Origin: Pirellulales bacterium
Lineage (GTDB): Bacteria > Planctomycetota > Planctomycetia > Pirellulales > Lacipirellulaceae
NCBI GenBank assembly: GCA_019636345.1
Contig: JAHBXQ010000006.1
Coordinates: 124,001 to 188,000, forward strand
DNA: 64,000 nt
Direction: 5' to 3'
Below the pieces are notes generated by a model that was not told where the DNA came from, searched no databases, and saw only the letters and a program-made list of their open reading frames with translations. The position numbers were made by a program, and so were the translations under genes. Below, one piece after another: positions 1-64,000 of the stretch. Each line of letters begins with the position of its first letter. Position 1 is the first letter of the stretch.

Positions 1-642
1 GAAGTGCCAGAAAGCGTTCAACTGAGCTGCCGAGTCGATCGCGCTGTCGTTGTTGGTGTCGTTGTCGAAGGCGAGCGCGCCGTACGACACGCCGTAGTTG
101 ACCGAGAAGTAAGTGTCGCCGACGTATCCGTCGAACGTCCCGATCTGCGGGCCGCCCCCGCGCATGAGCGCCGTTTGGGTGTTGGCGGCCGCATTGCCGA
201 CCGCCGCGGCGAACTGAGCGGGGTTGCCTGACACGCCGATCGCCGCGCCGGCCCCCGCCGGGCCGCCGACGCCGACCGTGACGCCGGGCAATGGGCGCCA
301 GCCGACGAATAGCTTCACCTCGTCGGCGTTCGTGCGGAGCGTTTCCCAAGTCGTCGCGACGCCGGTCGAGGGAATGTTGAATCCGACGCTGGCGTCGAAC
401 GTGGCCGTCGTCGCGCCGGAATTGCCGACAAAAACGTCGGTCGTCAACGGCGTCAGCGAGGTGGTGACCGCGGCGCTCAAATCGGCGGCGGCCGCTTCCA
501 GGGCGTAGCGGGCCGTCAGGTTCGTGCTGAAGTACGAATCGTATGTGTAGTCGACCGTGATCGTCAGCGCACGGGCCGGCGTCGGCATCGCGCCGCAGGT
601 TGCCGTCAAGATCACCAGCCCAAGCGTTGCCAGCCGCCGCAT
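1..642 (-). CDS. Secreted protein, possibly metalloprotease-like; C-terminus beyond the window
   Basis: A minus-strand frame is open from an ATG at 640-642 to the first base of the window, giving the first 214 residues of a longer protein. A GGGAG ribosome-binding site lies about 9 bases upstream of the start. Residues 1-25 form a signal peptide ending in ARA-LT. The body is rich in Ala, Thr, Gly, Asp and Asn with alternating beta-like segments, and the last visible part is Asp/Asn-rich followed by NAFWHF. This layout resembles planctomycete PEP-CTERM metalloproteases, in which a HExxH zinc site comes later, but no HExxH is visible in the part seen here. The family is therefore inferred; the reading frame and signal peptide are seen directly. 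Confidence 0.6.
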   Translation of the reverse strand, partial: MRRLATLGLVILTATCGAMPTPARALTITVDYTYDSYFSTNLTARYALEAAAADLSAAVTTSLTPLTTDVFVGNSGATTATFDASVGFNIPSTGVATTWETLRTNADEVKLFVGWRPLPGVTVGVGGPAGAGAAIGVSGNPAQFAAAVGNAAANTQTALMRGGGPQIGTFDGYVGDTYFSVNYGVSYGALAFDNDTNNDSAIDSAAQLNAFWHF

Positions 643-859
643 TGCTTCGTGCTCCCACCCGAGAAGCGACAGCAGGACCGCAGATTCGGTCGTGCCTCGC
701 CAGACCTCCAGGGTATCATTGCTCCGGACAATTGCGAAACGTCCAGACAAAAAACCGCGGACTCCCTGGCGGCAAATCCACGGATCGAGGCCGGAGAAAC
801 GGAAGAACTTGCGGGATGCGGCCTCCGCCGTCCCTCGCAGTGCGGGGTTCGGTCGCGCC

Positions 860-1438
860 CTACTGCGCCGCGCAGGAGGCGGCGCCGGCCGATTCCAGGG
901 CCAGCAGGCGGCGCTTCATGGCGGTCCCCTGCGGGGCGGAAAATCCCCCGAGCCCGCCGCTCGCGGCGACGACGCGGTGGCATGGAACGACAAGCGGCAC
1001 GCGATTCGACGCCATGACCTGCCCCACGGCTCGCGCGGCGCCGGGGCTCCCGGCGGCGGCCGCCACTTGGCCGTAGGTTCGCGTCTGACCGTAAGGGATG
1101 GCCCGACAGGCCGCGACGACGCGCCGCTGGAACCCGGTCATCGGCGCCAGACCGAGCGGCAGATCGTCCAACGGGACCTGGACGCCCGATGCGTACCGGA
1201 CGAGGCGACCGACGATCTTCGCCGGGTCGGCGTCGTCGGCCCCGTGATGACTGACGCCGCGCGCGAACGTGATTTCCTCGGCGCATCGCCGCACGCAGCG
1301 CTCAGCCGCCGCGGCTGTGGCTTCGCCGAAACTCACCCCGCAGAGTCGCCCGTTGCGCACAGCGACGGCAATGTAACCCAACTCGCTGGGCGCGGAGACG
1401 ATCTCGATTGCCTGATTCGCGGAGGTGTTCGTCGCCAT
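860..1438 (-). CDS. ogt: Methylated-DNA--protein-cysteine methyltransferase
   Basis: This is a 192-residue O6-alkylguanine-DNA alkyltransferase, a suicide DNA-repair protein that moves the alkyl group from O6-alkylguanine to its own cysteine. The motif VPCHRVV at residues 151-157 holds the acceptor Cys153. The helix-turn-helix region with the family's IPYGQTRTYGQVA stretch is at about 114-126. An N-terminal domain of roughly 90 residues precedes it, giving the usual length for Ogt. I chose the ATG at 1438 because residues upstream of it in the longer frame are low-complexity and a GGAG sits about 10 bases before it. It is divergent from the gene at 1641. Confidence 0.93.
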   Translation of the reverse strand: MATNTSANQAIEIVSAPSELGYIAVAVRNGRLCGVSFGEATAAAAERCVRRCAEEITFARGVSHHGADDADPAKIVGRLVRYASGVQVPLDDLPLGLAPMTGFQRRVVAACRAIPYGQTRTYGQVAAAAGSPGAARAVGQVMASNRVPLVVPCHRVVAASGGLGGFSAPQGTAMKRRLLALESAGAASCAAQ

Positions 1439-1551
1439 CGTCCCGTTGCTCCGACTGTTGGAGATGTTGGATTGGGGTCGAGCGCCGCTAGGTAATGTAC
1501 CACTTCGGTTGCGCGGCGACGAGCGTATTCGACCCTGGGGATTCGTCCCTT

Positions 1552-1581
1552 TTGACACGCTTTTCCCCGGGGCCCTATACT
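1552..1581 (+). promoter_or_regulatory. Sigma-70-type promoter for the 1641 gene
   Basis: A perfect -35 box TTGACA (1552-1557) is followed after 18 bases by TATACT (1576-1581), a 5/6 match to the -10 consensus. Transcription would begin near 1588, about 50 bases before the ATG at 1641. It is the best housekeeping promoter match seen in the window. Confidence 0.7.
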
Positions 1582-1640
1582 TCCTGCTGGGGCCGCCGCC
1601 GGCGTCCCCCGTGACAACTCCGCGTGAGGGCGCCGCCGCG

Positions 1641-2384
1641 ATGAATCCCTACAGCTCGCATGCTGACGATCACTATCTCAACATGAATCTCAGCACCGAG
1701 ATGGAACTCCCCGGCAGTCGCGAGACGGTGCTCCACTATTTCGAGCAGATTCAGAAGAAGTACCCGCAAATGCGGAACTTCTACTCTCGTGACAAGAACG
1801 ACTTCATCCTCGAGGAGGACAAAGATCGGGGCGATTACCGCTGGTGCTCGATCGAGCCGCGACGGATTTGCTCGGGGCAGGTCAATCCGCCTCGGATCGA
1901 AGACGCCGTCGAGCAGCACCGGCTGGCGCTCGAACTGGCGCCGTACGCGCTCTCGGTCAGCCCGCTCGACTGCGAAGCGCTCGACCTCTTGATGGGGTTC
2001 GACTTCACCTATCGCGGCAATCACAACAGCCTGATCACCGAGGCCCTGGGGGTATGCCCGGCGTTCGAGCGGCTGGCGTCGACCCCGGGCGCTACGGTGA
2101 TCAATCACGAACCGTCGTTTACGTTCGCCCTTGACGACGAATGCCGCGTGCAGTGCCGCGTGAGCATGGAAGCCCGCACGAACGCCTACCAGATCCGCAC
2201 GGGGGAGTTCCAGGAAGAACAGCTCAGCGTCTACGTCACCGCCCGGCAGTACGGCAGCCTTGCCGCCGATCAGACGTTTCTGAGCACGCTCGACCGCCTG
2301 TGGAAAGTCTGCCGGGACGTGGTCGACAACTACGTCGTTGAAGCCGTGCTGGAGCCGCTGGCGCGGACGATTTCGATGGATTGA
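1641..2384 (+). CDS. Conserved hypothetical protein, 247 aa
   Basis: I do not recognise a named family. The ATG at 1641 fits the promoter at 1552-1581; the longer frame upstream would run through that promoter. The protein has no signal peptide or membrane segment and looks cytoplasmic. It is acidic, with a Tyr/Arg-rich N-terminal third (QKKYPQMRNFY, DRGDYRWCSIEPRR) and a central hydrophobic stretch around YALSVSPLDCEALDLLMGFD (about residues 100-119). The later part (VINHEPSFTFALDDE; RTNAYQIRTGEF) could form a beta-rich domain. The coding signal is strong, and it is convergent with the receiver protein at 2501. Function unknown. Confidence 0.8.
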   Translation: MNPYSSHADDHYLNMNLSTEMELPGSRETVLHYFEQIQKKYPQMRNFYSRDKNDFILEEDKDRGDYRWCSIEPRRICSGQVNPPRIEDAVEQHRLALELAPYALSVSPLDCEALDLLMGFDFTYRGNHNSLITEALGVCPAFERLASTPGATVINHEPSFTFALDDECRVQCRVSMEARTNAYQIRTGEFQEEQLSVYVTARQYGSLAADQTFLSTLDRLWKVCRDVVDNYVVEAVLEPLARTISMD

Positions 2385-2500
2385 GGTTCGAGGCGGCGTG
2401 TCCTCGTCGTCACGGGTTGATTCTCAATCGCCGCAAGACGAACGAGAAATCGGCTGGTAGCCCGCCGATGTCGCCTCATGCCTGCCGGCCTCAAGCCTCG

Positions 2501-2893
2501 TCACTCTCCCAACAGCCGCTTCACGCTCTGGATCAGCCGGTCCATCGGGAAGGGTTTGCGGACGTAATCGTCGACGCCCAGCATTTCGGCGTACGCCTTG
2601 TGGCGGTTCCCCTCGTTGGCGGTGATCATGATGATCCGCTGCTTCTTCTCGCCCAGCCGCTTGAGACGTTCGAGGACCAAGAAGCCGCTTCGCTTCGGCA
2701 TCATCATGTCGAGGATCACGAGGTCCGGCGACTCGCGCTCGATCAGGGCCAAGCCCTGGTTGCCGTCGCGGGCGATGAGCACCTCGAACTTTTCCGCTTC
2801 GAGCGCCAGCCGTAACGATTCGATGATCTCGGCGTCGTCGTCGACCAGCAGTATCCGTTTCGCCGCAACGGCGGCGGCAGCTTTCTTAGCCAT
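2501..2893 (-). CDS. Single-domain response regulator (receiver only)
   Basis: This is a 130-residue CheY-like receiver with no output domain. It has the acidic cluster Asp18-Asp20 (LVDDDAE), the phosphate acceptor Asp62 (VILDMMMPKRSG), the switch Thr in MITAN and the conserved Lys in VRKPF near residue 113. A short Ala/Lys-rich leader (MAKKAAAAVAAK) precedes the domain. The start at 2893 sits directly before that leader; the frame upstream is not receiver-like. No histidine kinase lies nearby, so the partner is elsewhere. It may act through protein contacts or as a phosphorelay intermediate. Confidence 0.9.
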   Translation of the reverse strand: MAKKAAAAVAAKRILLVDDDAEIIESLRLALEAEKFEVLIARDGNQGLALIERESPDLVILDMMMPKRSGFLVLERLKRLGEKKQRIIMITANEGNRHKAYAEMLGVDDYVRKPFPMDRLIQSVKRLLGE

Positions 2894-2987
2894 GGCGAGG
2901 TAGTGCGTCCTGAGTGTCGCGGCGCAGGCGCCGCACGACGGCCCGCGAAGCCGAGCCGGCTCCGGGGCGGCAATTCCGAAGCTGTCC

Positions 2988-3015
2988 ACGATACAGGGGG
3001 GGCGGTTTTTTGCAA
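2988..3015 (-). promoter_or_regulatory. Possible promoter of the receiver gene
   Basis: On the minus strand TTGCAA (3015-3010) and TATCGT (2993-2988) are 16 bases apart, each a 4/6 match to the sigma-70 consensus. The leader to the ATG at 2893 would be about 90 bases. The spacer contains a run of seven C. Confidence 0.3.
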
Positions 3016-3158
3016 GATGCGCATCGGGAACCCACGAGAACTGCAAATTCAGAACGGATCGCGGGGGGCCGACAGCGGTACTCTCGGCCGGGGGACAAGG
3101 AAACTTCGTCGCGGGCGGACCTGCTCTTGTTCTATCCTCCAACTTGGCCGGAGGGATC

Positions 3159-3293
3159 ATGACCTCAGCCCGAAGTCTCCGATTCCTTCCGTTTTCGGCG
3201 TGTCTGCTGTTGCTCCTGCCGGCCGCTCTCGGGCCCGGAAGTCACGCTTCAGGCGTGCCTGGCGGCACTGCGGACGCGACGATCGCAAGTTGA
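3159..3293 (+). CDS. Small possible secreted peptide, 44 aa
   Basis: An ATG at 3159 is preceded by a GGAGG ribosome-binding site about 4 bases away. The frame encodes a basic start, then a strongly hydrophobic core (FSACLLLLLPAALG, residues 12-25) and a short Ser/Gly/Ala tail, ending at TGA 3291-3293. It reads as a signal peptide or lipoprotein-like leader with almost no mature part. It could be a real small peptide, the decayed start of a lost exported protein, or chance. Apart from it and the weak promoter at 2988-3015, I see nothing else in 2894-3381. Confidence 0.3.
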   Translation: MTSARSLRFLPFSACLLLLLPAALGPGSHASGVPGGTADATIAS

Positions 3294-3381
3294 GGAGAGC
3301 GTATTTGACGGATACACTGGTCGGAAGCGGTTTCCGGATGATCCATGCGGATAGCCCGGCCTCTTCTTGGAGTAGCTGCTC

Positions 3382-4572
3382 ATGATTTTGACTCCGCACC
3401 GGCTTCTAAAGTGCGCTGCCCAGCCCGTCGCTCGCTGTGCTGCCTCTCTCGCGCCGCTGATTCTCGCGGCCGCCATGCCAAGTTCAGTCGACGCCGCCCT
3501 GCTCAGCGGCAAGTTCTTTTACAGCCTTGGCGTCTCCCCCGACGCAAACCACGGCACCGCGATTGACGTCTCGGCCGACGGCAATACGGTCGTCGGCGGC
3601 GAGGGACAATGGGGATTCCGGTGGACGCCCATGGACGGGTTCCAGCGGATCAGCAATTCCGTCGGAGCGGCCCGCGCCGTGTCCGCCGACGGTACGGTCA
3701 TCGTCGGCGTCGTGTCCGGCAGCTCTCCGGACTATCGATGGATTCTCGGCGTCGGGTTTCAAGCTGTCCCTTTCGGCCCGCAAGGCTTTCCCCCCGAACG
3801 TCTCTCTGCCGTTTCGGCCGACGGGCAGACGGTGCTCGGCTACGGTTACCACCCCTTTATGGGCAACGAGATTTTCACCTGGACCGTGGGCCAGCCCCAA
3901 CTCCAATTGATCCCTCGCGTCGAGGGAACGCTGGGCGGTTTCGCCTATGAACTCTCCGATGACGCCAGCGTCATTGTCGGCACGCAAGTCGCGCAACTGA
4001 CTCCGCGCGTTCATCGGGCCGCCCGCTGGGTCAACGGAGTCGGCGAACTGATCAGCCAGGCGCCGAACGCTATAGCCAGCGAAGGCTACGCCCTTTCCGC
4101 AGACGGAAACGTCATGGGAGGGCAGGTGTCGTTTCCTGGCAGCTCCGACGCTTACATTTGGACCCAGGCGCATGGAATGCAGCTTATCGGCGCGGCCGAT
4201 ATCGGCCTGACGCAGAGCCGCGTCACCGACCTCTCCGCCGACGGCGGTGTCGCAGTCGGCGCAGGCCTGCTCAATGGAAAGCTTCTCGGGTTCGTGTGGA
4301 CGGAGGCGCGAGGCGTCGTGCTGGCCGACGATCTGTTGACCGCGTACGGCATCGACCTAGGAGGCTACACCATCAATGGCATCAGCGGGGTGAGCAACGA
4401 CGGTCGCACGTTCGTCGGTGTCGCAACCAGCCCATCGGGCCGGGGTGAACCATTCATCGCCCGCATTCCCGAACCCAGCGCGACGACTCTCGCCTTCATG
4501 TGCGTCGCAGTCCAGCGCCGTTGGCGACGTCGACTCCGCCCGCGTTCTTCCTTTTCGCCGATCCGTCGATAG
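3382..4572 (+). CDS. PEP-CTERM exported protein with HAF-type repeats
   Basis: This 396-residue exported protein has an N-terminal signal peptide (about residues 1-38). The body holds about seven repeats of the form (V/A/L)SADG-x-x-VVG, for example DVSADGNTVVGG, AVSADGTVIVG, AVSADGQTVLG, ALSADGNVMGG, DLSADGGVAVG and GVSNDGRTFVG. These match the extracellular HAF repeat, where each unit is probably one blade of a beta-propeller. Near the C-terminus, IPEPSATTLAFM followed by an Arg-rich stretch resembles a PEP-CTERM sorting signal, though the hydrophobic part is short and about 20 residues follow it. Such proteins are processed by exosortase and carried to the surface. The ligand is unknown. 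Confidence 0.85.
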   Translation: MILTPHRLLKCAAQPVARCAASLAPLILAAAMPSSVDAALLSGKFFYSLGVSPDANHGTAIDVSADGNTVVGGEGQWGFRWTPMDGFQRISNSVGAARAVSADGTVIVGVVSGSSPDYRWILGVGFQAVPFGPQGFPPERLSAVSADGQTVLGYGYHPFMGNEIFTWTVGQPQLQLIPRVEGTLGGFAYELSDDASVIVGTQVAQLTPRVHRAARWVNGVGELISQAPNAIASEGYALSADGNVMGGQVSFPGSSDAYIWTQAHGMQLIGAADIGLTQSRVTDLSADGGVAVGAGLLNGKLLGFVWTEARGVVLADDLLTAYGIDLGGYTINGISGVSNDGRTFVGVATSPSGRGEPFIARIPEPSATTLAFMCVAVQRRWRRRLRPRSSFSPIRR

Positions 4573-4805
4573 CCCTTCCTTGCGGTTGCGAGCTTGCAAT
4601 TCCCGCAGGATCGCAGTTCTGACGACTGTTCGGGCTAGGCGACGGGCGGCCGAGCAAGGATTCAGCTGCGATTCCAGTCTCGCGAAGACCCAGGCTGGGT
4701 TGATCTTCCAGCGGGCCGCTGTGTTTTCCTTCACTCGCTGAGCTCGCTCCGCAAAGCACTGCAGGATTGACAAGCCCCGCCTTCTTGCACGATGCGAAGA
4801 CAGGC

Positions 4806-5948
4806 CTACTTCTCGACCCCGAACTCGTAGATCTGGACGTGGCGATAGGTCTCGCCCGGGCGGAGGACGACGCTCGGCCAGCCTTCCAGCCCCTCCTTGT
4901 TCGGCGAGTCGGGGTAGTGCTGCGTCTCGAGGCACAGCCCGCTGCGGTGGGCGTAGGTCTGGCCGTCCTTGCCGGTTTGGCCCTTGAGGAAGTTGCCGCC
5001 GTAGAACTGCACGCCGGGTTGGTCGGTCCTTACGGTCAGCGTGCGTCCCGAAGCGGGGTCGCGCAGGACTGCGGCGACGACCAACTCGCCGTCGGCGACC
5101 CCGTCGCGGTTGAGGACGAAGTTATGGTCGTACCCGGCCCCTTCGCCGGAGCCGAGCTCGTCGACGCGGGCGCCGATCCTCGATGGCTTGCGGAAATCGA
5201 GCGGCGTCCCTTCGACCGGCGCCAACTCGCCCGTGGTGATCAGCGTGTCGTCGACCGGCGTGTAGCGATCGGCGTTGATCATGATCTCGTGATCGTTGAT
5301 TGTCGGCGAACCCGCGCCCGAGAGATTGAAGTAGGCGTGATTGGTCAGGTTGAGCACAGTCGGCTTGTCGGTCGTCGCCTCGTAGTCGATCCGCAGGACG
5401 TTGTCGTCGTCGAGCGTGTAGGTGACGGCGATCGTCAGTTCGCCCGGGTAGCCCTCCTCGCCGTCGGGGCTCGTGTACCACAACTTCACGCCGCGAGAAT
5501 GTTCGCTTTCAAACCGCTTCGCCTTCCAGACGACCTTCGAGAGGGCCCGCTCGCCGCCGCCGTGCAGGTGGTTGGGATCGTTGTTCGTGGCCAGTTGATA
5601 TTCCTGGCCGTCGAGGGCGAACTTTCCCTTGGCGATGCGATTGCCGTATCGGCCCACCACGCAGCCGAAATACTGATTGTTCTCGCCCAGGTAGTCGGCG
5701 ACGTTGTCGAACCCGAACACGACGTCGGCCATGTCGCCGTTCTTGTCGGGAACCGACGCCTTGCGCAGCGTGGCGCCGAGGGTGAGGATCTCGAAGTCGG
5801 CGCCGTTGTTGCTGTGAAGCGTGTAGACCTTCACAAGTTCTCCGTCGGGGGTCTCGCCGAACTTGTAGGCATGGACGTGGCCGTCCGCGGGCTGAGCGAA
5901 GGACCAAGCTGCCGCGACGACCAGAGCGAGCGAAGAGAAGCGGAACAT
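4806..5948 (-). CDS. galM: Aldose 1-epimerase (galactose mutarotase), exported
   Basis: This 380-residue GalM-family enzyme interconverts alpha and beta anomers of aldohexoses. It has GNRIAKGKF and NNDPNHLHGG (substrate-binding His), TNHAYFNLSG with the catalytic His, DHNFVLN, and LCLETQHYPDSPN containing the catalytic Glu, all in family order. The start at 5948 gives a signal peptide (MFRFSSLALVVAAAWSFAQPADG), so the enzyme is probably periplasmic, which suits processing of imported or hydrolysed sugars. The longer upstream frame lacks this property. It stands alone, convergent with the PEP-CTERM gene. Confidence 0.92.
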   Translation of the reverse strand: MFRFSSLALVVAAAWSFAQPADGHVHAYKFGETPDGELVKVYTLHSNNGADFEILTLGATLRKASVPDKNGDMADVVFGFDNVADYLGENNQYFGCVVGRYGNRIAKGKFALDGQEYQLATNNDPNHLHGGGERALSKVVWKAKRFESEHSRGVKLWYTSPDGEEGYPGELTIAVTYTLDDDNVLRIDYEATTDKPTVLNLTNHAYFNLSGAGSPTINDHEIMINADRYTPVDDTLITTGELAPVEGTPLDFRKPSRIGARVDELGSGEGAGYDHNFVLNRDGVADGELVVAAVLRDPASGRTLTVRTDQPGVQFYGGNFLKGQTGKDGQTYAHRSGLCLETQHYPDSPNKEGLEGWPSVVLRPGETYRHVQIYEFGVEK

Positions 5949-6266
5949 CGGCCAATGACTCCCAGGTCGGTTGTTCGAAAGGGCGCCGTTGCGACGGCGC
6001 TGGAGACGATTAAGAAAGGATATCCGATCACCTTCGGAATATCGACAGGCTGTTTGCCGGCTGTGGAACGGCCTGCGCCGTGCACCAAAGCTCGCGAATA
6101 CGATTTGAGCAAGAGAATCGCAATGTCCGATCCGACTCGCATGGTTCCCTATCGGATCCGCCAAGGGGAACAACGATCGGGAGTGCAGATGGATTCAGAT
6201 TGACGCGGACGGCAGGGAGAGTGGCTTCTTCCGGGGCTCCCGGGGGCGACTATATCGGAGCGCAGG
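5949..6266. other. 318-base gap with a short GC hairpin
   Basis: No gene is recognisable between the mutarotase start and the isochorismatase-family stop, both on the minus strand. A perfect 7-bp inverted repeat GCGCCGT/ACGGCGC with a 4-base loop lies at 5983-6000, so it would be in the mutarotase leader RNA. No clear promoter boxes were found. Confidence 0.5.
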
Positions 6267-6878
6267 CTACTTCATCGTCTCTTTCGCCAAGGAGCTGACC
6301 TGTTTGAACTCGGGGGTTCCGGCCCGCTCGCACCATTCGAACAGGATTGACTCGGTCGTCGTCAGCGTGGCGCCGCTTGCTTCCATGCGGCGCAAGCCGG
6401 TTGCGTGATCGAGGTCGAATCGGGCGCCGACCGCGTCGACGGCGACCAGCACGCGGTAGCCCGCGGCCAGCAGGTCGAGCGCTGTTTGTTGGACGCAAAC
6501 ATGCGTTTCGATGCCGCACAGGACGACGCGGTCGATTCCCGCGCCGGGGAGCGGGGCCCACAACTCGCCGCATGCGGCCGCACTGAACGCCAGCTTTTCG
6601 ACCGCGGGGTTCGGCAACCGCTCGGCCAACAGCGGAGCCGTCGTCCCCAGCTTCTGCGGGTATTGTTCCGTCGCAGCAATGCGCACCCCGAGGACCGCCG
6701 CCCCGTCGAGGAGTCGTCGAGCGTTCCACACGATCTCGCGCGCTCGCGGTTGGACAGCGAGAAGCCGCTCCTGAACGTCGACGACCAGCAAGAGCGACGC
6801 GGCGGGGGTCGCCAGTTCGGGACTGCGGGGCAGGCCGGAGGCCGCGCTGTCGGTCGGAGCGTTCATGGGCTTCAACAT
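6267..6878 (-). CDS. Isochorismatase-family cysteine hydrolase
   Basis: This is a cysteine hydrolase of the isochorismatase/nicotinamidase fold, about 200 residues. [12 protein letters not shown] carries the catalytic Asp, VEKLAFSA the Lys, and [15 protein letters not shown] the nucleophilic Cys, in the standard order with the cis-peptide region before the Cys. The substrate cannot be named: members cleave isochorismate, nicotinamide, N-carbamoylsarcosine or peroxyureidoacrylate, or have unknown roles. Two in-frame ATGs (6878 and 6866) precede the domain, and neither has a convincing ribosome-binding site. It is divergent from hslV. Confidence 0.85.
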
Positions 6879-6997
6879 ACCCTGGAATCTCGGCCCCTGC
6901 ACGCCCCACTGGCCACGTGGGGCGAAGTGGGAGACAATGCGCGATCGTCTCGCTTTGGTTCGCCCCTCATTGTCGCCCCTTCACGCCCCTTGCCGCC

Positions 6998-7531
6998 ATG
7001 AAGTTTCGCTCGACCACGATTTTGACCGTCCGTCGCGACGGACGCGTCGCCCTGGGAGGCGACGGTCAGGTGACCATGGGGCAGACCGTCGTGAAGAGCG
7101 ACGCGGTGAAGATCCGCAAGCTCGCTGAGGGGAACGTGCTGGTCGGTTTCGCGGGCGCTGCGGCCGACGCGTTCGCCCTCATGGAGCGCTTGGAAGCGAA
7201 GCTGAAAGACTATCCCCAGAACCTCCCCCGCGCGGCGACCGAACTGGCCAAGGAGTGGCGCATGGATCGAGCGTTGCGTCGGCTCGAGGCGCTGGTGGCG
7301 GTCGTCGACGCCAAGAACACGCTGCTGGTCTCCGGCACGGGGGACGTCATCCAGCCGAGCGACGGCATTCTCGGGATCGGCAGCGGAGGAAACTACGCCA
7401 TGGCCGCGGCCCGGGCACTTGTTCAGCACAGTAAGCTTTCCGCAGCCGAGATCGTTCGCGCTTCGCTGGACATCGCGGGCGACATCTGCGTCTACTCGAA
7501 TCGCAACGTGGCGATTGAAGAACTGATTTGA
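6998..7531 (+). CDS. hslV: ATP-dependent protease proteolytic subunit HslV
   Basis: This is the 177-residue peptidase subunit of the HslUV (ClpQY) protease, a bacterial proteasome relative that degrades misfolded and regulatory proteins in the cytoplasm. The N-terminal sequence [24 protein letters not shown] matches the family: Thr6 aligns with the mature catalytic N-terminal threonine, implying removal of MKFRS, a slightly longer propeptide than the single Met of E. coli. [17 protein letters not shown] and [14 protein letters not shown] are also conserved. hslU follows 46 bases downstream, as in most bacteria. Confidence 0.96.
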
Positions 7532-7577
7532 CCTGTCTCGAACTTTGCACTCCGACACCGCTTGAAGAACAACTGCC

Positions 7578-8921
7578 GTGAAGAATCTGACCCCGCGGGA
7601 AATTGTCGCCGAGCTCGATCGGCACATTGTCGGCCAGAACGACGCCAAGCGAGCCGTGGCGATCGCCGTGCGCAATCGCTGGCGCCGGCGACAGCTCGAC
7701 GAGGAGCTGCGCAAGGAAGTTGCGCCGAAGAATATCCTGATGATCGGTCCCACCGGCGTCGGCAAGACCGAGATCGCCCGCCGACTTGCCAAGTTGACCG
7801 GGGCGCCGTTCATCAAGGTCGAGGCGACCAAATACACCGAAGTCGGCTACTACGGCCGCGACGTCGAGAGCATGATTCGCGAACTGGTTGAGAACGCGAT
7901 CGGGATCGTCCGCGAGCAGGAACTGTCTCAGGTCGAAGAGGAGGCGAAGAAGCGGGTCGAGGAACGCCTGGTCGACCTGCTCGCCCCGGCGCCGGCGTCG
8001 TTTGACGTCGGGGTCGACTCGCACGAGTCCCCTGATCGGTACGAGCGAACCCGCGAGAAAATGCGGGCCATGCTCGCGGCAGGCGAGTTGGAGCAGCGCA
8101 CGGTCGAGATCGCCGTCGAGCAGAAGACCCAAGCGATGATCCTGCCCGGCATGAACCCCGGGGGGGATCAGATGGACTTCGATTTCCAGGGGGTGCTCGA
8201 GAAGATCCTGCCCAAGAACGTCTCGCGCCGCGAGGCGACCGTCGCCGAGGCCCGTCGCGTGCTGTTCGACCAAGAGTGCGAGGCCCTGATCAATCAGGAG
8301 AAGGTGAACGGCAAGGCGGTCGAATTGGCCGAGAGCACGGGGATCATCTTCGTCGACGAAATCGACAAAGTGGTCGCCAGCGAAGGGGGCCGCGGCGCCG
8401 ACGTTTCGCGGCAGGGGGTGCAACGCGACCTGCTGCCGATCGTCGAAGGGACCACTGTGCAGACCCGGTACGGTTACGTGAAGACCGATCACGTGCTGTT
8501 CATCGCCGCGGGGGCGTTTCACTCGACCAAGCCGTCCGATCTGATGCCGGAGCTGCAGGGGCGGTTCCCCATTCGCGTCGAACTGGCGGACCTGACCAAA
8601 GACGATTTCGTCCGGATCCTCAGCGAGCCGCACAACTCGCTGACCCGACAATACGCGGCCCTCATGCAGACCGAGGGAGTTGAAACGGTCTTTGCCCCCG
8701 AGGCGATCGCGTCGCTGGCCGACTACGCATTCCAGGTGAATCAGACGACGCAGAACATCGGCGCCCGCCGACTCCACACGATCTTGGAGCGATTGCTGGA
8801 GGAGCTAAGCTTCGAAGCCGCCGACATGAAGACCGGCCGCGTCGAGGTGAACGCCGCGTACGTCAAGCAGCGGCTCGACAAGGTCGTGCAGGACGAGGAC
8901 CTCAGCCGGTATATCTTGTGA
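7578..8921 (+). CDS. hslU: HslU, ATPase/unfoldase subunit of HslUV
   Basis: This 447-residue AAA+ unfoldase forms hexameric rings that feed substrates to HslV. The Walker A motif GPTGVGKT is at residues 57-64 and Walker B is IIFVDEIDK near 257. The pore motif region GYYGRD follows the first beta strand, and an inserted I-domain spans about residues 110-240. The C-terminal tail DLSRYIL is the conserved segment that docks into HslV. The start is a GTG at 7578, giving MKNLTPREIV, which aligns with the family's start. It is probably co-transcribed with hslV. Confidence 0.97.
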   Translation: MKNLTPREIVAELDRHIVGQNDAKRAVAIAVRNRWRRRQLDEELRKEVAPKNILMIGPTGVGKTEIARRLAKLTGAPFIKVEATKYTEVGYYGRDVESMIRELVENAIGIVREQELSQVEEEAKKRVEERLVDLLAPAPASFDVGVDSHESPDRYERTREKMRAMLAAGELEQRTVEIAVEQKTQAMILPGMNPGGDQMDFDFQGVLEKILPKNVSRREATVAEARRVLFDQECEALINQEKVNGKAVELAESTGIIFVDEIDKVVASEGGRGADVSRQGVQRDLLPIVEGTTVQTRYGYVKTDHVLFIAAGAFHSTKPSDLMPELQGRFPIRVELADLTKDDFVRILSEPHNSLTRQYAALMQTEGVETVFAPEAIASLADYAFQVNQTTQNIGARRLHTILERLLEELSFEAADMKTGRVEVNAAYVKQRLDKVVQDEDLSRYIL

Positions 8922-8968
8922 GGGGGGGAGAGGTCGGAGGTCAGAGAGACGAGGGCAAGGCGTATCCC

Positions 8969-8983
8969 GCGGCGTGACGCCGC
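8969..8983. terminator. Short GC hairpin between convergent hslU and tsaE
   Basis: GCGGCG-TGA-CGCCGC is a perfect 6-bp inverted repeat with a 3-base loop in the 90-base gap between two converging genes. There is no T-run on either side, so it is at most a weak bidirectional terminator. Confidence 0.3.
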
Positions 8984-9011
8984 CGCTTCCATGAATTGCC
9001 GTCCTACCGTC

Positions 9012-9491
9012 CTACCGTATTGCCATCTCTGCCGCTGTTTTCGCCACGCACCCCGCGTATTGTTCGCCGACGGCCGTGACGAGAAACCGGCGCGACGATT
9101 CCCCCGTGGGTTCGCAGCGGATTTCGACCCGCTCGCGCGGGAGGCACGATTCGACGCGGTCGGCCCATTCCACGAACGTCAGCCCGACCCCCTCGAAGTA
9201 CTCCTCGGGTCCGAGCTCGAGAAACTCGTCCTCGTCGCGCAGTCGGTAGGCGTCGAAGTGGTACGCCGGCATTCGGCCCGGGTATTCGTTGACCAGCACG
9301 AACGTCGGGCTGGTCACGTCCTCGGCGGGAACCCCCAGCGCGGTTGCGATCCCTTGGACCAGCCGCGTCTTGCCGGCGCCAAGGGCGCCAATCAGCGCGA
9401 CGACCGTTCCCGGCGGGAGCGCCGCGGCCAAGGCCGCTCCGAGCCGATCAGTCTCGGCTTCGCCGACGGATTCGAAGAGGAACTGATTCAT
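9012..9491 (-). CDS. tsaE: tRNA threonylcarbamoyladenosine synthesis ATPase TsaE
   Basis: This 159-residue P-loop protein is needed, with TsaB, TsaC and TsaD, to make the t6A37 modification of ANN-decoding tRNAs. Walker A is GALGAGKT at residues 35-42. TSPTFVLVNEY and YHFDAYRL are the family motifs (switch and Walker B region), and VEWADR follows. Length and order are normal. It is separated by 42 bases from thiL upstream on the same strand, so the two may form an operon. Confidence 0.95.
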   Translation of the reverse strand: MNQFLFESVGEAETDRLGAALAAALPPGTVVALIGALGAGKTRLVQGIATALGVPAEDVTSPTFVLVNEYPGRMPAYHFDAYRLRDEDEFLELGPEEYFEGVGLTFVEWADRVESCLPRERVEIRCEPTGESSRRFLVTAVGEQYAGCVAKTAAEMAIR

Positions 9492-9533
9492 AGGAGACTA
9501 ATGCGAGTTGCGGGACGACGATTGTCGGGGCTG

Positions 9534-10484
9534 TTAGGTTGCGGGCGGCGGTTCGTCAGCGTGCAGGTAGCCGGTCGGGGCAAGCGGTTGCAACGCTTCG
9601 CCGCCAGCGGGTTGCCAGAGACCCGGTGCTGCGATGCACCAGCCGACGCGGGTCACGGGGATCCCGAGCGGTTGCTCGCGGAGCAATCGCTCGGCCTCGA
9701 CGGCAGGGGCGGTCACCAGCAATTCAAAATCTTCGCCGTCCCCCAGCGCATGGTCCAGCGGCATTCGACCGGATCGGGACGCGAGCTCATGCGCGGCCGG
9801 GGCGATCGGTACGGCGGCGGGGTCGATCACGAGGCCGCAACCGCTGGCCGCGGCCAGTCGCGACGCGTCGAGCGCCAATCCGTCGCTGACGTCCATGCCG
9901 GCGGTCAGTTCGAAACGCTCGCGCAGCAGGAGCGCTTCGCGAACGCGTGGTTCCACGTCGAGATGCCGGCCGAGGAGGCTCCCCCCCAGGGCCCCGGTGA
10001 CGAGCACCTGATCCCCGGGTCGGGCCCCGCTGCGGAGCAAGGCTCCGCCCGGGCCGACGCGTCCGAGGGCCGTGACGCTAATCGCCAGCGGTCCGTCCCA
10101 CGTGTTCGTGTCGCCGCCGGCGATGACGCATGCGTGCTGCTCGGCCAACGGCAACATTCCGCGGTAGATCGCCTCGGCCAATTCCCGCGTCGACCGTCCC
10201 CCTGCCCCGCGGCGCGGCAAGACCAGCGACACGAGCGCCGCCACCGGCTCGGCGGCCATCGCGGCGAGATCGCTGAGATTGACCCCCAGGGCCTTGCGAC
10301 CCACCCTTACGGGGTCGACTTCCTCGAGCAAAAAGTCGACTTGATCGGTGATTGCGTCGGTGGTCGCCACGAGATCGCCTTCCGGCGGCCAAGCCAAAAC
10401 GGCCGCATCGTCCCCGGGGCCGATCCGCAGCAGCGGACTCGGCGGCAGGTTTGCGACAAGCCACTCGACGAATTCGCGTTCCAT
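9534..10484 (-). CDS. thiL: Thiamine-monophosphate kinase
   Basis: This 316-residue kinase converts thiamine monophosphate to thiamine diphosphate, the last step of cofactor synthesis. It has the PurM-like fold motifs IGPGDDAAVL near residues 21-30, TTDAITDQVDFLL, GVNLSDLAAMAAEP and AGGDTNTWDGP, followed by the C-terminal GMDVSDGLALDASRL and GDGEDFELL. The ATG at 10484 gives a standard N-terminus. It lies upstream of tsaE and diverges from csrA, with about 225 bases between them. Confidence 0.95.
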   Translation of the reverse strand: MEREFVEWLVANLPPSPLLRIGPGDDAAVLAWPPEGDLVATTDAITDQVDFLLEEVDPVRVGRKALGVNLSDLAAMAAEPVAALVSLVLPRRGAGGRSTRELAEAIYRGMLPLAEQHACVIAGGDTNTWDGPLAISVTALGRVGPGGALLRSGARPGDQVLVTGALGGSLLGRHLDVEPRVREALLLRERFELTAGMDVSDGLALDASRLAAASGCGLVIDPAAVPIAPAAHELASRSGRMPLDHALGDGEDFELLVTAPAVEAERLLREQPLGIPVTRVGWCIAAPGLWQPAGGEALQPLAPTGYLHADEPPPAT

Positions 10485-10710
10485 CGGACGTGTGATGTTT
10501 GGGGCGAGTGGCGGCGGGCGGGAGCCGTGGGGCGAACACGGCGTGCTGCCAAGTTCTCTATCCTACCAGGGCGACGCATCTCGGCGACCCCGTGCTTTGA
10601 CCTGCTTGCATGAACGACTCGGCCGCACTACCGTGACGACCAACGGAGATCGGCGCCGGGCGTCCGGCCGCCGGGTTTCTCAGCTTTGCCGCGACCAGGG
10701 AGTTGCCGCC

Positions 10711-10923
10711 GTGCTGGTTGTCACCCGAAAAGTTGGCGAAGGACTCGTCATCGGCGATTCGGTCTCCGTCACGGTGCTCAAAATCACCGCGGCAGGCGTG
10801 CGCTTGGGGATCGAAGCGTCGCCGGAAACGCCCATCATGCGCGAGGAGCTGGCCGAGGAACTCCGGCTTTCCGACGAGCAGCGGCTTGCCGACGAGCAGC
10901 GGCTAACCGACTCGCAGCCTTGA
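10711..10923 (+). CDS. csrA: Carbon storage regulator CsrA with repeated tail
   Basis: This is a 70-residue CsrA/RsmA post-transcriptional regulator that binds GGA-containing stem-loops in mRNA leaders. It starts with GTG at 10711, giving MLVVTRKVGEGLVIGD, which aligns exactly with the family's first strand; GGGAG lies about 8 bases upstream. The RNA-binding region GVRLGIEASPETPIMREEL is present, so the core looks functional. After the usual end the protein carries three hexapeptide repeats (RLSDEQ, RLADEQ, RLTDSQ) that make an acidic, helix-prone tail of about 18 residues. No flagellar genes, the frequent neighbours of csrA, are seen. Confidence 0.92.
   Translation: MLVVTRKVGEGLVIGDSVSVTVLKITAAGVRLGIEASPETPIMREELAEELRLSDEQRLADEQRLTDSQP
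10864..10917 (+). repeat. Three tandem 18-bp units at the 3' end of csrA
   Basis: Units 10864-10881, 10882-10899 and 10900-10917 encode RLSDEQ, RLADEQ and RLTDSQ. The first two differ at only two bases; the third is more diverged. In-frame duplication has lengthened the CsrA tail. Confidence 0.9.
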
Positions 10924-10953
10924 CCCGACCGCAGCCATAGCAGGCCAGAGCGT

Positions 10954-11913
10954 TTACTTGACGAACGCTTGGTCGTCCTTGTGAACTGCCCGCGGGGTGA
11001 CGACCAGTTCGTAGCGTACGTCGACAATGTCGGGGCCGCGAACCGAATCGAGCGGCCCGATCTCGGCGATGCACTTTTCCAGTCGAGCCAGCTTGGCGGC
11101 AAAGTCGGGCTCGCCGTCCAGGGGGGCGCCGGGAGCGGTTCCCCAATTGACGCGTGTGCCGCCGCGCGTGACCAGCCGGTACAGAAACGCGCTGTGGTTG
11201 CCGCGGGTTTCGGGACGAACCGAGGGGACAATCTCCATCAGGCAGAGTCGCTCCCAGTCGCCGGCGAGCATCAACGCCAGCTTCAGTCCGCCGGCGACGC
11301 GCGGGTCGTCCCACCGCTGGCCGACGGGGGGCTGCCCGACGATGCCGCTCAGTCGCGGCAAGTAGCGGAGGCGAATTTCGGCGACGTCGTGCATCGGCAA
11401 GTGGATGCCGTTGCGATCGATCGGCAAGAACCGCACCCCGGCGGGAGCCGCGAACTCGATCACCGCGACCGGTTCACGATACTCGACGGTCAGATGAACT
11501 GCCGGCGGGTAGGACTTTTCGACCGAGTCGATCTTGGCGATCCAGGGGCTAAGGGCGAAGGCGTCGCGAATCGTGCGGAGGAAATGGTCGTCGGCGACCG
11601 ACAGCCGGCGATCAAGCCCGGCATTGCGGATGACTTCGGTCCGGACGTCGCCGACCAACCAATCGGGGCCGGGGGAGAGCGTGATTCGCTCGGCGGGCAG
11701 CAAGTAGCGGTCGCGGTGGACGACGCTCGGGGCGACGCGGTTCCACAGGGCCGAGGACCCGGCCATCAGCGCGGCGCCGACGGCCATGACGATCGCGGCG
11801 CGGGCGCGGTTCGAGAGCCGCGGCCTGAGGCCGGCGGCGGTCGCCGGCGCGGCGGACGTCGACTTCTTGCTCGCGGCGGGGCGCGGCTTGTCGCGGGTGA
11901 CGATGGTGGCCAT
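10954..11913 (-). CDS. FtsQ/DivIB-like membrane protein with POTRA region
   Basis: This 319-residue protein has a basic cytoplasmic N-terminus, one membrane segment at about residues 39-58 (AAIVMAVGAALMAGSSALW) and a periplasmic part. The periplasmic part has a POTRA-like beta-alpha layout, with LSPWIAKIDSVEKSYPPAVHLTVEYREPVAVI matching the FtsQ pattern; the following stretch (FLPIDRNGIHLP) matches the family's 'DxxGxxf' element. murB lies directly upstream, as in division/cell-wall clusters. FtsQ links FtsA/FtsZ-stage division proteins to septal peptidoglycan synthesis in other bacteria, whereas planctomycetes lack FtsZ. The fold assignment is by pattern; the division role is inferred. Confidence 0.7.
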   Translation of the reverse strand: MATIVTRDKPRPAASKKSTSAAPATAAGLRPRLSNRARAAIVMAVGAALMAGSSALWNRVAPSVVHRDRYLLPAERITLSPGPDWLVGDVRTEVIRNAGLDRRLSVADDHFLRTIRDAFALSPWIAKIDSVEKSYPPAVHLTVEYREPVAVIEFAAPAGVRFLPIDRNGIHLPMHDVAEIRLRYLPRLSGIVGQPPVGQRWDDPRVAGGLKLALMLAGDWERLCLMEIVPSVRPETRGNHSAFLYRLVTRGGTRVNWGTAPGAPLDGEPDFAAKLARLEKCIAEIGPLDSVRGPDIVDVRYELVVTPRAVHKDDQAFVK

Positions 11914-11957
11914 GTCAACGCCTCCGTGCGTTGCCAGTGTGAGGCGCTAATCTTCGC

Positions 11958-12836
11958 TTACCAGATCTCCAGTTCCGTCTCGAGCTCGACGCCCAGACGT
12001 TCGGCGACGCGGCTGCGGATCAGGTCGATCAATCGCAGGACGTCCTGACTCGACGAGCCGGGGTCGGCCACGATGAAATTCGCGTGGCGGCTGCTGACTT
12101 CAACGCCGCCGACGCGCGTCCCCTTGAGCCCCGCCTGGTCGATGAGCATTCCGGCGCTCATGCCGCGGGGGTTCTTAAAGACGCAAGCCATCGCCTGATG
12201 CGAGAGGGGCTGAGACGCTTTCTTGATGATCCACTGCTTTTGCATCCGCTTGGTGAGCTGGACCGGGTCGTCCGGCTCCAACTGAAAATCGGCGGTCAGG
12301 ATCACCAACTCGTCGAGGCTGCTTTGACGGTAAGCGAACACGAGATCCTCGCGCTCGCGGACGTGGATTTCGCCGGCGCGGGTGAGAACGCGGGCCTGAC
12401 AGGACCATTGACCGATGTCGCCCCCCCGCGTGCCGCTGTTGCCATGGAGGGCCCCGCCGATGGTGCCGGGGATCCCCACCAGGGGCTCAAGCCCGCCGAG
12501 GCCGGCCCGGACCGTCTCGCTGATGGCGTGGGCCAGCTTGGCGCCGCCGCCGGCGGTCAGCCGACTGCCGGTGATGCGGATGCTGCAGAACTCGGCGGCG
12601 GTCAGTGACACGACCATCCCCGCGACTCCTTCGTCGCGGATGAGCAGGTTCGACCCCCCGCCCAGCAAGCGGATCGGGACGTCCTCGCTGCGACAACGGC
12701 GCACGAGCGCAGCGAGCTCGTCGAGCGTGTTGGGCTCGGCGTAGAACTCGGCAGGGCCTCCGACGCCCAACCATGTGCGGTCAGCCAGGGGGACCTGCTT
12801 CCGAACGATCTTTTCAAATCCGCTCACCAACGTCAT
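11958..12836 (-). CDS. murB: UDP-N-acetylenolpyruvoylglucosamine reductase
   Basis: This 292-residue FAD enzyme makes UDP-MurNAc from UDP-GlcNAc-enolpyruvate with NADPH, an early step of peptidoglycan synthesis. It has TWLGVGGPAEFYAEP (FAD-binding), LGGGSNLLIRDEGVAG, GLEPLVGIPGTIGGALHGNSGTRGGDIGQ, the catalytic region FAYRQSSL and CVFKNPRG, with the final Glu element missing the usual long tail. The ATG at 12836 aligns with the family's start; GAGGGG lies about 11 bases upstream. Its presence supports peptidoglycan in this planctomycete. Confidence 0.94.
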   Translation of the reverse strand: MTLVSGFEKIVRKQVPLADRTWLGVGGPAEFYAEPNTLDELAALVRRCRSEDVPIRLLGGGSNLLIRDEGVAGMVVSLTAAEFCSIRITGSRLTAGGGAKLAHAISETVRAGLGGLEPLVGIPGTIGGALHGNSGTRGGDIGQWSCQARVLTRAGEIHVREREDLVFAYRQSSLDELVILTADFQLEPDDPVQLTKRMQKQWIIKKASQPLSHQAMACVFKNPRGMSAGMLIDQAGLKGTRVGGVEVSSRHANFIVADPGSSSQDVLRLIDLIRSRVAERLGVELETELEIW

Positions 12837-13169
12837 TGCGGCACTATCCCCTCGATGAGAAGCGGCACTTATCGTGACTGTTTCCTCGCGAAGCGTCAAT
12901 TCGGCAGGACCCAAATTCCCCAGTCCCCCGCAATCGACGGGATTCGGGCGGGCTGCGGGCGCTGTCGGCATTGTCGTCGGCGGGACCCCGGCGACGTGAG
13001 CGGGTTCGCTGTCGTGAGGTTCGTAGCGATCCGGAACTCCGGGGGCTCCCGCGGCACGCCGGATGCCCCGAGATTTTTCTCAAGTTTTGTTCAGCGGTCG
13101 CAAAGCCGTTCGATCCGGAGACGGAGCGCTTTCGCCCCGAAAGACAAGAGCGTGCCGCCGTGGGCGGCG
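12837..13169. other. 333-base gap between murB and trmL
   Basis: Both flanking genes are on the minus strand. I see no coding region, tRNA or strong stem-loop here. Frames that cross it have the composition of GC-rich shadows. It presumably contains the murB promoter, but no good boxes were recognised. Confidence 0.4.
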
Positions 13170-13670
13170 TTACGTCACCTCGCCCCCGCGCTGGCGGACC
13201 GCCTCGAACAGCGCGACTGCTGCGGTGTTCGAGAGATTCAGGCTACGGACCGCCGACCGGATCGGGATCCGCAGACAACGCTCAGGCGCCCCGCTGCGGA
13301 TCTCCTCCGGCAGGCCGGTCGACTCGCGGCCGAAGACCAGCACGTCCCCCTCTGCGATCCGAGCCTCGGCGAGGGGCCGCTCGCCGTGTTTCGTGAAATA
13401 CCAGTGACGGGAGATCGGCAGCCGGGCGACAAGGGTCGGCCAATCGTCGACGACCTCCCATTCGAGAAACTGCCAGTAGTCGAGCCCGGCCCGGCGGAGG
13501 TAGTAGTCGTCGACCCGAAATCCCAGCGGCCGGACCAACCACAGCTTCGCTCCCACGGCGACGCACGTACGGCCGACGCTGCCGGTGTTGTAGGGAATTT
13601 CCGGCTGGTACAGGACCACATGCCACCGTGGCGAGTATTGGCCGCGATCGGCGACTTGCTCGTTGTTCAC
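13170..13670 (-). CDS. trmL: tRNA (cytidine(34)-2'-O)-methyltransferase TrmL
   Basis: This 166-residue SPOUT methyltransferase modifies the wobble base of tRNA-Leu isoacceptors. It has the SPOUT trefoil-knot motifs: LYQPEIPYNTGSVGRTC at the start, LVRPLGF, VLVFGRESTGLPEEI and the knot IPIRSAVRSLNLSNTAAVALFEA. I chose the GTG at 13670 because GAGG lies 8 bases upstream and the resulting length is close to the usual 157; the ATGs further upstream would add an unrelated basic leader. No SpoU domain extension is present. Confidence 0.93.
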   Translation of the reverse strand: MNNEQVADRGQYSPRWHVVLYQPEIPYNTGSVGRTCVAVGAKLWLVRPLGFRVDDYYLRRAGLDYWQFLEWEVVDDWPTLVARLPISRHWYFTKHGERPLAEARIAEGDVLVFGRESTGLPEEIRSGAPERCLRIPIRSAVRSLNLSNTAAVALFEAVRQRGGEVT

Positions 13671-13691
13671 GCGGTTTTCCTCGGCAGAGTC

Positions 13692-13720
13692 CTGACGGTC
13701 GCGGGGGCGTAGCGCATAAT
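13692..13720 (+). promoter_or_regulatory. Candidate promoter of the 13795 oxidoreductase
   Basis: CTGACG (13692-13697, 4/6) and CATAAT (13715-13720, 5/6) are 17 bases apart. A start near 13727 would give a leader of about 68 bases. The same segment separates it from the divergent trmL. Confidence 0.45.
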
Positions 13721-13794
13721 GGGCGGCTCGCCCCTGGGCGCGAGTCGCCGACCCTTGTCCGCTTTTTTCCTTGGTTCGAGCTTTAACATCGATC

Positions 13795-14862
13795 ATGCCT
13801 CTTGGATTTGCAATCATCGGCACGGGAATGATCAGCCGGTTTCACGCGCGAGCGCTGGCCGACGTCCGCGGGGCCAAACTGGCGGCCTGCTTTGACAAGA
13901 ACGGCGAACGCGCAGCCGATTTCGCGAAAGAGGTCGGGTGCGCTCCGTACGACTCGCTGGAGGCGATGCTGGCCGACCCGAAGGTCGACGCCGTGACGAT
14001 CGCCACGCCCAGCGGCGCCCACATGGAACCAGCCGTCGCCGCGGCCAGGGCGGGCAAGCACGTGCTCGTGGAGAAGCCGCTCGAAATCACGCTGAAGCGA
14101 TGCGACGCCATCGTCAAAGCGTGCGATGAGGCCGGAGTCAAGTTGGCGACGATCTTCCCGTCGCGGTTTCACGACTCGGCTAAGCTGCTGAAAAAGGCGA
14201 TCGACGGCAAGCGATTCGGTCGCGTCACCCTGGGCGACGCCTACGTCAAGTGGTTCCGTACGCAACAGTATTACGACAGCGGCGCTTGGCGGGGCACGTG
14301 GAAGCTGGACGGCGGCGGGGCGCTGATGAACCAGGCGGTTCACACAGTCGATCTTTTGCTGTGGCTGATGGGACCCGCGATCGAGGTGCAGGCTTACACG
14401 GCCACGCTCGCCCACGAGCGGATCGAAGTCGAGGACACCGCGACCGCCGTCGTGCGGTTCGCCAACGGCGCCCTCGGAGTGATCGAGGCCTCGACGGCGA
14501 CCTACCCGGGCTATCTCAAACGGATCGAGATTCACGGCGACCAAGGGACCGCTGTGCTGGAAGAGGAGGATGTCGTGCGGTGGGACTTTGCCAAGAAGAC
14601 CCGGGGCGACGACGCCGTTCACGCCCAAATGGCGAGCCGCAAGAGCACCGGCGGCGGGGCGGCCGACCCGGCGGCGATCGGCCACCACGCTCACGCGATG
14701 CAGATGCAGAACTTCGTCGACGCGATTCGTAAGGGGACGGAACCGGCCGTCGGGGGCGCGGCCGGGCGAATTCCGGTCGAGTTGATCCTGGCGATCTACA
14801 AGTCGGCTCGCTCGGGCAAGGCGGTCAATCTGCCGCTGACGAGCGACCCCAAGCTCGCCTGA
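13795..14862 (+). CDS. Gfo/Idh/MocA-family NAD(P)-dependent oxidoreductase
   Basis: This 355-residue cytoplasmic oxidoreductase has an N-terminal Rossmann motif GFAIIGTGMISRFHARAL (residues 3-20) and the family's EKPLEITLKRCD element (Lys near 100). The C-terminal half has GGGALMNQAVHTVDLLLWLMGP, where the GG..xxxH element corresponds to the catalytic His region. Members oxidise or reduce sugars, inositols and their derivatives, and the substrate cannot be read from sequence alone. It starts at the ATG at 13795. No membrane or export signal. The acyltransferase gene follows about 110 bases later. Confidence 0.9.
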   Translation: MPLGFAIIGTGMISRFHARALADVRGAKLAACFDKNGERAADFAKEVGCAPYDSLEAMLADPKVDAVTIATPSGAHMEPAVAAARAGKHVLVEKPLEITLKRCDAIVKACDEAGVKLATIFPSRFHDSAKLLKKAIDGKRFGRVTLGDAYVKWFRTQQYYDSGAWRGTWKLDGGGALMNQAVHTVDLLLWLMGPAIEVQAYTATLAHERIEVEDTATAVVRFANGALGVIEASTATYPGYLKRIEIHGDQGTAVLEEEDVVRWDFAKKTRGDDAVHAQMASRKSTGGGAADPAAIGHHAHAMQMQNFVDAIRKGTEPAVGGAAGRIPVELILAIYKSARSGKAVNLPLTSDPKLA

Positions 14863-14972
14863 GCCGCAGCCGCCCGGCGGGAATCGCCGCGGAAACCGGC
14901 CTTTCCCCGACGCGGCGATTTTCGCGACAATCCCGGTCGCTCGAATCCGTGGGCCGCTGGGAGTTGCGGACT

Positions 14973-15908
14973 GTGTCGCTGGGGAAAACGGTTCTCGATT
15001 ACGCCGCGTATCTGGCGGTGCGCAGCGCGGTGTGCGTGCTGCAGGCCGTGCCGATCGAGGCCTGCCAGCGGCTGGCCCGCCACGGGGCATGGCTGCTGTG
15101 GCACGTCATGCGGCTGCGACGTACCGTCGTCGAGGAGAACCTTGCGATCGCCTTCCCCGCAGCGAATTCCGTCCAGCGGACGGCCATTGCGCTGGGAATG
15201 TGGGAGCATCTGTTGGTGATGCTCGCCGAGATCGCCCATGCCCCCCGCAAGCTTCACCGCACGAATTGGCGCGACTACTCGCGAATCCCCGATCTGGCGA
15301 TCATGGCCCGCCGGATGCTCGACCGCCGGCCGCTGGTGATTCTCTCCGGGCACTTGGGCAATTTCGAGATGGGGGGCTATCTGCTCGGCCTCCACGGGTT
15401 TCCGACCCACACAATCGCTCGGCCGATCGACAACCCCTTCGTCGACCGCTGGATCAACAGCTTCCGCGGGGCCACGGGACAGTACATGTTGCAAAAAGCC
15501 GGCAGCGGCCAGCGGATCGCCGAGTTGCTGACCGCCGGGGAAACGCTCGCGCTGTTGGGGGATCAACACGCCGGCGACGGGGCTTCGTGGGTCGAATTCT
15601 TCGGCCGCCCGGCCTCGACCCACAAGGCTGTGGCCCTGTTCACCCTGGGGAGCGAGGCTCCCACGGCCGTCTGTGCGGCGCTCCGCACGGGGCGCCCGTT
15701 GTGCTTCGAGCTGGCGGTCGCCGACTTGGTCGATCCTGCCGCCCCGGCGTTCTCGCACCGCGGCGTGCCCGAGATGCTCAGGTGGTACTCGGCTGGGTTG
15801 GAGCGGCTGATCCGCCGCGCTCCCGACCAGTACTGGTGGGTACATCGACGGTGGAAAGGGACTCCGCCTGCAAGACGCCGGCGTCAGGCAGAGCCGGTCG
15901 CAGCCTGA
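14973..15908 (+). CDS. LpxL/HtrB-type lipid A acyltransferase
   Basis: This is a lysophospholipid acyltransferase of the lauroyl/myristoyl (LpxL/LpxM) type, which adds secondary acyl chains to lipid A in the inner membrane. The H-x4-E catalytic motif is in SGHLGNFE near residues 119-126. GDQHAG and a hydrophobic N-terminal segment (YAAYLAVRSAVCVLQAV) are also typical. Planctomycetes make lipopolysaccharide, so this is plausible. Two GTG starts compete: 14973 has GGGAG about 9 bases upstream and fits the family start; 14949 would add 8 residues and has no ribosome-binding site. Confidence 0.85.
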   Translation: MSLGKTVLDYAAYLAVRSAVCVLQAVPIEACQRLARHGAWLLWHVMRLRRTVVEENLAIAFPAANSVQRTAIALGMWEHLLVMLAEIAHAPRKLHRTNWRDYSRIPDLAIMARRMLDRRPLVILSGHLGNFEMGGYLLGLHGFPTHTIARPIDNPFVDRWINSFRGATGQYMLQKAGSGQRIAELLTAGETLALLGDQHAGDGASWVEFFGRPASTHKAVALFTLGSEAPTAVCAALRTGRPLCFELAVADLVDPAAPAFSHRGVPEMLRWYSAGLERLIRRAPDQYWWVHRRWKGTPPARRRRQAEPVAA

Positions 15909-15921
15909 CTGCGCGTCTCGC

Positions 15922-15951
15922 TTGCCACGCGCTGCAATTGTATGCGATAAT
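15922..15951 (+). promoter_or_regulatory. Extended -10 promoter for the GNAT gene
   Basis: TTGCCA (15922-15927), an 18-base spacer and GATAAT (15946-15951) preceded by TGC (extended -10). Both boxes score 4/6 or better. Transcription would start near 15958, about 120 bases before the GTG at 16077. Confidence 0.55.
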
Positions 15952-16076
15952 CGCGGGTTCACGCCGGGCCGAGCCGGCCCAGAGACGCTTCGCGCGTTGC
16001 CGCGCGGAGTCCCGCCGATAGGATAGAATCAGAGGCGACTCTTGAAGTCGCTGCGCACGCTGTCTAGGCCACGGTT

Positions 16077-17054
16077 GTGTTTCAACTCCGACCCTTTCGC
16101 AATACCGACCCGCCGCACCTCGCGGAGATTTGGCGCAGCCAACCGCCGCAGCGGGGAATTTTGCAGCAGGTGTCGGCGCCGATCCTGGAGTTCGGCGTCT
16201 TCTCGAAGATGCACTTCGATCGCAACGGCCTGATCGTCGCCACGCAGGACGGTCGGCCGCGCGGATTCGTGCACGCCGGCTTCGGGCCCAACGAGTCGGG
16301 GACGGCGCTCGATACGAGTCTCGGCACGACGCATATGCTCATGCTCCACGGCGGGTCGCAGGACGATGCGCTCGCCGGCGCGTTGCTCAGCGCCAGCGAA
16401 GAGTATCTCCGCGGTCGCGGGGCGACGGTGCTGTACGCGGGGGGCATTCAGCCCCTGAATTCGTTCTATCTGGGACTGTACGGCGGCAGCGAAATTCCCG
16501 GCGTGCTGCGCAGCGACGCGATGCTGCAGCGCGCCGCGCTCGCGAGAGGCTATCGCGAGGCAGGCCAAGTCCGCATCTTGCAGTGCGATCTTGTGCGCTT
16601 CCGGCCTCCTGTCTCGCGCGAGTTGCGGGCTCTCAAGAGGACGACCGAGTTCATCGAGGTGCTTGACCCCCGCGCGCGCAACTGGTGGGAGGCCTGCGTG
16701 TGGGGCTGCCTGCAGCGCGACCGGTTCCAACTCATCGATCGGTATCGGCACACGCCGATCGCGACCGCCACGTTCTGGGACGTGCAGCCGATGTCGGCCG
16801 GCTGGGGAATGTGCACGGCGGGGTTGTTCGAACTGTACGTCGAACCGACCCACCGACGTCAGGGAGCGGCCACGTACCTGCTGAGCGAGGCTTTGCGCGT
16901 GCTGCGCCGCCGCGGCGTGGCGATCGTCGAGGCCCAGACGATGGCCACGAATGAAGCGGCCTTGGCCTTCTACGACGCCTTGGGCTTCACTTGCGTCGAT
17001 GAAGGGGCGGTGTTTCGGCAAGGCGGACCGGCGGCAAACGGCGTTCATCATTGA
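16077..17054 (+). CDS. Two-domain GNAT acetyltransferase-like protein
   Basis: This 325-residue protein appears to hold two GNAT units. The first (about residues 1-160) is weakly conserved but has the expected strand order (VATQDGRPRGFVHAGFG, LYAGGIQPLNSFYLGLYGGSE). The second (about 190-320) has the acetyl-CoA site: ELYVEPTHRRQGAATYLLSEA carries the (R/Q)xxGxG/A-like motif, followed by VEAQTMATNEAALAFYDALGFT. Tandem GNAT proteins include mycothiol synthase, but nothing else supports that here. The acceptor is unknown. GTG start at 16077; no close upstream alternative fits. Confidence 0.75.
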   Translation: MFQLRPFRNTDPPHLAEIWRSQPPQRGILQQVSAPILEFGVFSKMHFDRNGLIVATQDGRPRGFVHAGFGPNESGTALDTSLGTTHMLMLHGGSQDDALAGALLSASEEYLRGRGATVLYAGGIQPLNSFYLGLYGGSEIPGVLRSDAMLQRAALARGYREAGQVRILQCDLVRFRPPVSRELRALKRTTEFIEVLDPRARNWWEACVWGCLQRDRFQLIDRYRHTPIATATFWDVQPMSAGWGMCTAGLFELYVEPTHRRQGAATYLLSEALRVLRRRGVAIVEAQTMATNEAALAFYDALGFTCVDEGAVFRQGGPAANGVHH

Positions 17055-17225
17055 GTTGCGTCGGCGTGTTTGAGGCGCGGCATGCCGATTCGCCCCGCGA
17101 TTTCCCGCAGTGGCAAGGGGCCGTGCGGGGAATTATCCTATTCCGATGAGGGAGCACTCTCGCCTCCCTCGCCGGTTCCCATTCCTGAGCGCGGTTGTGT
17201 TCGCCCCAGTTCTTGTGCGGCATCG

Positions 17226-18374
17226 ATGACTCCTTGGCATATTGATTGGCGGCTGTGGAGACGGTTGGCGTCGGCCGGGGCTTTGTGCTTAGCGGCGATT
17301 CAGGGGCGTGCGTCCGCCGAATTGGCGCTGGATTTCTCCCCCCGCGAGCCCAGTCAACTCGGCGCGTTTCAAATCGTCATCAATGCCGGGGCGACGCTGG
17401 CGGAGAATCTCCCGGCCCTGCAGGCTTTCCAGCGGGCTGCGGCGCGCTGGGAGGCGTTGATCTCAGATCCGATCGTCGTGACGATCGATGCGGATCTCGG
17501 ATCGCTTGGAGCCGGCGTGCTGGGATCTGCCAGCGCCGTGCGATTGTTCGCCCCGTTCGCCACGATTCGCAATGCGATGGTCGCCGACGCCGCCGATGAA
17601 CCGGACGACGCCGTCGTCGCGGCATTGCCGACGACGCCGAGCTTTACGTTGCCGGACGGATTCGCGACCGACGGCAATCTGCAGCTCACGAAGGCGAACG
17701 CCAAAGCCCTCAACTTTGTCGGGTTGGACCAGACCTTTGGCGTTTCAGACGGGTCGATCGAGTTCAACCTCGATTTTAGCTTTGACTACGACAACAGCGA
17801 CGGCGTCGCCCCGGGGTTTTTTGATTTCGAGTCGGTCGCCGCGCACGAAATCGGACATATCTTGGGCTTCTTCTCCGACGTCGACTTCATCGACGTCGTG
17901 ATGAGTCTCGGCGGCACGTCCTCGGAAGTGCGGCCGACGACGGTCGACATGTTTCGGTTCGCCGACGGCGGTTCCGACGACCCCGAGACGGTCGCCGAGT
18001 TCTCGTCGAATCCCCGATCGCTCGTCCCGGGCGTCAGCGCCGTGTTTGATCAAATCCTCGGCGCCGACGGCGCGCTCGCCGAGATCCCGATGGCGACCGG
18101 GCTGACCCAAGGCGACGGGCGGCAAGCGAGCCATTGGAAAGACAATCTCGGGCTTGGGTTGCTGGGTCCCTCGCTGGCGCCCGGTCAGATCGTCGGCATC
18201 TCCGCCAACGACGCTCGGGCGCTCGATCTCATCGGATACGAGATCTCGTTTTCGGTCGTCGCGATCCCGGAAGCTCGAGCCTATCTCATGGCGGCCGGCG
18301 TCGCAGGTCTTGTCGGAATGAGTCATGTCGGCGGCATTTTCCGGCGAAGACGCGGCACAAACGAGACCTTATGA
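17226..18374 (+). CDS. Secreted HExxH metalloprotease with PEP-CTERM-like tail
   Basis: This 382-residue exported protein has a signal peptide (residues 1-31). A zinc-protease site HEIGHILGF (His207, Glu208, His211) lies after a segment of Asp/Phe-rich strands. This is the arrangement of NF038122-type metalloproteases found in PEP-CTERM organisms. The C-terminus has IPEARAYLMAAGVAGLVGMSH followed by RRRR, a PEP-CTERM-like signal in which PEP reads PEA. It probably acts at the cell surface or outside; the substrate is unknown. The third zinc ligand is not certain. I chose the ATG at 17226 because it starts a clean signal peptide. Confidence 0.8.
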   Translation: MTPWHIDWRLWRRLASAGALCLAAIQGRASAELALDFSPREPSQLGAFQIVINAGATLAENLPALQAFQRAAARWEALISDPIVVTIDADLGSLGAGVLGSASAVRLFAPFATIRNAMVADAADEPDDAVVAALPTTPSFTLPDGFATDGNLQLTKANAKALNFVGLDQTFGVSDGSIEFNLDFSFDYDNSDGVAPGFFDFESVAAHEIGHILGFFSDVDFIDVVMSLGGTSSEVRPTTVDMFRFADGGSDDPETVAEFSSNPRSLVPGVSAVFDQILGADGALAEIPMATGLTQGDGRQASHWKDNLGLGLLGPSLAPGQIVGISANDARALDLIGYEISFSVVAIPEARAYLMAAGVAGLVGMSHVGGIFRRRRGTNETL

Positions 18375-18460
18375 GACGGCTGAGAGGCGCCGAGATCGGC
18401 AGCCGCTACGGAGCCACCTCGAGCAGCATCTCGCGCACGAAGACTTTGCCGGCATGCTGA

Positions 18461-18491
18461 TTGACCTATTGGCTGCGATTTCTGCTACAAT
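18461..18491 (+). promoter_or_regulatory. Extended -10 promoter for the aldehyde dehydrogenase
   Basis: TTGACC (18461-18466) and TACAAT (18486-18491) with TG at 18483-18484 (extended -10). The 19-base spacer is slightly long, which the extended -10 may offset. The start would fall near 18498, with a leader of about 108 bases. Confidence 0.55.
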
Positions 18492-18605
18492 TACGGGCTA
18501 GCTTTTGCGTCAGTCTCGCGCGACGCCCGGGCAAGCTTGCCGGCGTCGCGCGCTCGTCGCCCATTCTCGCATTGCCCCTTTCTCTCGCCGGCAGGAGGAA
18601 TTGCC

Positions 18606-20093
18606 ATGGCCACGGTCGCCGAACCTAAGAAGTCCGCCAAGGTGCCCCGTCCGCAGATTCGTCAGACCCAGTGCTTCATCGGCGGCAAGTGGGTCCCCGC
18701 GGCCAGCGGCAAGACGTTCGAGACGATCCACCCGGCGACCGAAGAGGTCATCGCCCAGGTGGCCGAGGGGGACAAGGCCGACATCGACGCCGCGGTCGAC
18801 GCGGCCCGCGCCCAGTTCGACGGGGGAGAATGGTCGAAGATGCCGGCCCATGACCGGGCGCATCTGATGTACAAGCTGGCCGACCTCGTCGAGCAAGAGG
18901 CCGAAGAACTGGCCGCGCTCGAGACGTTCGACAACGGCAAGCCGATTCGCGACTCCCGCGCCGCCGACATTCCGCTGGTCATCCAGTGCTTGCGCTACTA
19001 CGCAGGTTGGGCAGACAAGATCCACGGCGCCACGATCCCCGTGGACAACGACCTGTTCGTCTACACGAAGCGCGAGCCGGTGGGGGTCGTCGGGCAGATC
19101 ATTCCATGGAATTTCCCCGCGCTGATGGTCGCGTGGAAGTGGGGCCCGGCGCTGGCCGCGGGTTGCACGATCGTCATGAAGCCGGCCGAGCAGACGCCGC
19201 TGACCTGCCTGCGGCTGGCTCGGCTCGCCCAGAAGGCGGGCATCCCCGACGGAGTCATCAACGTCGTGCCGGGCTTCGGTCCCACGGCTGGGGCCGCGCT
19301 GGTCGAGCACCCGGGGGTCGACAAGATCGCCTTCACCGGCGAGGGGACGACCGCCAAGATCATCCAACGGGCCGCCGCCGATACGGTCAAGCGGCTCACC
19401 TTCGAACTGGGGGGCAAGAGCCCCAATATCATCTTCGCGGACGCCGATCTTGACCAAGCGATCGACGGGTCGCACTTCGGCCTCTATTTCAACCAAGGGC
19501 AATGCTGTTGCGCCGGCAGCCGGCTGTACGTCCAGGCCAAGGCCTATGACGAGGTGTGCGATCGGCTCGCTTCGCTCAACAAGAGCCGCAAAGTCGGCGA
19601 CCCGTTCGACCCCGCAACCGAGCAGGGCCCGCAGGTCGATCAGGCCCAGTTCGACAAGATCCTGAAGTACGTTGAGTTCGGCAAACAGGACGGCGCCAAA
19701 CTGGTCACCGGCGGCAAGCGGTCCGGCAACGAAGGATACTTCGTCGAGCCGACCCTGTTCGCCGGGGTGACCGACGAGATGCGGATTGCACGCGAGGAGA
19801 TCTTCGGCCCCGTGCTCAGCGTGCTGAAATTCGACGACGTCCAGGAGATCGCCCGCCGAGCGAACGACAGCGACTTCGGCCTCGCCGCGGCCGTTTGGAC
19901 GCGCGACGTGTCGAAGGCCCACCGATTGGCCAGCCATCTGCGGGCCGGCACCGTGTGGGTCAACTGCTACAACGTGTTCGACTCGGCGGCCCCGTTCGGA
20001 GGCTTCAAGCACAGCGGCATCGGTCGCGAGTTGGGCGAAGAAGGCCTGCGGGCGTACACCGAGTCGAAGACGGTGACGATGAAGCTGGGATAA
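18606..20093 (+). CDS. NAD(P)-dependent aldehyde dehydrogenase
   Basis: This 495-residue enzyme oxidises aldehydes to acids. It has [20 protein letters not shown], the Lys in [10 protein letters not shown] near 192, the general base Glu267 in FELGGKSP and the catalytic Cys301 in [11 protein letters not shown]. The cofactor loop reads FTGEGTTAK where most relatives have FTGST; the extra Glu could affect NAD versus NADP choice. An AGGAGG ribosome-binding site lies 7 bases before the ATG at 18606. It is most like the ALDH2/betaine-aldehyde group, and the physiological substrate is open. No operon partner is visible. Confidence 0.95.
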
Positions 20094-20110
20094 CGACTTG
20101 TCCTCGTCGA

Positions 20111-21691
20111 TTACTTGGCCGGTTGTTCCGCTTTGGGCGTTGCGAGCGGTATCAGCTTGACGACGGTTCCGACTCGTTGCAAGCGGACGCCGGCGCGACG
20201 GAAAAATCGTCGGTCAATGTCGTCGAGCGTTCCGGCCTTGATGCGAGGACGGAAGACAGAGTCAAAATCGGCGCCGCCCGCGCGCAACTCCGATTCGTCG
20301 ACTTGCAACTCATAGCCAACGGCGACAAGAGCTTGTCGGAGGCAGTCGATCGCTTGTCCAAGCGTGACGTCTCCCTCCATGGCCAAGCGAAATTGCTTCA
20401 ATGGGATCGCTTGCGACTCTGGGGGCACTGCCGTCAGGCGGTTACTCAATTCGGCGATCCGGCCTCGGGCGTGAGCAATCGCCTGAGGATCAACCGCTTG
20501 GCGCCGGTACTCGTTCCATAGACGAATCGCGTGCTGGGCCGAGCGGGCTTGCGTTCGACGAGCAGCGGGACGCCCGTCGAACGCAAGCCGGTCGTACCCC
20601 TCGGCTTGATGCTTCAGCCATTTGGCCTCTTCGGCCTGCCGTATTGCTTCCCAAGGGCGGTCGGCGCGACTCGCCAGTTCGGAAAGGATTATCTCGGCAG
20701 TCGTCGCCGCCGGAACGTCGGGCCAGCGCTCGACGATGGCGCGGAGTTCCAGCGTTGCTGCGTCGATCGATGCGGGGGCGGAATCTGCAATCAGCCGCTT
20801 TGCATCGTCGAGTCGCCTCGCGGCCCATTCATCGCGTGAGGGCGCGTCGGCAATGCGAAGCGAGAGAGAATTGGCAGCGGTCTCGCGTCGACGACCGGCG
20901 TCGTCATCGAGCCAACTCAGCGCGTCGCTTACGACATCCGGCGGCGGCATTCGATGAGCCAGCCCTCTGACGAGCGTCGACTCCGTTCGAACTCCGGTGA
21001 CTTCCCAGAGAGGCGCATAGAGGTCTTCAATGGCCGGCGCCTGAGGATCGCGGGCGCCGCAGACGACGGCAATGCTCAAGCGGCGGGCGACGCGAGTTCG
21101 TTGAGCCGGGGATACGGGAGGGGTTGCGGCGTTTCCCAAGCATACGACCCCGCCGAAGTATTCGGGCAGCGCGAACGCGATCAGGCAGGCTACGTGAGCG
21201 CCTCCGGAGAAACCAGCAAGATAAGTCCTGTCGGGATCGATGCGGTATCGGGATCGCAGATCTTCGAGTACGGCAAGCGTTGCCTGCACCCGACGCGGAA
21301 TTGGTCGTCCGTTCCCTTGCTCCAGAAGTCCTGCGTAGATGGCTTCGCGCTCGAGGCAAAACGGCTTGCAGAATTCCCAGCCGACGGCGCGGTCGTCGGG
21401 TGAAACGAAGACGACCAAGGGCCGTAATTCTGCATCGCCTTGCTGCGGACCGTAAAACTCGTAAGTCGGATTTCGTCCAACCGTCGCCTTGAGCAACGCT
21501 TCCGGCGTCTCGACAGGAGATCGGCCGATCAGCGGGAAGGCCCAGTCGAGTTGCACAGGGCCAGACGCCTGAAGAGTCGGCAACCTGTCGTCGCCTTGAG
21601 CGGCGGCGCCACGGACGACCGTCGCCAGCAGGACGATGGCGCACCACGCAGTTTTAGGCGTACGGCAGACAAGGAACTGCGACTCGACCAC
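20111..21691 (-). CDS. Secreted alpha/beta hydrolase fused to a C-terminal STN-like domain
   Basis: This 526-residue protein starts with a signal peptide (residues 1-31). Residues 80-270 are an alpha/beta hydrolase with the nucleophile elbow GFSGG (Ser162) and a probable catalytic His in GLAHRMPPP, as in PHB-depolymerase or feruloyl-esterase-like enzymes. Residues 290-425 are helical and repeat-like. Residues 430-515 (TLGQAIDCLRQALVAVGYELQ; LDDIDRRFFRRAGVRLQRV) resemble the STN/secretin short domain. The substrate is unknown; an ester in polysaccharide is a reasonable guess given the locus. GTG start at 21691. It converges with the dehydrogenase. Confidence 0.75.
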   Translation of the reverse strand: MVESQFLVCRTPKTAWCAIVLLATVVRGAAAQGDDRLPTLQASGPVQLDWAFPLIGRSPVETPEALLKATVGRNPTYEFYGPQQGDAELRPLVVFVSPDDRAVGWEFCKPFCLEREAIYAGLLEQGNGRPIPRRVQATLAVLEDLRSRYRIDPDRTYLAGFSGGAHVACLIAFALPEYFGGVVCLGNAATPPVSPAQRTRVARRLSIAVVCGARDPQAPAIEDLYAPLWEVTGVRTESTLVRGLAHRMPPPDVVSDALSWLDDDAGRRRETAANSLSLRIADAPSRDEWAARRLDDAKRLIADSAPASIDAATLELRAIVERWPDVPAATTAEIILSELASRADRPWEAIRQAEEAKWLKHQAEGYDRLAFDGRPAARRTQARSAQHAIRLWNEYRRQAVDPQAIAHARGRIAELSNRLTAVPPESQAIPLKQFRLAMEGDVTLGQAIDCLRQALVAVGYELQVDESELRAGGADFDSVFRPRIKAGTLDDIDRRFFRRAGVRLQRVGTVVKLIPLATPKAEQPAK

Positions 21692-21849
21692 GTTCGTCCC
21701 CGAAGAGACAGCATTCGTTGCACGGCGTCAACGCATTCAACATACAGAATTGAAGCGAGCGGCGCCAACTCGTCCGCAGACTGCAGCTTGCGGCCGGGGG
21801 CCTGTTCGGGACCGCGAGTCAACTGTTCACTTCGCGCAATAACAAGCTC

Positions 21850-23349
<1,500 letters not shown>

Positions 23350-23391
23350 GCGCGAAGCGAAACCGAGAACAGGCGTTGTGAAACTCGCAGT

Positions 23392-23688
23392 CTACCCCCC
23401 CGAGACCGCGCCGACGACCAGCAGCGGTTCGGCGCCGGCGACGATCGGCCCCGGCAGCGGGGCATCGAGCGATTCGTCCGACCAATCCTCGTTGCAGACG
23501 AAGTACCGCAGATAGGGGCGCCGCCGGCCGGTCGCAGGGTCGCGGATCGTCCCGCGCAGCGCGGGAAACTGGACCTCGACGGCGTCGATCACGGCGTTCA
23601 TCGTCACCGGCCCGTCGATCGACAGGGCGAGTTCCCCTTCAATCTTCGCCAACGCGCGGAGCGGCGACGGCAGCATGACTCGGATCAT
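23392..23688 (-). CDS. MoaD/ThiS-like ubiquitin-fold protein ending in Gly-Gly
   Basis: This 98-residue protein has the beta-grasp pattern of MoaD/Thi[21 protein letters not shown], then [16 protein letters not shown], then the acidic loop [16 protein letters not shown], ending in [12 protein letters not shown]-terminal Gly-Gly is the site where such proteins are adenylated and turned into thiocarboxylates, or are attached to targets. Its ATG overlaps the stop of the upstream propeller gene (ATGA, 23685-23688), so translation is probably coupled. No MoeB/ThiF-type activating enzyme is nearby. A role in molybdopterin or thiamine synthesis is not supported by the neighbours. Confidence 0.8.
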
Positions 23689-24797
23689 GGCAGGGTTTGC
23701 ACCTCGACCGAGAGTACTGCCGGCAAGTCGCGAACGATTGGCCGCCAGTGGTCTCCCCCGTCGGCCGAGCCGTAGACTTGGCCCCCCGTCGTACCGAAAT
23801 AGATTCCGCACGGGTCGAGTTCGTCGGCGGTCATTGCGTCGCGGAGGATGTTCACGTAGCAGTCCTGCTGCGGCAAGCCGTCGGTCAGCGGCTCCCACTC
23901 GTTCCCGCCGGTCCGGCTGCGATAGACCCGCAGCTTGCCCTCGGGAACGTAGTGCTCGGCGTCGCTCTTGATGGGGACCACGTACACGGTGTCCGGTTCA
24001 TGAGCGTGCACCTGGATCGGGAACCCGAAGTCCGTGGGCAAATTGCCGCTGATCTCGTGCCAATTGTCGCCGTAGTCGTCGCTTCGCATCACGTCCCAGT
24101 GCTTTTGCATGAACAACACGTTGGGGCGCGCCGGGTGCATATCGATTCGGTGGACGCAGTGCCCCACCTCGGCCGTCGGATCGGGAATGTACTGGCTGTG
24201 CAGCCCGCGATTGATCGGCCTCCAGGAGCCGCCCCCGTCGTCGGTGCGGAACGCCCCGGCAGCGGAGATGGCGACGTACATCCGCCGCGCGTCGCTCGGG
24301 TCGATCTTGATCGTGTGGAGGCACATCCCCCCCGCCCCCGGCGCCCATGCGGGACCTTGGCAGGCCCGCAGCGCGGGCAACTCGTGCCACGCGTGGCCGC
24401 CGTCGGTCGTGCGGAACAGCGCCGCATCTTCAATCCCTGCATAGACGACGTCGGGGTCGTCCGCCGCGGGCTCGAAATGCCATACCCGCTTGAACTCCCA
24501 CGGATGTGGCGTGCCGTCGTACCACTGGTGGGCGCCGGGGTCGCCGTCGTAGGCGAACTGATTGCCGACCGCGTTCCAAGTGATTCCGCCGTCGTCGGAG
24601 CGCTGGACGACTTGGCCGAACCAACTGCTCGTTTGCGAGGCGTAGATGCGGTTGGGATCGGCAGGCGATCCTTTAACGTGGTAAATCTCCCAACCTCCGA
24701 AATGAGGTCCCGCGACGGACCACTGGCGACGGGCCCCGTCGGAGGTCAACACGAAGGCGCCCTTGCGCGTCCCGACCAACAATCGCACCCCGGCCAT
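23685..24797 (-). CDS. Asp-box (BNR) beta-propeller protein
   Basis: This 370-residue protein is built from about six sialidase/sortilin-like repeats. Five Asp-boxes are visible: [32 protein letters not shown] and SADGGDHW. There is no signal peptide from the chosen ATG at 24797 ([15 protein letters not shown]), so it seems cytoplasmic, unlike most BNR sialidases. The Arg triad and nucleophile Tyr of sialidases are not evident, so the name sialidase should be avoided. It is translationally coupled to the MoaD-like gene. Enzymatic or scaffold role unknown. Confidence 0.85.
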
Positions 24798-25606
24798 GGC
24801 AAGATGGTCTCCGCTAGCGGCGTTCGCCAACGCCAAGGAGCTGGATGAATTCCGCAACAGTCGTTGCGAAGCGGCAGGAATCGTTTGTACAGTGCCAAAT
24901 CGAGACAATCAAGCTTGTCTTTTGGGGAACTGAGAGGCATGCGCCATCCGTGGGTACTCGAGGGAGGCGGCCCGGCGGCGCAAGGGACGTCGAGGGGAAC
25001 CGCGCTGCGCACGGTCCTTTCGCCGGTGACAAGATTCGCCTCGACTAATATTCCTACGAGCGAGAATATTCACTGCTTCCGGCGGTTAGTGCGAAGACGA
25101 CGTGACCTGCTCTCTTCTTGGAATCTCTGCGCGACCGCGCGAGCCAATTCTGCCCAAGAGCAGGAGAACTCCTCATCCCTCGCCAGACATGGAAGGCTTT
25201 CAGGATCGGAGCGGATTCGCCTGAAGGGAGATGCGAGATTCGTCGGATTTTCGAGAACTCTTTGCGAAAAAACGAGGTAAGGATTTCCTCCCGCTTGCTG
25301 TTGCTGTGAAGAGAGTACGGGAAATCTGCGCCGCCGGGCGCAGTTGGTCGACGACGCCGCGGCAAGTGCGCGCAGTTTGTACGGGACGCCGGCGCTACGG
25401 CTCCTTCCTGTCCTGCTGCCGTGCTGAGATTGCATTCACGGGTAGAGCAGGGAATTCACTCGGACTTCCAACTGCAGCGTCGGTTGCCGATGCTGCGCGA
25501 GGTACGATAGGATGACCCAACCGCGGGTTCGCTTCCCGCAGGCTTGCTGTTCGAACCTGTTTGCCAACGGCCGCCGGCCGCCGATTCGTCATGTGAAGGA
25601 TTCGCT
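24798..25606. other. 809-base intergenic region between divergent genes
   Basis: No gene could be supported on either strand. Short open frames show no codon-like composition or recognisable motif. The region should contain promoters for both neighbours. A weak plus-strand candidate is TTGCCG (25484-25489), an 18-base spacer and TAGGAT (25508-25513). It is less GC-rich than its surroundings in parts and could hold a decayed gene or a regulatory RNA. Confidence 0.5.
25047..25070. repeat. AT-rich inverted repeat in the divergent region
   Basis: AATATTC (25047-25053) and GAATATT (25064-25070) form a perfect 7-bp inverted repeat with a 10-base spacer. The AT content stands out in this GC-rich DNA, so an operator is possible. 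Confidence 0.35.
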
Positions 25607-26452
25607 ATGGACCCGTGGCCCCTGGGCGTGTTCGCCAGTATCGATGCGGGGTTAGGCGTGCGTCTCGATGTCGTGCGCGAGTTGCATGTGCCGACCGTCC
25701 ATCTCCACACGCCGCACGCCGCGTCGCGGACTGCCGAACGGGCGGCTCGCTTCCTGGCCGAGCTTGATGCGGCGAACATCCGCATCTCGTGCGTCTTCGC
25801 GGGATTCGACGGGGAGAGTTACGCCGACATTCCGACCGTCGCCCGCACCGTGGGACTCGTCCCTTCGGCGAGTCGCGAAGGACGGACGAGCGAATTGTTG
25901 GGGATCGCCGATTTCGCCCGCCTGCTGGGAGTCGACGTGGTCGGCGTGCATGTCGGTTTTGTGCCGCACGACGCCGCCAGCGAGGACTATCGAGCGATCG
26001 TCGCCGTAATGCGTCGCGTGTGCGACCATCTGGCGGGCAACGGGCAGGCGCTCCATCTCGAGACGGGGCAAGAGCCGGCCGACGTGCTGCTGGGGTTCCT
26101 CAAGGACGTCGAGCGCGGCAACTTGTTCGTCAATTTCGATCCCGCGAACATGATCCTCTACGGCGTCGGCGAACCGCTGCCGGCGCTCCGCACGTTGGGC
26201 GAGTACGTCCGCAGCGTCCATTGCAAGGACGCCACGTGGTCGGACCGCCCTGGCCAGACGTGGGGGCAAGAGGTTCCGTTGGGTGCGGGGGCCGTCGATT
26301 TCCCTGCGTATTTGCGGACCCTGAAAGACATCGGCTACACGGGACCGCTGACGATCGAACGGGAAATCCCCCAGGAGCCGGCACGCCAAAAAGCCGAAAT
26401 CGCCGCAGCGGTCGAACTGCTGACGCGGTTGCGTGCGGAATTGTGGGAATAA
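25607..26452 (+). CDS. Sugar phosphate isomerase/epimerase-like TIM barrel
   Basis: This is a 281-residue AP endonuclease 2/xylose-isomerase-like TIM-barrel protein. Landmark metal-site regions are present: VVGVHVGFVPHD, ALHLETGQEPADVLL with a Glu, VNFDPANMILYG, VRSVHCKDATWS and LTIEREIPQEP. These match the divalent metal ligands of the family (Glu, Asp, His, Glu). Members isomerise or epimerise sugars, ketoses and inosose. The ATG at 25607 is preceded by GAAGGA 6 bases upstream. It probably forms a set with the Gfo/Idh gene 139 bases downstream, a common pairing. Confidence 0.88.
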   Translation: MDPWPLGVFASIDAGLGVRLDVVRELHVPTVHLHTPHAASRTAERAARFLAELDAANIRISCVFAGFDGESYADIPTVARTVGLVPSASREGRTSELLGIADFARLLGVDVVGVHVGFVPHDAASEDYRAIVAVMRRVCDHLAGNGQALHLETGQEPADVLLGFLKDVERGNLFVNFDPANMILYGVGEPLPALRTLGEYVRSVHCKDATWSDRPGQTWGQEVPLGAGAVDFPAYLRTLKDIGYTGPLTIEREIPQEPARQKAEIAAAVELLTRLRAELWE

Positions 26453-26591
26453 CATCCGCCCGCGAATGACGCGCAAGGTCGCGGAGGAACATAAGAACCA
26501 GCGCAGGCGAATTGAGCCTGGCGTCTGGGCGTTCGCTGAGCATTATTTTGCGAGCATTCGCGAGATTCGCGGTCCGCCGAGGAATACCAGC

Positions 26592-27644
26592 ATGATCAAC
26601 GTCGGCATCGTCGGGCTCGGGTTCATGGGGATGATCCATTACCTGAGCTACAAGAAGATCCCGGGCGTTCGCGTCGCCGCGATCTGCGAGGTCGACGAGC
26701 GGCGTCTCGCCGGCGATTGGACCGACATTAAGGGCAATTTCGGCCCTGCCGGCGCGCAGACGGACTTGAGCGACGTCGCTACGTTCACGTCGTTCGACGA
26801 AATGCTCGCGACGACCGCGCTCGATCTGGTCGACGTGACGCTCCCTCCCGCGATGCACGCCGAGGCGACCTGCAAGGCGCTTGCCGCGGGACGGCACGTG
26901 TTCTGCGAAAAGCCGATGGCGCTGGACCTGAACGAATGTCGCGCCATGTCGACCGCTGCGGCGACGGCGAATCGGCGATTGTTCATCGGGCACGTCTTGC
27001 CGTTCTTTCCCGAGTACGCCTGGGCGCTCGACGCGGCGCGGAGCGGGCGCTACGGCGCCTTGCGCGGCGGGGCCTTTCGGCGAGTCATTTCGAACCCGGC
27101 GTGGCTTGCCAATTACTGGGTCGCGGACAAGGTGGGAGGGCCGCTGTTGGATCTTCACGTCCATGATGCGCACTTCATTCGGTTGCTGTTCGGGCGTCCC
27201 GACGAGGTCGTCAGCCGCGGGCGAACCCGTGCGGGCCTGCCCGAGTTCTGGCACTCGCTGTTTTCGTTCGCTGACGGCGGTCAAATCGTCGAGGCCACGA
27301 GCGGCACGATCGATCAACCGGGACGATCGTTCAATCACGGGTTCGAGATTCACTTCGACTTGGCGACGCTGCAGTTCGAGTTCGCCGTGTTGGGGGACGC
27401 GGGACGATACCTCTGCCCGCCGATGGTGCTGCACGCCGACGGAGGCGCAGAGCGAGTCGACCTTGGAGACGGCGACCCCATGAACGCGTTCGCCGCGGAG
27501 TTGCGCACCGTCGCGGACTGCGTGCGCGAAAACCGAGAAAGCGACGTGCTCAACGCCGCTTTGGCGGAGGACGCCGTCGAATTGTGCCATTTGCAGGCCG
27601 AAAGCGTCGCGTCGGCGCCTCGTCGCGCTGCGACAAGCGTTTAG
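26592..27644 (+). CDS. Gfo/Idh/MocA-family oxidoreductase
   Basis: This 350-residue protein begins with the Rossmann motif INVGIVGLGFMGMIHYLSY and has the conserved FCEKPMALDLNECR with its Lys. In the C-terminal domain, GGPLLDLHVHDAHFIRLLFGRP holds the His of the catalytic region. It is cytoplasmic. I chose the ATG at 26592 because the motif begins directly after it. Pairing with the TIM-barrel protein suggests a linked isomerase/dehydrogenase step on a sugar or cyclitol. The substrate is not readable. Confidence 0.9.
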   Translation: MINVGIVGLGFMGMIHYLSYKKIPGVRVAAICEVDERRLAGDWTDIKGNFGPAGAQTDLSDVATFTSFDEMLATTALDLVDVTLPPAMHAEATCKALAAGRHVFCEKPMALDLNECRAMSTAAATANRRLFIGHVLPFFPEYAWALDAARSGRYGALRGGAFRRVISNPAWLANYWVADKVGGPLLDLHVHDAHFIRLLFGRPDEVVSRGRTRAGLPEFWHSLFSFADGGQIVEATSGTIDQPGRSFNHGFEIHFDLATLQFEFAVLGDAGRYLCPPMVLHADGGAERVDLGDGDPMNAFAAELRTVADCVRENRESDVLNAALAEDAVELCHLQAESVASAPRRAATSV

Positions 27645-27737
27645 AATGATTGACGACGCCCCGAGTCGTTCGTCGGCCGCAATGCGACGGACTTGTCACT
27701 CGATTCCAACCTCCCGCGATCGATACCATTCTCCGCT

Positions 27738-29732
27738 ATGAGCACGATGTCCGCGCCTGACGCACGGTCCGCCGCCCCCGTCGCAACCGGCAACTCCGCC
27801 GAGGAGCGCCGTTTTGCCAAGTTCGAAAAGATTCCGGTTCGCGTCTACGCGCATGCGGGCGAAGCGAGTCGAGCCGTCGCGGCGGAGATCGCCGCACTGG
27901 TGCGTCGCCGCGCCGAAGAGGGGCGCTCCTGCGTGCTGGGACTCGCCACCGGCAGCACGCCTGTCGGCGTTTACGGAGAACTCGTGCGGCTGCACCGAGA
28001 GGAAGGTTTGTCGTTCAAGCATGTCGTGACGTTCAATCTCGACGAGTACTTCCCCATGCAGCCCGACGAACTGCAAAGCTACGTGCGGTTCATGTGGGAG
28101 CACCTGTTCGACCACATCGACGTCGAGCGCGACAACGTCCACATCCCCGACGGCACGTTACCGGAGGACCAAGTCGAGGACCACTGCCGCGCCTACGAGG
28201 AAGCGATTCGCGCCGCGGGGGGCATCGACATTCAATTGCTGGGGATCGGCCGCACGGGGCATATCGGATTCAACGAACCGGGCTCGGGACGCGACAGTCG
28301 CACCCGCATGATTACGCTCGATCGGGTGACGCGCCGCGACGCGGCGAGCGACTTTTACGGCGAGGATCACGTCCCCCGTCGGGCGATCACGATGGGGGTC
28401 GGTTCGATCCTCGAAGCCCGCAAGGTCGTGCTGATGGCCTTCGGCGAAGGAAAGGCGAACGTCGTCGCAAAGGCGGTGGAGGGAGAGATCTCTTCGATCG
28501 TCGCCGCGAGCTACTTGCAGGAGCACCCGCAAGCCGAGTTCGTGCTCGACGCAGCGGCCGCCGAAGGGCTGGTCCGTCGATCGTCCCCGTGGCTTGCCGG
28601 CCCGGCGGCATGGGACGCCGCGTCGATCCGCAAGGCGGTCATCTGGCTCGCTTCGCGGCTGAAGAAACCGATCCTCAAGCTCACCGAGGAGGACTACAAC
28701 GAAGAAGGCCTCCAGGAATTGCTCGCCAGTCACGGACGCGCCTACGACATCAACGTCGAGGTGTTTCGCGAGCTTCAGCGGACAATTACCGGTTGGCCGG
28801 GAGGCAAGCCGGAGAATCGTCGTCGCGCCGACGACGGGCCATGCGTCGATCACCGGACGTTCCCTAAACGCGTCCTGATCTTCTCGCCTCACCCGGATGA
28901 CGACGTCATTTCGATGGGGGGGACGCTGATCCGGCTGGTCGATCAGGGGCATGAGGTTCATGTCGCCTACCAGACTTCGGGCAATATCGCGGTGTTCGAC
29001 GACGACGCGATTTGCTTCATGGATTTCGTCGCTGAATTCAATCGCCACTTCGGCATCGACCCGGCGCGGACCGCGGAGCTTGAGGCCCACATCGAGGCGT
29101 TCGTCAAGAACAAGCAGCCGGGACAGGTCGACAGCCCCGAGGTGCAACTGATCAAGGGGCTCATCCGCCGCACCGAGGCTCGCGCCGCGACCCGTTGTTC
29201 GGGAGTCCCCGAGAGCCAGCTTCACTTCATGGACATGCCGTTCTACGAAACGGGGCGGGTGCGCAAGAAGCCGTTGGGCGAGGACGACATCCGCCTCACT
29301 GTCGAACTGCTTCGCAAAGTGCAGCCGCATCAAGTCTACGCGGCGGGCGATTTGTCCGATCCGCACGGCACGCACCGGACTTGTTTGTCGGCCATTCTGC
29401 AGGCGTGTCAGGTCGTCGCGGACGACGAATGGTATCAGCAATGCGTCGTGTGGCTGTACCGCGGCGCGTGGCAGGAGTGGGGGCCGCATCAGATCGAAAT
29501 GGCCGTGCCGCTGAGCCCGCAGGAATTGCTGCGCAAGCGAATGGCGATCTTCAAGCACGAATCGCAAAAAGACAAAGCCCTGTTTCCCGGTCCCGATCCG
29601 CGGGAGTTTTGGCAACGGGCCGAGCAGCGGAATCGCACGACCGCCGAGTTGTATGATGCGCTGGGCTTGGCTGAGTACGAGGCCATTGAGGGATTCGTCC
29701 GTTGGAAGGGCGATCTCGACGCAGTTCTCTAG
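27738..29732 (+). CDS. Glucosamine-6-phosphate deaminase-like protein fused to a LmbE/PIG-L deacetylase
   Basis: This 664-residue fusion has an N-terminal NagB unit: LATGSTP (69-75), NLDEY (100-104) with the general-base Asp, and GIGRTGHIGFNEP (169-181). NagB enzymes usually read GxGxDGHIxFNEP there, so Thr replaces a catalytic Asp, a substitution I recall in other such fusions. The C-terminal LmbE/PIG-L unit (about 375-660) has the zinc site HPDDD (385-389) and DPHGTHRTC. The fusion could combine N-deacetylation with deamination of amino sugars such as GlcNAc derivatives. The start at 27738 skips a short TTG-initiated leader. Third in line with 25607 and 26592. Confidence 0.88.
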   Translation: MSTMSAPDARSAAPVATGNSAEERRFAKFEKIPVRVYAHAGEASRAVAAEIAALVRRRAEEGRSCVLGLATGSTPVGVYGELVRLHREEGLSFKHVVTFNLDEYFPMQPDELQSYVRFMWEHLFDHIDVERDNVHIPDGTLPEDQVEDHCRAYEEAIRAAGGIDIQLLGIGRTGHIGFNEPGSGRDSRTRMITLDRVTRRDAASDFYGEDHVPRRAITMGVGSILEARKVVLMAFGEGKANVVAKAVEGEISSIVAASYLQEHPQAEFVLDAAAAEGLVRRSSPWLAGPAAWDAASIRKAVIWLASRLKKPILKLTEEDYNEEGLQELLASHGRAYDINVEVFRELQRTITGWPGGKPENRRRADDGPCVDHRTFPKRVLIFSPHPDDDVISMGGTLIRLVDQGHEVHVAYQTSGNIAVFDDDAICFMDFVAEFNRHFGIDPARTAELEAHIEAFVKNKQPGQVDSPEVQLIKGLIRRTEARAATRCSGVPESQLHFMDMPFYETGRVRKKPLGEDDIRLTVELLRKVQPHQVYAAGDLSDPHGTHRTCLSAILQACQVVADDEWYQQCVVWLYRGAWQEWGPHQIEMAVPLSPQELLRKRMAIFKHESQKDKALFPGPDPREFWQRAEQRNRTTAELYDALGLAEYEAIEGFVRWKGDLDAVL

Positions 29733-29898
29733 CGTCGTGGGATTGTACGATCGCCTGCGAAGATTCCCCGCAAAGGCGAGGCGGCCGGGATCGGTCGAAG
29801 CGAACCCCGGGTCGATTTCCTGGGGACTTTGCTGCGCTACCGCCCCGGCCCCCCAGCTTGTTCGCGGAATCAACGAAGCAAGCTTCAAACGGCGACGG

Positions 29899-29928
29899 TT
29901 GGAAGGCTCGGGCGGCCTCTTGTATACT
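29899..29928 (+). promoter_or_regulatory. Sigma-70-type promoter of the first cytochrome gene
   Basis: TTGGAA (29899-29904, 4/6), 18 bases, then TATACT (29923-29928, 5/6). A start near 29935 would leave a leader of about 80 bases to the GTG at 30015. Confidence 0.5.
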
Positions 29929-30014
29929 GGGAGGGTCGCTTGCGATTCGCCCTTGAGGGGACGACGCGACCGAGGCGCTGTTGGCCGCTCTTCTCACCCC
30001 AGCCGGTTCTTGTC

Positions 30015-33000
30015 GTGAACTGCCGCTTGCCAATTCTCGCTGCGAGCCTGGCGGTCGCTGCGCTGGTGGTCGTCCCCAGCCGAGCGGAGGACGCCGTGCA
30101 TTACAACAGGGACGTCCGGCCGATCTTGTTCGACGCCTGCGTGTCGTGCCACGGACCTGACAGCGCATCGCGCGAGGCCGACCTGCGGCTCGACGTTCGT
30201 GAGCAAGCGGTCGACATGGGAGCAATCGTTCCGGGAGATCCTGAATCGAGCGAGATGCTGCGTCGGATTCTCTCGGACGATCCCGACGAGCGGATGCCGC
30301 CGCCGGAGCTCAAGAAGACGCTCACCGCCGAGCAGAAGGAGATTCTTGTGCGGTGGATCGCCGAAGGCGCGGCGTACGAACCGCTCTGGTCTCATATCCC
30401 TCCCCGGCGCCCCGCCGAACCTGACGTTGCCGACGCCGACTGGCCTCGCAACGGAATCGACCGATTCATCCTGGCAAAGCTTGCCGAAAACGGGCTGGCG
30501 CCGGTCGAGGAGGCGGATCGCCGCACGCTTGCGCGTCGCGCGTCTCTCGATCTTGTCGGTTTGCCGCCGACGGTCGAGCAACTCGCCGAGTTTCTTGCCG
30601 ACGACGCCCCCGACGCCTACGAGCGGTACGTCGAGCGACTGCTCGCTTCGCCCCGCTGGGGCGAGCACCGAGCCCGCTATTGGCTCGACGCGGCTCGGTA
30701 CGCCGACACGCACGGCATCCACTTCGACAACTATCGCGAGATGTGGTCGTACCGGGATTGGGTCATTCGGGCGTTCAATCAGAACATGCCCTTCGATCAA
30801 TTTACGATCGAGAATCTCGCCGGCGATCTGCTGCCGGCGGCAACGCTCGAACAGAAGATCGGCTCGGGGTTCAACCGGTGCAACATTACCACGAACGAGG
30901 GGGGGATTATCGACGAGGAGTACGTCGTCCTCTACGCCCGTGATCGGACCGAAACGACCAGCCACGTCTGGCTGGGCCTGACGGCCGGATGCGCAGTGTG
31001 CCACGATCACAAGTTCGATCCCCTCTCGCAGCGCGAATTCTACGAGCTGTCGGCCTTTTTCAACAATACGACGCAAGAGGCCAAGGACGGCAACGTGAAG
31101 GACACGCCGCCGATCGTGCGCGTGCCGCTCGTCGAGGATCGCGCGCGGTGGAGCGAATTGGTCGAAGCGATCCCGACCTTTGATCGCGAATTGGCCGAGC
31201 GACGGGAGAGCGCTCGGGGTTCGTTCGAGCGATGGCTGGCGTCGATCGCTCCCGAAGAGTTTGCCAAATGGCTGCCGCTGGAAGGGCTGCAATTGCACGC
31301 CCCGCTGGACGACGGCGACGATTCGATCGAATACCGCTTGCAGGGCGAAAGTCGCCGCGTCGACAAGCCCGCGTCGGTCGAATGGCGCCCGGGGCGGCTC
31401 GGCTCGCAGGGGGCCTATCTCTCCGGTGGCGCCGTGCTTGCCGCGGCCGAGGCGGGGGACTTCGAGAACGATCAGCCTTTCGCCGTTGCGGCGTGGATCA
31501 AGATTCCCGCCAAAGGAGGGAGCGCCGCGGTCCTTGCCCGCATGGACGAGGAGGCGAACCACCGCGGCTGGGATCTGTGGATCGAAGGGCGGCGCGTCGG
31601 CACGCATCTGATCAACAGTTGGCCCAAGAACGCCCTGAAGGTCGTCACCCGCGAGCCGGTCTCCGCCAACGAATGGGTCCATGCGGCCGTCGTTTACGAC
31701 GGCCGTCGCGACGCGACGTCAGTGCGCATCTACGTCAACGGCGTCGTGCAGCCGACCGAGATCCTCGCCAATTCGCTCTCCAAGACGATTCGCACCGAGA
31801 CGCCGCTGAAGCTCGGCCAGCGCCGCAACTCGTCGCCCTTGACCGGATCGCAGGTCGAAGACGTGCGCGTCTACTCGCGGGCGCTCGACGAGGACGAGGT
31901 GCTGACGCTGGCCACAACGGCCGCGATCGCCTCGGCGACGACCGTGCCGCCGGCCGAGCGCCCGGCTGCGGAGCTCGAGGCCCTCTACGCTTGGTGGTCG
32001 CGGATCGTCGACGAACGGGGGCGGGAGCTGTTCCTCAAGCAGCGGGCCTTTCGCAGCGAGTTGACCGCCATCGAATCGCGCGGCACGTTGGCCCATGTCA
32101 TGCAGGAGCGCCCCGATCCCCCCAAGGCGTACGTCCTCAACCGGGGCGAATACGACCAGCGCCGGGACGAAGTGACCCCCGCGACCCCCGCATTTCTCCC
32201 CCCCATGCCCGCCGACTTGCCGCGCAACCGGCTGGGGCTCGCACAATGGCTGCTCTGCGAGGAGAACCCGCTGACCGCTCGGGTGACGGTCAATCGGTAC
32301 TGGCAGGAGGCGTTCGGCCAAGGCTTGGTCCGCACGGCCGGCGATTTCGGCATGTCGGGCGAGCTCCCCTCGCACCCCGAATTGCTCGACTGGCTGGCGA
32401 TCGAGTTTCGCGAGTCGGGTTGGGACGTCAAACACATGTTCCGCCTGCTGGTCACGAGCAGCGCGTATCGTCAGAGCGCCCTCGTTTCGCCGGAGGCCCG
32501 GGAGCGCGACCCTGACAACCGTCTGCTGTCGCGGGGACCGCGGTTTCGGATGGACGGCGAGATGATTCGCGACTATGCCCTGGCGGCCAGCGGCACGCTG
32601 TCGCCCAAGATCGGCGGGCCGAGCGTCAAACCGTACCAGCCCCCGGGCGTGTGGGAGGCGGTCGCGATGATCGGCTCGAACACCCGCGATTACAAGCAGG
32701 ATTCCGGCGAGTCGCTCTATCGTCGCAGCTTGTACACGTTCTGGAAACGGTCGGCGCCCCCCGCGTCCCTGGAGACGTTCAACGCCCCGTCGCGGGAGAA
32801 CTGCACCGTGGTCCGCGAACGCACCAACACGCCGCTGCAGGCCTTGGTGACGCTCAACGACCCGCAGTTCGTCGAGGCGGCCCGGCGGCTCGCTCAGCGG
32901 GCGATTCACGAGGCGGGGGGCGAATTCAACGGCCGAGCCGAGTTCCTCGCCCAGCGGGTGCTCTGCCGACCGCTCCTCCCCGAGGAGCGAAAGATCGTCC

Positions 33001-33173
33001 GCAGCACGTTCGAGGCGCTGGTGTCTCACTACGCAGTCGACGCGGCCGACGCCCAGGCGCTGATCACGGTCGGGGAATCGCCGGTCGACGCGACGATTCC
33101 GCCCGCCGAGTTGGCATCCTGGACGATGGTCGTCAATCAGTTGTTCAATCTCGACGAAGCGTTGAACAAGTAA
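30015..33173 (+). CDS. Planctomycete secreted cytochrome (PSCyt1-DUF1549-LamG-DUF1553)
   Basis: This 1052-residue exported protein has a signal peptide (residues 1-27) and a c-type heme motif CVSCH (42-46) in the PSCyt1 domain. A DUF1549 domain follows (about 140-350; WLDAARYADTHGIHFDNYREMW and later CAVCHDHKFDP, a second CxxCH). Next comes a LamG/concanavalin-like insert at about 430-640 and a DUF1553 domain from about 720 to the end. Such proteins are widespread in planctomycetes, usually beside DUF1501 or sulfatase genes. Electron transfer or saccharide breakdown has been suggested; the role is unproven. GTG start fits the promoter at 29899. Confidence 0.9.
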   Translation: MNCRLPILAASLAVAALVVVPSRAEDAVHYNRDVRPILFDACVSCHGPDSASREADLRLDVREQAVDMGAIVPGDPESSEMLRRILSDDPDERMPPPELKKTLTAEQKEILVRWIAEGAAYEPLWSHIPPRRPAEPDVADADWPRNGIDRFILAKLAENGLAPVEEADRRTLARRASLDLVGLPPTVEQLAEFLADDAPDAYERYVERLLASPRWGEHRARYWLDAARYADTHGIHFDNYREMWSYRDWVIRAFNQNMPFDQFTIENLAGDLLPAATLEQKIGSGFNRCNITTNEGGIIDEEYVVLYARDRTETTSHVWLGLTAGCAVCHDHKFDPLSQREFYELSAFFNNTTQEAKDGNVKDTPPIVRVPLVEDRARWSELVEAIPTFDRELAERRESARGSFERWLASIAPEEFAKWLPLEGLQLHAPLDDGDDSIEYRLQGESRRVDKPASVEWRPGRLGSQGAYLSGGAVLAAAEAGDFENDQPFAVAAWIKIPAKGGSAAVLARMDEEANHRGWDLWIEGRRVGTHLINSWPKNALKVVTREPVSANEWVHAAVVYDGRRDATSVRIYVNGVVQPTEILANSLSKTIRTETPLKLGQRRNSSPLTGSQVEDVRVYSRALDEDEVLTLATTAAIASATTVPPAERPAAELEALYAWWSRIVDERGRELFLKQRAFRSELTAIESRGTLAHVMQERPDPPKAYVLNRGEYDQRRDEVTPATPAFLPPMPADLPRNRLGLAQWLLCEENPLTARVTVNRYWQEAFGQGLVRTAGDFGMSGELPSHPELLDWLAIEFRESGWDVKHMFRLLVTSSAYRQSALVSPEARERDPDNRLLSRGPRFRMDGEMIRDYALAASGTLSPKIGGPSVKPYQPPGVWEAVAMIGSNTRDYKQDSGESLYRRSLYTFWKRSAPPASLETFNAPSRENCTVVRERTNTPLQALVTLNDPQFVEAARRLAQRAIHEAGGEFNGRAEFLAQRVLCRPLLPEERKIVRSTFEALVSHYAVDAADAQALITVGESPVDATIPPAELASWTMVVNQLFNLDEALNK

Positions 33174-33218
33174 TCTCTCGCCGCCAGAGGTTCCGAGACC
33201 CCCACGGTCATTCGCCCT

Positions 33219-34670
33219 ATGTCGATACTCAGAGAACTTCGCACCGCCGTCAGCCGGCGCCACTTCTTGCTCGACGGGGGACACCTCCTGGGGACCGCTG
33301 CGCTGGCCGCTTTGGGCGGGGGCGCCGCGGCATCGTTGGCTCAGGCGGCGAGCGGCGGCTCGCGGCTTCATTTCGCTCCCCGGGCTCGGCACGTCATCTA
33401 TCTGCACATGGTCGGCGGACCGCCGCAGATGGACATGTACGACTACAAGCCGGTCATGGGCCAATGGTATGACAAGGACCTCCCCGAGTCGGTCCGTATG
33501 GGCCAGCGGCTTACGACGATGACCAGCGGTCAGGCGCGGTTTCCCATCGCCCCGAGCAAGTACACGTTCGAGCGGTGCGGCGAGTCGGGGATGTGGGTCT
33601 GCGAGCTCATGCCCTGGATGAAGAAGATGGTCGACGACGTGCTGTTCGTCCGCAGCATGCAGACCGACGCCATCAACCACGAGCCGGCCATCACCTTCAT
33701 GCAGACCGGCAACCAGGTTCAAGGTCGGCCTTGCCTGGGTTCGTGGGCGTCGTATGGCCTGGGCTCGCTCAACGAAGATCTGCCGACGTTCGTCGTCATG
33801 GTCGCCCGCTCGACGAACACCGAGCAAGTCCAAGCGATCTCCGGGCGGTTGTGGTCGAGCGGGTTCCTTCCCGGCGAACACGCGGGGGTCGGCTTTCGCA
33901 CCGCCGGCGATCCGATTCTGTATCTCAACGACCCGGCCGGGGTCCCTCGCGACGTTCGCCGGGCCACTCTCGACGGCATTCGCGCGCTCAACGAACTCAA
34001 CTACCGCCGGCTCGGCGATCCGCAAACCCAAACGCGCATCCAGCAGTACGAGCTGGCGTTCCGCATGCAGGCCAGCGTGCCTGAGTTGGTCGATTTCAAG
34101 AACGAGCCCGGCTCGACATTCGATCTGTACGGCGAAGCGGCTCGCGAGCCGGGGACCTTCGCCAACACGGCCTTGTTGGCCCGGCGGATGGTCGAGCGGG
34201 GCGTGCGATTCGTCCAGATCTATCACAACAACTGGGACACGCATGCGAACGTCGCCGGTCGGCTCCCCGATCAGTGCCGCGACGTCGACCAAGCTTGCTT
34301 CGGGCTCGTGCAGGACCTCAAGCAGCGGGGCCTGTTGGACGATACGCTGGTGATTTGGGGCGGCGAGTTCGGCCGGACAATTTACTCGCAGGGGGGGCTG
34401 ACGCACGAGAACTACGGCCGCGACCACCATCCCCGCTGCTTCACGATGTGGATGGCCGGCGGCGGCGTCCGGGCCGGGCACATCCATGGCGAGACCGACG
34501 ACTTCTCCTACAACGTCGTCCAGGACCCTGTGCCGGTTCGCGACCTGCACGCCACAGTGCTTCACCAACTGGGCTTCGACCACGAGCGATTCGCGGTGAA
34601 GCACCAAGGCCTCGACCAGCGCCTCACCGGCGTCCTGCCGGCACGGGTCGTTTCGGAGCTTCTGGCGTAA
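33219..34670 (+). CDS. Tat-exported DUF1501 protein
   Basis: This 483-residue protein has a twin-arginine signal (SRRHFL, residues 12-17) followed by an Ala/Gly-rich hydrophobic stretch. The body is alkaline-phosphatase/sulfatase-like: HMVGGPPQMDMYDYKP at the start, WASYGLGSLNEDLP, and near the end [29 protein letters not shown], typical of DUF1501. The gene lies 45 bases after the cytochrome gene, the normal pairing in this phylum, and probably forms an operon with it. The Asp/His residues suggest metal binding, but the substrate is unknown. Confidence 0.92.
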   Translation: MSILRELRTAVSRRHFLLDGGHLLGTAALAALGGGAAASLAQAASGGSRLHFAPRARHVIYLHMVGGPPQMDMYDYKPVMGQWYDKDLPESVRMGQRLTTMTSGQARFPIAPSKYTFERCGESGMWVCELMPWMKKMVDDVLFVRSMQTDAINHEPAITFMQTGNQVQGRPCLGSWASYGLGSLNEDLPTFVVMVARSTNTEQVQAISGRLWSSGFLPGEHAGVGFRTAGDPILYLNDPAGVPRDVRRATLDGIRALNELNYRRLGDPQTQTRIQQYELAFRMQASVPELVDFKNEPGSTFDLYGEAAREPGTFANTALLARRMVERGVRFVQIYHNNWDTHANVAGRLPDQCRDVDQACFGLVQDLKQRGLLDDTLVIWGGEFGRTIYSQGGLTHENYGRDHHPRCFTMWMAGGGVRAGHIHGETDDFSYNVVQDPVPVRDLHATVLHQLGFDHERFAVKHQGLDQRLTGVLPARVVSELLA

Positions 34671-34791
34671 GCGGCCGCAGCCAAGCGGTCCATGTCGCCG
34701 CCGAGGGCGCCAAGGACGCAGAGCAATGCTCGCGAGTTGTCGCCTGCGAACGGGAACGGGCGGGAGAGCCGAGTCTAGGACGGCGTTGCTC

Positions 34792-34832
34792 CAGGCCTGA
34801 CGAGCCCCGGCGAGCCGAACGCGTCAGGCCTG
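34792..34832. terminator. Strong stem-loop between convergent genes
   Basis: CAGGCCTGACG (34792-34802) and CGTCAGGCCTG (34822-34832) form a perfect 11-bp stem with a 19-base loop that is itself partly GC-paired. It lies between the DUF1501 stop (34670) and the permease stop (34871), where a bidirectional terminator is expected. There is no T-run, so it could also be an interspersed repeat copy. Confidence 0.55.
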
Positions 34833-34870
34833 CACCGCTCCCCTCCGCGTTGATCGTTAACTCGCCGCAG

Positions 34871-36271
34871 CTACGCGAGCTTCGCTTTGCGAGCGGTCAG
34901 AAACCCGTAGGCCGCCACGACGGCGAAGCAGAGCAAGGGGAGCAGGAATGAGACGCGGACCGATTCCAGCGTCCGGCCGGCGAACTGGAAGTCGCCCATG
35001 TCGATGATTCGTCCCTGCAGCGGCGGCATGAGCGCCCCGCCGACGATCGCGAAGATCAGCCCCGCGGAGCCGAGCTTGGCGTCGTCGATCGACAAGCCGT
35101 CGAGGGCGATCCCGTAGATCGTCGGGAACATGAGCGACATGCAGGCGGAGATTCCGACGAGGCAATACAACCCGGGGAAACCCTGCAAAAAAACGGTTCC
35201 CAGCGACAACGCCATGCCGCCCAGCGCGAGCGTTCCGAGCAACAGCCCCGGGCTGACGTATCGCAGAAAAAACGTGCAAATGAACCGACTAGTCACGAAG
35301 ATGACCATGGCCGCTATGTTGTAGCCTTGCGCCTCCGAGGCGCTGAGTCCCAACAGCGTCATGCCGTAGTGGATGATGAACGTCCAGCACATGATTTGGG
35401 CGCCGACGTACGCCGTCTGGGCGACGACCCCCCCGACGTAGCGGAAATGCATCAGGTTCTTCAGCACTTGCAGCGGATGGATGTCCTCCTCGGGATGGCC
35501 CGTGGCGGGCAGGCGAGAAACTATGAACAACGCCATCACTCCCAATACGACCAAGCCGAGGACGATGTAAGGAACGCGGATCGTCGCGAGATCGTTTTCT
35601 TGCAACTGGGAGTAGGCTTCGGGCTCCGACTCGTGGAACTCGACCAGTGCGCCGGTGATCGCTTTGTCCACCTGGGCGGGCGCCATCGTCTTGTACTCGG
35701 GGTGCAGCTCCGCCTGCTTCGCGCGAAACTCGTTGACGTCGAGCGCCGGCAAGATCAATTGGCTGGCCACCCACATGCCGACCAGCGAGCCCATGGGGTT
35801 GAACGACTGGGCGAGATTCAAGCGACGGGTCGCCGTTTCGATCGGTCCCAGCGAGAGGATATAAGGGTTCGCGCTGGTCTCCAAGAACGCCAAACCGAAG
35901 GTGAGTATGTAGTAGGCGATCAGGAACAGATTGAATTCCTTCGCCATGCTGGCGGGGATGAATAACAGCGCCCCGACGGCGTACAACGCGAGGCCGACGA
36001 CAATGCCCGTCTTGAACGAATACTTGCGAATGATCAGCGCGGCCGGCAGCGCCATCGTGGCGTAACCGCCATAAAATGCGAACTGCACCAGACTGCTCTG
36101 GAAGTTGCTCAGAAGGAATATGTCTTTGAACGCCTTCACCATGGGATTGGTGATGTCGTTCGCGAATCCCCACAACGCAAACAGGCTCGTGACGAGAATG
36201 AAGGCGTACAGATACGGCCGCGGGACGACCGGCGACGTGACGCCGGCGGCGGGGGATTGGGAGGCGGACAT
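34871..36271 (-). CDS. fucP: Sugar:proton symporter of the FucP type
   Basis: This 466-residue major facilitator permease has 12 predicted membrane segments in two halves. The start PYLYAFILVTSLFALWGFANDITNPMVKAFKDIF and the ETSANPYILSLGP segment are characteristic of FucP (L-fucose:H+ symporter) and related glucose/galactose transporters. Loop insertions near residues 200-240 are longer than in E. coli FucP. The ATG at 36271 begins the family-like sequence. It is the last gene of the minus-strand cluster with fucU, which supports an L-fucose-like substrate; galactose or glucose cannot be excluded. Confidence 0.85.
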   Translation of the reverse strand: MSASQSPAAGVTSPVVPRPYLYAFILVTSLFALWGFANDITNPMVKAFKDIFLLSNFQSSLVQFAFYGGYATMALPAALIIRKYSFKTGIVVGLALYAVGALLFIPASMAKEFNLFLIAYYILTFGLAFLETSANPYILSLGPIETATRRLNLAQSFNPMGSLVGMWVASQLILPALDVNEFRAKQAELHPEYKTMAPAQVDKAITGALVEFHESEPEAYSQLQENDLATIRVPYIVLGLVVLGVMALFIVSRLPATGHPEEDIHPLQVLKNLMHFRYVGGVVAQTAYVGAQIMCWTFIIHYGMTLLGLSASEAQGYNIAAMVIFVTSRFICTFFLRYVSPGLLLGTLALGGMALSLGTVFLQGFPGLYCLVGISACMSLMFPTIYGIALDGLSIDDAKLGSAGLIFAIVGGALMPPLQGRIIDMGDFQFAGRTLESVRVSFLLPLLCFAVVAAYGFLTARKAKLA

Positions 36272-36372
36272 GGCGGCTCGGGCGATGAGGGAGTGGCGAG
36301 TACGACAAGCAGACGACAGGTGCAAATGAACCGTAAGATCGATCAGCCGGCCGCGGCGCTCCAGCCCCGCGG

Positions 36373-37203
36373 TCAGAACCCGCGGAGGGCCGTGCTGCTG
36401 CGGCCTTCGAGACCTGGTTTGGGGCGACGAGTAAGGACATGGTACTTGATGCCGTGCCGCTCGCAAAAGGTCCGCTTCTCGGGCCGATCGCCGTCTTCGT
36501 TCACCGCGTAAACGTCGGGGCGAATCAGGGCGATCTCCGGCTCGGCGTCGAGCCAGCCGTCGCCGCTGGAGACGTAGGCCCGGCGTACGAAGCGAATTGC
36601 CCCGGCCATGTACCTCCGTTCCTGTTCGGGAAACAGCGGGTGGTGCGGGCCCTTAAGCTGCCGCACGTTCGCGTCGTGCCCGACGACGACGTGCAACTCG
36701 CCCAACTCGGCGACCTCCTCGAAAAACCGCACGTGTCCCGTGTGGAGCCAGTCGTAACAGCCGGTGACGATCACCTTCGACCGCGGGGGAGCGTCCTGCG
36801 GGCCGTCGACGTCCGTCGGCTCGGGAAAGCCGGCGAGTTCCGCGTCGCTCAATACGCGGTACTCGCCCCCCGAGGCGCGCACTAGCCGCTCGTCGACGGC
36901 ATTGGCGGTACGCTCGTCGACGAACCACGCGGCTCCGGGGACGCTCTGATTAACGGCCAGTTCCGCTTCACGACCGCGATCAGCCGCCGCGAGCGGCTGG
37001 ACCTGCGCGACGAACCGCACCGATTCGACGAAGTAGCGTCGCTCGGGCAGAGGAAACTTCGGCTCGGCGCCCGTCGCGGCCCGAACAACGTCGTCGTCCC
37101 ACAATTGCACGCAGACCGGCCCCGTTCGGGCCGCTTCCTGCAGCAAACGGATGTGACGCGATCGGAGGTCGTCGAAGCTGGCCGAGACGTAGACCGGTTT
37201 CAT
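36373..37203 (-). CDS. Tandem nucleotidyltransferase-like protein, first unit degenerate
   Basis: This 276-residue protein repeats the cytidylyltransferase fold. The second unit (about 143-270) has the complete HxGH motif in VTGCYDWLHTGHVRFFEE (154-157) and KxxVxG-like elements. The first (about 1-130) begins SFDDLRSRHIRLL, keeping only one His of the expected HxGH. Both units share an ERRY-x(5)-RFV element (near 55 and 205), supporting duplication. Cytidylyl/adenylyltransferases activate sugar phosphates, glycerol phosphate or pantetheine phosphate. Placed between the GHMP-like protein and permease, it may act on a fucose-like sugar phosphate; this is inference. Confidence 0.75.
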   Translation of the reverse strand: MKPVYVSASFDDLRSRHIRLLQEAARTGPVCVQLWDDDVVRAATGAEPKFPLPERRYFVESVRFVAQVQPLAAADRGREAELAVNQSVPGAAWFVDERTANAVDERLVRASGGEYRVLSDAELAGFPEPTDVDGPQDAPPRSKVIVTGCYDWLHTGHVRFFEEVAELGELHVVVGHDANVRQLKGPHHPLFPEQERRYMAGAIRFVRRAYVSSGDGWLDAEPEIALIRPDVYAVNEDGDRPEKRTFCERHGIKYHVLTRRPKPGLEGRSSTALRGF

Positions 37204-37236
37204 AGCGAGAACGATCCAAGATACTGGGAAAGGTTT

Positions 37237-37369
37237 CGCCACGGAGGCGCCGAGCGACCAGCGAGAATGAACATGGGAGCCTCCGCCTCAATCCATGCCA
37301 GAACGAAGTTGCGAGTCAGTTCCGCAAGCGGTGGACTTGGCACTTGGAATCGATCTGGCCTCCGTGGCG
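37237..37369. repeat. Inverted 12-bp repeat around the gap between two cluster genes
   Basis: CGCCACGGAGGC (37237-37248) and its exact reverse complement (37358-37369) are separated by 109 bases in the gap between 37203 and 37385. The element resembles short 'cacggaggcgc' repeats found elsewhere in this window. Confidence 0.6.
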
Positions 37370-37384
37370 CTACGGCGAGGACCA

Positions 37385-38176
37385 TCAACAGCGCACATCG
37401 ACGTGAAACGCCCCCGGGACGGGGTCTTCGCTGAGTACGAACAGATATCCGCCGCCGCAACCAGAGTACATGGCGCCCGGGTAGCGGGACTGATAGTGGG
37501 CGAGGATTCCCAGAAGATCGAGCGTGATCGTTCGGTGCCGCACCGTGCCGGGGAGCAGCGCCCCCCACGCCCGCATGCACTCGTTCGCTGCGGCGCCCAG
37601 CGCCCCGACGTCGCGGGCGAGGATTGCGTCGTAACAGTCGCGTCCCGAGCGGCCGAGCCGCTCGACCCATGCCGGGTCGATGGATTTCTCCTCGAGCGGG
37701 TTGTACCCCGGCGGCCGCGGCGCGACGGCGATCACGTTGACCACTTGCTCGAGCCACGCGCACGTTTCGGGATCGCAGTGCGACTCGATGCGGCAGGGAA
37801 AGATCCCCCCCTCGTGCTCCGCATCGTAATCGAGCCGGTTTACGCCGGGGTAAACCAGCCCGATCATGTCCTGCGAGCCGGAGGGTTCGTCCTTCCCCGC
37901 GTTCTCCGCAACATAGAGTTCGCGGACCAACTGGGCCGGGTCCCCGTCGGGGAGCTTGTTCCCCCACAGCGCCCGGGCCTGTTTGCGCGTCCCGGTGGCG
38001 ATTCCGGCTCGCTCGATGAACGGCATCGTGGGGCGCACGCCGACGACGACCATCGAACCGGGGGGGGAGGGATTCGCGCGCGACACGAACGGCTGGTCGA
38101 TCCACCCGCCGGCCAGGGCCAGCCGATACGGGACGTCGCCGATCGCGTCGGTCAGTTTCGTGTCAGAGCGATTCAT
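37385..38176 (-). CDS. GHMP-kinase-like protein with unusual phosphate loop
   Basis: This 263-residue protein has GHMP motif 1 (DVPYRLALAGGWIDQP, residues 14-29) and motif 3 near the C-terminus (GAMYSGCGGGYLFVLS), as in heptose-7-phosphate and fucose kinases; SGSQDMIGLVYPGVNRLDY matches their QDQ-like element. Where these kinases carry the ATP loop PxxxGLGSSxA, this sequence reads AGIATGTRKQARALWG. It is also shorter than the usual 330-350 residues. It may use a different loop, or act on another donor, or be inactive. Its ATG overlaps the stop of fucU (ATGA). Confidence 0.7.
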   Translation of the reverse strand: MNRSDTKLTDAIGDVPYRLALAGGWIDQPFVSRANPSPPGSMVVVGVRPTMPFIERAGIATGTRKQARALWGNKLPDGDPAQLVRELYVAENAGKDEPSGSQDMIGLVYPGVNRLDYDAEHEGGIFPCRIESHCDPETCAWLEQVVNVIAVAPRPPGYNPLEEKSIDPAWVERLGRSGRDCYDAILARDVGALGAAANECMRAWGALLPGTVRHRTITLDLLGILAHYQSRYPGAMYSGCGGGYLFVLSEDPVPGAFHVDVRC

Positions 38177-38562
38177 GCCGACTGCAAAATGATGTTGCCG
38201 TATTGGGTGGTGTCGCCGGTGCGGATCAGCCCCGTCGCCGCCGGAACGCGGCGTTTGAAGTCGAGGTGCGGTTCAAACGCGATGGGCACGGGGGCCAACA
38301 GGTCTGAGTACTCCTCAAGTACGGTCGCGTCGTTCTCGCCCATGAATTCTTGCGCCATCCAGGCCGCGCCGATCACGAAGTTCCCGCGCAACGCCGCCAG
38401 CACCTGCCGAACGCGGGGGACGTCGTCCACGAGCGACAGGTCGACCGTCTCGACCCCCGGGAACGACGGGAACCCCCGATCGGCGATGACCAGCGTGTTC
38501 GTGTGTCGCACGCGGGCGAGCAAGTGGAGGACGTGGGGATTCAAGATTCCGGTCTTTAACAT
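38173..38562 (-). CDS. fucU: RbsD/FucU-family sugar mutarotase
   Basis: This 129-residue protein of the RbsD/FucU family interconverts the anomers of L-fucose or D-ribose before catabolism. The RHTNTLVIADRGFPSF stretch (residues 19-34) carries the catalytic His and Asp region, and the C-terminus RTGDTTQYGNIILQ matches FucU. It fits L-fucose-like chemistry alongside FucP and the isomerase-like protein at 43752-45401. No FucA aldolase or standard FucK is seen in the window. Translationally coupled to the next gene. Confidence 0.9.
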   Translation of the reverse strand: MLKTGILNPHVLHLLARVRHTNTLVIADRGFPSFPGVETVDLSLVDDVPRVRQVLAALRGNFVIGAAWMAQEFMGENDATVLEEYSDLLAPVPIAFEPHLDFKRRVPAATGLIRTGDTTQYGNIILQSA

Positions 38563-38634
38563 GGCGTCGAACTTGTTAGTTCTGCAGGGGGAGTTCGCCT
38601 CTTTCCTGTCGGCTCAGTTCTTTTCGAATCACAT

Positions 38635-38662
38635 TGAATAGATCCTTGTCATCCGTGGTCAA
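38635..38662 (-). promoter_or_regulatory. Possible internal promoter before fucU
   Basis: On the minus strand TTGACC (38662-38657) and TATTCA (38640-38635) are 16 bases apart, within the 118-base gap after the symporter gene. It might start a separate transcript for the kinase/transferase/permease part. Confidence 0.35.
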
Positions 38663-38680
38663 GAACCAGACCTACCCAGT

Positions 38681-40402
38681 TCAGCGGACGATTGTATAAA
38701 ACGCCCCGACCAAGACCGCCACGGCGACCCAGCCGGCCAGGAACCCCGCGACCGACAGCCGGGACGGTCGCAGGATCTCGAGTCCCCACGCGTCGATCAA
38801 CACGCGGCGCGGGGCCGGCGTCACGCTTGCGGGAAGTCGGCAATTGTGCGCCGGCGGTTCGTCGGGCGCCACGGGGGTGCGGATCAACTCGTAGAACTGA
38901 GTCAGCTTCTCGGCGGCGACCGGCTTGGTGAGCAGGCTGACGACGATCCCGGCGACGGTCGCGGCTGCTGTGTAGAACATGACGACCCACGGCTCGCTGA
39001 TTGCGAGCGAGGCGCCTTCTTTCCCCGTGGCGAGCAGGCCCCACGGTTCAGCGACGCTCCATACGGCGACATGCGCGGCCAGTTGCGGTCGAGTCGCCAG
39101 CCACCACGCGGCGAACCCGGCGAGCGTCGCCGCCCACGCCCCCGCCACGGTCGTTCGCCGCCAGAACAGCCCCAGCCAGAACGCGATCCCCATCATCGGG
39201 GCGATCCTCAGCCAAATGTCGAGCGCCTCCTTCACCCCCGGGACCCAGAACGCGAACGCCAGTCCCCCGGCGACCACCGCCAGCGAGGTCACGCGGCCGA
39301 CAGTGAGATAGTGCCCTTCACTGCGTCCGAGGGCCAGCGGCTTGTACACGTTCGTCGTGAACAACCCCGCCGAGGAGATCATGAACGCGTCGCAGGAGCT
39401 CATCGCGGACGCCAAGAGCGACGCGATGAACAATCCCAACAACCCCGGCGCCAGTCGCGGCAGAAACCAGTTGGCAAGATCTCCGTAGACGTGATCGGGT
39501 TTGACTTCGTCCAGCGGGACTCCGCGGTTCATATACCACGCCACCGCGGCCAGCGCCGTGATGCACCACGCCATCGTGCAAAGTCGCTTCACGAGATTGC
39601 CGACCATGAATCCGACACGACCGTCCATTTCCGTGCGACCCGCGGCGCAAACACCCATGATGAACGGCTGAGCGACGATTCCGATCAGCGCCTGGAGGGC
39701 GTAGGCCGCGACGAAAAACGCGCTGATCTCCCCCGGAACGACCAACCGCAGCAGATCGGGATTGGAGATCGTCTCCTTGGCGCCCGCCAGTCCGCCGACC
39801 TCGCTCAGAACGAACGGCAGCAGCATGAACGAAAACGCCAAGGTGAGAATCCCTTGCACGTAGTCAGTGATGATCGCCGCCGCCAACCCCCCCGCGGCGC
39901 CATAGGCGACGAACAGCACGGTGACGGTCCAGATCGCCTTGTCCGCCGGGTAGGCGCCCCCCGTGGAGGCCTCGATGAGGGCCCCGGCGCCCTTGAGCAT
40001 CAGGCCGATCTTCACTGACAGCCCGACGATTCCCACGACGGCGAACAACGCCCCGACGCTGCGATCGAACCGCAGCGTGTAGGCGTCGGCGGTCGTGGTG
40101 GCCCGCAGGCGGCGCATCACCGGGGCGATGAGCCAGTAGAACGGGGTCGCGGGAAGCCACAGCCACTGCCACCAGATGCCGGACAGGCCGTGCTGAAACG
40201 TCGTCGAGGCGACGGTCACAGCCTGATCGGCGGCGGTGCCCGTGCCGAAGGCGTTGAAGATCATCATCCCCTTGCCGAACGACCGGGGCATGAAGAAGTC
40301 GCCCGACGTCTTCACCCGCCGTGCAGTCCACGCTCCCAGCACGGTGATGCCTACCAGGTACAGTGCGATCAACAGCTTGTCGAGCAGATGCAGCTCGCTC
40401 AT
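38681..40402 (-). CDS. Sodium:solute symporter (SSS family)
   Basis: This 573-residue transporter has 13-14 predicted membrane segments and SSS features: GTGTAADQAVTVASTTFQHG near 53-72 (sodium-site region), GAAGGLAAAIITDYVQG and LLASAMSSCDAFMISSAGLFTTNVYKP. SSS carriers import sugars, sugar acids, amino acids or choline with sodium. The C-terminal cytoplasmic tail after residue 500 is longer than usual. Its ATG at 40402 overlaps the DUF6807 stop (ATGA), so both are expressed together, which suggests that it brings in the substrate of this catabolic set. Confidence 0.92.
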   Translation of the reverse strand: MSELHLLDKLLIALYLVGITVLGAWTARRVKTSGDFFMPRSFGKGMMIFNAFGTGTAADQAVTVASTTFQHGLSGIWWQWLWLPATPFYWLIAPVMRRLRATTTADAYTLRFDRSVGALFAVVGIVGLSVKIGLMLKGAGALIEASTGGAYPADKAIWTVTVLFVAYGAAGGLAAAIITDYVQGILTLAFSFMLLPFVLSEVGGLAGAKETISNPDLLRLVVPGEISAFFVAAYALQALIGIVAQPFIMGVCAAGRTEMDGRVGFMVGNLVKRLCTMAWCITALAAVAWYMNRGVPLDEVKPDHVYGDLANWFLPRLAPGLLGLFIASLLASAMSSCDAFMISSAGLFTTNVYKPLALGRSEGHYLTVGRVTSLAVVAGGLAFAFWVPGVKEALDIWLRIAPMMGIAFWLGLFWRRTTVAGAWAATLAGFAAWWLATRPQLAAHVAVWSVAEPWGLLATGKEGASLAISEPWVVMFYTAAATVAGIVVSLLTKPVAAEKLTQFYELIRTPVAPDEPPAHNCRLPASVTPAPRRVLIDAWGLEILRPSRLSVAGFLAGWVAVAVLVGAFYTIVR

Positions 40403-41436
40403 GGCCGGGGGGCTCCGTCCGGCTGGTTGGATCGCTCTGTTTCTGCCGCTTCTTCTGCGAGATACTCCTGGTAAGCGGCGGCGAGTTCGGACGCGTCGCT
40501 GCGACCGTCGTGCACCAGCACGCCGAATCGCAGCCGCAGCGGATGAGCAGCGCTCGCTTCGATGCGGCTCGGCTCGCCCTGCTTGAACGCTTGGCGCCCG
40601 AACGGGTTCGCCACCAGCAGCCCGTAGTCGCGGGCGTGGAACCAGCTTGGGCGAACGTTGTCAGGATGGCAGAAGATCGCGATCCCCGCGGGCGCTCCGG
40701 CGACGTCGCCGCTGAAGTCGCACCAGGGAGAAGCTTTCCCCCACACCTCGGCGCCCCCCGCCCGCCCCGCGGCGTCGAGAATGCGCCCGTTTCCCGCGGG
40801 GATGGCGCCCCGACGCTGCCGCTCGGACCGCATTTCGGTGGCGACGCGCACGCCCAGCCCCATCTCCTCTTGGTCGCCGAAGATGCATGGCTTGTCGGCA
40901 GTGAACAGCGAGTCCCACAGCAGCAGCCAACCCGACGGTCGCACGAGGATCGTCGCGCGAAACTCCTCCGCGCAGACGGTCTGCTCGGGAGAGTTCTGGT
41001 CGGCGTAACGGAACTTCGCGGACAATTCGCCGCGACCCGCGCCTCCCGCGGTCCGCATGGATCCGACGATCAGTTCGACCGCGGCCTTGTTCCGCCAGGA
41101 ATCCGACCCGCTCACGTCGCCGAACGCCAACCACAACCCGGGGTGAAACGTCGGGTGGTCGGCCAGATCGTGTTGGGGATCGGGGGGGAGCCGGCGCGTC
41201 ACCTCGACCCCCGCAGGGGTGCGAAGCCGAGCGAAGAAAGGGCGGGTGATTTCATCGTCGCGGTAGGAATACTCGGCGATCTGTCGTCCGTCGACCGACA
41301 CGGCGACCGTTCCGGCGCCATCGTCCGACAACGAAACCTGTTCTCCTGCCGGCGCGGCCGCCTGGGCGATTGTCTCGGCGAGGAGAACAACTGCGAGCAG
41401 CCCCGGGCGCCGGGCGACATAGCGAATCGCGTTCAA
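40399..41436 (-). CDS. DUF6807 (PmoA-family) exported protein
   Basis: This 345-residue protein starts with TTG at 41436, which overlaps the stop codon of the upstream gene (TTGA). A signal peptide spans about residues 1-27. The body matches the DUF6807 family, annotated as 'methane oxygenase PmoA'; key stretches are TRPFFARLRTPAGVEVTRRLPPDPQHDLADHPTFHPGLWLAFGDVSGSDSW in several shorter elements and WFHARDYGLLVANPFG. It has nothing to do with methane oxidation. The fold is beta-sandwich-like. A sugar-modifying role is likely but untested. Confidence 0.85.
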   Translation of the reverse strand: MNAIRYVARRPGLLAVVLLAETIAQAAAPAGEQVSLSDDGAGTVAVSVDGRQIAEYSYRDDEITRPFFARLRTPAGVEVTRRLPPDPQHDLADHPTFHPGLWLAFGDVSGSDSWRNKAAVELIVGSMRTAGGAGRGELSAKFRYADQNSPEQTVCAEEFRATILVRPSGWLLLWDSLFTADKPCIFGDQEEMGLGVRVATEMRSERQRRGAIPAGNGRILDAAGRAGGAEVWGKASPWCDFSGDVAGAPAGIAIFCHPDNVRPSWFHARDYGLLVANPFGRQAFKQGEPSRIEASAAHPLRLRFGVLVHDGRSDASELAAAYQEYLAEEAAETERSNQPDGAPRP

Positions 41437-42725
41437 GTGGCCGCCCCTTCGGGAATCGCCCAGTGACCCTCGGCCCGATACTGACGGCGGGCCAGTGCGT
41501 TTGCCTCGGCGTCTTCCAGGATGGCGCCGGTCGACGGATCGATTGCCAGCGTCCGTCCGACTCGCAGAGCGATGTTCGCGTAGTGAACCGGCGCCACGCT
41601 GGCGACGCCGACCGGGATCGGCGCATTGAGCGACTTTCCGTTGCGGATCGCCTCGATGAAGTTGTCGAGATGCGGGAACCCCGCTTCCCCCTCGGGACGG
41701 ATTTCTTGCACGAGTTTGTTGTCGTCGTCGGTGATCCGCAGCTTGCCCCGTTTGCTGAGGAACATCTGCCCCTGCGTGCCGTAAAATTCGACGCCGCTGT
41801 CGCAATTCAGGGGGTAGTTCTTCGACCAGAGCCGCATCTCGAAGACCAACTGCTTCGGCTGCCCGGTTGTTTGGGCGCCAGCGTACTCGAACGTACAGGT
41901 CGCCGTATCGGGAAACTGTTGATCGTCGTTGAAGCGGTACTTCCCCCCCAGGGCCGCGACCCGCGTCGGGGGCCCCGCGACTCCAAGACCCCACTGGGCG
42001 TAGTCCAGCTCGTGCGCCCCGTCGTTGCCGACGTCGCCGGTGCCGAAGTTATGCCACCAATGCCAATGCGTGTGAAATCGATTCTCCTGAAACGGCATGA
42101 ACTCCGCGGGCCCGACCCACAGGTCGTAATCGACGCCCGGCGGCGGAATCGCGGGGCTCTTGCGGCCGATGTCATCGCGACGCTGGACGTTCCAGGCCCG
42201 CGCGACGAGGACCTCGCCGATGACCCCTTCGTGCAACTGCTGGATTGCATCGCGCGTGAACGGGCGACTCCGCTGCTGCGTGCCGTGTTGAATGACGACC
42301 CCCGTGCGACGGGCGGTCTCGAGCAGCAACTCCCCTTCGCGGAGGTTGTGACAGCACGGTTTCTCCAAATAGACGTGCTTCCCCGCGTTCGCGGCGAGAA
42401 TGGCGGCCGGGGCGTGCCAGTGGTCGGGGGCGGCGACGATCACGCCGTCGACGGCAGGATCGTCGAGCAGCCGTCGCAAATCGGCGACGGCCCTCTCCGC
42501 CGGGACATTGTTGGCCTTGGCCGCGGCGGCGAGCCGCGCCGCGTCGGGATCGCACACATAAGCGACTCGCCCCGTGAACGCCCGGGCGCGGACCCCGCAG
42601 CCGATGAGCGCCAGCCTCGGCTCGTCGCGCAGCGGGGCGGCGCTCCGCGCGATGCGCGGGATCGCAGCCAGCGAGGCGGTCGTCGCCAGGGACTTCAGCA
42701 CGGTGCGGCGGTCGGGCGTGGTCAT
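41433..42725 (-). CDS. Tat-exported Gfo/Idh/MocA oxidoreductase
   Basis: This 430-residue protein has a twin-arginine-like signal (DRRTVLKSLATTASLAAIP, residues 5-23) and then the Gfo/Idh Rossmann fold: LALIGCGVRARAF. EKPCCHNLREGELLLETARR and DWHAP-type elements match the exported planctomycete oxidoreductases. Such proteins carry tightly bound NAD(P), probably loaded before export, as in glucose-fructose oxidoreductase. It lies in the middle of the cluster, overlapping its neighbours at both ends (ATGA at 42722-42725 and TTGA at 41433-41436). Periplasmic sugar oxidation or epimerisation is likely. Confidence 0.9.
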   Translation of the reverse strand: MTTPDRRTVLKSLATTASLAAIPRIARSAAPLRDEPRLALIGCGVRARAFTGRVAYVCDPDAARLAAAAKANNVPAERAVADLRRLLDDPAVDGVIVAAPDHWHAPAAILAANAGKHVYLEKPCCHNLREGELLLETARRTGVVIQHGTQQRSRPFTRDAIQQLHEGVIGEVLVARAWNVQRRDDIGRKSPAIPPPGVDYDLWVGPAEFMPFQENRFHTHWHWWHNFGTGDVGNDGAHELDYAQWGLGVAGPPTRVAALGGKYRFNDDQQFPDTATCTFEYAGAQTTGQPKQLVFEMRLWSKNYPLNCDSGVEFYGTQGQMFLSKRGKLRITDDDNKLVQEIRPEGEAGFPHLDNFIEAIRNGKSLNAPIPVGVASVAPVHYANIALRVGRTLAIDPSTGAILEDAEANALARRQYRAEGHWAIPEGAAT

Positions 42726-43627
42726 GATGCGGATCCTTGTTGCGATCTCGCCGAGCGGCGTCTCGCCACAGCCTCGATCGCCGCGATGATCGCCGAGTTG
42801 TCGGCGTCGCTCAGCCCTTGCTCCTCGCCGGCGACAAGCAACTCGCGATGGAGCGAGCTGACCGGCAGATCCAGCCCGGCGCGACGACCTTCGGCCAAGA
42901 TCAAGTCGACGTCCTTGCGGTGCTGAGCCAAACGGGCCTCGACGGCGAAATCCCGCTCGACCATCTTGCGGCCCTTCACGTCCATGACCGCCGAGCGACT
43001 GTTGCTGTTCTTAAGCACCTCCAGCGCCGCGGACGGATCGAGACCCGCCCCCTCGGCCAGCAGCAGTCCCTCGGCCAGCGCGACGCGGTTGAGTCCCAGG
43101 ATGAGGTTGTTGACCAGTTTCATCCGCGCCGCCGCGCCCCAGGGCCCGACGTGAAATCGCCGCGGCGCGATCGCGTCCAACAGGTCGGCGTTCGCATCGA
43201 TCGCCGAGCGTTCGCCGCCCAGGATCGCCAGCGCTTCGCCGCGGCGGGTCTGTTCGCTCGAAGCGGCGATCGGCGTTTCGAGATACGATATCCCCTGCTC
43301 GGCGAGTCGGGCGCCGAGCGCCGCGGTTTCATTTGGCTCGCCGGTCGTCGTGTCAATGATTGCCTGCCCGCGGCGGAGGTCCGTCTCCATCTGTGCGAGC
43401 AGCTCGACGACATGTTCCGTGCGGTACAGGCAGACGACCGCTCGACTGCACTCGGCCAGCGGGCGATCGGACCAGCGGGCCCCGCGCGCCACCAAGGGTT
43501 CGGCTTTCTCGCGGGTTCGGTTGTAAACGACCACTTCGAACCCCGCCCCCAACAACCGTTCAGCCAGTGCCGTGCCCAACAGGCCCAGCCCGATCATTGC
43601 GACGCTGCCGTTGCGGGGGTCGTTCAC
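42722..43627 (-). CDS. Beta-hydroxyacid dehydrogenase (3-hydroxyisobutyrate dehydrogenase family)
   Basis: This 301-residue NAD(P)-binding protein has GLGLLGTALAERLLGAGFEV (residues 13-32), the substrate motif DTTTGEPNE, LETPIAASSEQTRRGEALAILGG, and KLVNNLILGLNRVALAEGLLLAE with the catalytic Lys. Family members oxidise 3-hydroxyisobutyrate, tartronate semialdehyde, L-threonate and other 3-hydroxy acids. It is cytoplasmic. In a fucose-like pathway it could oxidise a sugar acid or its keto product. It overlaps the next gene by 4 bases. Confidence 0.9.
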   Translation of the reverse strand: MNDPRNGSVAMIGLGLLGTALAERLLGAGFEVVVYNRTREKAEPLVARGARWSDRPLAECSRAVVCLYRTEHVVELLAQMETDLRRGQAIIDTTTGEPNETAALGARLAEQGISYLETPIAASSEQTRRGEALAILGGERSAIDANADLLDAIAPRRFHVGPWGAAARMKLVNNLILGLNRVALAEGLLLAEGAGLDPSAALEVLKNSNSRSAVMDVKGRKMVERDFAVEARLAQHRKDVDLILAEGRRAGLDLPVSSLHRELLVAGEEQGLSDADNSAIIAAIEAVARRRSARSQQGSAS

Positions 43628-43751
43628 GTCACGCTCTCATGGTCGGATGAGCAGGAAAGGCAACCCCAAAGGCGCAAGTGCCGCCGTTGATTCGGGCTCG
43701 CTCTGCGTCGAGTCCTTCGTGCCCTTATGGTCTCTCACGCCGAAGGGATCT

Positions 43752-45401
43752 CTAACTCGCCAGGGTTCCGCAGATGCTCACCTCCAACCCCAACTCCGCT
43801 GCCAGGGACGCCTTGGCGAGCATCGCGCGGTCGGCCGCATCGGCGTCCGTGGCGTAGGCAACCTGGATGTGATTGCTCTTGTGGCGGGCCATCATCTGGT
43901 CGCGAGTAACGCCGTACGTCACCGCGTGCATGATCGGCCATTGAGAGGTCGTATCACGCCAGCGGCGCTCGGTCTCTTCCAGCGGAAGTTCAATGGCCTT
44001 GCCGCGGCCGAGGTCCATCTTCAACCGGCTCTCTTCAACGTAAATTCGCGACCAGACGATCTCTCCCGGCTTGGAGATCCCCTTGATCGTTCCGCCGCCG
44101 TTGGGGAAGTACATCGCGGGTTGGCGCTCGCTGGTCGCCCCTTTCCAACCTCCGGCGAAGTGTTCGGGGGGGACGCTGCCGCTGATTTCAAACACCCAGA
44201 CGTACTCGTCGGTTGTCCCTGACCGGTCCCGATCGCCCCACCGCAGGTCGTGCAGCGTGTTCTCCACGGGCTGCCCCATGGCGCGATGGAGGCGGTACGT
44301 CAACAGCCCGTCGAGCCCCGCGCATTCATCGACCTCGTTGAAGTGCGGCAGCGGCTGGTTTTCGTACAGTACGCGCTTCCCGTCGCGGCTCCGCACGGGC
44401 GGCCGGGCCGAATTATTGAGCGTCCCCTCAACCAAGTCGCTCGCGGGAAGCAGGTCTTTGAGCCCCTGTTGGTACTGAATGCCAATGCAGTCGCAACCAA
44501 AATCGTCGGCGATCCGCACTGCGGCGACGTACATCTTGCACTGCAGGCGAATCTGCTCGTCGGTCAGGTGCTCGGCGTGATTGGGGCCTGTTTGGAATCG
44601 CATTCCGGCGTCTTCCATCCACATCCGCACCGCGTCGGCTTCGGCGTCGCCGACCTGGGTCGTTTCGTAGTACAGAGCCGATTGGCTCAGCCGCTCCTTG
44701 AACACGCCAGTGGGGTTGAGCAGGTGATCGGGGATGATCGCGTTGAACATCCCCATGCAGCCTTCGTCGAATACGCCCATGATCGCCTTGTTCCTGCGCA
44801 GGTCGGCGGCCAGCGATTGAGCCAGTTGCCGCTCGGCGTCGCCGACGCTGACGGCCGACAGCGGCCGCACGTGCGAGAGATCGTGCTCGACTCCGCGCCC
44901 CTCGAGCCAGTCGGCGAGCTTCTGCCGGAACCCAGCTTCGGCGAAGTCGTCGGCCCACAGCGTTGCGTACGGGACCCCCGCCTTGGTCAGCGAGCCGTTC
45001 AAATTGAGCATTCCCACCAGCCCCGGCCACGTCCCCGACCAGTTGGCGAGCGTCAGGATCGGCCCGCGGTGCGTGATCAGTCCCCCTAGCAGGTGATGCG
45101 AGTACTGCCACACCGCTTCAGCGACGATCAGCGGCGCCGCGGGGTCGAGTTGCCGGAACACGGCGAGCCCCTCTTTTTGCGAGCCGATGAACCCGTGCCG
45201 CTCAGCCTCCTTGTAAGGGTGCGCCCGCACGACGGTCCATCCAGCCGCGGCGACCGCCTCGGCGATCGCCTGCTCCATGGCGTGCTGAGCGGCCCAGCAG
45301 TTTTGATTGGCCGACAGACGCAGGTCGCCGTTGGCCATCAGGTAGACGTGACGGGGCGGCAAGGCCGCCGGCTCAGCAGCCGCGGGAAGTTCGTATGTCA
45401 T
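43752..45401 (-). CDS. L-fucose isomerase-like protein
   Basis: This 549-residue cytoplasmic protein belongs to the fucose/arabinose isomerase superfamily. [22 protein letters not shown] near residues 118-140 and [20 protein letters not shown] resemble the Glu/Asp metal-site regions of these enzymes. Other parts ([43 protein letters not shown]) differ from E. coli FucI, so the substrate may be another 6-deoxy sugar or pentose. First gene of the cluster; the start is the ATG at 45401. The gap of 124 bases to the dehydrogenase holds degenerate repeat sequence (43701-43733). Confidence 0.8.
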
Positions 45402-45757
45402 GGCTCGCTGACATGGGGAGAGAAGGACGGATCACGGACAAGCAGCAGGCAATCCCAGGCAGCTGGCAATCCGCCGAATGGATTGCCTCGGAAGCCCCGA
45501 TTATGCCTGCGCGAAGCCGACCTGTTAATACGCTGAAGCGCCCTGCAAGTGCAGGTTCTCCGGGCTATTCGCCAAGCTAACCCGTGACGGTTGCAGACGG
45601 CCGACCGTTTTCTGCAAAGCAGCGGGGGAACCTGCTTCTCCCCGTTCTCTGGCTCTTTAGAATCGAGAGAGGCGACGCGTCGGCCCCATTCGACGAATTT
45701 GCGTCCTTCTGCTCCGTACTTGTCCGTTTGCCTTCCTCGTACTGCTGGCTTGCGCCG
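45402..45757. other. 356-base gap between divergent sugar and cytochrome operons
   Basis: No gene. It holds the GGCAATCC repeat set at 45448-45487 close to the start of the minus-strand operon and should contain promoters for both directions, though no boxes scored well. The -10-like TAGAAT at 45658-45663 lacks a good -35. Confidence 0.5.
45448..45487. promoter_or_regulatory. Repeated GGCAATCC sites, probable operator
   Basis: GGCAATCC occurs at 45448-45455 and 45465-45472 as direct copies (17 bases apart), and its exact inverse GGATTGCC at 45480-45487, giving an 8-bp inverted repeat with a 7-base spacer. They lie 47-86 bases upstream of the fucose-isomerase-like start, a place where a sugar-responsive regulator could bind. 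No regulator gene is in the window. Confidence 0.5.
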
Positions 45758-48700
45758 ATGCGTTTATTCCTTCGCCAACTCCTGTTCGCGACCGGGTGGG
45801 GGATTGCGGCGCTAGGGCCGACGACTGCGGTCGCTGCAGAGCCAGTGGAGTTTGATCGGCAGATTCGCCCGATCCTCTCGGACAAGTGTTTTCACTGCCA
45901 CGGCCCCGACGCGGAGACGCGCGAGGCCGACTTGCGGCTCGACACGCCGCAGGGGCTGCTTGAAAGCGTCGTCTTGCCAGGGGCGCCCGAAGAGAGCGAA
46001 CTCATTCGCCGGATTTTCAGCGAGGACGAAGACGAACGCATGCCCCCGCCCGAGACCGGGCTCTCGCTTTCCGCGGACGAAAGGGAACGCTTGCGGCAGT
46101 GGGTGCTTGCGGGCGCCACGATGACAGCACACTGGGCATTCGAGAACTTGCCGCGCCAGACGCCGCTGCCGGAACTCGCGGATCCAACTCTGGCCGCGTG
46201 GGCCAAGCGCGGAATCGACCGTTTCGTCGCAGCCCGATTGGCGAGCGAAGGACTGCAACCGTCGCCCGCGGCGGACCCGCTCCGCTGGTTGCGGCGGTCG
46301 TCGTTCGATCTCACCGGGCTCCCCCCCGAGGCGCGCGATATTGAGCGGTTCGAGACTGAACTGGCTCGGCAAGGCGCCGAGGCTGCCTATTCAGCGGCAG
46401 TCGACCGGTTCCTCGCCTCGACGGCCTACGGCGAACACATGGCGATCGGCTGGCTCGACGCGGCTCGGTACGCCGACTCGTACGGCTACCAGTCCGACCA
46501 GCTCAACTCGCAATGGCCGTGGCGGGACTGGGTCGTCCGGGCGCTGAACGCCAACATGCCATACGACCGGTTTCTCACACTGCAACTGGCCGGCGACCTC
46601 GTCGCCACGGCCGACCGGCGCGAGGCGCAGGACAACCAACTCGCGACCGCTTTGAACCGCCTTCACCGCATGACCAACGAAGGGGGCTCGATCCCCGAGG
46701 AGTGGTTGCTGGAGAATGCCGCAGATCGAACGAACGTGTTCGGCACGGCGGTGCTCGGGCTCACGCTGGAATGCGCCCGTTGTCATGATCACAAGTACGA
46801 TCCGATCACGCAGCGCGACTACTTCTCGATCTTGGCGTTCTTCAATGCGATCGACGAAAACGGGCTCTACGACCACGCCTCCAAAGTCCCCGCGCCTTCG
46901 CTCCTGCTGTTGGACGACGAGCAACAAGTCGAGTACGACAAGCTCGTCGCCGCTCGCGAAGCCGCCGAGTCAGAGGCGGCGGCGCTCGCGACTCGCTCTC
47001 CGCGAGACGAGCATTACCAGGCGTGGCGCTCGACACGGGAATCAGCCATTAAAGCTCCCGCCGAGGATCTTCGCGATTGTGCGGGGCGGTTCGAGTTCGA
47101 GGGCGACCTGCAGAAGCTCCGTAATCTGGCGGACCCAGCCCAAGCGGCGATCGAAGCGACCGGCGTCGCTCCCTGCGAAGGTCGTTGCGGGCAAGGGATC
47201 GAGTTTGACGGTGATTCCGGAATAGAGTTCCCCGGGTTGCTCGCCGTCGATCACTGGGACCCCTGGACGCTCGACCTTTGGCTTCGCGACGCGGTGCAAG
47301 ACGAGCGCCCGGTCGTGCTCGCCCACCGCACGTTCGGAACCGACGTGGGTTACAACGGCATGGACGTGATGCTCGAAGGGGGCCGCGTGGCGGTGCGGAT
47401 CTACCGGGTATGGCCGGGGAACGGATTCGGCGTACAGACGAAGTTGCCGCTGCTGCGCGACCAGTGGCAGCATCTGGCGGTCACCTACGACGGCTCTTGC
47501 GGCGCCGAGGGAATCAAGATCTACGTCGCCGGTCGCCCGGTCGACGTCGATGTGTTGCGCGACCGTCGCATCGTCAAATCGGCGGCGACCAAGGCCCACG
47601 GCGCGGGCCACTTCGCCCTCGGCGCTCGATTTCGAGACCGCGGATTTCGGGGAGGGAGGATCGACGACCTGACGGTCTTTCGCCGGGCGCTCGCTCCCTT
47701 GGAGATCGCCGAGTTGCACGACCCCGGCTCCATCGTTGCGGCGATCGCCAGCGGCGCGCACGATAAGCAACTCCGCGAGTACTACGTCGCCGCCGTCGAC
47801 GAGCCGTTGCGAACCGCCCGCGAGGAACTGCGCTCCGCACGCCGCGCTCAGGCCGAGTTCGAGGAGAACTTGCAGGAAGTTGCCGTCATGGCCGAGTTCA
47901 TCGATCCGCAAACCCGCCAACGACGCGTCCCCCGAACGACTCACGTCCTGCAGCGTGGCGCCTACGACGCTCCCAAGACCGCTGCGAATCAAGTCGATCC
48001 GGACGGTTTTCAACAGATTCTGCCTCCGATGCCGGCGCCGCGACTGGGCGAATCTCGGACCCGCGCCGACCTGGCCGACTGGATTGCCGACCCCGATCAT
48101 CCCCTGACGGCGCGCGTGTTCGTGAACCGGCTGTGGGCGAACTTCTTCGGCCGGGGCCTGGTCGCGACGCCGGAGAACTTCGGCAGCCAGGGCGCCGCGC
48201 CGACGCACCCCGAACTGCTCGACTGGCTCGCTCGCGACTTCGTCGACCATGGCTGGGACGTCAAGCGACTCTGCCGGCAGATCGTCCTTTCGGCGACCTA
48301 TCGACAGGACTCGCGGGCAGACGCCGCTCTGCGCCAGCGCGATCCGGAGAATCTGCTGCTGGCGCGAGGCCCTGGCTTTCGCTTGTCGGGCGAGCAGCTT
48401 CGCGACCAGGCGCTTGCGGCGTCGGGGTTGTTGGTTCGCGACTTGGGGGGGGCCCCAGTCTCGCCCTATCAACCGGGCGAAGACTTGTGGCGCGAGGCGA
48501 ACGCCATGTCGCCGCCTTATCAGCAATCGGTCGGCCAGGCGCTCTATCGCCGTTCGCTGTACTCGGTGTGGAAACGGACGGCGCCGCTTCCCAATATGAT
48601 CGCCTTCGACGCGACGACTCGTGAAGTGTGCACTATGAGTCGTTCGCGGACGAACACGCCGCTGCAGGCGCTGGTGCTGCTGAACGACGTCCAATTCGTC

Positions 48701-49021
48701 GAGGCCGCCCGGGCGTTGGCGGTTCGCGTTATGCGGCAGGGCACGGGAACCGCCACCGACGATGCAGCGGCGGAGAGGCGCTTGGCAAAGGCGTTTCTTC
48801 TGACGACCGGCCGGCCGCCGGAGGAACGAGAGTTGACGCTACTGCGAGAGTTATACGACGAGCAACTGGCGATCTTTACGGCGGCGCCCGCGGAGGACGT
48901 CGCGGGCTTGTTAAAACTGGGCGAGTTCGCCCCGGACGTCCCTCCCTCCCCCGCTCTGGCGGCGATGACCGTCGCCTGTCAGGCGATCCTTAATCTCGAC
49001 GCGACGATTATGCGGCGGTGA
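45758..49021 (+). CDS. Planctomycete secreted cytochrome (PSCyt1-DUF1549-LamG-DUF1553), second copy
   Basis: This 1087-residue protein has the same order as the copy at 30015: signal peptide (1-27), heme motif CFHCH (44-48), DUF1549 with a second CxxCH (CARCHDHKYDP near 346), a LamG-like insert (about 440-650) with RCGQGIEFDGDSGIEFPG and DDLTVFRRAL, and a DUF1553 domain to the end. The ATG at 45758 starts the signal peptide. The inserts of the two copies are clearly different in sequence, so they may bind different polymers. It is upstream of a DUF1501 partner. Confidence 0.9.
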   Translation: MRLFLRQLLFATGWGIAALGPTTAVAAEPVEFDRQIRPILSDKCFHCHGPDAETREADLRLDTPQGLLESVVLPGAPEESELIRRIFSEDEDERMPPPETGLSLSADERERLRQWVLAGATMTAHWAFENLPRQTPLPELADPTLAAWAKRGIDRFVAARLASEGLQPSPAADPLRWLRRSSFDLTGLPPEARDIERFETELARQGAEAAYSAAVDRFLASTAYGEHMAIGWLDAARYADSYGYQSDQLNSQWPWRDWVVRALNANMPYDRFLTLQLAGDLVATADRREAQDNQLATALNRLHRMTNEGGSIPEEWLLENAADRTNVFGTAVLGLTLECARCHDHKYDPITQRDYFSILAFFNAIDENGLYDHASKVPAPSLLLLDDEQQVEYDKLVAAREAAESEAAALATRSPRDEHYQAWRSTRESAIKAPAEDLRDCAGRFEFEGDLQKLRNLADPAQAAIEATGVAPCEGRCGQGIEFDGDSGIEFPGLLAVDHWDPWTLDLWLRDAVQDERPVVLAHRTFGTDVGYNGMDVMLEGGRVAVRIYRVWPGNGFGVQTKLPLLRDQWQHLAVTYDGSCGAEGIKIYVAGRPVDVDVLRDRRIVKSAATKAHGAGHFALGARFRDRGFRGGRIDDLTVFRRALAPLEIAELHDPGSIVAAIASGAHDKQLREYYVAAVDEPLRTAREELRSARRAQAEFEENLQEVAVMAEFIDPQTRQRRVPRTTHVLQRGAYDAPKTAANQVDPDGFQQILPPMPAPRLGESRTRADLADWIADPDHPLTARVFVNRLWANFFGRGLVATPENFGSQGAAPTHPELLDWLARDFVDHGWDVKRLCRQIVLSATYRQDSRADAALRQRDPENLLLARGPGFRLSGEQLRDQALAASGLLVRDLGGAPVSPYQPGEDLWREANAMSPPYQQSVGQALYRRSLYSVWKRTAPLPNMIAFDATTREVCTMSRSRTNTPLQALVLLNDVQFVEAARALAVRVMRQGTGTATDDAAAERRLAKAFLLTTGRPPEERELTLLRELYDEQLAIFTAAPAEDVAGLLKLGEFAPDVPPSPALAAMTVACQAILNLDATIMRR

Positions 49022-49206
49022 CGAATGCTTTTCCGAATAATTGGGCCAGACAGAAACCGCGGGGCAATGCGGATTTCGTCGGAAGAAGTTGCTGAGTCGA
49101 ATCGCATGTCGGCAGAGACCGCGCCCTTATCGCTTGTTGTTATCCCTCGTGACTCCTGAGTCTGCTGCGGCTGCTCAAACGAAATTCCACAGCGATCAAT
49201 CTATCT

Positions 49207-50715
49207 ATGAGCCTGTCGCCATCGCACCTGCCGAATGATTGGTCGCTCCGCGTGACGCGGCGGCATTTTTTCGGCGCCGGCGCCGGGTTGCTTGGCGGGG
49301 CCGCGCTGGGGTCGTTGCTCGCCGGGGCGCCGCGGGCGATCGCAGCCGGAGACTCGCCGGGAACGCCCGACTTCCTGCTCCCCGGGGTTCCCAAGGCCAA
49401 GCGGATCATCTCCCTGTTTCAATCGGGCGGTCCGTCCCAGGTGGATCTGTTCGATTACAAGCCGCTCTTGAACGAGCGGCACGGCGAGCAACTTCCCCCG
49501 TCCGTCCGCGCCGGCCAGCGACTCACGGGGATGTCGGCCAACCAATCGTCGATCCCGCTGGCCGGATCCCCGTTCAAGTTCGCCCGGTACGGCGAGTCGG
49601 GGGCTTGGCTGAGCGACCTTCTGCCCCATCATCGGCGGATCGTCGACGATTTGTGCATCGTCAAGTCGATGTACACCGAGGCGATCAATCACGATCCCGC
49701 GATCACATTCTTCCAAACCGGGTCGCAAATCGCCGGACGTCCCTCCATGGGGGCGTGGTTGTCGTACGGCCTGGGATCGACCAACGAGAACCTGCCGGCG
49801 TTTATCGTCCTGGTCACCGCCGGACAGGGGGATCAACCGCTCTACGCCCGGCTATGGGGCTCTGGGTTCCTCGACTCGCGTTATCAGGGGGTGCAGTTCC
49901 GTGCCGGCAAGGACCCGGTGCTCTACCTGAGCAACCCCGACGGGGTCTGCCGCTCGGGCCGGCGGGCGATGCTGAACAAGCTCAGCGAATTGAACCGCGT
50001 GCAGTTCGAGGCGGAACTCGATCCCGAAATCGAGTCGCGGATCGCCCAATACGAAATGGCATTTCGCATGCAGACGAGCGTCCCCGAGGCCACCGACCTG
50101 TCGAGCGAACCGGACCACGTGTTCGAGCTTTACGGCCCCGACAGCCGCAAACCCGGCACGTATGCCGCGAACTGCCTGTTGGCCCGCCGGCTTGCCGAAC
50201 GGGGAGTCCGATTCATCCAGCTCTACCACCAGGGCTGGGACCAGCACGACGGCCTTCCCAAGGGGATCCGCAATCAGTGCGAAGAAACCGATCAAGCCTC
50301 TGCGGCGCTTGTGCTCGATCTGAAGCAGCGCGGGATGCTCGACGACACCCTGGTCGTGTGGGGGGGCGAGTTCGGCCGCACGAGTTACTCGCAAGGCAAG
50401 CTTACCCCCGAGGGATTCGGACGCGATCACCATCCGCGGTGCTTCACGGTTTGGCTGGCCGGCGGCGGCGTGCGGCCGGGGATCAGCTACGGCCAGACGG
50501 ACGAGTTCGGCTACAACATCGCCGACGCGTCGGGAAAGCCGATCTCCCCCGCTAAAGAAGGTTTCACCCCAGGGGCGGTTCATGTCCACGATTTGCAGGC
50601 GACAATTCTTCGCCTGTTGGGGGTCGATCACACGAGGCTCGCCCATAAATATCAAGGTCGTCGGTTCCGGTTAACCGACGTCCACGGGCATGTGGTCTTG
50701 GATCTCGTGGTTTAG
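49207..50715 (+). CDS. Tat-exported DUF1501 protein, second copy
   Basis: This 502-residue protein has a Tat signal ([17 protein letters not shown] from residue 17) and the DUF1501 landmarks [45 protein letters not shown] and [16 protein letters not shown]. It pairs with the cytochrome protein upstream (gap 185 bases) in the same way as 33219-34670. Its N-terminus is about 15 residues longer than that of the first copy before the twin arginines. Function unknown; sulfatase/phosphatase-like fold. Confidence 0.92.
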
Positions 50716-50819
50716 GTTCCGCCCAAATCTCGGGCAATCTGGAAGCGATAGCTGGGTCGGCTAGCCGCCAAACGATTGGCTTGCAGGATAGGTCGAAGGC
50801 CGCCGAGGTGCGGTCAGCG

Positions 50820-50856
50820 AGCCCCCGCGGCGGGGGTATCCCGGGAGAAGGGGGCT
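50820..50856. terminator. Mutually exclusive G/C-run hairpins
   Basis: AGCCCCC (50820-50826) can pair with GGGGGCT (50850-50856), while CCCCCG (50822-50827) can pair with CGGGGG (50831-50836) through a 3-base loop. The C-run can thus join either G-run but not both. It might end the upstream transcript or work as a switch; there is no T-run. Confidence 0.4.
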
Positions 50857-50905
50857 TGCCGGCGTTGCAGGCAGCCGGGGCGTTGATGCGGCATTGCGGA
50901 CTTCT

Positions 50906-50919
50906 ATTGCAACTGCAAT
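50906..50919. promoter_or_regulatory. 14-bp palindrome ATTGCA-AC-TGCAAT
   Basis: A perfect inverted repeat with a 2-base centre, 140 bases upstream of the DUF3826 start. Its size and symmetry suit a LacI- or GntR-type operator for the carbohydrate operon. Only one copy was seen. Confidence 0.4.
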
Positions 50920-51058
50920 TCCTTGCCGCCCAGAAGCCAAGCAGCCTATCCTGAATTTTGCGGAGATATGCCGCAGATCGTTGCAGGGATGCTGGCTTGT
51001 CGTACTCCTCCACCTTCCGAATAACCCGGGCCGACCCCTCGGCCTGACGGGGCTGTCC

Positions 51059-51661
51059 ATGAGGCGTTTTCTGCTGGTTCTGGCAATATCGTGCGGAGCC
51101 GCCCAGGCCGTGGCGGACTCACCACCCGACCAGGGACGAGACCCCGCCTACGAACGGGTCATCGCCGACCGCTCCGAGAAGATTGTCGCCCAACTTGGGC
51201 TCGACGACGCGGCGTGCGCCAAGCGAGTCGCCGGGATCGTGACCGACCAGTATCGCAGTTTGAGCAAGCTCCACGCCCGACGTGACGAAGCCACCGACTC
51301 CGCCGCCAAGCAAGCCGTTGAATTGGAACTTTTCAAACTCCATCGGTCGTTCGTCGCGCGGCTGGGCGTTGAACTCACCCCCGCTCAAATTGACGGGGTC
51401 CGCGACGGCATGACGTACGGCGTCGTCCGCGGTACGTACGAGCGGTACGCGGCGCTGCTGCCGGAACTTACCGACGACGATCGGCGTCAAATCAAATCGT
51501 GGCTCCTCGAAGCCCGCGAGTACGCCATGGACGCCGGCTCAAGCGACGAAAAGCACGAATGGTTCCGCAAGTACAAAGGGCGGATCAACAACTACCTGTC
51601 CCAACGCGGTTTCGATCTGCAAGCGGCCGAAGAGCGCGAACGATTGGCCAAGAATCGCTGA
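51059..51661 (+). CDS. DUF3826 protein, exported
   Basis: This 200-residue protein has a signal peptide (residues 1-20) and the DUF3826 features VKDGMTYG-like element (VRDGMTYGVVRGTYERY, about 118-134) and a conserved tail LEAREYAMDAGSSDEKHEWFRKYKGRINNYLSQRGFD in shorter pieces. DUF3826 genes are typically next to pectate lyases and other polysaccharide genes in planctomycetes and Bacteroidota, as here. It is alpha-helical and may be a helper of pectin breakdown, but no activity is known. First gene of the operon. Confidence 0.85.
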   Translation: MRRFLLVLAISCGAAQAVADSPPDQGRDPAYERVIADRSEKIVAQLGLDDAACAKRVAGIVTDQYRSLSKLHARRDEATDSAAKQAVELELFKLHRSFVARLGVELTPAQIDGVRDGMTYGVVRGTYERYAALLPELTDDDRRQIKSWLLEAREYAMDAGSSDEKHEWFRKYKGRINNYLSQRGFDLQAAEERERLAKNR

Positions 51662-51671
51662 CAATAACGAG

Positions 51672-51699
51672 CCTGAAATGAACCTCTGTTTCAGGCTGC
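51672..51699. terminator. 9-bp stem-loop after the DUF3826 gene
   Basis: AGCCTGAAA (51672-51680) and TTTCAGGCT (51691-51699) form a perfect 9-bp stem with a 10-base loop, 10 bases after the DUF3826 stop and 52 before the pectate lyase start. No T-run follows. It may cause partial termination or protect the upstream message from 3' decay. Confidence 0.5.
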
Positions 51700-51751
51700 T
51701 CCCCGACGAACCTCCCGGCGCTGCACGGCGCCAGCATTGCGACGCTGCTTG

Positions 51752-53473
51752 ATGAAGCGATATACCCTCCGCAGACGTGCCGGAATGACGCTGACGATCT
51801 GGGGATCGCTCGCGGGGTTCGCGGCTGCGCAGTATCCGACGATCACCCCCGACGTTGCGGCCGAGTCGGCGCGGCGCTACGAGGCGATGCGGCGTCGATC
51901 TGACGAAGCGTGGGCCAAGGCCAAGCCGCTTGTCGACCAGGGAGAATCCCGAGGCAAACCCTACATCCCTTGGGCGAAGAAGCCGTCCGACCTCCCTCAG
52001 GCGGAGATCCCCGCGTTCCCCGGGGCCCAAGGGGGGGGCATGTACAGTTTCGGCGGGCGCGGGGGGAAGGTGTACGTCGTCACGAGTCTGGAAGACCGCG
52101 GCCCCGGCACATTTCGCGAAGCCCTTGAAGCGGGGGGCCCGCGGTTCGTCGTATTCAACGTGGCCGGGATCATTCAGCTTAAAGAGCGGATCGTCGTCCG
52201 CGCCCCCTATTTGACCATCGACGGCGGCAGCGCCCCTGGCGACGGCGTTTGCATCGCGGGCGATACGGTCGAATTGGAGACCCACGACGTCGTCATCCGC
52301 CACATGCGATTCCGTCGCGGCGCGACCTGGGTCGGCGATCGCAACGACTCGATCGGCGGCAACCCGATTGGCAACATCATGGTCGACCACGTTTCGGCGA
52401 GTTGGGGGCTCGACGAAAACATGTCGATGTACCGCCATATGTACGACCCCGGCGACGGCTCGCCGGAGCAGAAGCTCCCTACGGTGAACATCACGATTCA
52501 GAACTCGATTTTCAGCGAAGCCCTCGACACGTACAACCACGCCTTCGGCAGCACGATCGGCGGATACAACAGCACGTTCCACCGAAATCTGTGGGCGTGC
52601 AACACCGGGCGCAATCCTAGCGTGGGGATGATCTACGACTTCACGATGGTCAACAACGTGCTGTTCAACTGGCGGCATCGCACGGTCGACGGGGGCGATC
52701 ACCGCAGTTACTACACGATTCTCAACAACTATTTCAAGCCGGGACCGGCGACGCCGCGCGACCGGCCGATCGGTTGGCGGGTGCTCAAGCCGGAGAAGCG
52801 ACGCAGCCCGGGTTTCAACCTCGACTTCGGCAAAGCGTACGTCGTCGGTAACGTCGTTGAAGGAAATCCTGCCGTCACGGCCGATAACTGGAACGGAGGG
52901 GTGCAGATCGAGGACGGCGAACTGTTCGCAAGCCCTGATCAAATGACGACCAAGGAGGCTCGTTCGCAGAAGGCCCCGCCGACCCCTGAGGAGCGTCGAG
53001 CCCGGGCCGAGACGCTCCGCCAACGGGTGCTGGCCGAGGTGCGAGCCGACGCGCCGTATCCCCATGCGTATCTCACGGTGACGTCGGCCGCGGTGGCGTA
53101 CGAGTACGTGCTGGCCAACGCCGGCGCCACCCGACCGCGCCGCGATCCTGTCGACGAGCGGATCATCGCGGCCGTGCGGACAGGCGAGGTCTCTCACCCC
53201 GAGGGGCAAGGAATCATCACCGACGTCGAACAAGTAGGCGGATACCCCGAGTACGCGGGCGAGCCGTACTCTGACCGCGACTCCGATGGCATGCCCGACG
53301 ACTGGGAACTTGCCAACGGCCTGAACCCCGACGATCCCGCTGACGCAGCCGGCGACAAGAACGGCGACGGCTATACGCACATCGAGGATTTCCTCTACGG
53401 ACTGGACCCCAACGCTCTCTACGTCCCCTGGAGCGCACCGCGAACCTATCAGGACGTGTTTTGGAACTTTTGA
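51752..53473 (+). CDS. Exported pectate lyase-like protein (PL1) with EF-hand/dockerin-like tail
   Basis: This 573-residue protein has a basic N-terminus and signal peptide (about 1-27), then a parallel beta-helix pectate lyase domain (about 85-385): GPGTFREALE, YLTIDGGSAPGDGVCI, VIRHMRFRRG, VDHVSASWGLDENMS and GSTIGGYNSTFHRNL. Near the C-terminus DSDGMPDDWELANGLNPDDP and DKNGDGYTHIEDFLYG are calcium-binding repeats of thrombospondin/dockerin type. Pectate lyases cut polygalacturonan by beta-elimination. I used the ATG at 51752; a TTG 15 bases upstream is possible. Confidence 0.88.
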   Translation: MKRYTLRRRAGMTLTIWGSLAGFAAAQYPTITPDVAAESARRYEAMRRRSDEAWAKAKPLVDQGESRGKPYIPWAKKPSDLPQAEIPAFPGAQGGGMYSFGGRGGKVYVVTSLEDRGPGTFREALEAGGPRFVVFNVAGIIQLKERIVVRAPYLTIDGGSAPGDGVCIAGDTVELETHDVVIRHMRFRRGATWVGDRNDSIGGNPIGNIMVDHVSASWGLDENMSMYRHMYDPGDGSPEQKLPTVNITIQNSIFSEALDTYNHAFGSTIGGYNSTFHRNLWACNTGRNPSVGMIYDFTMVNNVLFNWRHRTVDGGDHRSYYTILNNYFKPGPATPRDRPIGWRVLKPEKRRSPGFNLDFGKAYVVGNVVEGNPAVTADNWNGGVQIEDGELFASPDQMTTKEARSQKAPPTPEERRARAETLRQRVLAEVRADAPYPHAYLTVTSAAVAYEYVLANAGATRPRRDPVDERIIAAVRTGEVSHPEGQGIITDVEQVGGYPEYAGEPYSDRDSDGMPDDWELANGLNPDDPADAAGDKNGDGYTHIEDFLYGLDPNALYVPWSAPRTYQDVFWNF

Positions 53474-53558
53474 AGCCGTAGCTCCCAGCGCATTGCCAAG
53501 GCTCGGCTTTGCACCCACCTGTAGCTCAACTGGATCCCGACCCCCGACCTCTCTCCCC

Positions 53559-54851
53559 ATGTCACGACTCATCGCCACGTACCTGATCGAAACGCCGATC
53601 GCGCCGGAGACCGCTGCCGCCGCGCTCGCGGGCGAGCAGTCGTCGGGGACGTTCGTGGCCGTGCCGGGGGAGACGGAGTCGCTCAAGGCGCGATTCGCCG
53701 CTCGGGTCGAGTCGATCGAGGAACTCGGCGTCGTCGACGCCCCCAGTCTGCCGGGAGGGCGCGAGAATCCCCGCGGAGAATACGCCCAGGCGATCGTGCG
53801 GGTCTCTTGGCCGGTCGAGAATTTCGGGACCAATCTGCCGGCGATCGTCTCGACCGTGCAGGGAAATTTGTACGAGCTGCCCCACTTCACCGGGCTGCGG
53901 TTGCTGGATCTCGATTTCCCGGCGTCGTTTGCCGACAGCTTCGTCGGCCCTCGGTTCGGCGTCGCCGGGACCCGCCGGTTGTGCGGCGTCGACGACCAGC
54001 CGCTTATCGGCACGATCATCAAGCCGAGCGTCGGGCTCGCTCCCTCAGACACGGCCGACATGGTGCGGATGCTGGTCGCCGCAGGCGTTGACTTCATCAA
54101 GGACGACGAACTGATGGCCGACCCGCCGCACGCGCCGTTCGACGAGCGGGTCCGGGCGGTGATGCAGGTCGTCAACGACCATCGCGACCGCACCGGCAAG
54201 CAGGTCATGGTCGCCTTCAACATCAGCGACGAACTCGATCGCATGCAGGCGCATTACGACGCGATTCTCGCTCACGGCGGCTCGTGCGCCATGGTCAGCC
54301 TGAACAGCGTCGGCCTCGCGGCGGTCAAGAAGATGTGCGACCGCGGCGAATTGGCCGTCCACGGTCACCGCAACGGCTGGGGGATGCTGACGCGATGCCC
54401 GTCGTTGGGAATGGACTTCCGCGCCTATCAAAAACTGTGGCGGTTGGCCGGGATCGATCAGATTCACGTCAACGGCATCGCCAACAAATTCTGGGAACCG
54501 GACGACTCAGTCGTTGCGTCGATCTCCGCCTGCCGCGAGCCGCTCCTGGGAGGGATGGAAATCTTGCCGGTCGTCTCGTCGGGGCAATGGGGCGGACAGG
54601 CGTTCGAGACTTATCGCCGGACGAAGACCTTGGACTTGCTCTATCTTGCCGGCGGCGGGGTGCTGGCCCATCCCGGCGGTCCGGCCCAAGGGGTCGCTGC
54701 ACTGCAGCAAGCGTGGCAAGCCGCGGCCGCGGGGCTCGATCTGCACCAAGCCGTCCGCGAGTTCCCGGCGCTCCGTGCCTCGGCCGAGAAGTTCGGCAGG
54801 CTTGCCGTCGCCTCCCGCAATTCGTCCGTGACGGAGGCCGCCCTGTCATGA
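53559..54851 (+). CDS. RuBisCO-like protein (form IV)
   Basis: This 430-residue protein has the RuBisCO large-subunit fold but belongs to the RuBisCO-like (form IV) group. GTIIKPSVGL holds Lys155; the metal/carbamate motif KDDE is at 181-184 (Lys181, Asp183, Glu184 conserved); VHGHRNG is near 267; loop 6 keeps Lys310 (GIANKF). Retained active residues suggest an enolase- or decarboxylase-type reaction on a sugar-derived phosphate. Such proteins (OiaX, OiaT) act on 3-oxo-isoapionate-4-phosphate in D-apionate breakdown; the DUF1537 kinase that follows would make that substrate. Carbon fixation is not suggested. Confidence 0.9.
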   Translation: MSRLIATYLIETPIAPETAAAALAGEQSSGTFVAVPGETESLKARFAARVESIEELGVVDAPSLPGGRENPRGEYAQAIVRVSWPVENFGTNLPAIVSTVQGNLYELPHFTGLRLLDLDFPASFADSFVGPRFGVAGTRRLCGVDDQPLIGTIIKPSVGLAPSDTADMVRMLVAAGVDFIKDDELMADPPHAPFDERVRAVMQVVNDHRDRTGKQVMVAFNISDELDRMQAHYDAILAHGGSCAMVSLNSVGLAAVKKMCDRGELAVHGHRNGWGMLTRCPSLGMDFRAYQKLWRLAGIDQIHVNGIANKFWEPDDSVVASISACREPLLGGMEILPVVSSGQWGGQAFETYRRTKTLDLLYLAGGGVLAHPGGPAQGVAALQQAWQAAAAGLDLHQAVREFPALRASAEKFGRLAVASRNSSVTEAALS

Positions 54852-56209
54852 GCGAGTTGCTGATCACCTATTTGGCGGACGACCTTACCGGCGCGACCGA
54901 CGTGCTCGAGCAACTGACCGGGGCCGGGGTGCGCACCGTCCTGTTCTTCACTGCGCCTGACGCGACGACGCTCGCCCGATTTCCCGGCGTGCAAGCCATC
55001 GGAGTCGCCGGCACGGCTCGATCCTTGGGGGGCGAGGCGCTCGACCAGGAGATTCGCCCTGCCCTGGCCGCGCTTGCCGAGTTTCGCGCCCCCGTGTGTC
55101 ACTACAAAGTCTGTTCGACGTTCGATTCCTCGCCCCGTCGCGGCAACATCGGCCGCGCACTCGAACTCGGCCGCGAGGTGTGCCGTCCCGCGCTGGTCGC
55201 GGTGCTCGGAGGGAGTCCGTTGTTGAATCGCTACTGCGTCTTCGGCAACTTATTCGCCGCCGGCGCCGTAGCAGTCGACGGATCGGCCTATCGGCTCGAT
55301 CGCCATCCCACGGCAAGCGTTCACCCCGCGACCCCAATGACTGAGAGCGATCTCCGCCGGGTGTTGGGCGAGCAAACGAATCTCCGCATCGAGTTGTTCG
55401 ACGTGCTGCAGTATCGTCGCTCGACTGACGAGCAGCGGGCCTTGCTCGCGCGGCTCCAGTCCGGCTCCGCCGCCGTGTTGTTCGACGTTCTCGAGGACTC
55501 GCACCTTGATTGCTTTGCAGCCTTGATTGAAGATTCTGCGAGTTCCGCCGCACCGGCGTTTGTCGTCGGCTCGTCCGGCGTCGAGACCGCCCTTTGCCGG
55601 CGTTGGTCGCGCGCCGGGCTGATCCCCGCAAGCGCCGCCTGGGACGAAGCGACTCTGCAGCAAGTGCTGGTCGGCTCGGGGAGCTGCTCGCCCGTGACAG
55701 CCACCCAGATCGATTGGGCGGTCCGGTCCGGTTTCGCCGAGGTCGCTCTCGACGCCCCTGCCCTTGTCTCCGCCGCGTCGACGTCGGGCGCCCTCGACCG
55801 AGCCTGTGCGGCCGCTTCGGAGCACTTGGCAGCGGGACGCAACGTGGTGGTCCACGCAGCCAAGGGCCCCGCAGACGGCCGGATCCGCGCTACGCGAGCC
55901 GCGTTAGGGGACGCTGCCGGAGCGCGATCCGCCGAAGCGCTGGGGCGCGCTATCGGTCAGTTGATCGACCGCTGCCTCGAGCATTCTCCCCGGACGCGGG
56001 TCTGTCTTGCCGGCGGAGACACGTCGAGCTTCGCCGCCCGCGAACTGGGGATTGAAGCCCTTGAGATGGCCCGTCCCTTATCGCCCGGGGCGCCCGTCTG
56101 CCGGGTCTCGGCCCCAGGTCGTGCCGCCGATCGCGTCGAATTCACGTTCAAGGGAGGTCAGGTCGGCGCCGAGCCGTTCTTTGGCCAACTCGCCGGAGGA
56201 GGACGCTGA
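54848..56209 (+). CDS. DUF1537 four-carbon acid sugar kinase
   Basis: This 453-residue kinase has the N-terminal ADDLTGATD motif (10-18), a central HYKVCSTFDSSPRRGNIG segment and the C-terminal nucleotide-binding part CLAGGDTSSFAARELG and FKGGQVG. DUF1537 enzymes phosphorylate 3-oxo-tetronate, 2-oxo-tetronate, D-threonate or 3-oxo-isoapionate (OiaK). Its ATG overlaps the stop of the RuBisCO-like gene (ATGA), a strong hint of a shared pathway. The likely substrate is a branched or four/five-carbon sugar acid; the exact one is inferred. Confidence 0.9.
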   Translation: MSELLITYLADDLTGATDVLEQLTGAGVRTVLFFTAPDATTLARFPGVQAIGVAGTARSLGGEALDQEIRPALAALAEFRAPVCHYKVCSTFDSSPRRGNIGRALELGREVCRPALVAVLGGSPLLNRYCVFGNLFAAGAVAVDGSAYRLDRHPTASVHPATPMTESDLRRVLGEQTNLRIELFDVLQYRRSTDEQRALLARLQSGSAAVLFDVLEDSHLDCFAALIEDSASSAAPAFVVGSSGVETALCRRWSRAGLIPASAAWDEATLQQVLVGSGSCSPVTATQIDWAVRSGFAEVALDAPALVSAASTSGALDRACAAASEHLAAGRNVVVHAAKGPADGRIRATRAALGDAAGARSAEALGRAIGQLIDRCLEHSPRTRVCLAGGDTSSFAARELGIEALEMARPLSPGAPVCRVSAPGRAADRVEFTFKGGQVGAEPFFGQLAGGGR

Positions 56210-56210
56210 C

Positions 56211-56906
56211 ATGGCCGACAGCGCCGAGCACAAGACCAACGGCAGCGCGAAGCGAAAAGTCGTGGCGATGATCCACACCTCGTCGACGCTCGAACCGGTG
56301 TTCGAGCGGATCCGCCGCGAGAAGGAACTCGACTTCGACATCGTGCACATTATCGACGACTCGATGATCAGCGACGTGATCGCCCAGGGAAATCTCTCGG
56401 CCGAGACCTCCGACCGCGTCTGCCGGCATATCGCCGCCGCCGAGCAGGCGGCCGCCGATTACATCATGGTCACGTGCTCGTCAATCGGCACGGCGGTCGA
56501 CCAAGCGCAGGCCGGGATTCGCGTTCCGGTGATGCGCGTCGATCAACCGATGGCCGATCGGGCGGTGCTGCTGGGACGACGGATCGGCGTCCTGGCAACG
56601 CTGCGGACGACGCTCGACCCGACCTGCGAACTGATCCGCCGGCGCGCTCAGGCGATCGGCAAGGAAATCGAGATCGAGGCCCAGGTCTGCGACGGGGCGT
56701 TCGACGCCTTCCGTCAAGGGCGCTTGGCCGATCACGACCAGGCGGTCGTCGCAGCGCTGCGCAGCCTGGCTCAGCGCGTCGACGTGGTCGTCCTTGCTCA
56801 GGCGTCGATGGCCCGGGTCGCCGAGTCGATGCCGGTCGGCGAGCTGAAGGTTCCGGTCCTGTCGAGTCCGACCCTGGCGATGGAACATCTGGCAAGCATC
56901 ATGTAG
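56211..56906 (+). CDS. Asp/Glu racemase-fold enzyme with one canonical cysteine
   Basis: This 231-residue protein has the racemase fold with VTCSSIG (Cys89) in the first half. The matching second-half site reads VVVLAQASMARV (196-200) where racemases have a Cys, so the usual Cys pair is not complete; Cys139 and Cys160 are elsewhere. Single-Cys members are decarboxylases or isomerases. It starts 1 base after the kinase, with GGAGGAGG 8 bases upstream of its ATG. It probably acts on the acid handled by the kinase or RuBisCO-like protein. Confidence 0.85.
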   Translation: MADSAEHKTNGSAKRKVVAMIHTSSTLEPVFERIRREKELDFDIVHIIDDSMISDVIAQGNLSAETSDRVCRHIAAAEQAAADYIMVTCSSIGTAVDQAQAGIRVPVMRVDQPMADRAVLLGRRIGVLATLRTTLDPTCELIRRRAQAIGKEIEIEAQVCDGAFDAFRQGRLADHDQAVVAALRSLAQRVDVVVLAQASMARVAESMPVGELKVPVLSSPTLAMEHLASIM

Positions 56907-56917
56907 GCTTGCCGGTC

Positions 56918-58288
56918 ATGCTCCTCTTCCGCAAAGCTTGTCTGCTGGTCGCGGGATCGGCCGCGATCCTGGCGACGGCGCTCTCGGCCCGCGGCAACGA
57001 AACGTGGTCAGCCGCGGCGGCTATTGCGGCGCTGGCCGCGGCAGGGGGCCTCGGAGCCGTTCCCGCTCTCGTCGGATATCAGTTCACGCTGTCGATCGTC
57101 GCCGTGGTCGGCGCGGCAATGCTGCGGCCCGCGTGGTTCTTGTCCGTCGGCCCCTTGAACGTTCTGGGGGTTGAGATTCCCGGCGTCGACCTGCGCGCTC
57201 CCGCGCTGCTGCAGGGCATCGTGCAACTGGTCATGTTCGGCATGGGGACCAAGATGAGTCTCCAAGACTTCGCCGGCGTGGCGAAGATGCCCCGGCCGGT
57301 TCTCATCGGCCTCGCTTTGCAGTTCAGCGTGATGCCGCTCACTGGATTCGCGTTGGCCACGGCGTTCGGATTCGAGCCGGAGATCGCCGCCGGCGTCGTC
57401 CTGATCGGTTCCTGCTCCAGCGGATTGGCGTCGAACGTGATGTGCTATCTGGCGGGGGCGAACCTGCCGTTATCGATCACCCTGACCGCACTGGCGACCT
57501 TGTTAGCTCCGGTGATGACCCCGTTCTGGATGCGCATCTTGGCCGGGGCGGTCGTCGAGCGAAGCTTTCTCGAAATGATGGTCGACATCGTCAAGATGAC
57601 GATCGTGCCGATCGGCGCTGCAATGATCCACAACTATCTGACCACGGCGAGTCCTGCGGCTTGGCGACGGACCCTGCTGGCGGCGGCCATCGCGGCGGTC
57701 GCCTTCGTGCTAGTTCGCACCGTTGCGGCGGCCAATCTCGCCGACCCTTCCGCGCCCTTTCCCATGCCGACGACGCTGGCGTCGTATTTGCTCGCGGCGC
57801 CGGTCGCGGGGGTCGCCTATCACTTTCTCGCTGCCATGGCTCCGGGGATTGATCGCCGCATCCATCTCGTTTCCATGGCGGGGATCATTTACTTCACCGC
57901 GGTCACGACCGCCGCAGGACGCGACAACTTGCTCGTCGCCGGGCTGGCATTGTGCGCGGCTGCCGTGCTGCATAATCTAGTCGGATACGCCGCCGGGTAT
58001 GGATTCAGTCGCATTGCGGGACTCGATCGCGAGTCGGCGCTGACGGTCGGATTCGAGGTTGGCATGCAGAACGGCGGCATGGCTGCGGGGCTCGCCAGCG
58101 CCATGGGAAAGTTGTCGACGCTCGGCTTGGCCGCGGCCGTGTTTAGCCCGTGGATGAACGTGTCGGGGTCATTGTGGGCCAACCATCTGCGGCGACGGCG
58201 GAGTGAAGCTCGCGCCGCCGCCGGCGACGCTGCGAGCGACTCCGCTCTCCCGTTGCCCGCGGCGCCCGTCCCTCCTGACAGCGTCTGA
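56918..58288 (+). CDS. Bile acid:sodium symporter family (BASS) transporter
   Basis: This 456-residue membrane protein has about 10 transmembrane segments and BASS marks: LQGIVQLVMFGMGTKMSLQDF and LIGSCSSGLASNVMCYLAGANLPLSITLTALATLLAPVMTP (in pieces), and FEVGMQNGGMAAGLA near 390. BASS carriers import organic acids such as bile acids, pantothenate or pyruvate with sodium. In this operon it probably takes up a sugar acid (for example apionate), or exports a product. The ATG at 56918 is 11 bases after the previous stop. Confidence 0.88.
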   Translation: MLLFRKACLLVAGSAAILATALSARGNETWSAAAAIAALAAAGGLGAVPALVGYQFTLSIVAVVGAAMLRPAWFLSVGPLNVLGVEIPGVDLRAPALLQGIVQLVMFGMGTKMSLQDFAGVAKMPRPVLIGLALQFSVMPLTGFALATAFGFEPEIAAGVVLIGSCSSGLASNVMCYLAGANLPLSITLTALATLLAPVMTPFWMRILAGAVVERSFLEMMVDIVKMTIVPIGAAMIHNYLTTASPAAWRRTLLAAAIAAVAFVLVRTVAAANLADPSAPFPMPTTLASYLLAAPVAGVAYHFLAAMAPGIDRRIHLVSMAGIIYFTAVTTAAGRDNLLVAGLALCAAAVLHNLVGYAAGYGFSRIAGLDRESALTVGFEVGMQNGGMAAGLASAMGKLSTLGLAAAVFSPWMNVSGSLWANHLRRRRSEARAAAGDAASDSALPLPAAPVPPDSV

Positions 58289-58305
58289 CCTGGTCGATCA
58301 CGCCG

Positions 58306-61300
58306 ATGCTCGTCTCCTCCCGTAGTTCAATCCGACTCGCCCTCGCGACCGCCGCGGCGGCGCCCCTGCTGGTCGTCGCTTCCTGGCGGTCAAGCTTGGC
58401 GGCGGAACCGCTCGTCGGCATGGGGCCCGACGGCAAGCTCGTCTATCGCGTCGATGAGCTCGGCAATCGCGTGCCCGATTTCTCGTCCTGCGGTTACGCC
58501 CGCAGCGAACGCCCGATTCCCGAGGCGCCGGTCGTCCTCACGGTCGCTCCGGCGGAAGGTGACGACGGTCCGCGAATCCAAGCCGCGCTCGACTTCGCGG
58601 GGAGCCCTTCGGACACGACCAAGGGGCCGCGTGCCGTACTGTTGCTCCCGGGCGACTTTGAGATCGCCGGACAATTGCGCATCCCCGCGGGAACCGTTCT
58701 GCGCGGTTCGGGCGCCGGCCCGGGGGGGACGGTGTTACGGGCGACGGGAGCCGATCGCCGGGCGGTCGTCGCAGTCCTCGGCCGCGGCGAGCCGGAACTG
58801 GCGGGCGATCCCGTCGCCGTTCGCGACGAATACGTGCCGGTCGGTGCGACGCGACTCCCCCTTGCGGCGTCCGCTGCCTTGGCCGTCGGCGACCGCGTGC
58901 AGGTCGTTCGCCCTTCGACTGCCGAGTGGATTGCCGAGATCGGCGCCGACGCGTTTGGAGTCGGCTGGCGCCCTGGCTCGCGCGATCTTCGTTGGGAACG
59001 CACAGTGATTGCGGTCGACGACGTCGCGATCGAGCTCGACGCGCCGGTGACGACGGCGCTCGATCCCCGTCGGAGCGGAGGTTACGTCCAGCCGTTTCAG
59101 TGGAGCAAGCGGATCGCCGACGTCGGAGTCGAAGATCTGACGATCGAAGCGGTCGTCGACTCCGACAATCCGTGCGACGAAGATCACGCGTGGTACGGGG
59201 TTGAGATCGATCGTGCCGAGAACTGCTGGGTCCGTCGCGTGCGGTTTCGCAAGCTGGCTGGAGGAGCGGTGCATTTGGGGACGGAGACTGTTCGCATCAC
59301 AGTCGCCGACTGTGTTTCGCAGGAGCCCGTCTCTGAGCATGCCGGGTATCGTCGTCATACATTCTTCACGCTCGGGCAACAGGGGCTTTTTGTGCGGTGC
59401 TGGTCCGAACAGGGACGGCACGATTTTGCGATCGGGCACTGTGCCGCGGGACCGAACGCGTTCGTCAACTGTTTCGCTTACAAAGCCCTCGACTTCAGCG
59501 GGCCGATTGAAAGCTGGGCGTCAGGCGCCCTGTACGACAATGTGCGGATCGACGGCCATGATCTGTGCCTTCAGAACAACTGGGCGGCGCCGCCAGGGAC
59601 CGGCTGGTCGGCTGCCAACTGCCTGCTGTGGCAATGTCGGGCGGCGACGGTCCGCTGCTTCCGGCCCCCGGGCGCCCAAAACTGGTCAGTCGGCAATTGG
59701 GCCGTCTTCGCCGGCGACGGGGTCGTCGAATCTCCCAGCGACTTTGTGAAGCCGCAGAGTCTGTTTCAGACGCAACTTGCCGAGCGCGTCGGGCGTGACG
59801 CCGCCGAGGCCCTGGAACCGTTCCTGGGCAAGCCAATCGGGGCCACGAACCCCACGTACGCCGAAGCCGAGCGATTCGTCGCCCAATCGAGCGTCCCGGC
59901 TCGTCAACTGCGGGACGTGATCGAAGAGAACCTCGCTACGGCGAGCAACGAGAGATCGAGTCGCACCGCGAAGGGCTCTCGCTCGCTGCCTCAGATTCTC
60001 GCCGAGCGGTCGGATCTCCGCGCACCGAAGACGATCGACGCGGAGGCAGCCGCTCGGCCGATCCGACTCGCGAACGGCTGGCTGGTGATCGGCGACGGCG
60101 TGCTCGTCGGCAAGCGGTACTCCCCTCCGTGGTGGCGCGGTACGATGCGCGCCGATGGCGCCCGCGAGTTCGGCCCTTCGGTCACGCGATTCGCCCCGGG
60201 CCGCAGCGGCCCCGGTCTCACGGACGACGTGCCGACCGTCGCCGCCCAACTCGCCGCGGCGGGGTACGCGGCGTACGACCATCATTACGGCCTGTGGTAC
60301 GATCGTCGTCGTGACGACCACCTGATGGTCCGTCGCGCCGACGGCGCCGCGGCTCCCCCGTTCTACGAACAGCCCTTCGCTCGCACTGGCCGAGACGCGG
60401 CCTGGGACGGCCTGAGCAAGTACGATCTCACGCGATTCAATCCGTGGTATTGGAATCGGCTGCGCCAATTGGCCGGCGAGTGCGACGCGCGCGGAACGCT
60501 GCTCATTCACCAGCACTATTTTCAACACAATATTCTCGAAGCGGGAGCTCACTGGGTCGACTCCCCCTGGCGTCCCGCGAACAACGTCAATGACGCCGGC
60601 CTCCCCGAGCCGCCGCCGTACATCGGCGACAAGCGGATCTTTGTGGCTCATGAATTCTACGATCCCGCGAACGAGTCGCTGCGGCGGCTCCACCGCGGAT
60701 ACGTTCGCCAGTGTCTCGACGCGTTTGCCGATCGCACAAACGTGGTTCACTCGATTGGCGCCGAGTACACCGGCCCGCGGGAGTTCGTCGAGTTCTGGCT
60801 CGATGAAATCGCGGCGTGGCAGCAAGACAACGAGCGTGATGCACTGGTCGGGCTCGCCTGCACCAAGGACGTGCAGGACGCGATCCTGGCTGATAATGCG
60901 AGACGAGAGATCGTCGACGTGATCGACGTTCGTTACTGGTGCTACGACAAGAACCTTAACTTGTACGCCCCGCCGGGGGGCGTCAACTTGGCGCCGAGGC
61001 AGCATCTGCGGCAGTTGCAGCCCGAGGCCGGCTCGTTTGCGGCGATCGTCAAGGCGGTCTCTGAGACGCGCACGCAGCACCCTGACAAGGCGGTCACGTT
61101 CTTCGCCGGCGAGAACTGCCGCACCGGCGAAGACGGTTGGGCCGTGCTGGTCGGAGGCGGGTCGCTGGCCGACGTGCCGCTGTCGCCTGACCTCGCCGCA
61201 GCGGTCGTCGCCATGCGCCCGGCGCCAGGGGCCGTCGACGGGGGGTGGGCGCTAGCCGACGACAAAAACTGCTGGCTCATTTGCCTCGACCCCGCCGGCA

Positions 61301-61470
61301 AGCAAACAAGCATCCGTGGTTTGCGGTCCCGGGGACGATACCGAGCGACCTGGATCGACGAACGAACAGGCGCCGCGACGCGCTCGGATGACCTGCTCGT
61401 CTCGCCCTCCGGAACGTTGACGCTGCCGAGGCGGGGTCGCGTTTGCCGGCTAGAATTGCTCGGCCCGTAA
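58306..61470 (+). CDS. Beta-helix plus TIM-barrel secreted enzyme (DUF6298-type)
   Basis: This 1054-residue exported protein has a signal peptide (about 1-31). The N-terminal part (about 70-470) is a right-handed beta-helix of the pectate-lyase type: GVEDLTIEAVVDSDN, GVEIDRAENCWVRRVRFRK, FFTLGQQGLFVRCWSEQGRHDF. The C-terminal part (about 585-1050) has the DUF6298-like TIM barrel: HYFQHNILEAGAHWVDSPW, SIGAEYTGPREFVEFW (possible Glu acid/base) and VIDVRYWCYDKNLN. The closest known barrels are of GH140 type, which include an apiosidase; that activity is only suggested here. It ends the operon, 17 bases after the symporter. Confidence 0.8.
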   Translation: MLVSSRSSIRLALATAAAAPLLVVASWRSSLAAEPLVGMGPDGKLVYRVDELGNRVPDFSSCGYARSERPIPEAPVVLTVAPAEGDDGPRIQAALDFAGSPSDTTKGPRAVLLLPGDFEIAGQLRIPAGTVLRGSGAGPGGTVLRATGADRRAVVAVLGRGEPELAGDPVAVRDEYVPVGATRLPLAASAALAVGDRVQVVRPSTAEWIAEIGADAFGVGWRPGSRDLRWERTVIAVDDVAIELDAPVTTALDPRRSGGYVQPFQWSKRIADVGVEDLTIEAVVDSDNPCDEDHAWYGVEIDRAENCWVRRVRFRKLAGGAVHLGTETVRITVADCVSQEPVSEHAGYRRHTFFTLGQQGLFVRCWSEQGRHDFAIGHCAAGPNAFVNCFAYKALDFSGPIESWASGALYDNVRIDGHDLCLQNNWAAPPGTGWSAANCLLWQCRAATVRCFRPPGAQNWSVGNWAVFAGDGVVESPSDFVKPQSLFQTQLAERVGRDAAEALEPFLGKPIGATNPTYAEAERFVAQSSVPARQLRDVIEENLATASNERSSRTAKGSRSLPQILAERSDLRAPKTIDAEAAARPIRLANGWLVIGDGVLVGKRYSPPWWRGTMRADGAREFGPSVTRFAPGRSGPGLTDDVPTVAAQLAAAGYAAYDHHYGLWYDRRRDDHLMVRRADGAAAPPFYEQPFARTGRDAAWDGLSKYDLTRFNPWYWNRLRQLAGECDARGTLLIHQHYFQHNILEAGAHWVDSPWRPANNVNDAGLPEPPPYIGDKRIFVAHEFYDPANESLRRLHRGYVRQCLDAFADRTNVVHSIGAEYTGPREFVEFWLDEIAAWQQDNERDALVGLACTKDVQDAILADNARREIVDVIDVRYWCYDKNLNLYAPPGGVNLAPRQHLRQLQPEAGSFAAIVKAVSETRTQHPDKAVTFFAGENCRTGEDGWAVLVGGGSLADVPLSPDLAAAVVAMRPAPGAVDGGWALADDKNCWLICLDPAGKQTSIRGLRSRGRYRATWIDERTGAATRSDDLLVSPSGTLTLPRRGRVCRLELLGP

Positions 61471-61529
61471 TCACGGCAGTCGTCGACGACGAAGGCGCCC
61501 TCGTCAATGCTTTGCCCGCGAAGCGTTTG

Positions 61530-63542
61530 CTACTCGACTCGCAGCCACACGCTCATCTCTCCTGGGCCGCGATTGTTCCACGCGAAATAGGGGACAAGCA
61601 GCACTCCGACCGGCTCGCCAGCGTCACGAGTCAACTCGCGGTAGAGACGATCGCCCCAGGGGATCGTTTTGCGGAATGTCGCCGTCGTTTGCAGCGTCGC
61701 CGCCCCTGCAAGGAGGTCCGGCGAACGCTGGGCTACGAACGTTGCATCCGATGCCAGCACAATCTCGTCCATCTTCGTCCCCGCAGGCAAATCGGCCGAT
61801 TCCAGACAGTACACGATTGGTCCGCGCACCACGGCGACCTGCCCGGTCGCTTCCTCGACAAGGGGGTGAGCTTCGATCAGCCTGGCGCGCAGCGGCAAGT
61901 TCAGTCCGACGACGTCGCCGGGGCTCCAGCGGCGGCGCAACTCGGCGTAGGAACCAGCCGCGGCCGCCATCGCCGCCGGTTCGCTGTTGATCGTGATCGC
62001 CGCCTCGTCGGCCCAAGCCGGGATCCGCAGCCGCACCGCGAACGGCTCGGCGGTGCATTCGTCGACGGAAATCCGGATCGCGCCGTCCCAGGGATACCCG
62101 GTCGTCATGGTCCACCGCAGCGGCTGGCTCCGCAGCGTGGTCGTCAACCGATGACTGCCGTAAAGGTTCACCGTGATCGCGTCCTCGCTTGCGGCAAGTG
62201 CATACCCGCCGACCTGGGCGATGATTCGCAGCAGATTCGGCGGACAACAGAACGACGTGAAGAAGGGCTGCCGAGTGCGCGGGAACCGTAACTCGGTCGG
62301 CAGCGGATCGACGACCCGCAGCGGGTTCGAGTAGAAGTAGTTCGTTCCCGCGAGGTCGACTCCGGCCAGAACGCTGTTGTAGAGGGCGGTCTCGACGGCG
62401 TCGGCGTACTTCGCTTCGCCGGTCAGCAGCATCATTCGCCAACTCCACATCATGCCGGCGATATTGGCGCAGGTTTCGTTGTGGGCCGTCGTCTGCGGCA
62501 ATTGATAATTGCGACCGTAGGCCTGATGGATGCGCGTGATTTGCTCCTGGGCCGCCGCCCCGTCGGGCGAGGCGCCGTCGTAGAGCGCCCCGCATCCCCC
62601 GGTCACGTACTGCTTCTTCGTCGCCAGACTGTGCCACAACGTCGGCAGCGGCGCAAACATGGATTCTCGCCCGGTGGCCGCGAACAGGTCCGCGGCTCCG
62701 CAATAGAGATAATTGGCCCGCACGGCATGGCCGACAACTTCGTCTTGGCGATTCCAAGGGACGCGATCCTGATTGTCGTCTCCTCCGGCTGAAACGAGGT
62801 CGCGCATCGCGAACAGCCGCTCCGCCAGTTCCAGGTGGGCCGGATCGCCCGTTTCGCGAGCGAGGTCGACCAGCCCGATGTAGTGAGCCGGGCAGACCGA
62901 ATTGCGGGCCAGTTCCGGAGTCGGGTTCTGGAACGCGACGTTGAGGAATTCCGCGGCCTTCTCGGCGACCGTCAGCAGTTCGGTCCTCCCCGTCGTCCGG
63001 TGATCGAGGCAGGCGGTCGTCATGAGATGGCCCATGTTGTACATCTCAAACGCGAACCGATCGCCGAACGGCTGGGCCGATCGATCGCCGTTTCGTTGGC
63101 GGATAAGGATCGGCGTGTGGAGATAGCCGTCCTCCCGTTGTGCAGCCGCGATCGCCGCGATCGATCGGTCTATGAGGCGCCCGAGCGCCGGATCGGGCTT
63201 CATCGCGTGGCTTGCCAGCGCCGCTTCCAGCCACTTGTAGAAGTCGCCGTCATTCCACTGGGCGCCGTGATACGCGCCCCGCTTCATCCCGGCGGCGATT
63301 TCGAAGTGTTCCAGAAACGGCTTGTAGGTCCCCTGCTCCATGAGGCGCCCCATTGCAGGGATTGACGCTTCGCGACACACCGCGACTCGCTCCGCGAGAA
63401 ATCCGTCGGTCCACGCAACGCTGCGAAAATCAATCGGCCGCAGCACCGCATAGGGTCCGTACGCGGAAGTCGTCTCCGAAGCACTGGCGGAACGAGCTGC
63501 AACCGCCAGCGCGAGGAGCAGAAGTACGCCGCTTCTCTTCAC
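61530..63542 (-). CDS. Beta-L-arabinofuranosidase (GH127 family)
   Basis: This 670-residue exported enzyme has the GH127 zinc/nucleophile site: Glu and Cys of HNETCAN near 356-358 and the Cys pair of FCCPPN near 431-432, the arrangement described for HypBA1. AFEMYNMGHLM and GGCGALYDG are also typical. It releases beta-L-arabinofuranose, and related enzymes act on rhamnogalacturonan II. The GTG at 63542 is preferred because it starts a normal signal peptide; an upstream ATG at 63653 would add 37 basic residues, which is too long. It converges with the operon end, 59 bases apart. Confidence 0.85.
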   Translation of the reverse strand: MKRSGVLLLLALAVAARSASASETTSAYGPYAVLRPIDFRSVAWTDGFLAERVAVCREASIPAMGRLMEQGTYKPFLEHFEIAAGMKRGAYHGAQWNDGDFYKWLEAALASHAMKPDPALGRLIDRSIAAIAAAQREDGYLHTPILIRQRNGDRSAQPFGDRFAFEMYNMGHLMTTACLDHRTTGRTELLTVAEKAAEFLNVAFQNPTPELARNSVCPAHYIGLVDLARETGDPAHLELAERLFAMRDLVSAGGDDNQDRVPWNRQDEVVGHAVRANYLYCGAADLFAATGRESMFAPLPTLWHSLATKKQYVTGGCGALYDGASPDGAAAQEQITRIHQAYGRNYQLPQTTAHNETCANIAGMMWSWRMMLLTGEAKYADAVETALYNSVLAGVDLAGTNYFYSNPLRVVDPLPTELRFPRTRQPFFTSFCCPPNLLRIIAQVGGYALAASEDAITVNLYGSHRLTTTLRSQPLRWTMTTGYPWDGAIRISVDECTAEPFAVRLRIPAWADEAAITINSEPAAMAAAAGSYAELRRRWSPGDVVGLNLPLRARLIEAHPLVEEATGQVAVVRGPIVYCLESADLPAGTKMDEIVLASDATFVAQRSPDLLAGAATLQTTATFRKTIPWGDRLYRELTRDAGEPVGVLLVPYFAWNNRGPGEMSVWLRVE

Positions 63543-64000
63543 AAGTCCAAAAAGAAGTCCCGTGCACGTGCGCGAAGGCGCAAAGCGTCGCGGCAGGCGC
63601 CCCTTACTAGGGGGTCTTGCTGGGACAAACAGCAAGTGCCTTGGAATTGCCATCAATACGCTAGCGCGTCCTGGACCTAGCGGTTCACAGCGTGAAATCA
63701 GCGCCGACGAGCCGCGATGCCTCATCGAACTTCGTTCGGTGCTCCAGTCAGATTTGCGCCTGAGCGTCTCTGCGCGAACGTCATGGACAGAACGCAACTC
63801 GGAATCGCTCGGACAGCGCCGCGAAGGCAGTCCGGCGGCGATCGACGCCGGGGCGAGGATTTGCGACGACGCACTGGTAAAATACATAAAATGGCTGTTG
63901 AGACCGAGACCGTGACAAGGCATAGTTCAAGCGGCCCTTTGCCGCCGACCGCCGCTGCGACTAGCATGACGGGCGTTGGTTGCAGGACAAGTCTCGGCGA
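63543..64000. other. 458-base region to the window end, possible start of a plus-strand gene
   Basis: No supported gene between the GH127 start and the window edge. A plus-strand frame opens with an ATG at 63891 in an AT-rich patch and stays open to base 64000 (36 codons, rich in Ser, Thr and Pro), but has no ribosome-binding site; it may be a real gene continuing outside. The stretch 63569-63592 is a degenerate copy of the dispersed repeat. Confidence 0.3.

Follow-up and report, generated by a model that had tools for sequence, protein, structure and literature searches.

The propeller and ubiquitin-like genes of the window

The window, a stretch of 64,000 nucleotides from a contig of a Pirellulales bacterium, carries a compact gene pair that encodes a beta-propeller and a ubiquitin-like protein (Ubl) (Table 1). 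A previous reading, made from the sequence alone, had described this pair, and both open reading frames are present with correct coordinates and description. The ATGA overlap is formed by the stop TGA of the propeller gene (23687-23685) and the ATG of the Ubl gene (23688-23686), and the Ubl ends in GAVSGG. The N-terminus of the propeller was inspected by eye, and no signal peptide was seen, in agreement with the sequence-only reading. Likewise, no E1, molybdopterin or thiamine gene lies beside the pair in the window, although an E1 does adjoin it in two relatives. An alpha-amylase family gene (PF00128; 21850-23349), also on the minus strand, begins 42 nt past the Ubl stop and may share a transcript with the pair; it did not recur among the neighbours of the pair elsewhere.

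Table 1. Features of the propeller-Ubl locus in window coordinates.
Feature	Position	Strand	Evidence
Asp-box (BNR) 7-bladed-type beta-propeller, 370 aa, apparently cytosolic	23685..24797	-	ORF, Pfam, AF2, Foldseek, homologue alignment
Ubl, SAMP1/MoaD/CysO-type beta-grasp, 98 aa, C-terminal Gly-Gly	23392..23688	-	ORF, AF2, Foldseek, NCBIfam
ATGA stop/start overlap of the propeller and Ubl genes	23685..23688	-	Sequence; recurs in 62/92 pairs
Gly97-Gly98 codons, Ubl terminus	23395..23400	-	Sequence; invariant in alignment A1
Cys214 codon TGC, motif GHCVH, propeller	24156..24158	-	UGA (Sec) in 11 relatives; two further clades have Asp
His216 of the C-V-H motif, propeller	24150..24152	-	Kept in all clades
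His161, LHT/LHS motif, propeller	24315..24317	-	Nearly invariant in all clades
His233, Q-x-H motif, propeller	24099..24101	-	Kept in all clades

The AF2 model of the Ubl is a beta-grasp (pLDDT 90.5), and its closest solved structures in Foldseek were SAMP1, CysO, the BexX/CysO complex, MoaD and Urm1, with SAMP1 as the top match (TM 0.76-0.82) and CysO as the second-best. The window Ubl matched no Pfam family. Among the NCBIfam families, SAMP1 was the best, with weak matches in 36 of 48 orthologues and a value of 4.4e-10, below the cut-off, for a Ubl of the selenocysteine (Sec) clade. The fold, the C-terminal Gly-Gly and an E1 in the genome are all features of the MoaD/ThiS/SAMP1/CysO type, and, judged from the predicted model, the Ubl is structurally of the sulfur-carrier type. 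The conservation of Gly-Gly, a check proposed from the sequence alone, was complete: the two glycines occur in 91 of 91 Ubls, at the terminus in 87 and followed by 2, 2, 3 or 14 residues in the other four. They are also kept at the C-terminus of the Ubls of divergent clades. Nine Ubls (L028, L043, L044, L069, L241 and L246-L249) extend 2 to ~28 residues past Gly-Gly, which, by analogy with other Ubl precursors, suggests a processing peptidase. In one of 40 divergent planctomycete loci (L170:4142-4999, plus strand), the Ubl forms a fusion with a DinB_2 domain and the Gly-Gly is internal, so that no free Gly-Gly terminus would exist unless the protein is processed.

The genome of the window carries its own MoaD gene immediately upstream of MoaE and a ThiS-family gene elsewhere; therefore, the Ubl is a third, dedicated one. 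As it is neither the partner of MoaE nor the only MoaD of the genome, a role as a molybdopterin-synthase subunit, the outcome that would have overturned the sequence-only reading, is unlikely.

The AF2 model of the propeller (pLDDT 83.5) had 3b7f as its top Foldseek match (TM 0.86), and the window protein matched BNR / Sortilin-Vps10 in Pfam. Across 96 homologues, 132 of the 370 residues are kept in 98% or more of the sequences. The relatives carry RefSeq-derived database names such as 'exo-alpha-sialidase' and 'sialidase family protein'. Although the Asp-box beta-propeller of GH33 sialidases is there, the window propeller matched no sialidase family of Pfam at E<=1 and its sequence lacks the F/Y-RIP motif. 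Many bacterial proteins of this family appear misnamed as sialidases. The residues kept family-wide are His161, position 214 (Cys, Sec or Asp), His216, Gln231 and His233. In the predicted strand order, the conserved residues fall at inner-strand starts and in a b-c loop, which would place them on one face, close to the channel, and Cys214 would cluster there with the histidines. In two clades, Asp (rarely Val/Ile) replaces Cys214 and the Ubl is still retained, so the role of the Ubl may be independent of the thiol at this position.

Distribution of the pair and of candidate activating genes

A scan of species-representative genomes found the propeller in at least 80 loci, 74-80% identical to the window protein. 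According to the record titles, these loci span Planctomycetota, Acidobacteria, Actinomycetota, Chloroflexi, Proteobacteria, Verrucomicrobia, Bacteroidetes, Gemmatimonadetes and others. A Ubl adjoins the propeller in 76 of the 80 listed loci, and the remaining four end at a contig edge, which gives 76 of 76 loci with a continuing contig. The recurrence of the ATGA overlap and of Gly-Gly in the propeller-Ubl pairs is beyond chance.

The co-occurrence count that had been suggested was run for the clade-A proteins in 294 planctomycete genomes. Both genes were present in 11 genomes, the Ubl only in 1, the propeller only in 0 and neither in 282 (Fisher p = 4e-19); in two of the 11 (G290 and G293), the genes are both there and non-adjacent. 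Additionally, when the loci in Acidobacteria were found via the Ubl alone, the propeller adjoined it in 19 of 20, and propeller and Ubl distances, compared pair by pair, are correlated (Mantel r 0.63, 0/2000 permutations). Divergent planctomycete propellers, including relatives of 3b7f, have an adjacent Ubl with SGG in 39 of 40 loci, either downstream or upstream of the propeller depending on the clade. The pairing therefore extends over the whole propeller superfamily. Three propellers of the Cys type from Rhodobacterales, one copy from Streptomyces (L216) and one from a planctomycete (L188) had no Ubl beside them. The phage records gave no match.

Plasmid relatives from Pseudomonas aeruginosa, Mitsuaria and Burkholderia carry a 'MoaD/ThiS family protein' beside the propeller, and a plasmid of Cupriavidus metallidurans carries an unannotated Ubl there. 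The Pseudomonas aeruginosa pair (L212:2702-4098) consists of MoaD/ThiS followed by 'exo-alpha-sialidase', with Ile at position 214; this relative is therefore a form with a non-Cys residue at that position. It is flanked by YciI/VOC/sigma-factor genes and YbaK/VOC genes. Beside one Cys-type Rhodobacter propeller without an adjacent Ubl lie the ergothioneine genes egtB/egtD (L218:589-2770). In one locus (L030:7110-7816), ~700 nt separate the propeller and the Ubl; the end of this spacer repeats the last codons of the propeller, and it is a local duplication or an assembly artefact. For L064, the propeller-Ubl linker on stop read-through would be 2 residues; L005 and L007 are better candidates for folding a fusion. 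The wider neighbours of the pair vary, with weak recurrence only of VOC/glyoxalase, YciI, DinB, AHSA1 and DUF6596-sigma types. As a pointer to the substrate, the recurring neighbours are only a lead.

The search for MoeB/ThiF partners, also proposed previously, resulted in an E1-type adenylyltransferase in 32 of 32 tested genomes carrying the pair and MoaE in 31 of 32; both are nearly universal in such genomes, so their presence is not discriminating. The genome of the window has one strong MoeB/ThiF-type E1. Adjacency of an E1 is rare (2 of about 80 loci): a MoeZ-type E1 with a C-terminal rhodanese directly adjoins the pair in L031 (4235-5611, minus strand), and in L067 (7424-8840, minus strand) the pair is followed by a desampylase-like JAB gene and a MoeZ-like gene with a broken frame. 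No E1 + E2 + DUB operon of the Bil/CBASS type is adjacent to the pair in the window, where PADLOC gave no match.

UGA and probable selenocysteine at position 214

The window propeller uses Cys at position 214. In six clade-B propellers there is an in-frame TGA, and all six align to this residue (GHCVH in the window, GTUVHKLLLHPAAPG in theirs). When 392 planctomycete genomes were searched by pattern, an in-frame UGA at the Cys214 position was found in 11 genomes of 7 families, and 10 of the 11 UGA propellers have an adjacent Ubl. The first six of these genes fall in one supported clade of the tree, along with one Cys member. Orthologues with TGC occur in the same clade as the UGA propellers and, in the case of g277, within a single genus: the same codon is UGA with an intact hairpin in G604/G616 versus TGC with a weakened hairpin in G644/G658/G689.

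The hairpin lies 26 nt downstream of each UGA and has a GGC or GGU loop, a stem of 6-9 bp and an energy of -10.3 to -16.6 kcal/mol. A bSECIS is defined by a loop of 3-9 nt with G in its first two positions, a stem of 4-16 bp, a spacing of 16-37 nt and an energy <= -7.5 (PMC13188914). All of these features were found in 11 of 11 UGA propeller genes versus 1 of 36 Cys orthologues and 2 of 15 Asp forms. A chance hairpin was rejected on the contrast between the UGA and Cys genes (Fisher p = 7e-10, a value that overstates independence, as the UGA genes are related by descent). A frameshifted or split gene was likewise rejected, since the same codon is affected in 11 species and conserved protein continues beyond it. 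The normal stop is UGA in 9 of the same 11 genes, which indicates that the code is not reassigned.

We found tRNA-Sec in 10 of the 11 UGA-propeller genomes and SelA in 5 of 6 tested, with the missing cases in fragmented assemblies. The clade L160-L173, L240-L254 thus has UGA at a conserved Cys, a bSECIS and the Sec machinery, as in a selenoprotein family, and the UGA at position 214 appears, on this genomic evidence, to be read as selenocysteine in eleven relatives. The genome of the window itself gave neither a tRNA-Sec above the cut-off nor a full-length SelA match. The propeller resembles the known bacterial selenoprotein families in its Cys/Sec pair, bSECIS and tRNA-Sec; a propeller or sialidase-like family is absent from the 119 entries of the prokaryotic selenoprotein inventory, which lists a selenoprotein MoeB of the Ubl-activating type (PMC13188914).

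The interchange of Cys and Sec singles out position 214 as the prime candidate for a functional residue. In known selenoproteins, Sec occurs mostly at redox or nucleophilic sites, and by this analogy Cys214 is probably catalytic. Position 214, whether Cys, Sec or Asp, is also a possible metal ligand.

A proposed sulfur carrier with a propeller client and its alternatives

In ThiS-ThiG, MoaD-MoaE and CysO-CysM, the Ubl gene adjoins the gene of its client enzyme. From this analogy and from a sulfur-carrier-type Ubl with invariant Gly-Gly, we read the Ubl as a dedicated sulfur carrier that a shared E1 would charge, and the propeller as its thiol/selenol client enzyme (probability about 0.5). The C-terminal glycine of the Ubl would be adenylated by the shared MoeB/ThiF-type E1 of the cell or, in some relatives, by the neighbouring MoeZ-type E1-rhodanese, and the adenylated terminus would be converted into a thiocarboxylate. 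The Gly-Gly tail would then bind the cytosolic propeller at its central face, and the sulfur would be accepted there by Cys214 (or by Sec in some relatives) together with His161, His216 and His233. Alternatively, in this last step, Cys/Sec214 and the histidines may carry out thiol/selenol redox chemistry on a small substrate. The points against a sulfur carrier are the lack of an adjacent E1 in the window and its rare adjacency elsewhere, the near-universal E1 and MoaE, which do not discriminate, the two clades that retain the Ubl with Asp (rarely Val/Ile) at position 214, the five propellers without an adjacent Ubl and the internal Gly-Gly of L170. The wider version, a pan-bacterial system in which a thiocarboxylated Ubl hands sulfur straight to the Cys/Sec of a beta-propeller selenoenzyme, is tentative; if true, the propeller would be a fold class new to both Ubl clients and selenoproteins.

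The sequence-only reading had offered sulfur transfer or protein conjugation linked to the propeller as a possible function. That link is strengthened by the kept Gly-Gly, the separate MoaD and ThiS and the sulfur-carrier-type fold, none of which directly tells the two chemistries apart. For conjugation, Gly98 would be joined to target lysines, and the propeller would be the target, a ligase-like carrier (through a Cys214 thioester) or a target receptor. SAMP1 and Urm1, which are near the Ubl in fold, do act as conjugators, a desampylase-like JAB adjoins the pair in L067, and the nine Ubls with 2 to ~28 residues after Gly-Gly would need trimming. A further precedent is the conjugation of Urm1 to a peroxiredoxin coupled to cysteine persulfidation (PMC12645042). 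However, no E2, E3 or regular JAB partner was seen, PADLOC detected no defence-type Ubl system, and the Asp clades could not form a thioester at position 214. We also know of no precedent for Sec in an E2/E3-type residue, and on balance we regard conjugation as quite improbable. A stand-alone thiol/selenol or metal enzyme, in which the Ubl would be structural or regulatory and its Gly-Gly tail would sit in the channel without carrying sulfur, also seems unlikely. Its proposed metal ligands are His161, Cys/Sec/Asp214, His216 and His233; Cys, Sec and Asp could all bind a metal, the three histidines are conserved, and some Cys-type propellers have no adjacent Ubl. By contrast, the strictness of the terminal Gly-Gly across very divergent Ubls and the E1 neighbours in two relatives suggest chemical activation.

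The two conventional explanations fare worse. The first, an ordinary sialidase or glycoside hydrolase whose MoaD neighbour has nothing to do with it, would fit the Asp-box fold, the database names and the GH74 xyloglucanases, which are the best solved relatives after 3b7f. We consider it very improbable, because the window protein has no sialidase profile match, F/Y-RIP motif or signal peptide, whereas the family has a Cys/Sec-V-H motif with a SECIS and a near-obligatory Ubl. The MoaD/ThiS fold and the MoaE of nearly all pair-bearing genomes (31/32) would agree with a Ubl that serves cofactor synthesis as a spare MoaD or ThiS, but with the separate MoaD beside MoaE, the separate ThiS and the propeller as conserved partner, this is scarcely credible.

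Returning to the sulfur-carrier reading, the closest known system is actinobacterial sulfur-carrier cysteine synthesis, in which CysO works with CysM, MoeZ and the JAB protein Mec+. The present pair is similar in that a Ubl ending in Gly-Gly adjoins its proposed client enzyme and that, in relatives, genes of the MoeZ-type E1-rhodanese and JAB kinds lie next to the two. In CysO-CysM, however, the client is a PLP cysteine synthase, whereas here it would be a beta-propeller with a Cys/Sec-V-H motif, and no CysM was seen adjoining the pair. The likeness to SAMP1, the small archaeal modifier of Haloferax and the best match in both structure and NCBIfam profile, is of fold and profile only; the window-type Ubl is bacterial and nearly always paired with the propeller. 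ThiS-ThiG and MoaD-MoaE share the adjacency of the Ubl gene to the enzyme that uses its thiocarboxylate, but the genome of the window has its own ThiS and MoaD and the propeller is an unrelated partner. In the Urm1/Uba4 system (urmylation), the Ubl fold is similar and the thiocarboxylate chemistry of Urm1 targets the redox-active cysteine of a peroxiredoxin; unlike the present Ubl, Urm1 has no dedicated propeller partner.

The solved relative 3b7f (Reut_B4987, YP_299179.1; 'glycosyl hydrolase, BNR repeat') belongs to the same propeller family with 34-37% identity, but its motif is GHDPH instead of GHCVH. It was described as a 7-bladed Asp-box propeller with no function assigned (PMC2716378). 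In the literature searched, we found no description of the Ubl-propeller pair, including for 3b7f / Reut_B4987, and a survey from 2006 of the gene neighbourhoods of prokaryotic Ubls contains no propeller. A Ubl with a client enzyme is an already known kind of system; judging by these sources, the Cys/Sec propeller as client and selenoprotein is new.

Taken together, the evidence points to a hitherto undescribed sulfur- or redox-chemistry pair and not to the sugar-cutting enzyme named in the databases. If the sulfur-carrier reading holds, the pair would be a widespread sulfur/selenium chemistry module moving between phyla; a beta-propeller would join the selenoproteins, and a dedicated bacterial Ubl would gain a concrete, testable partner.
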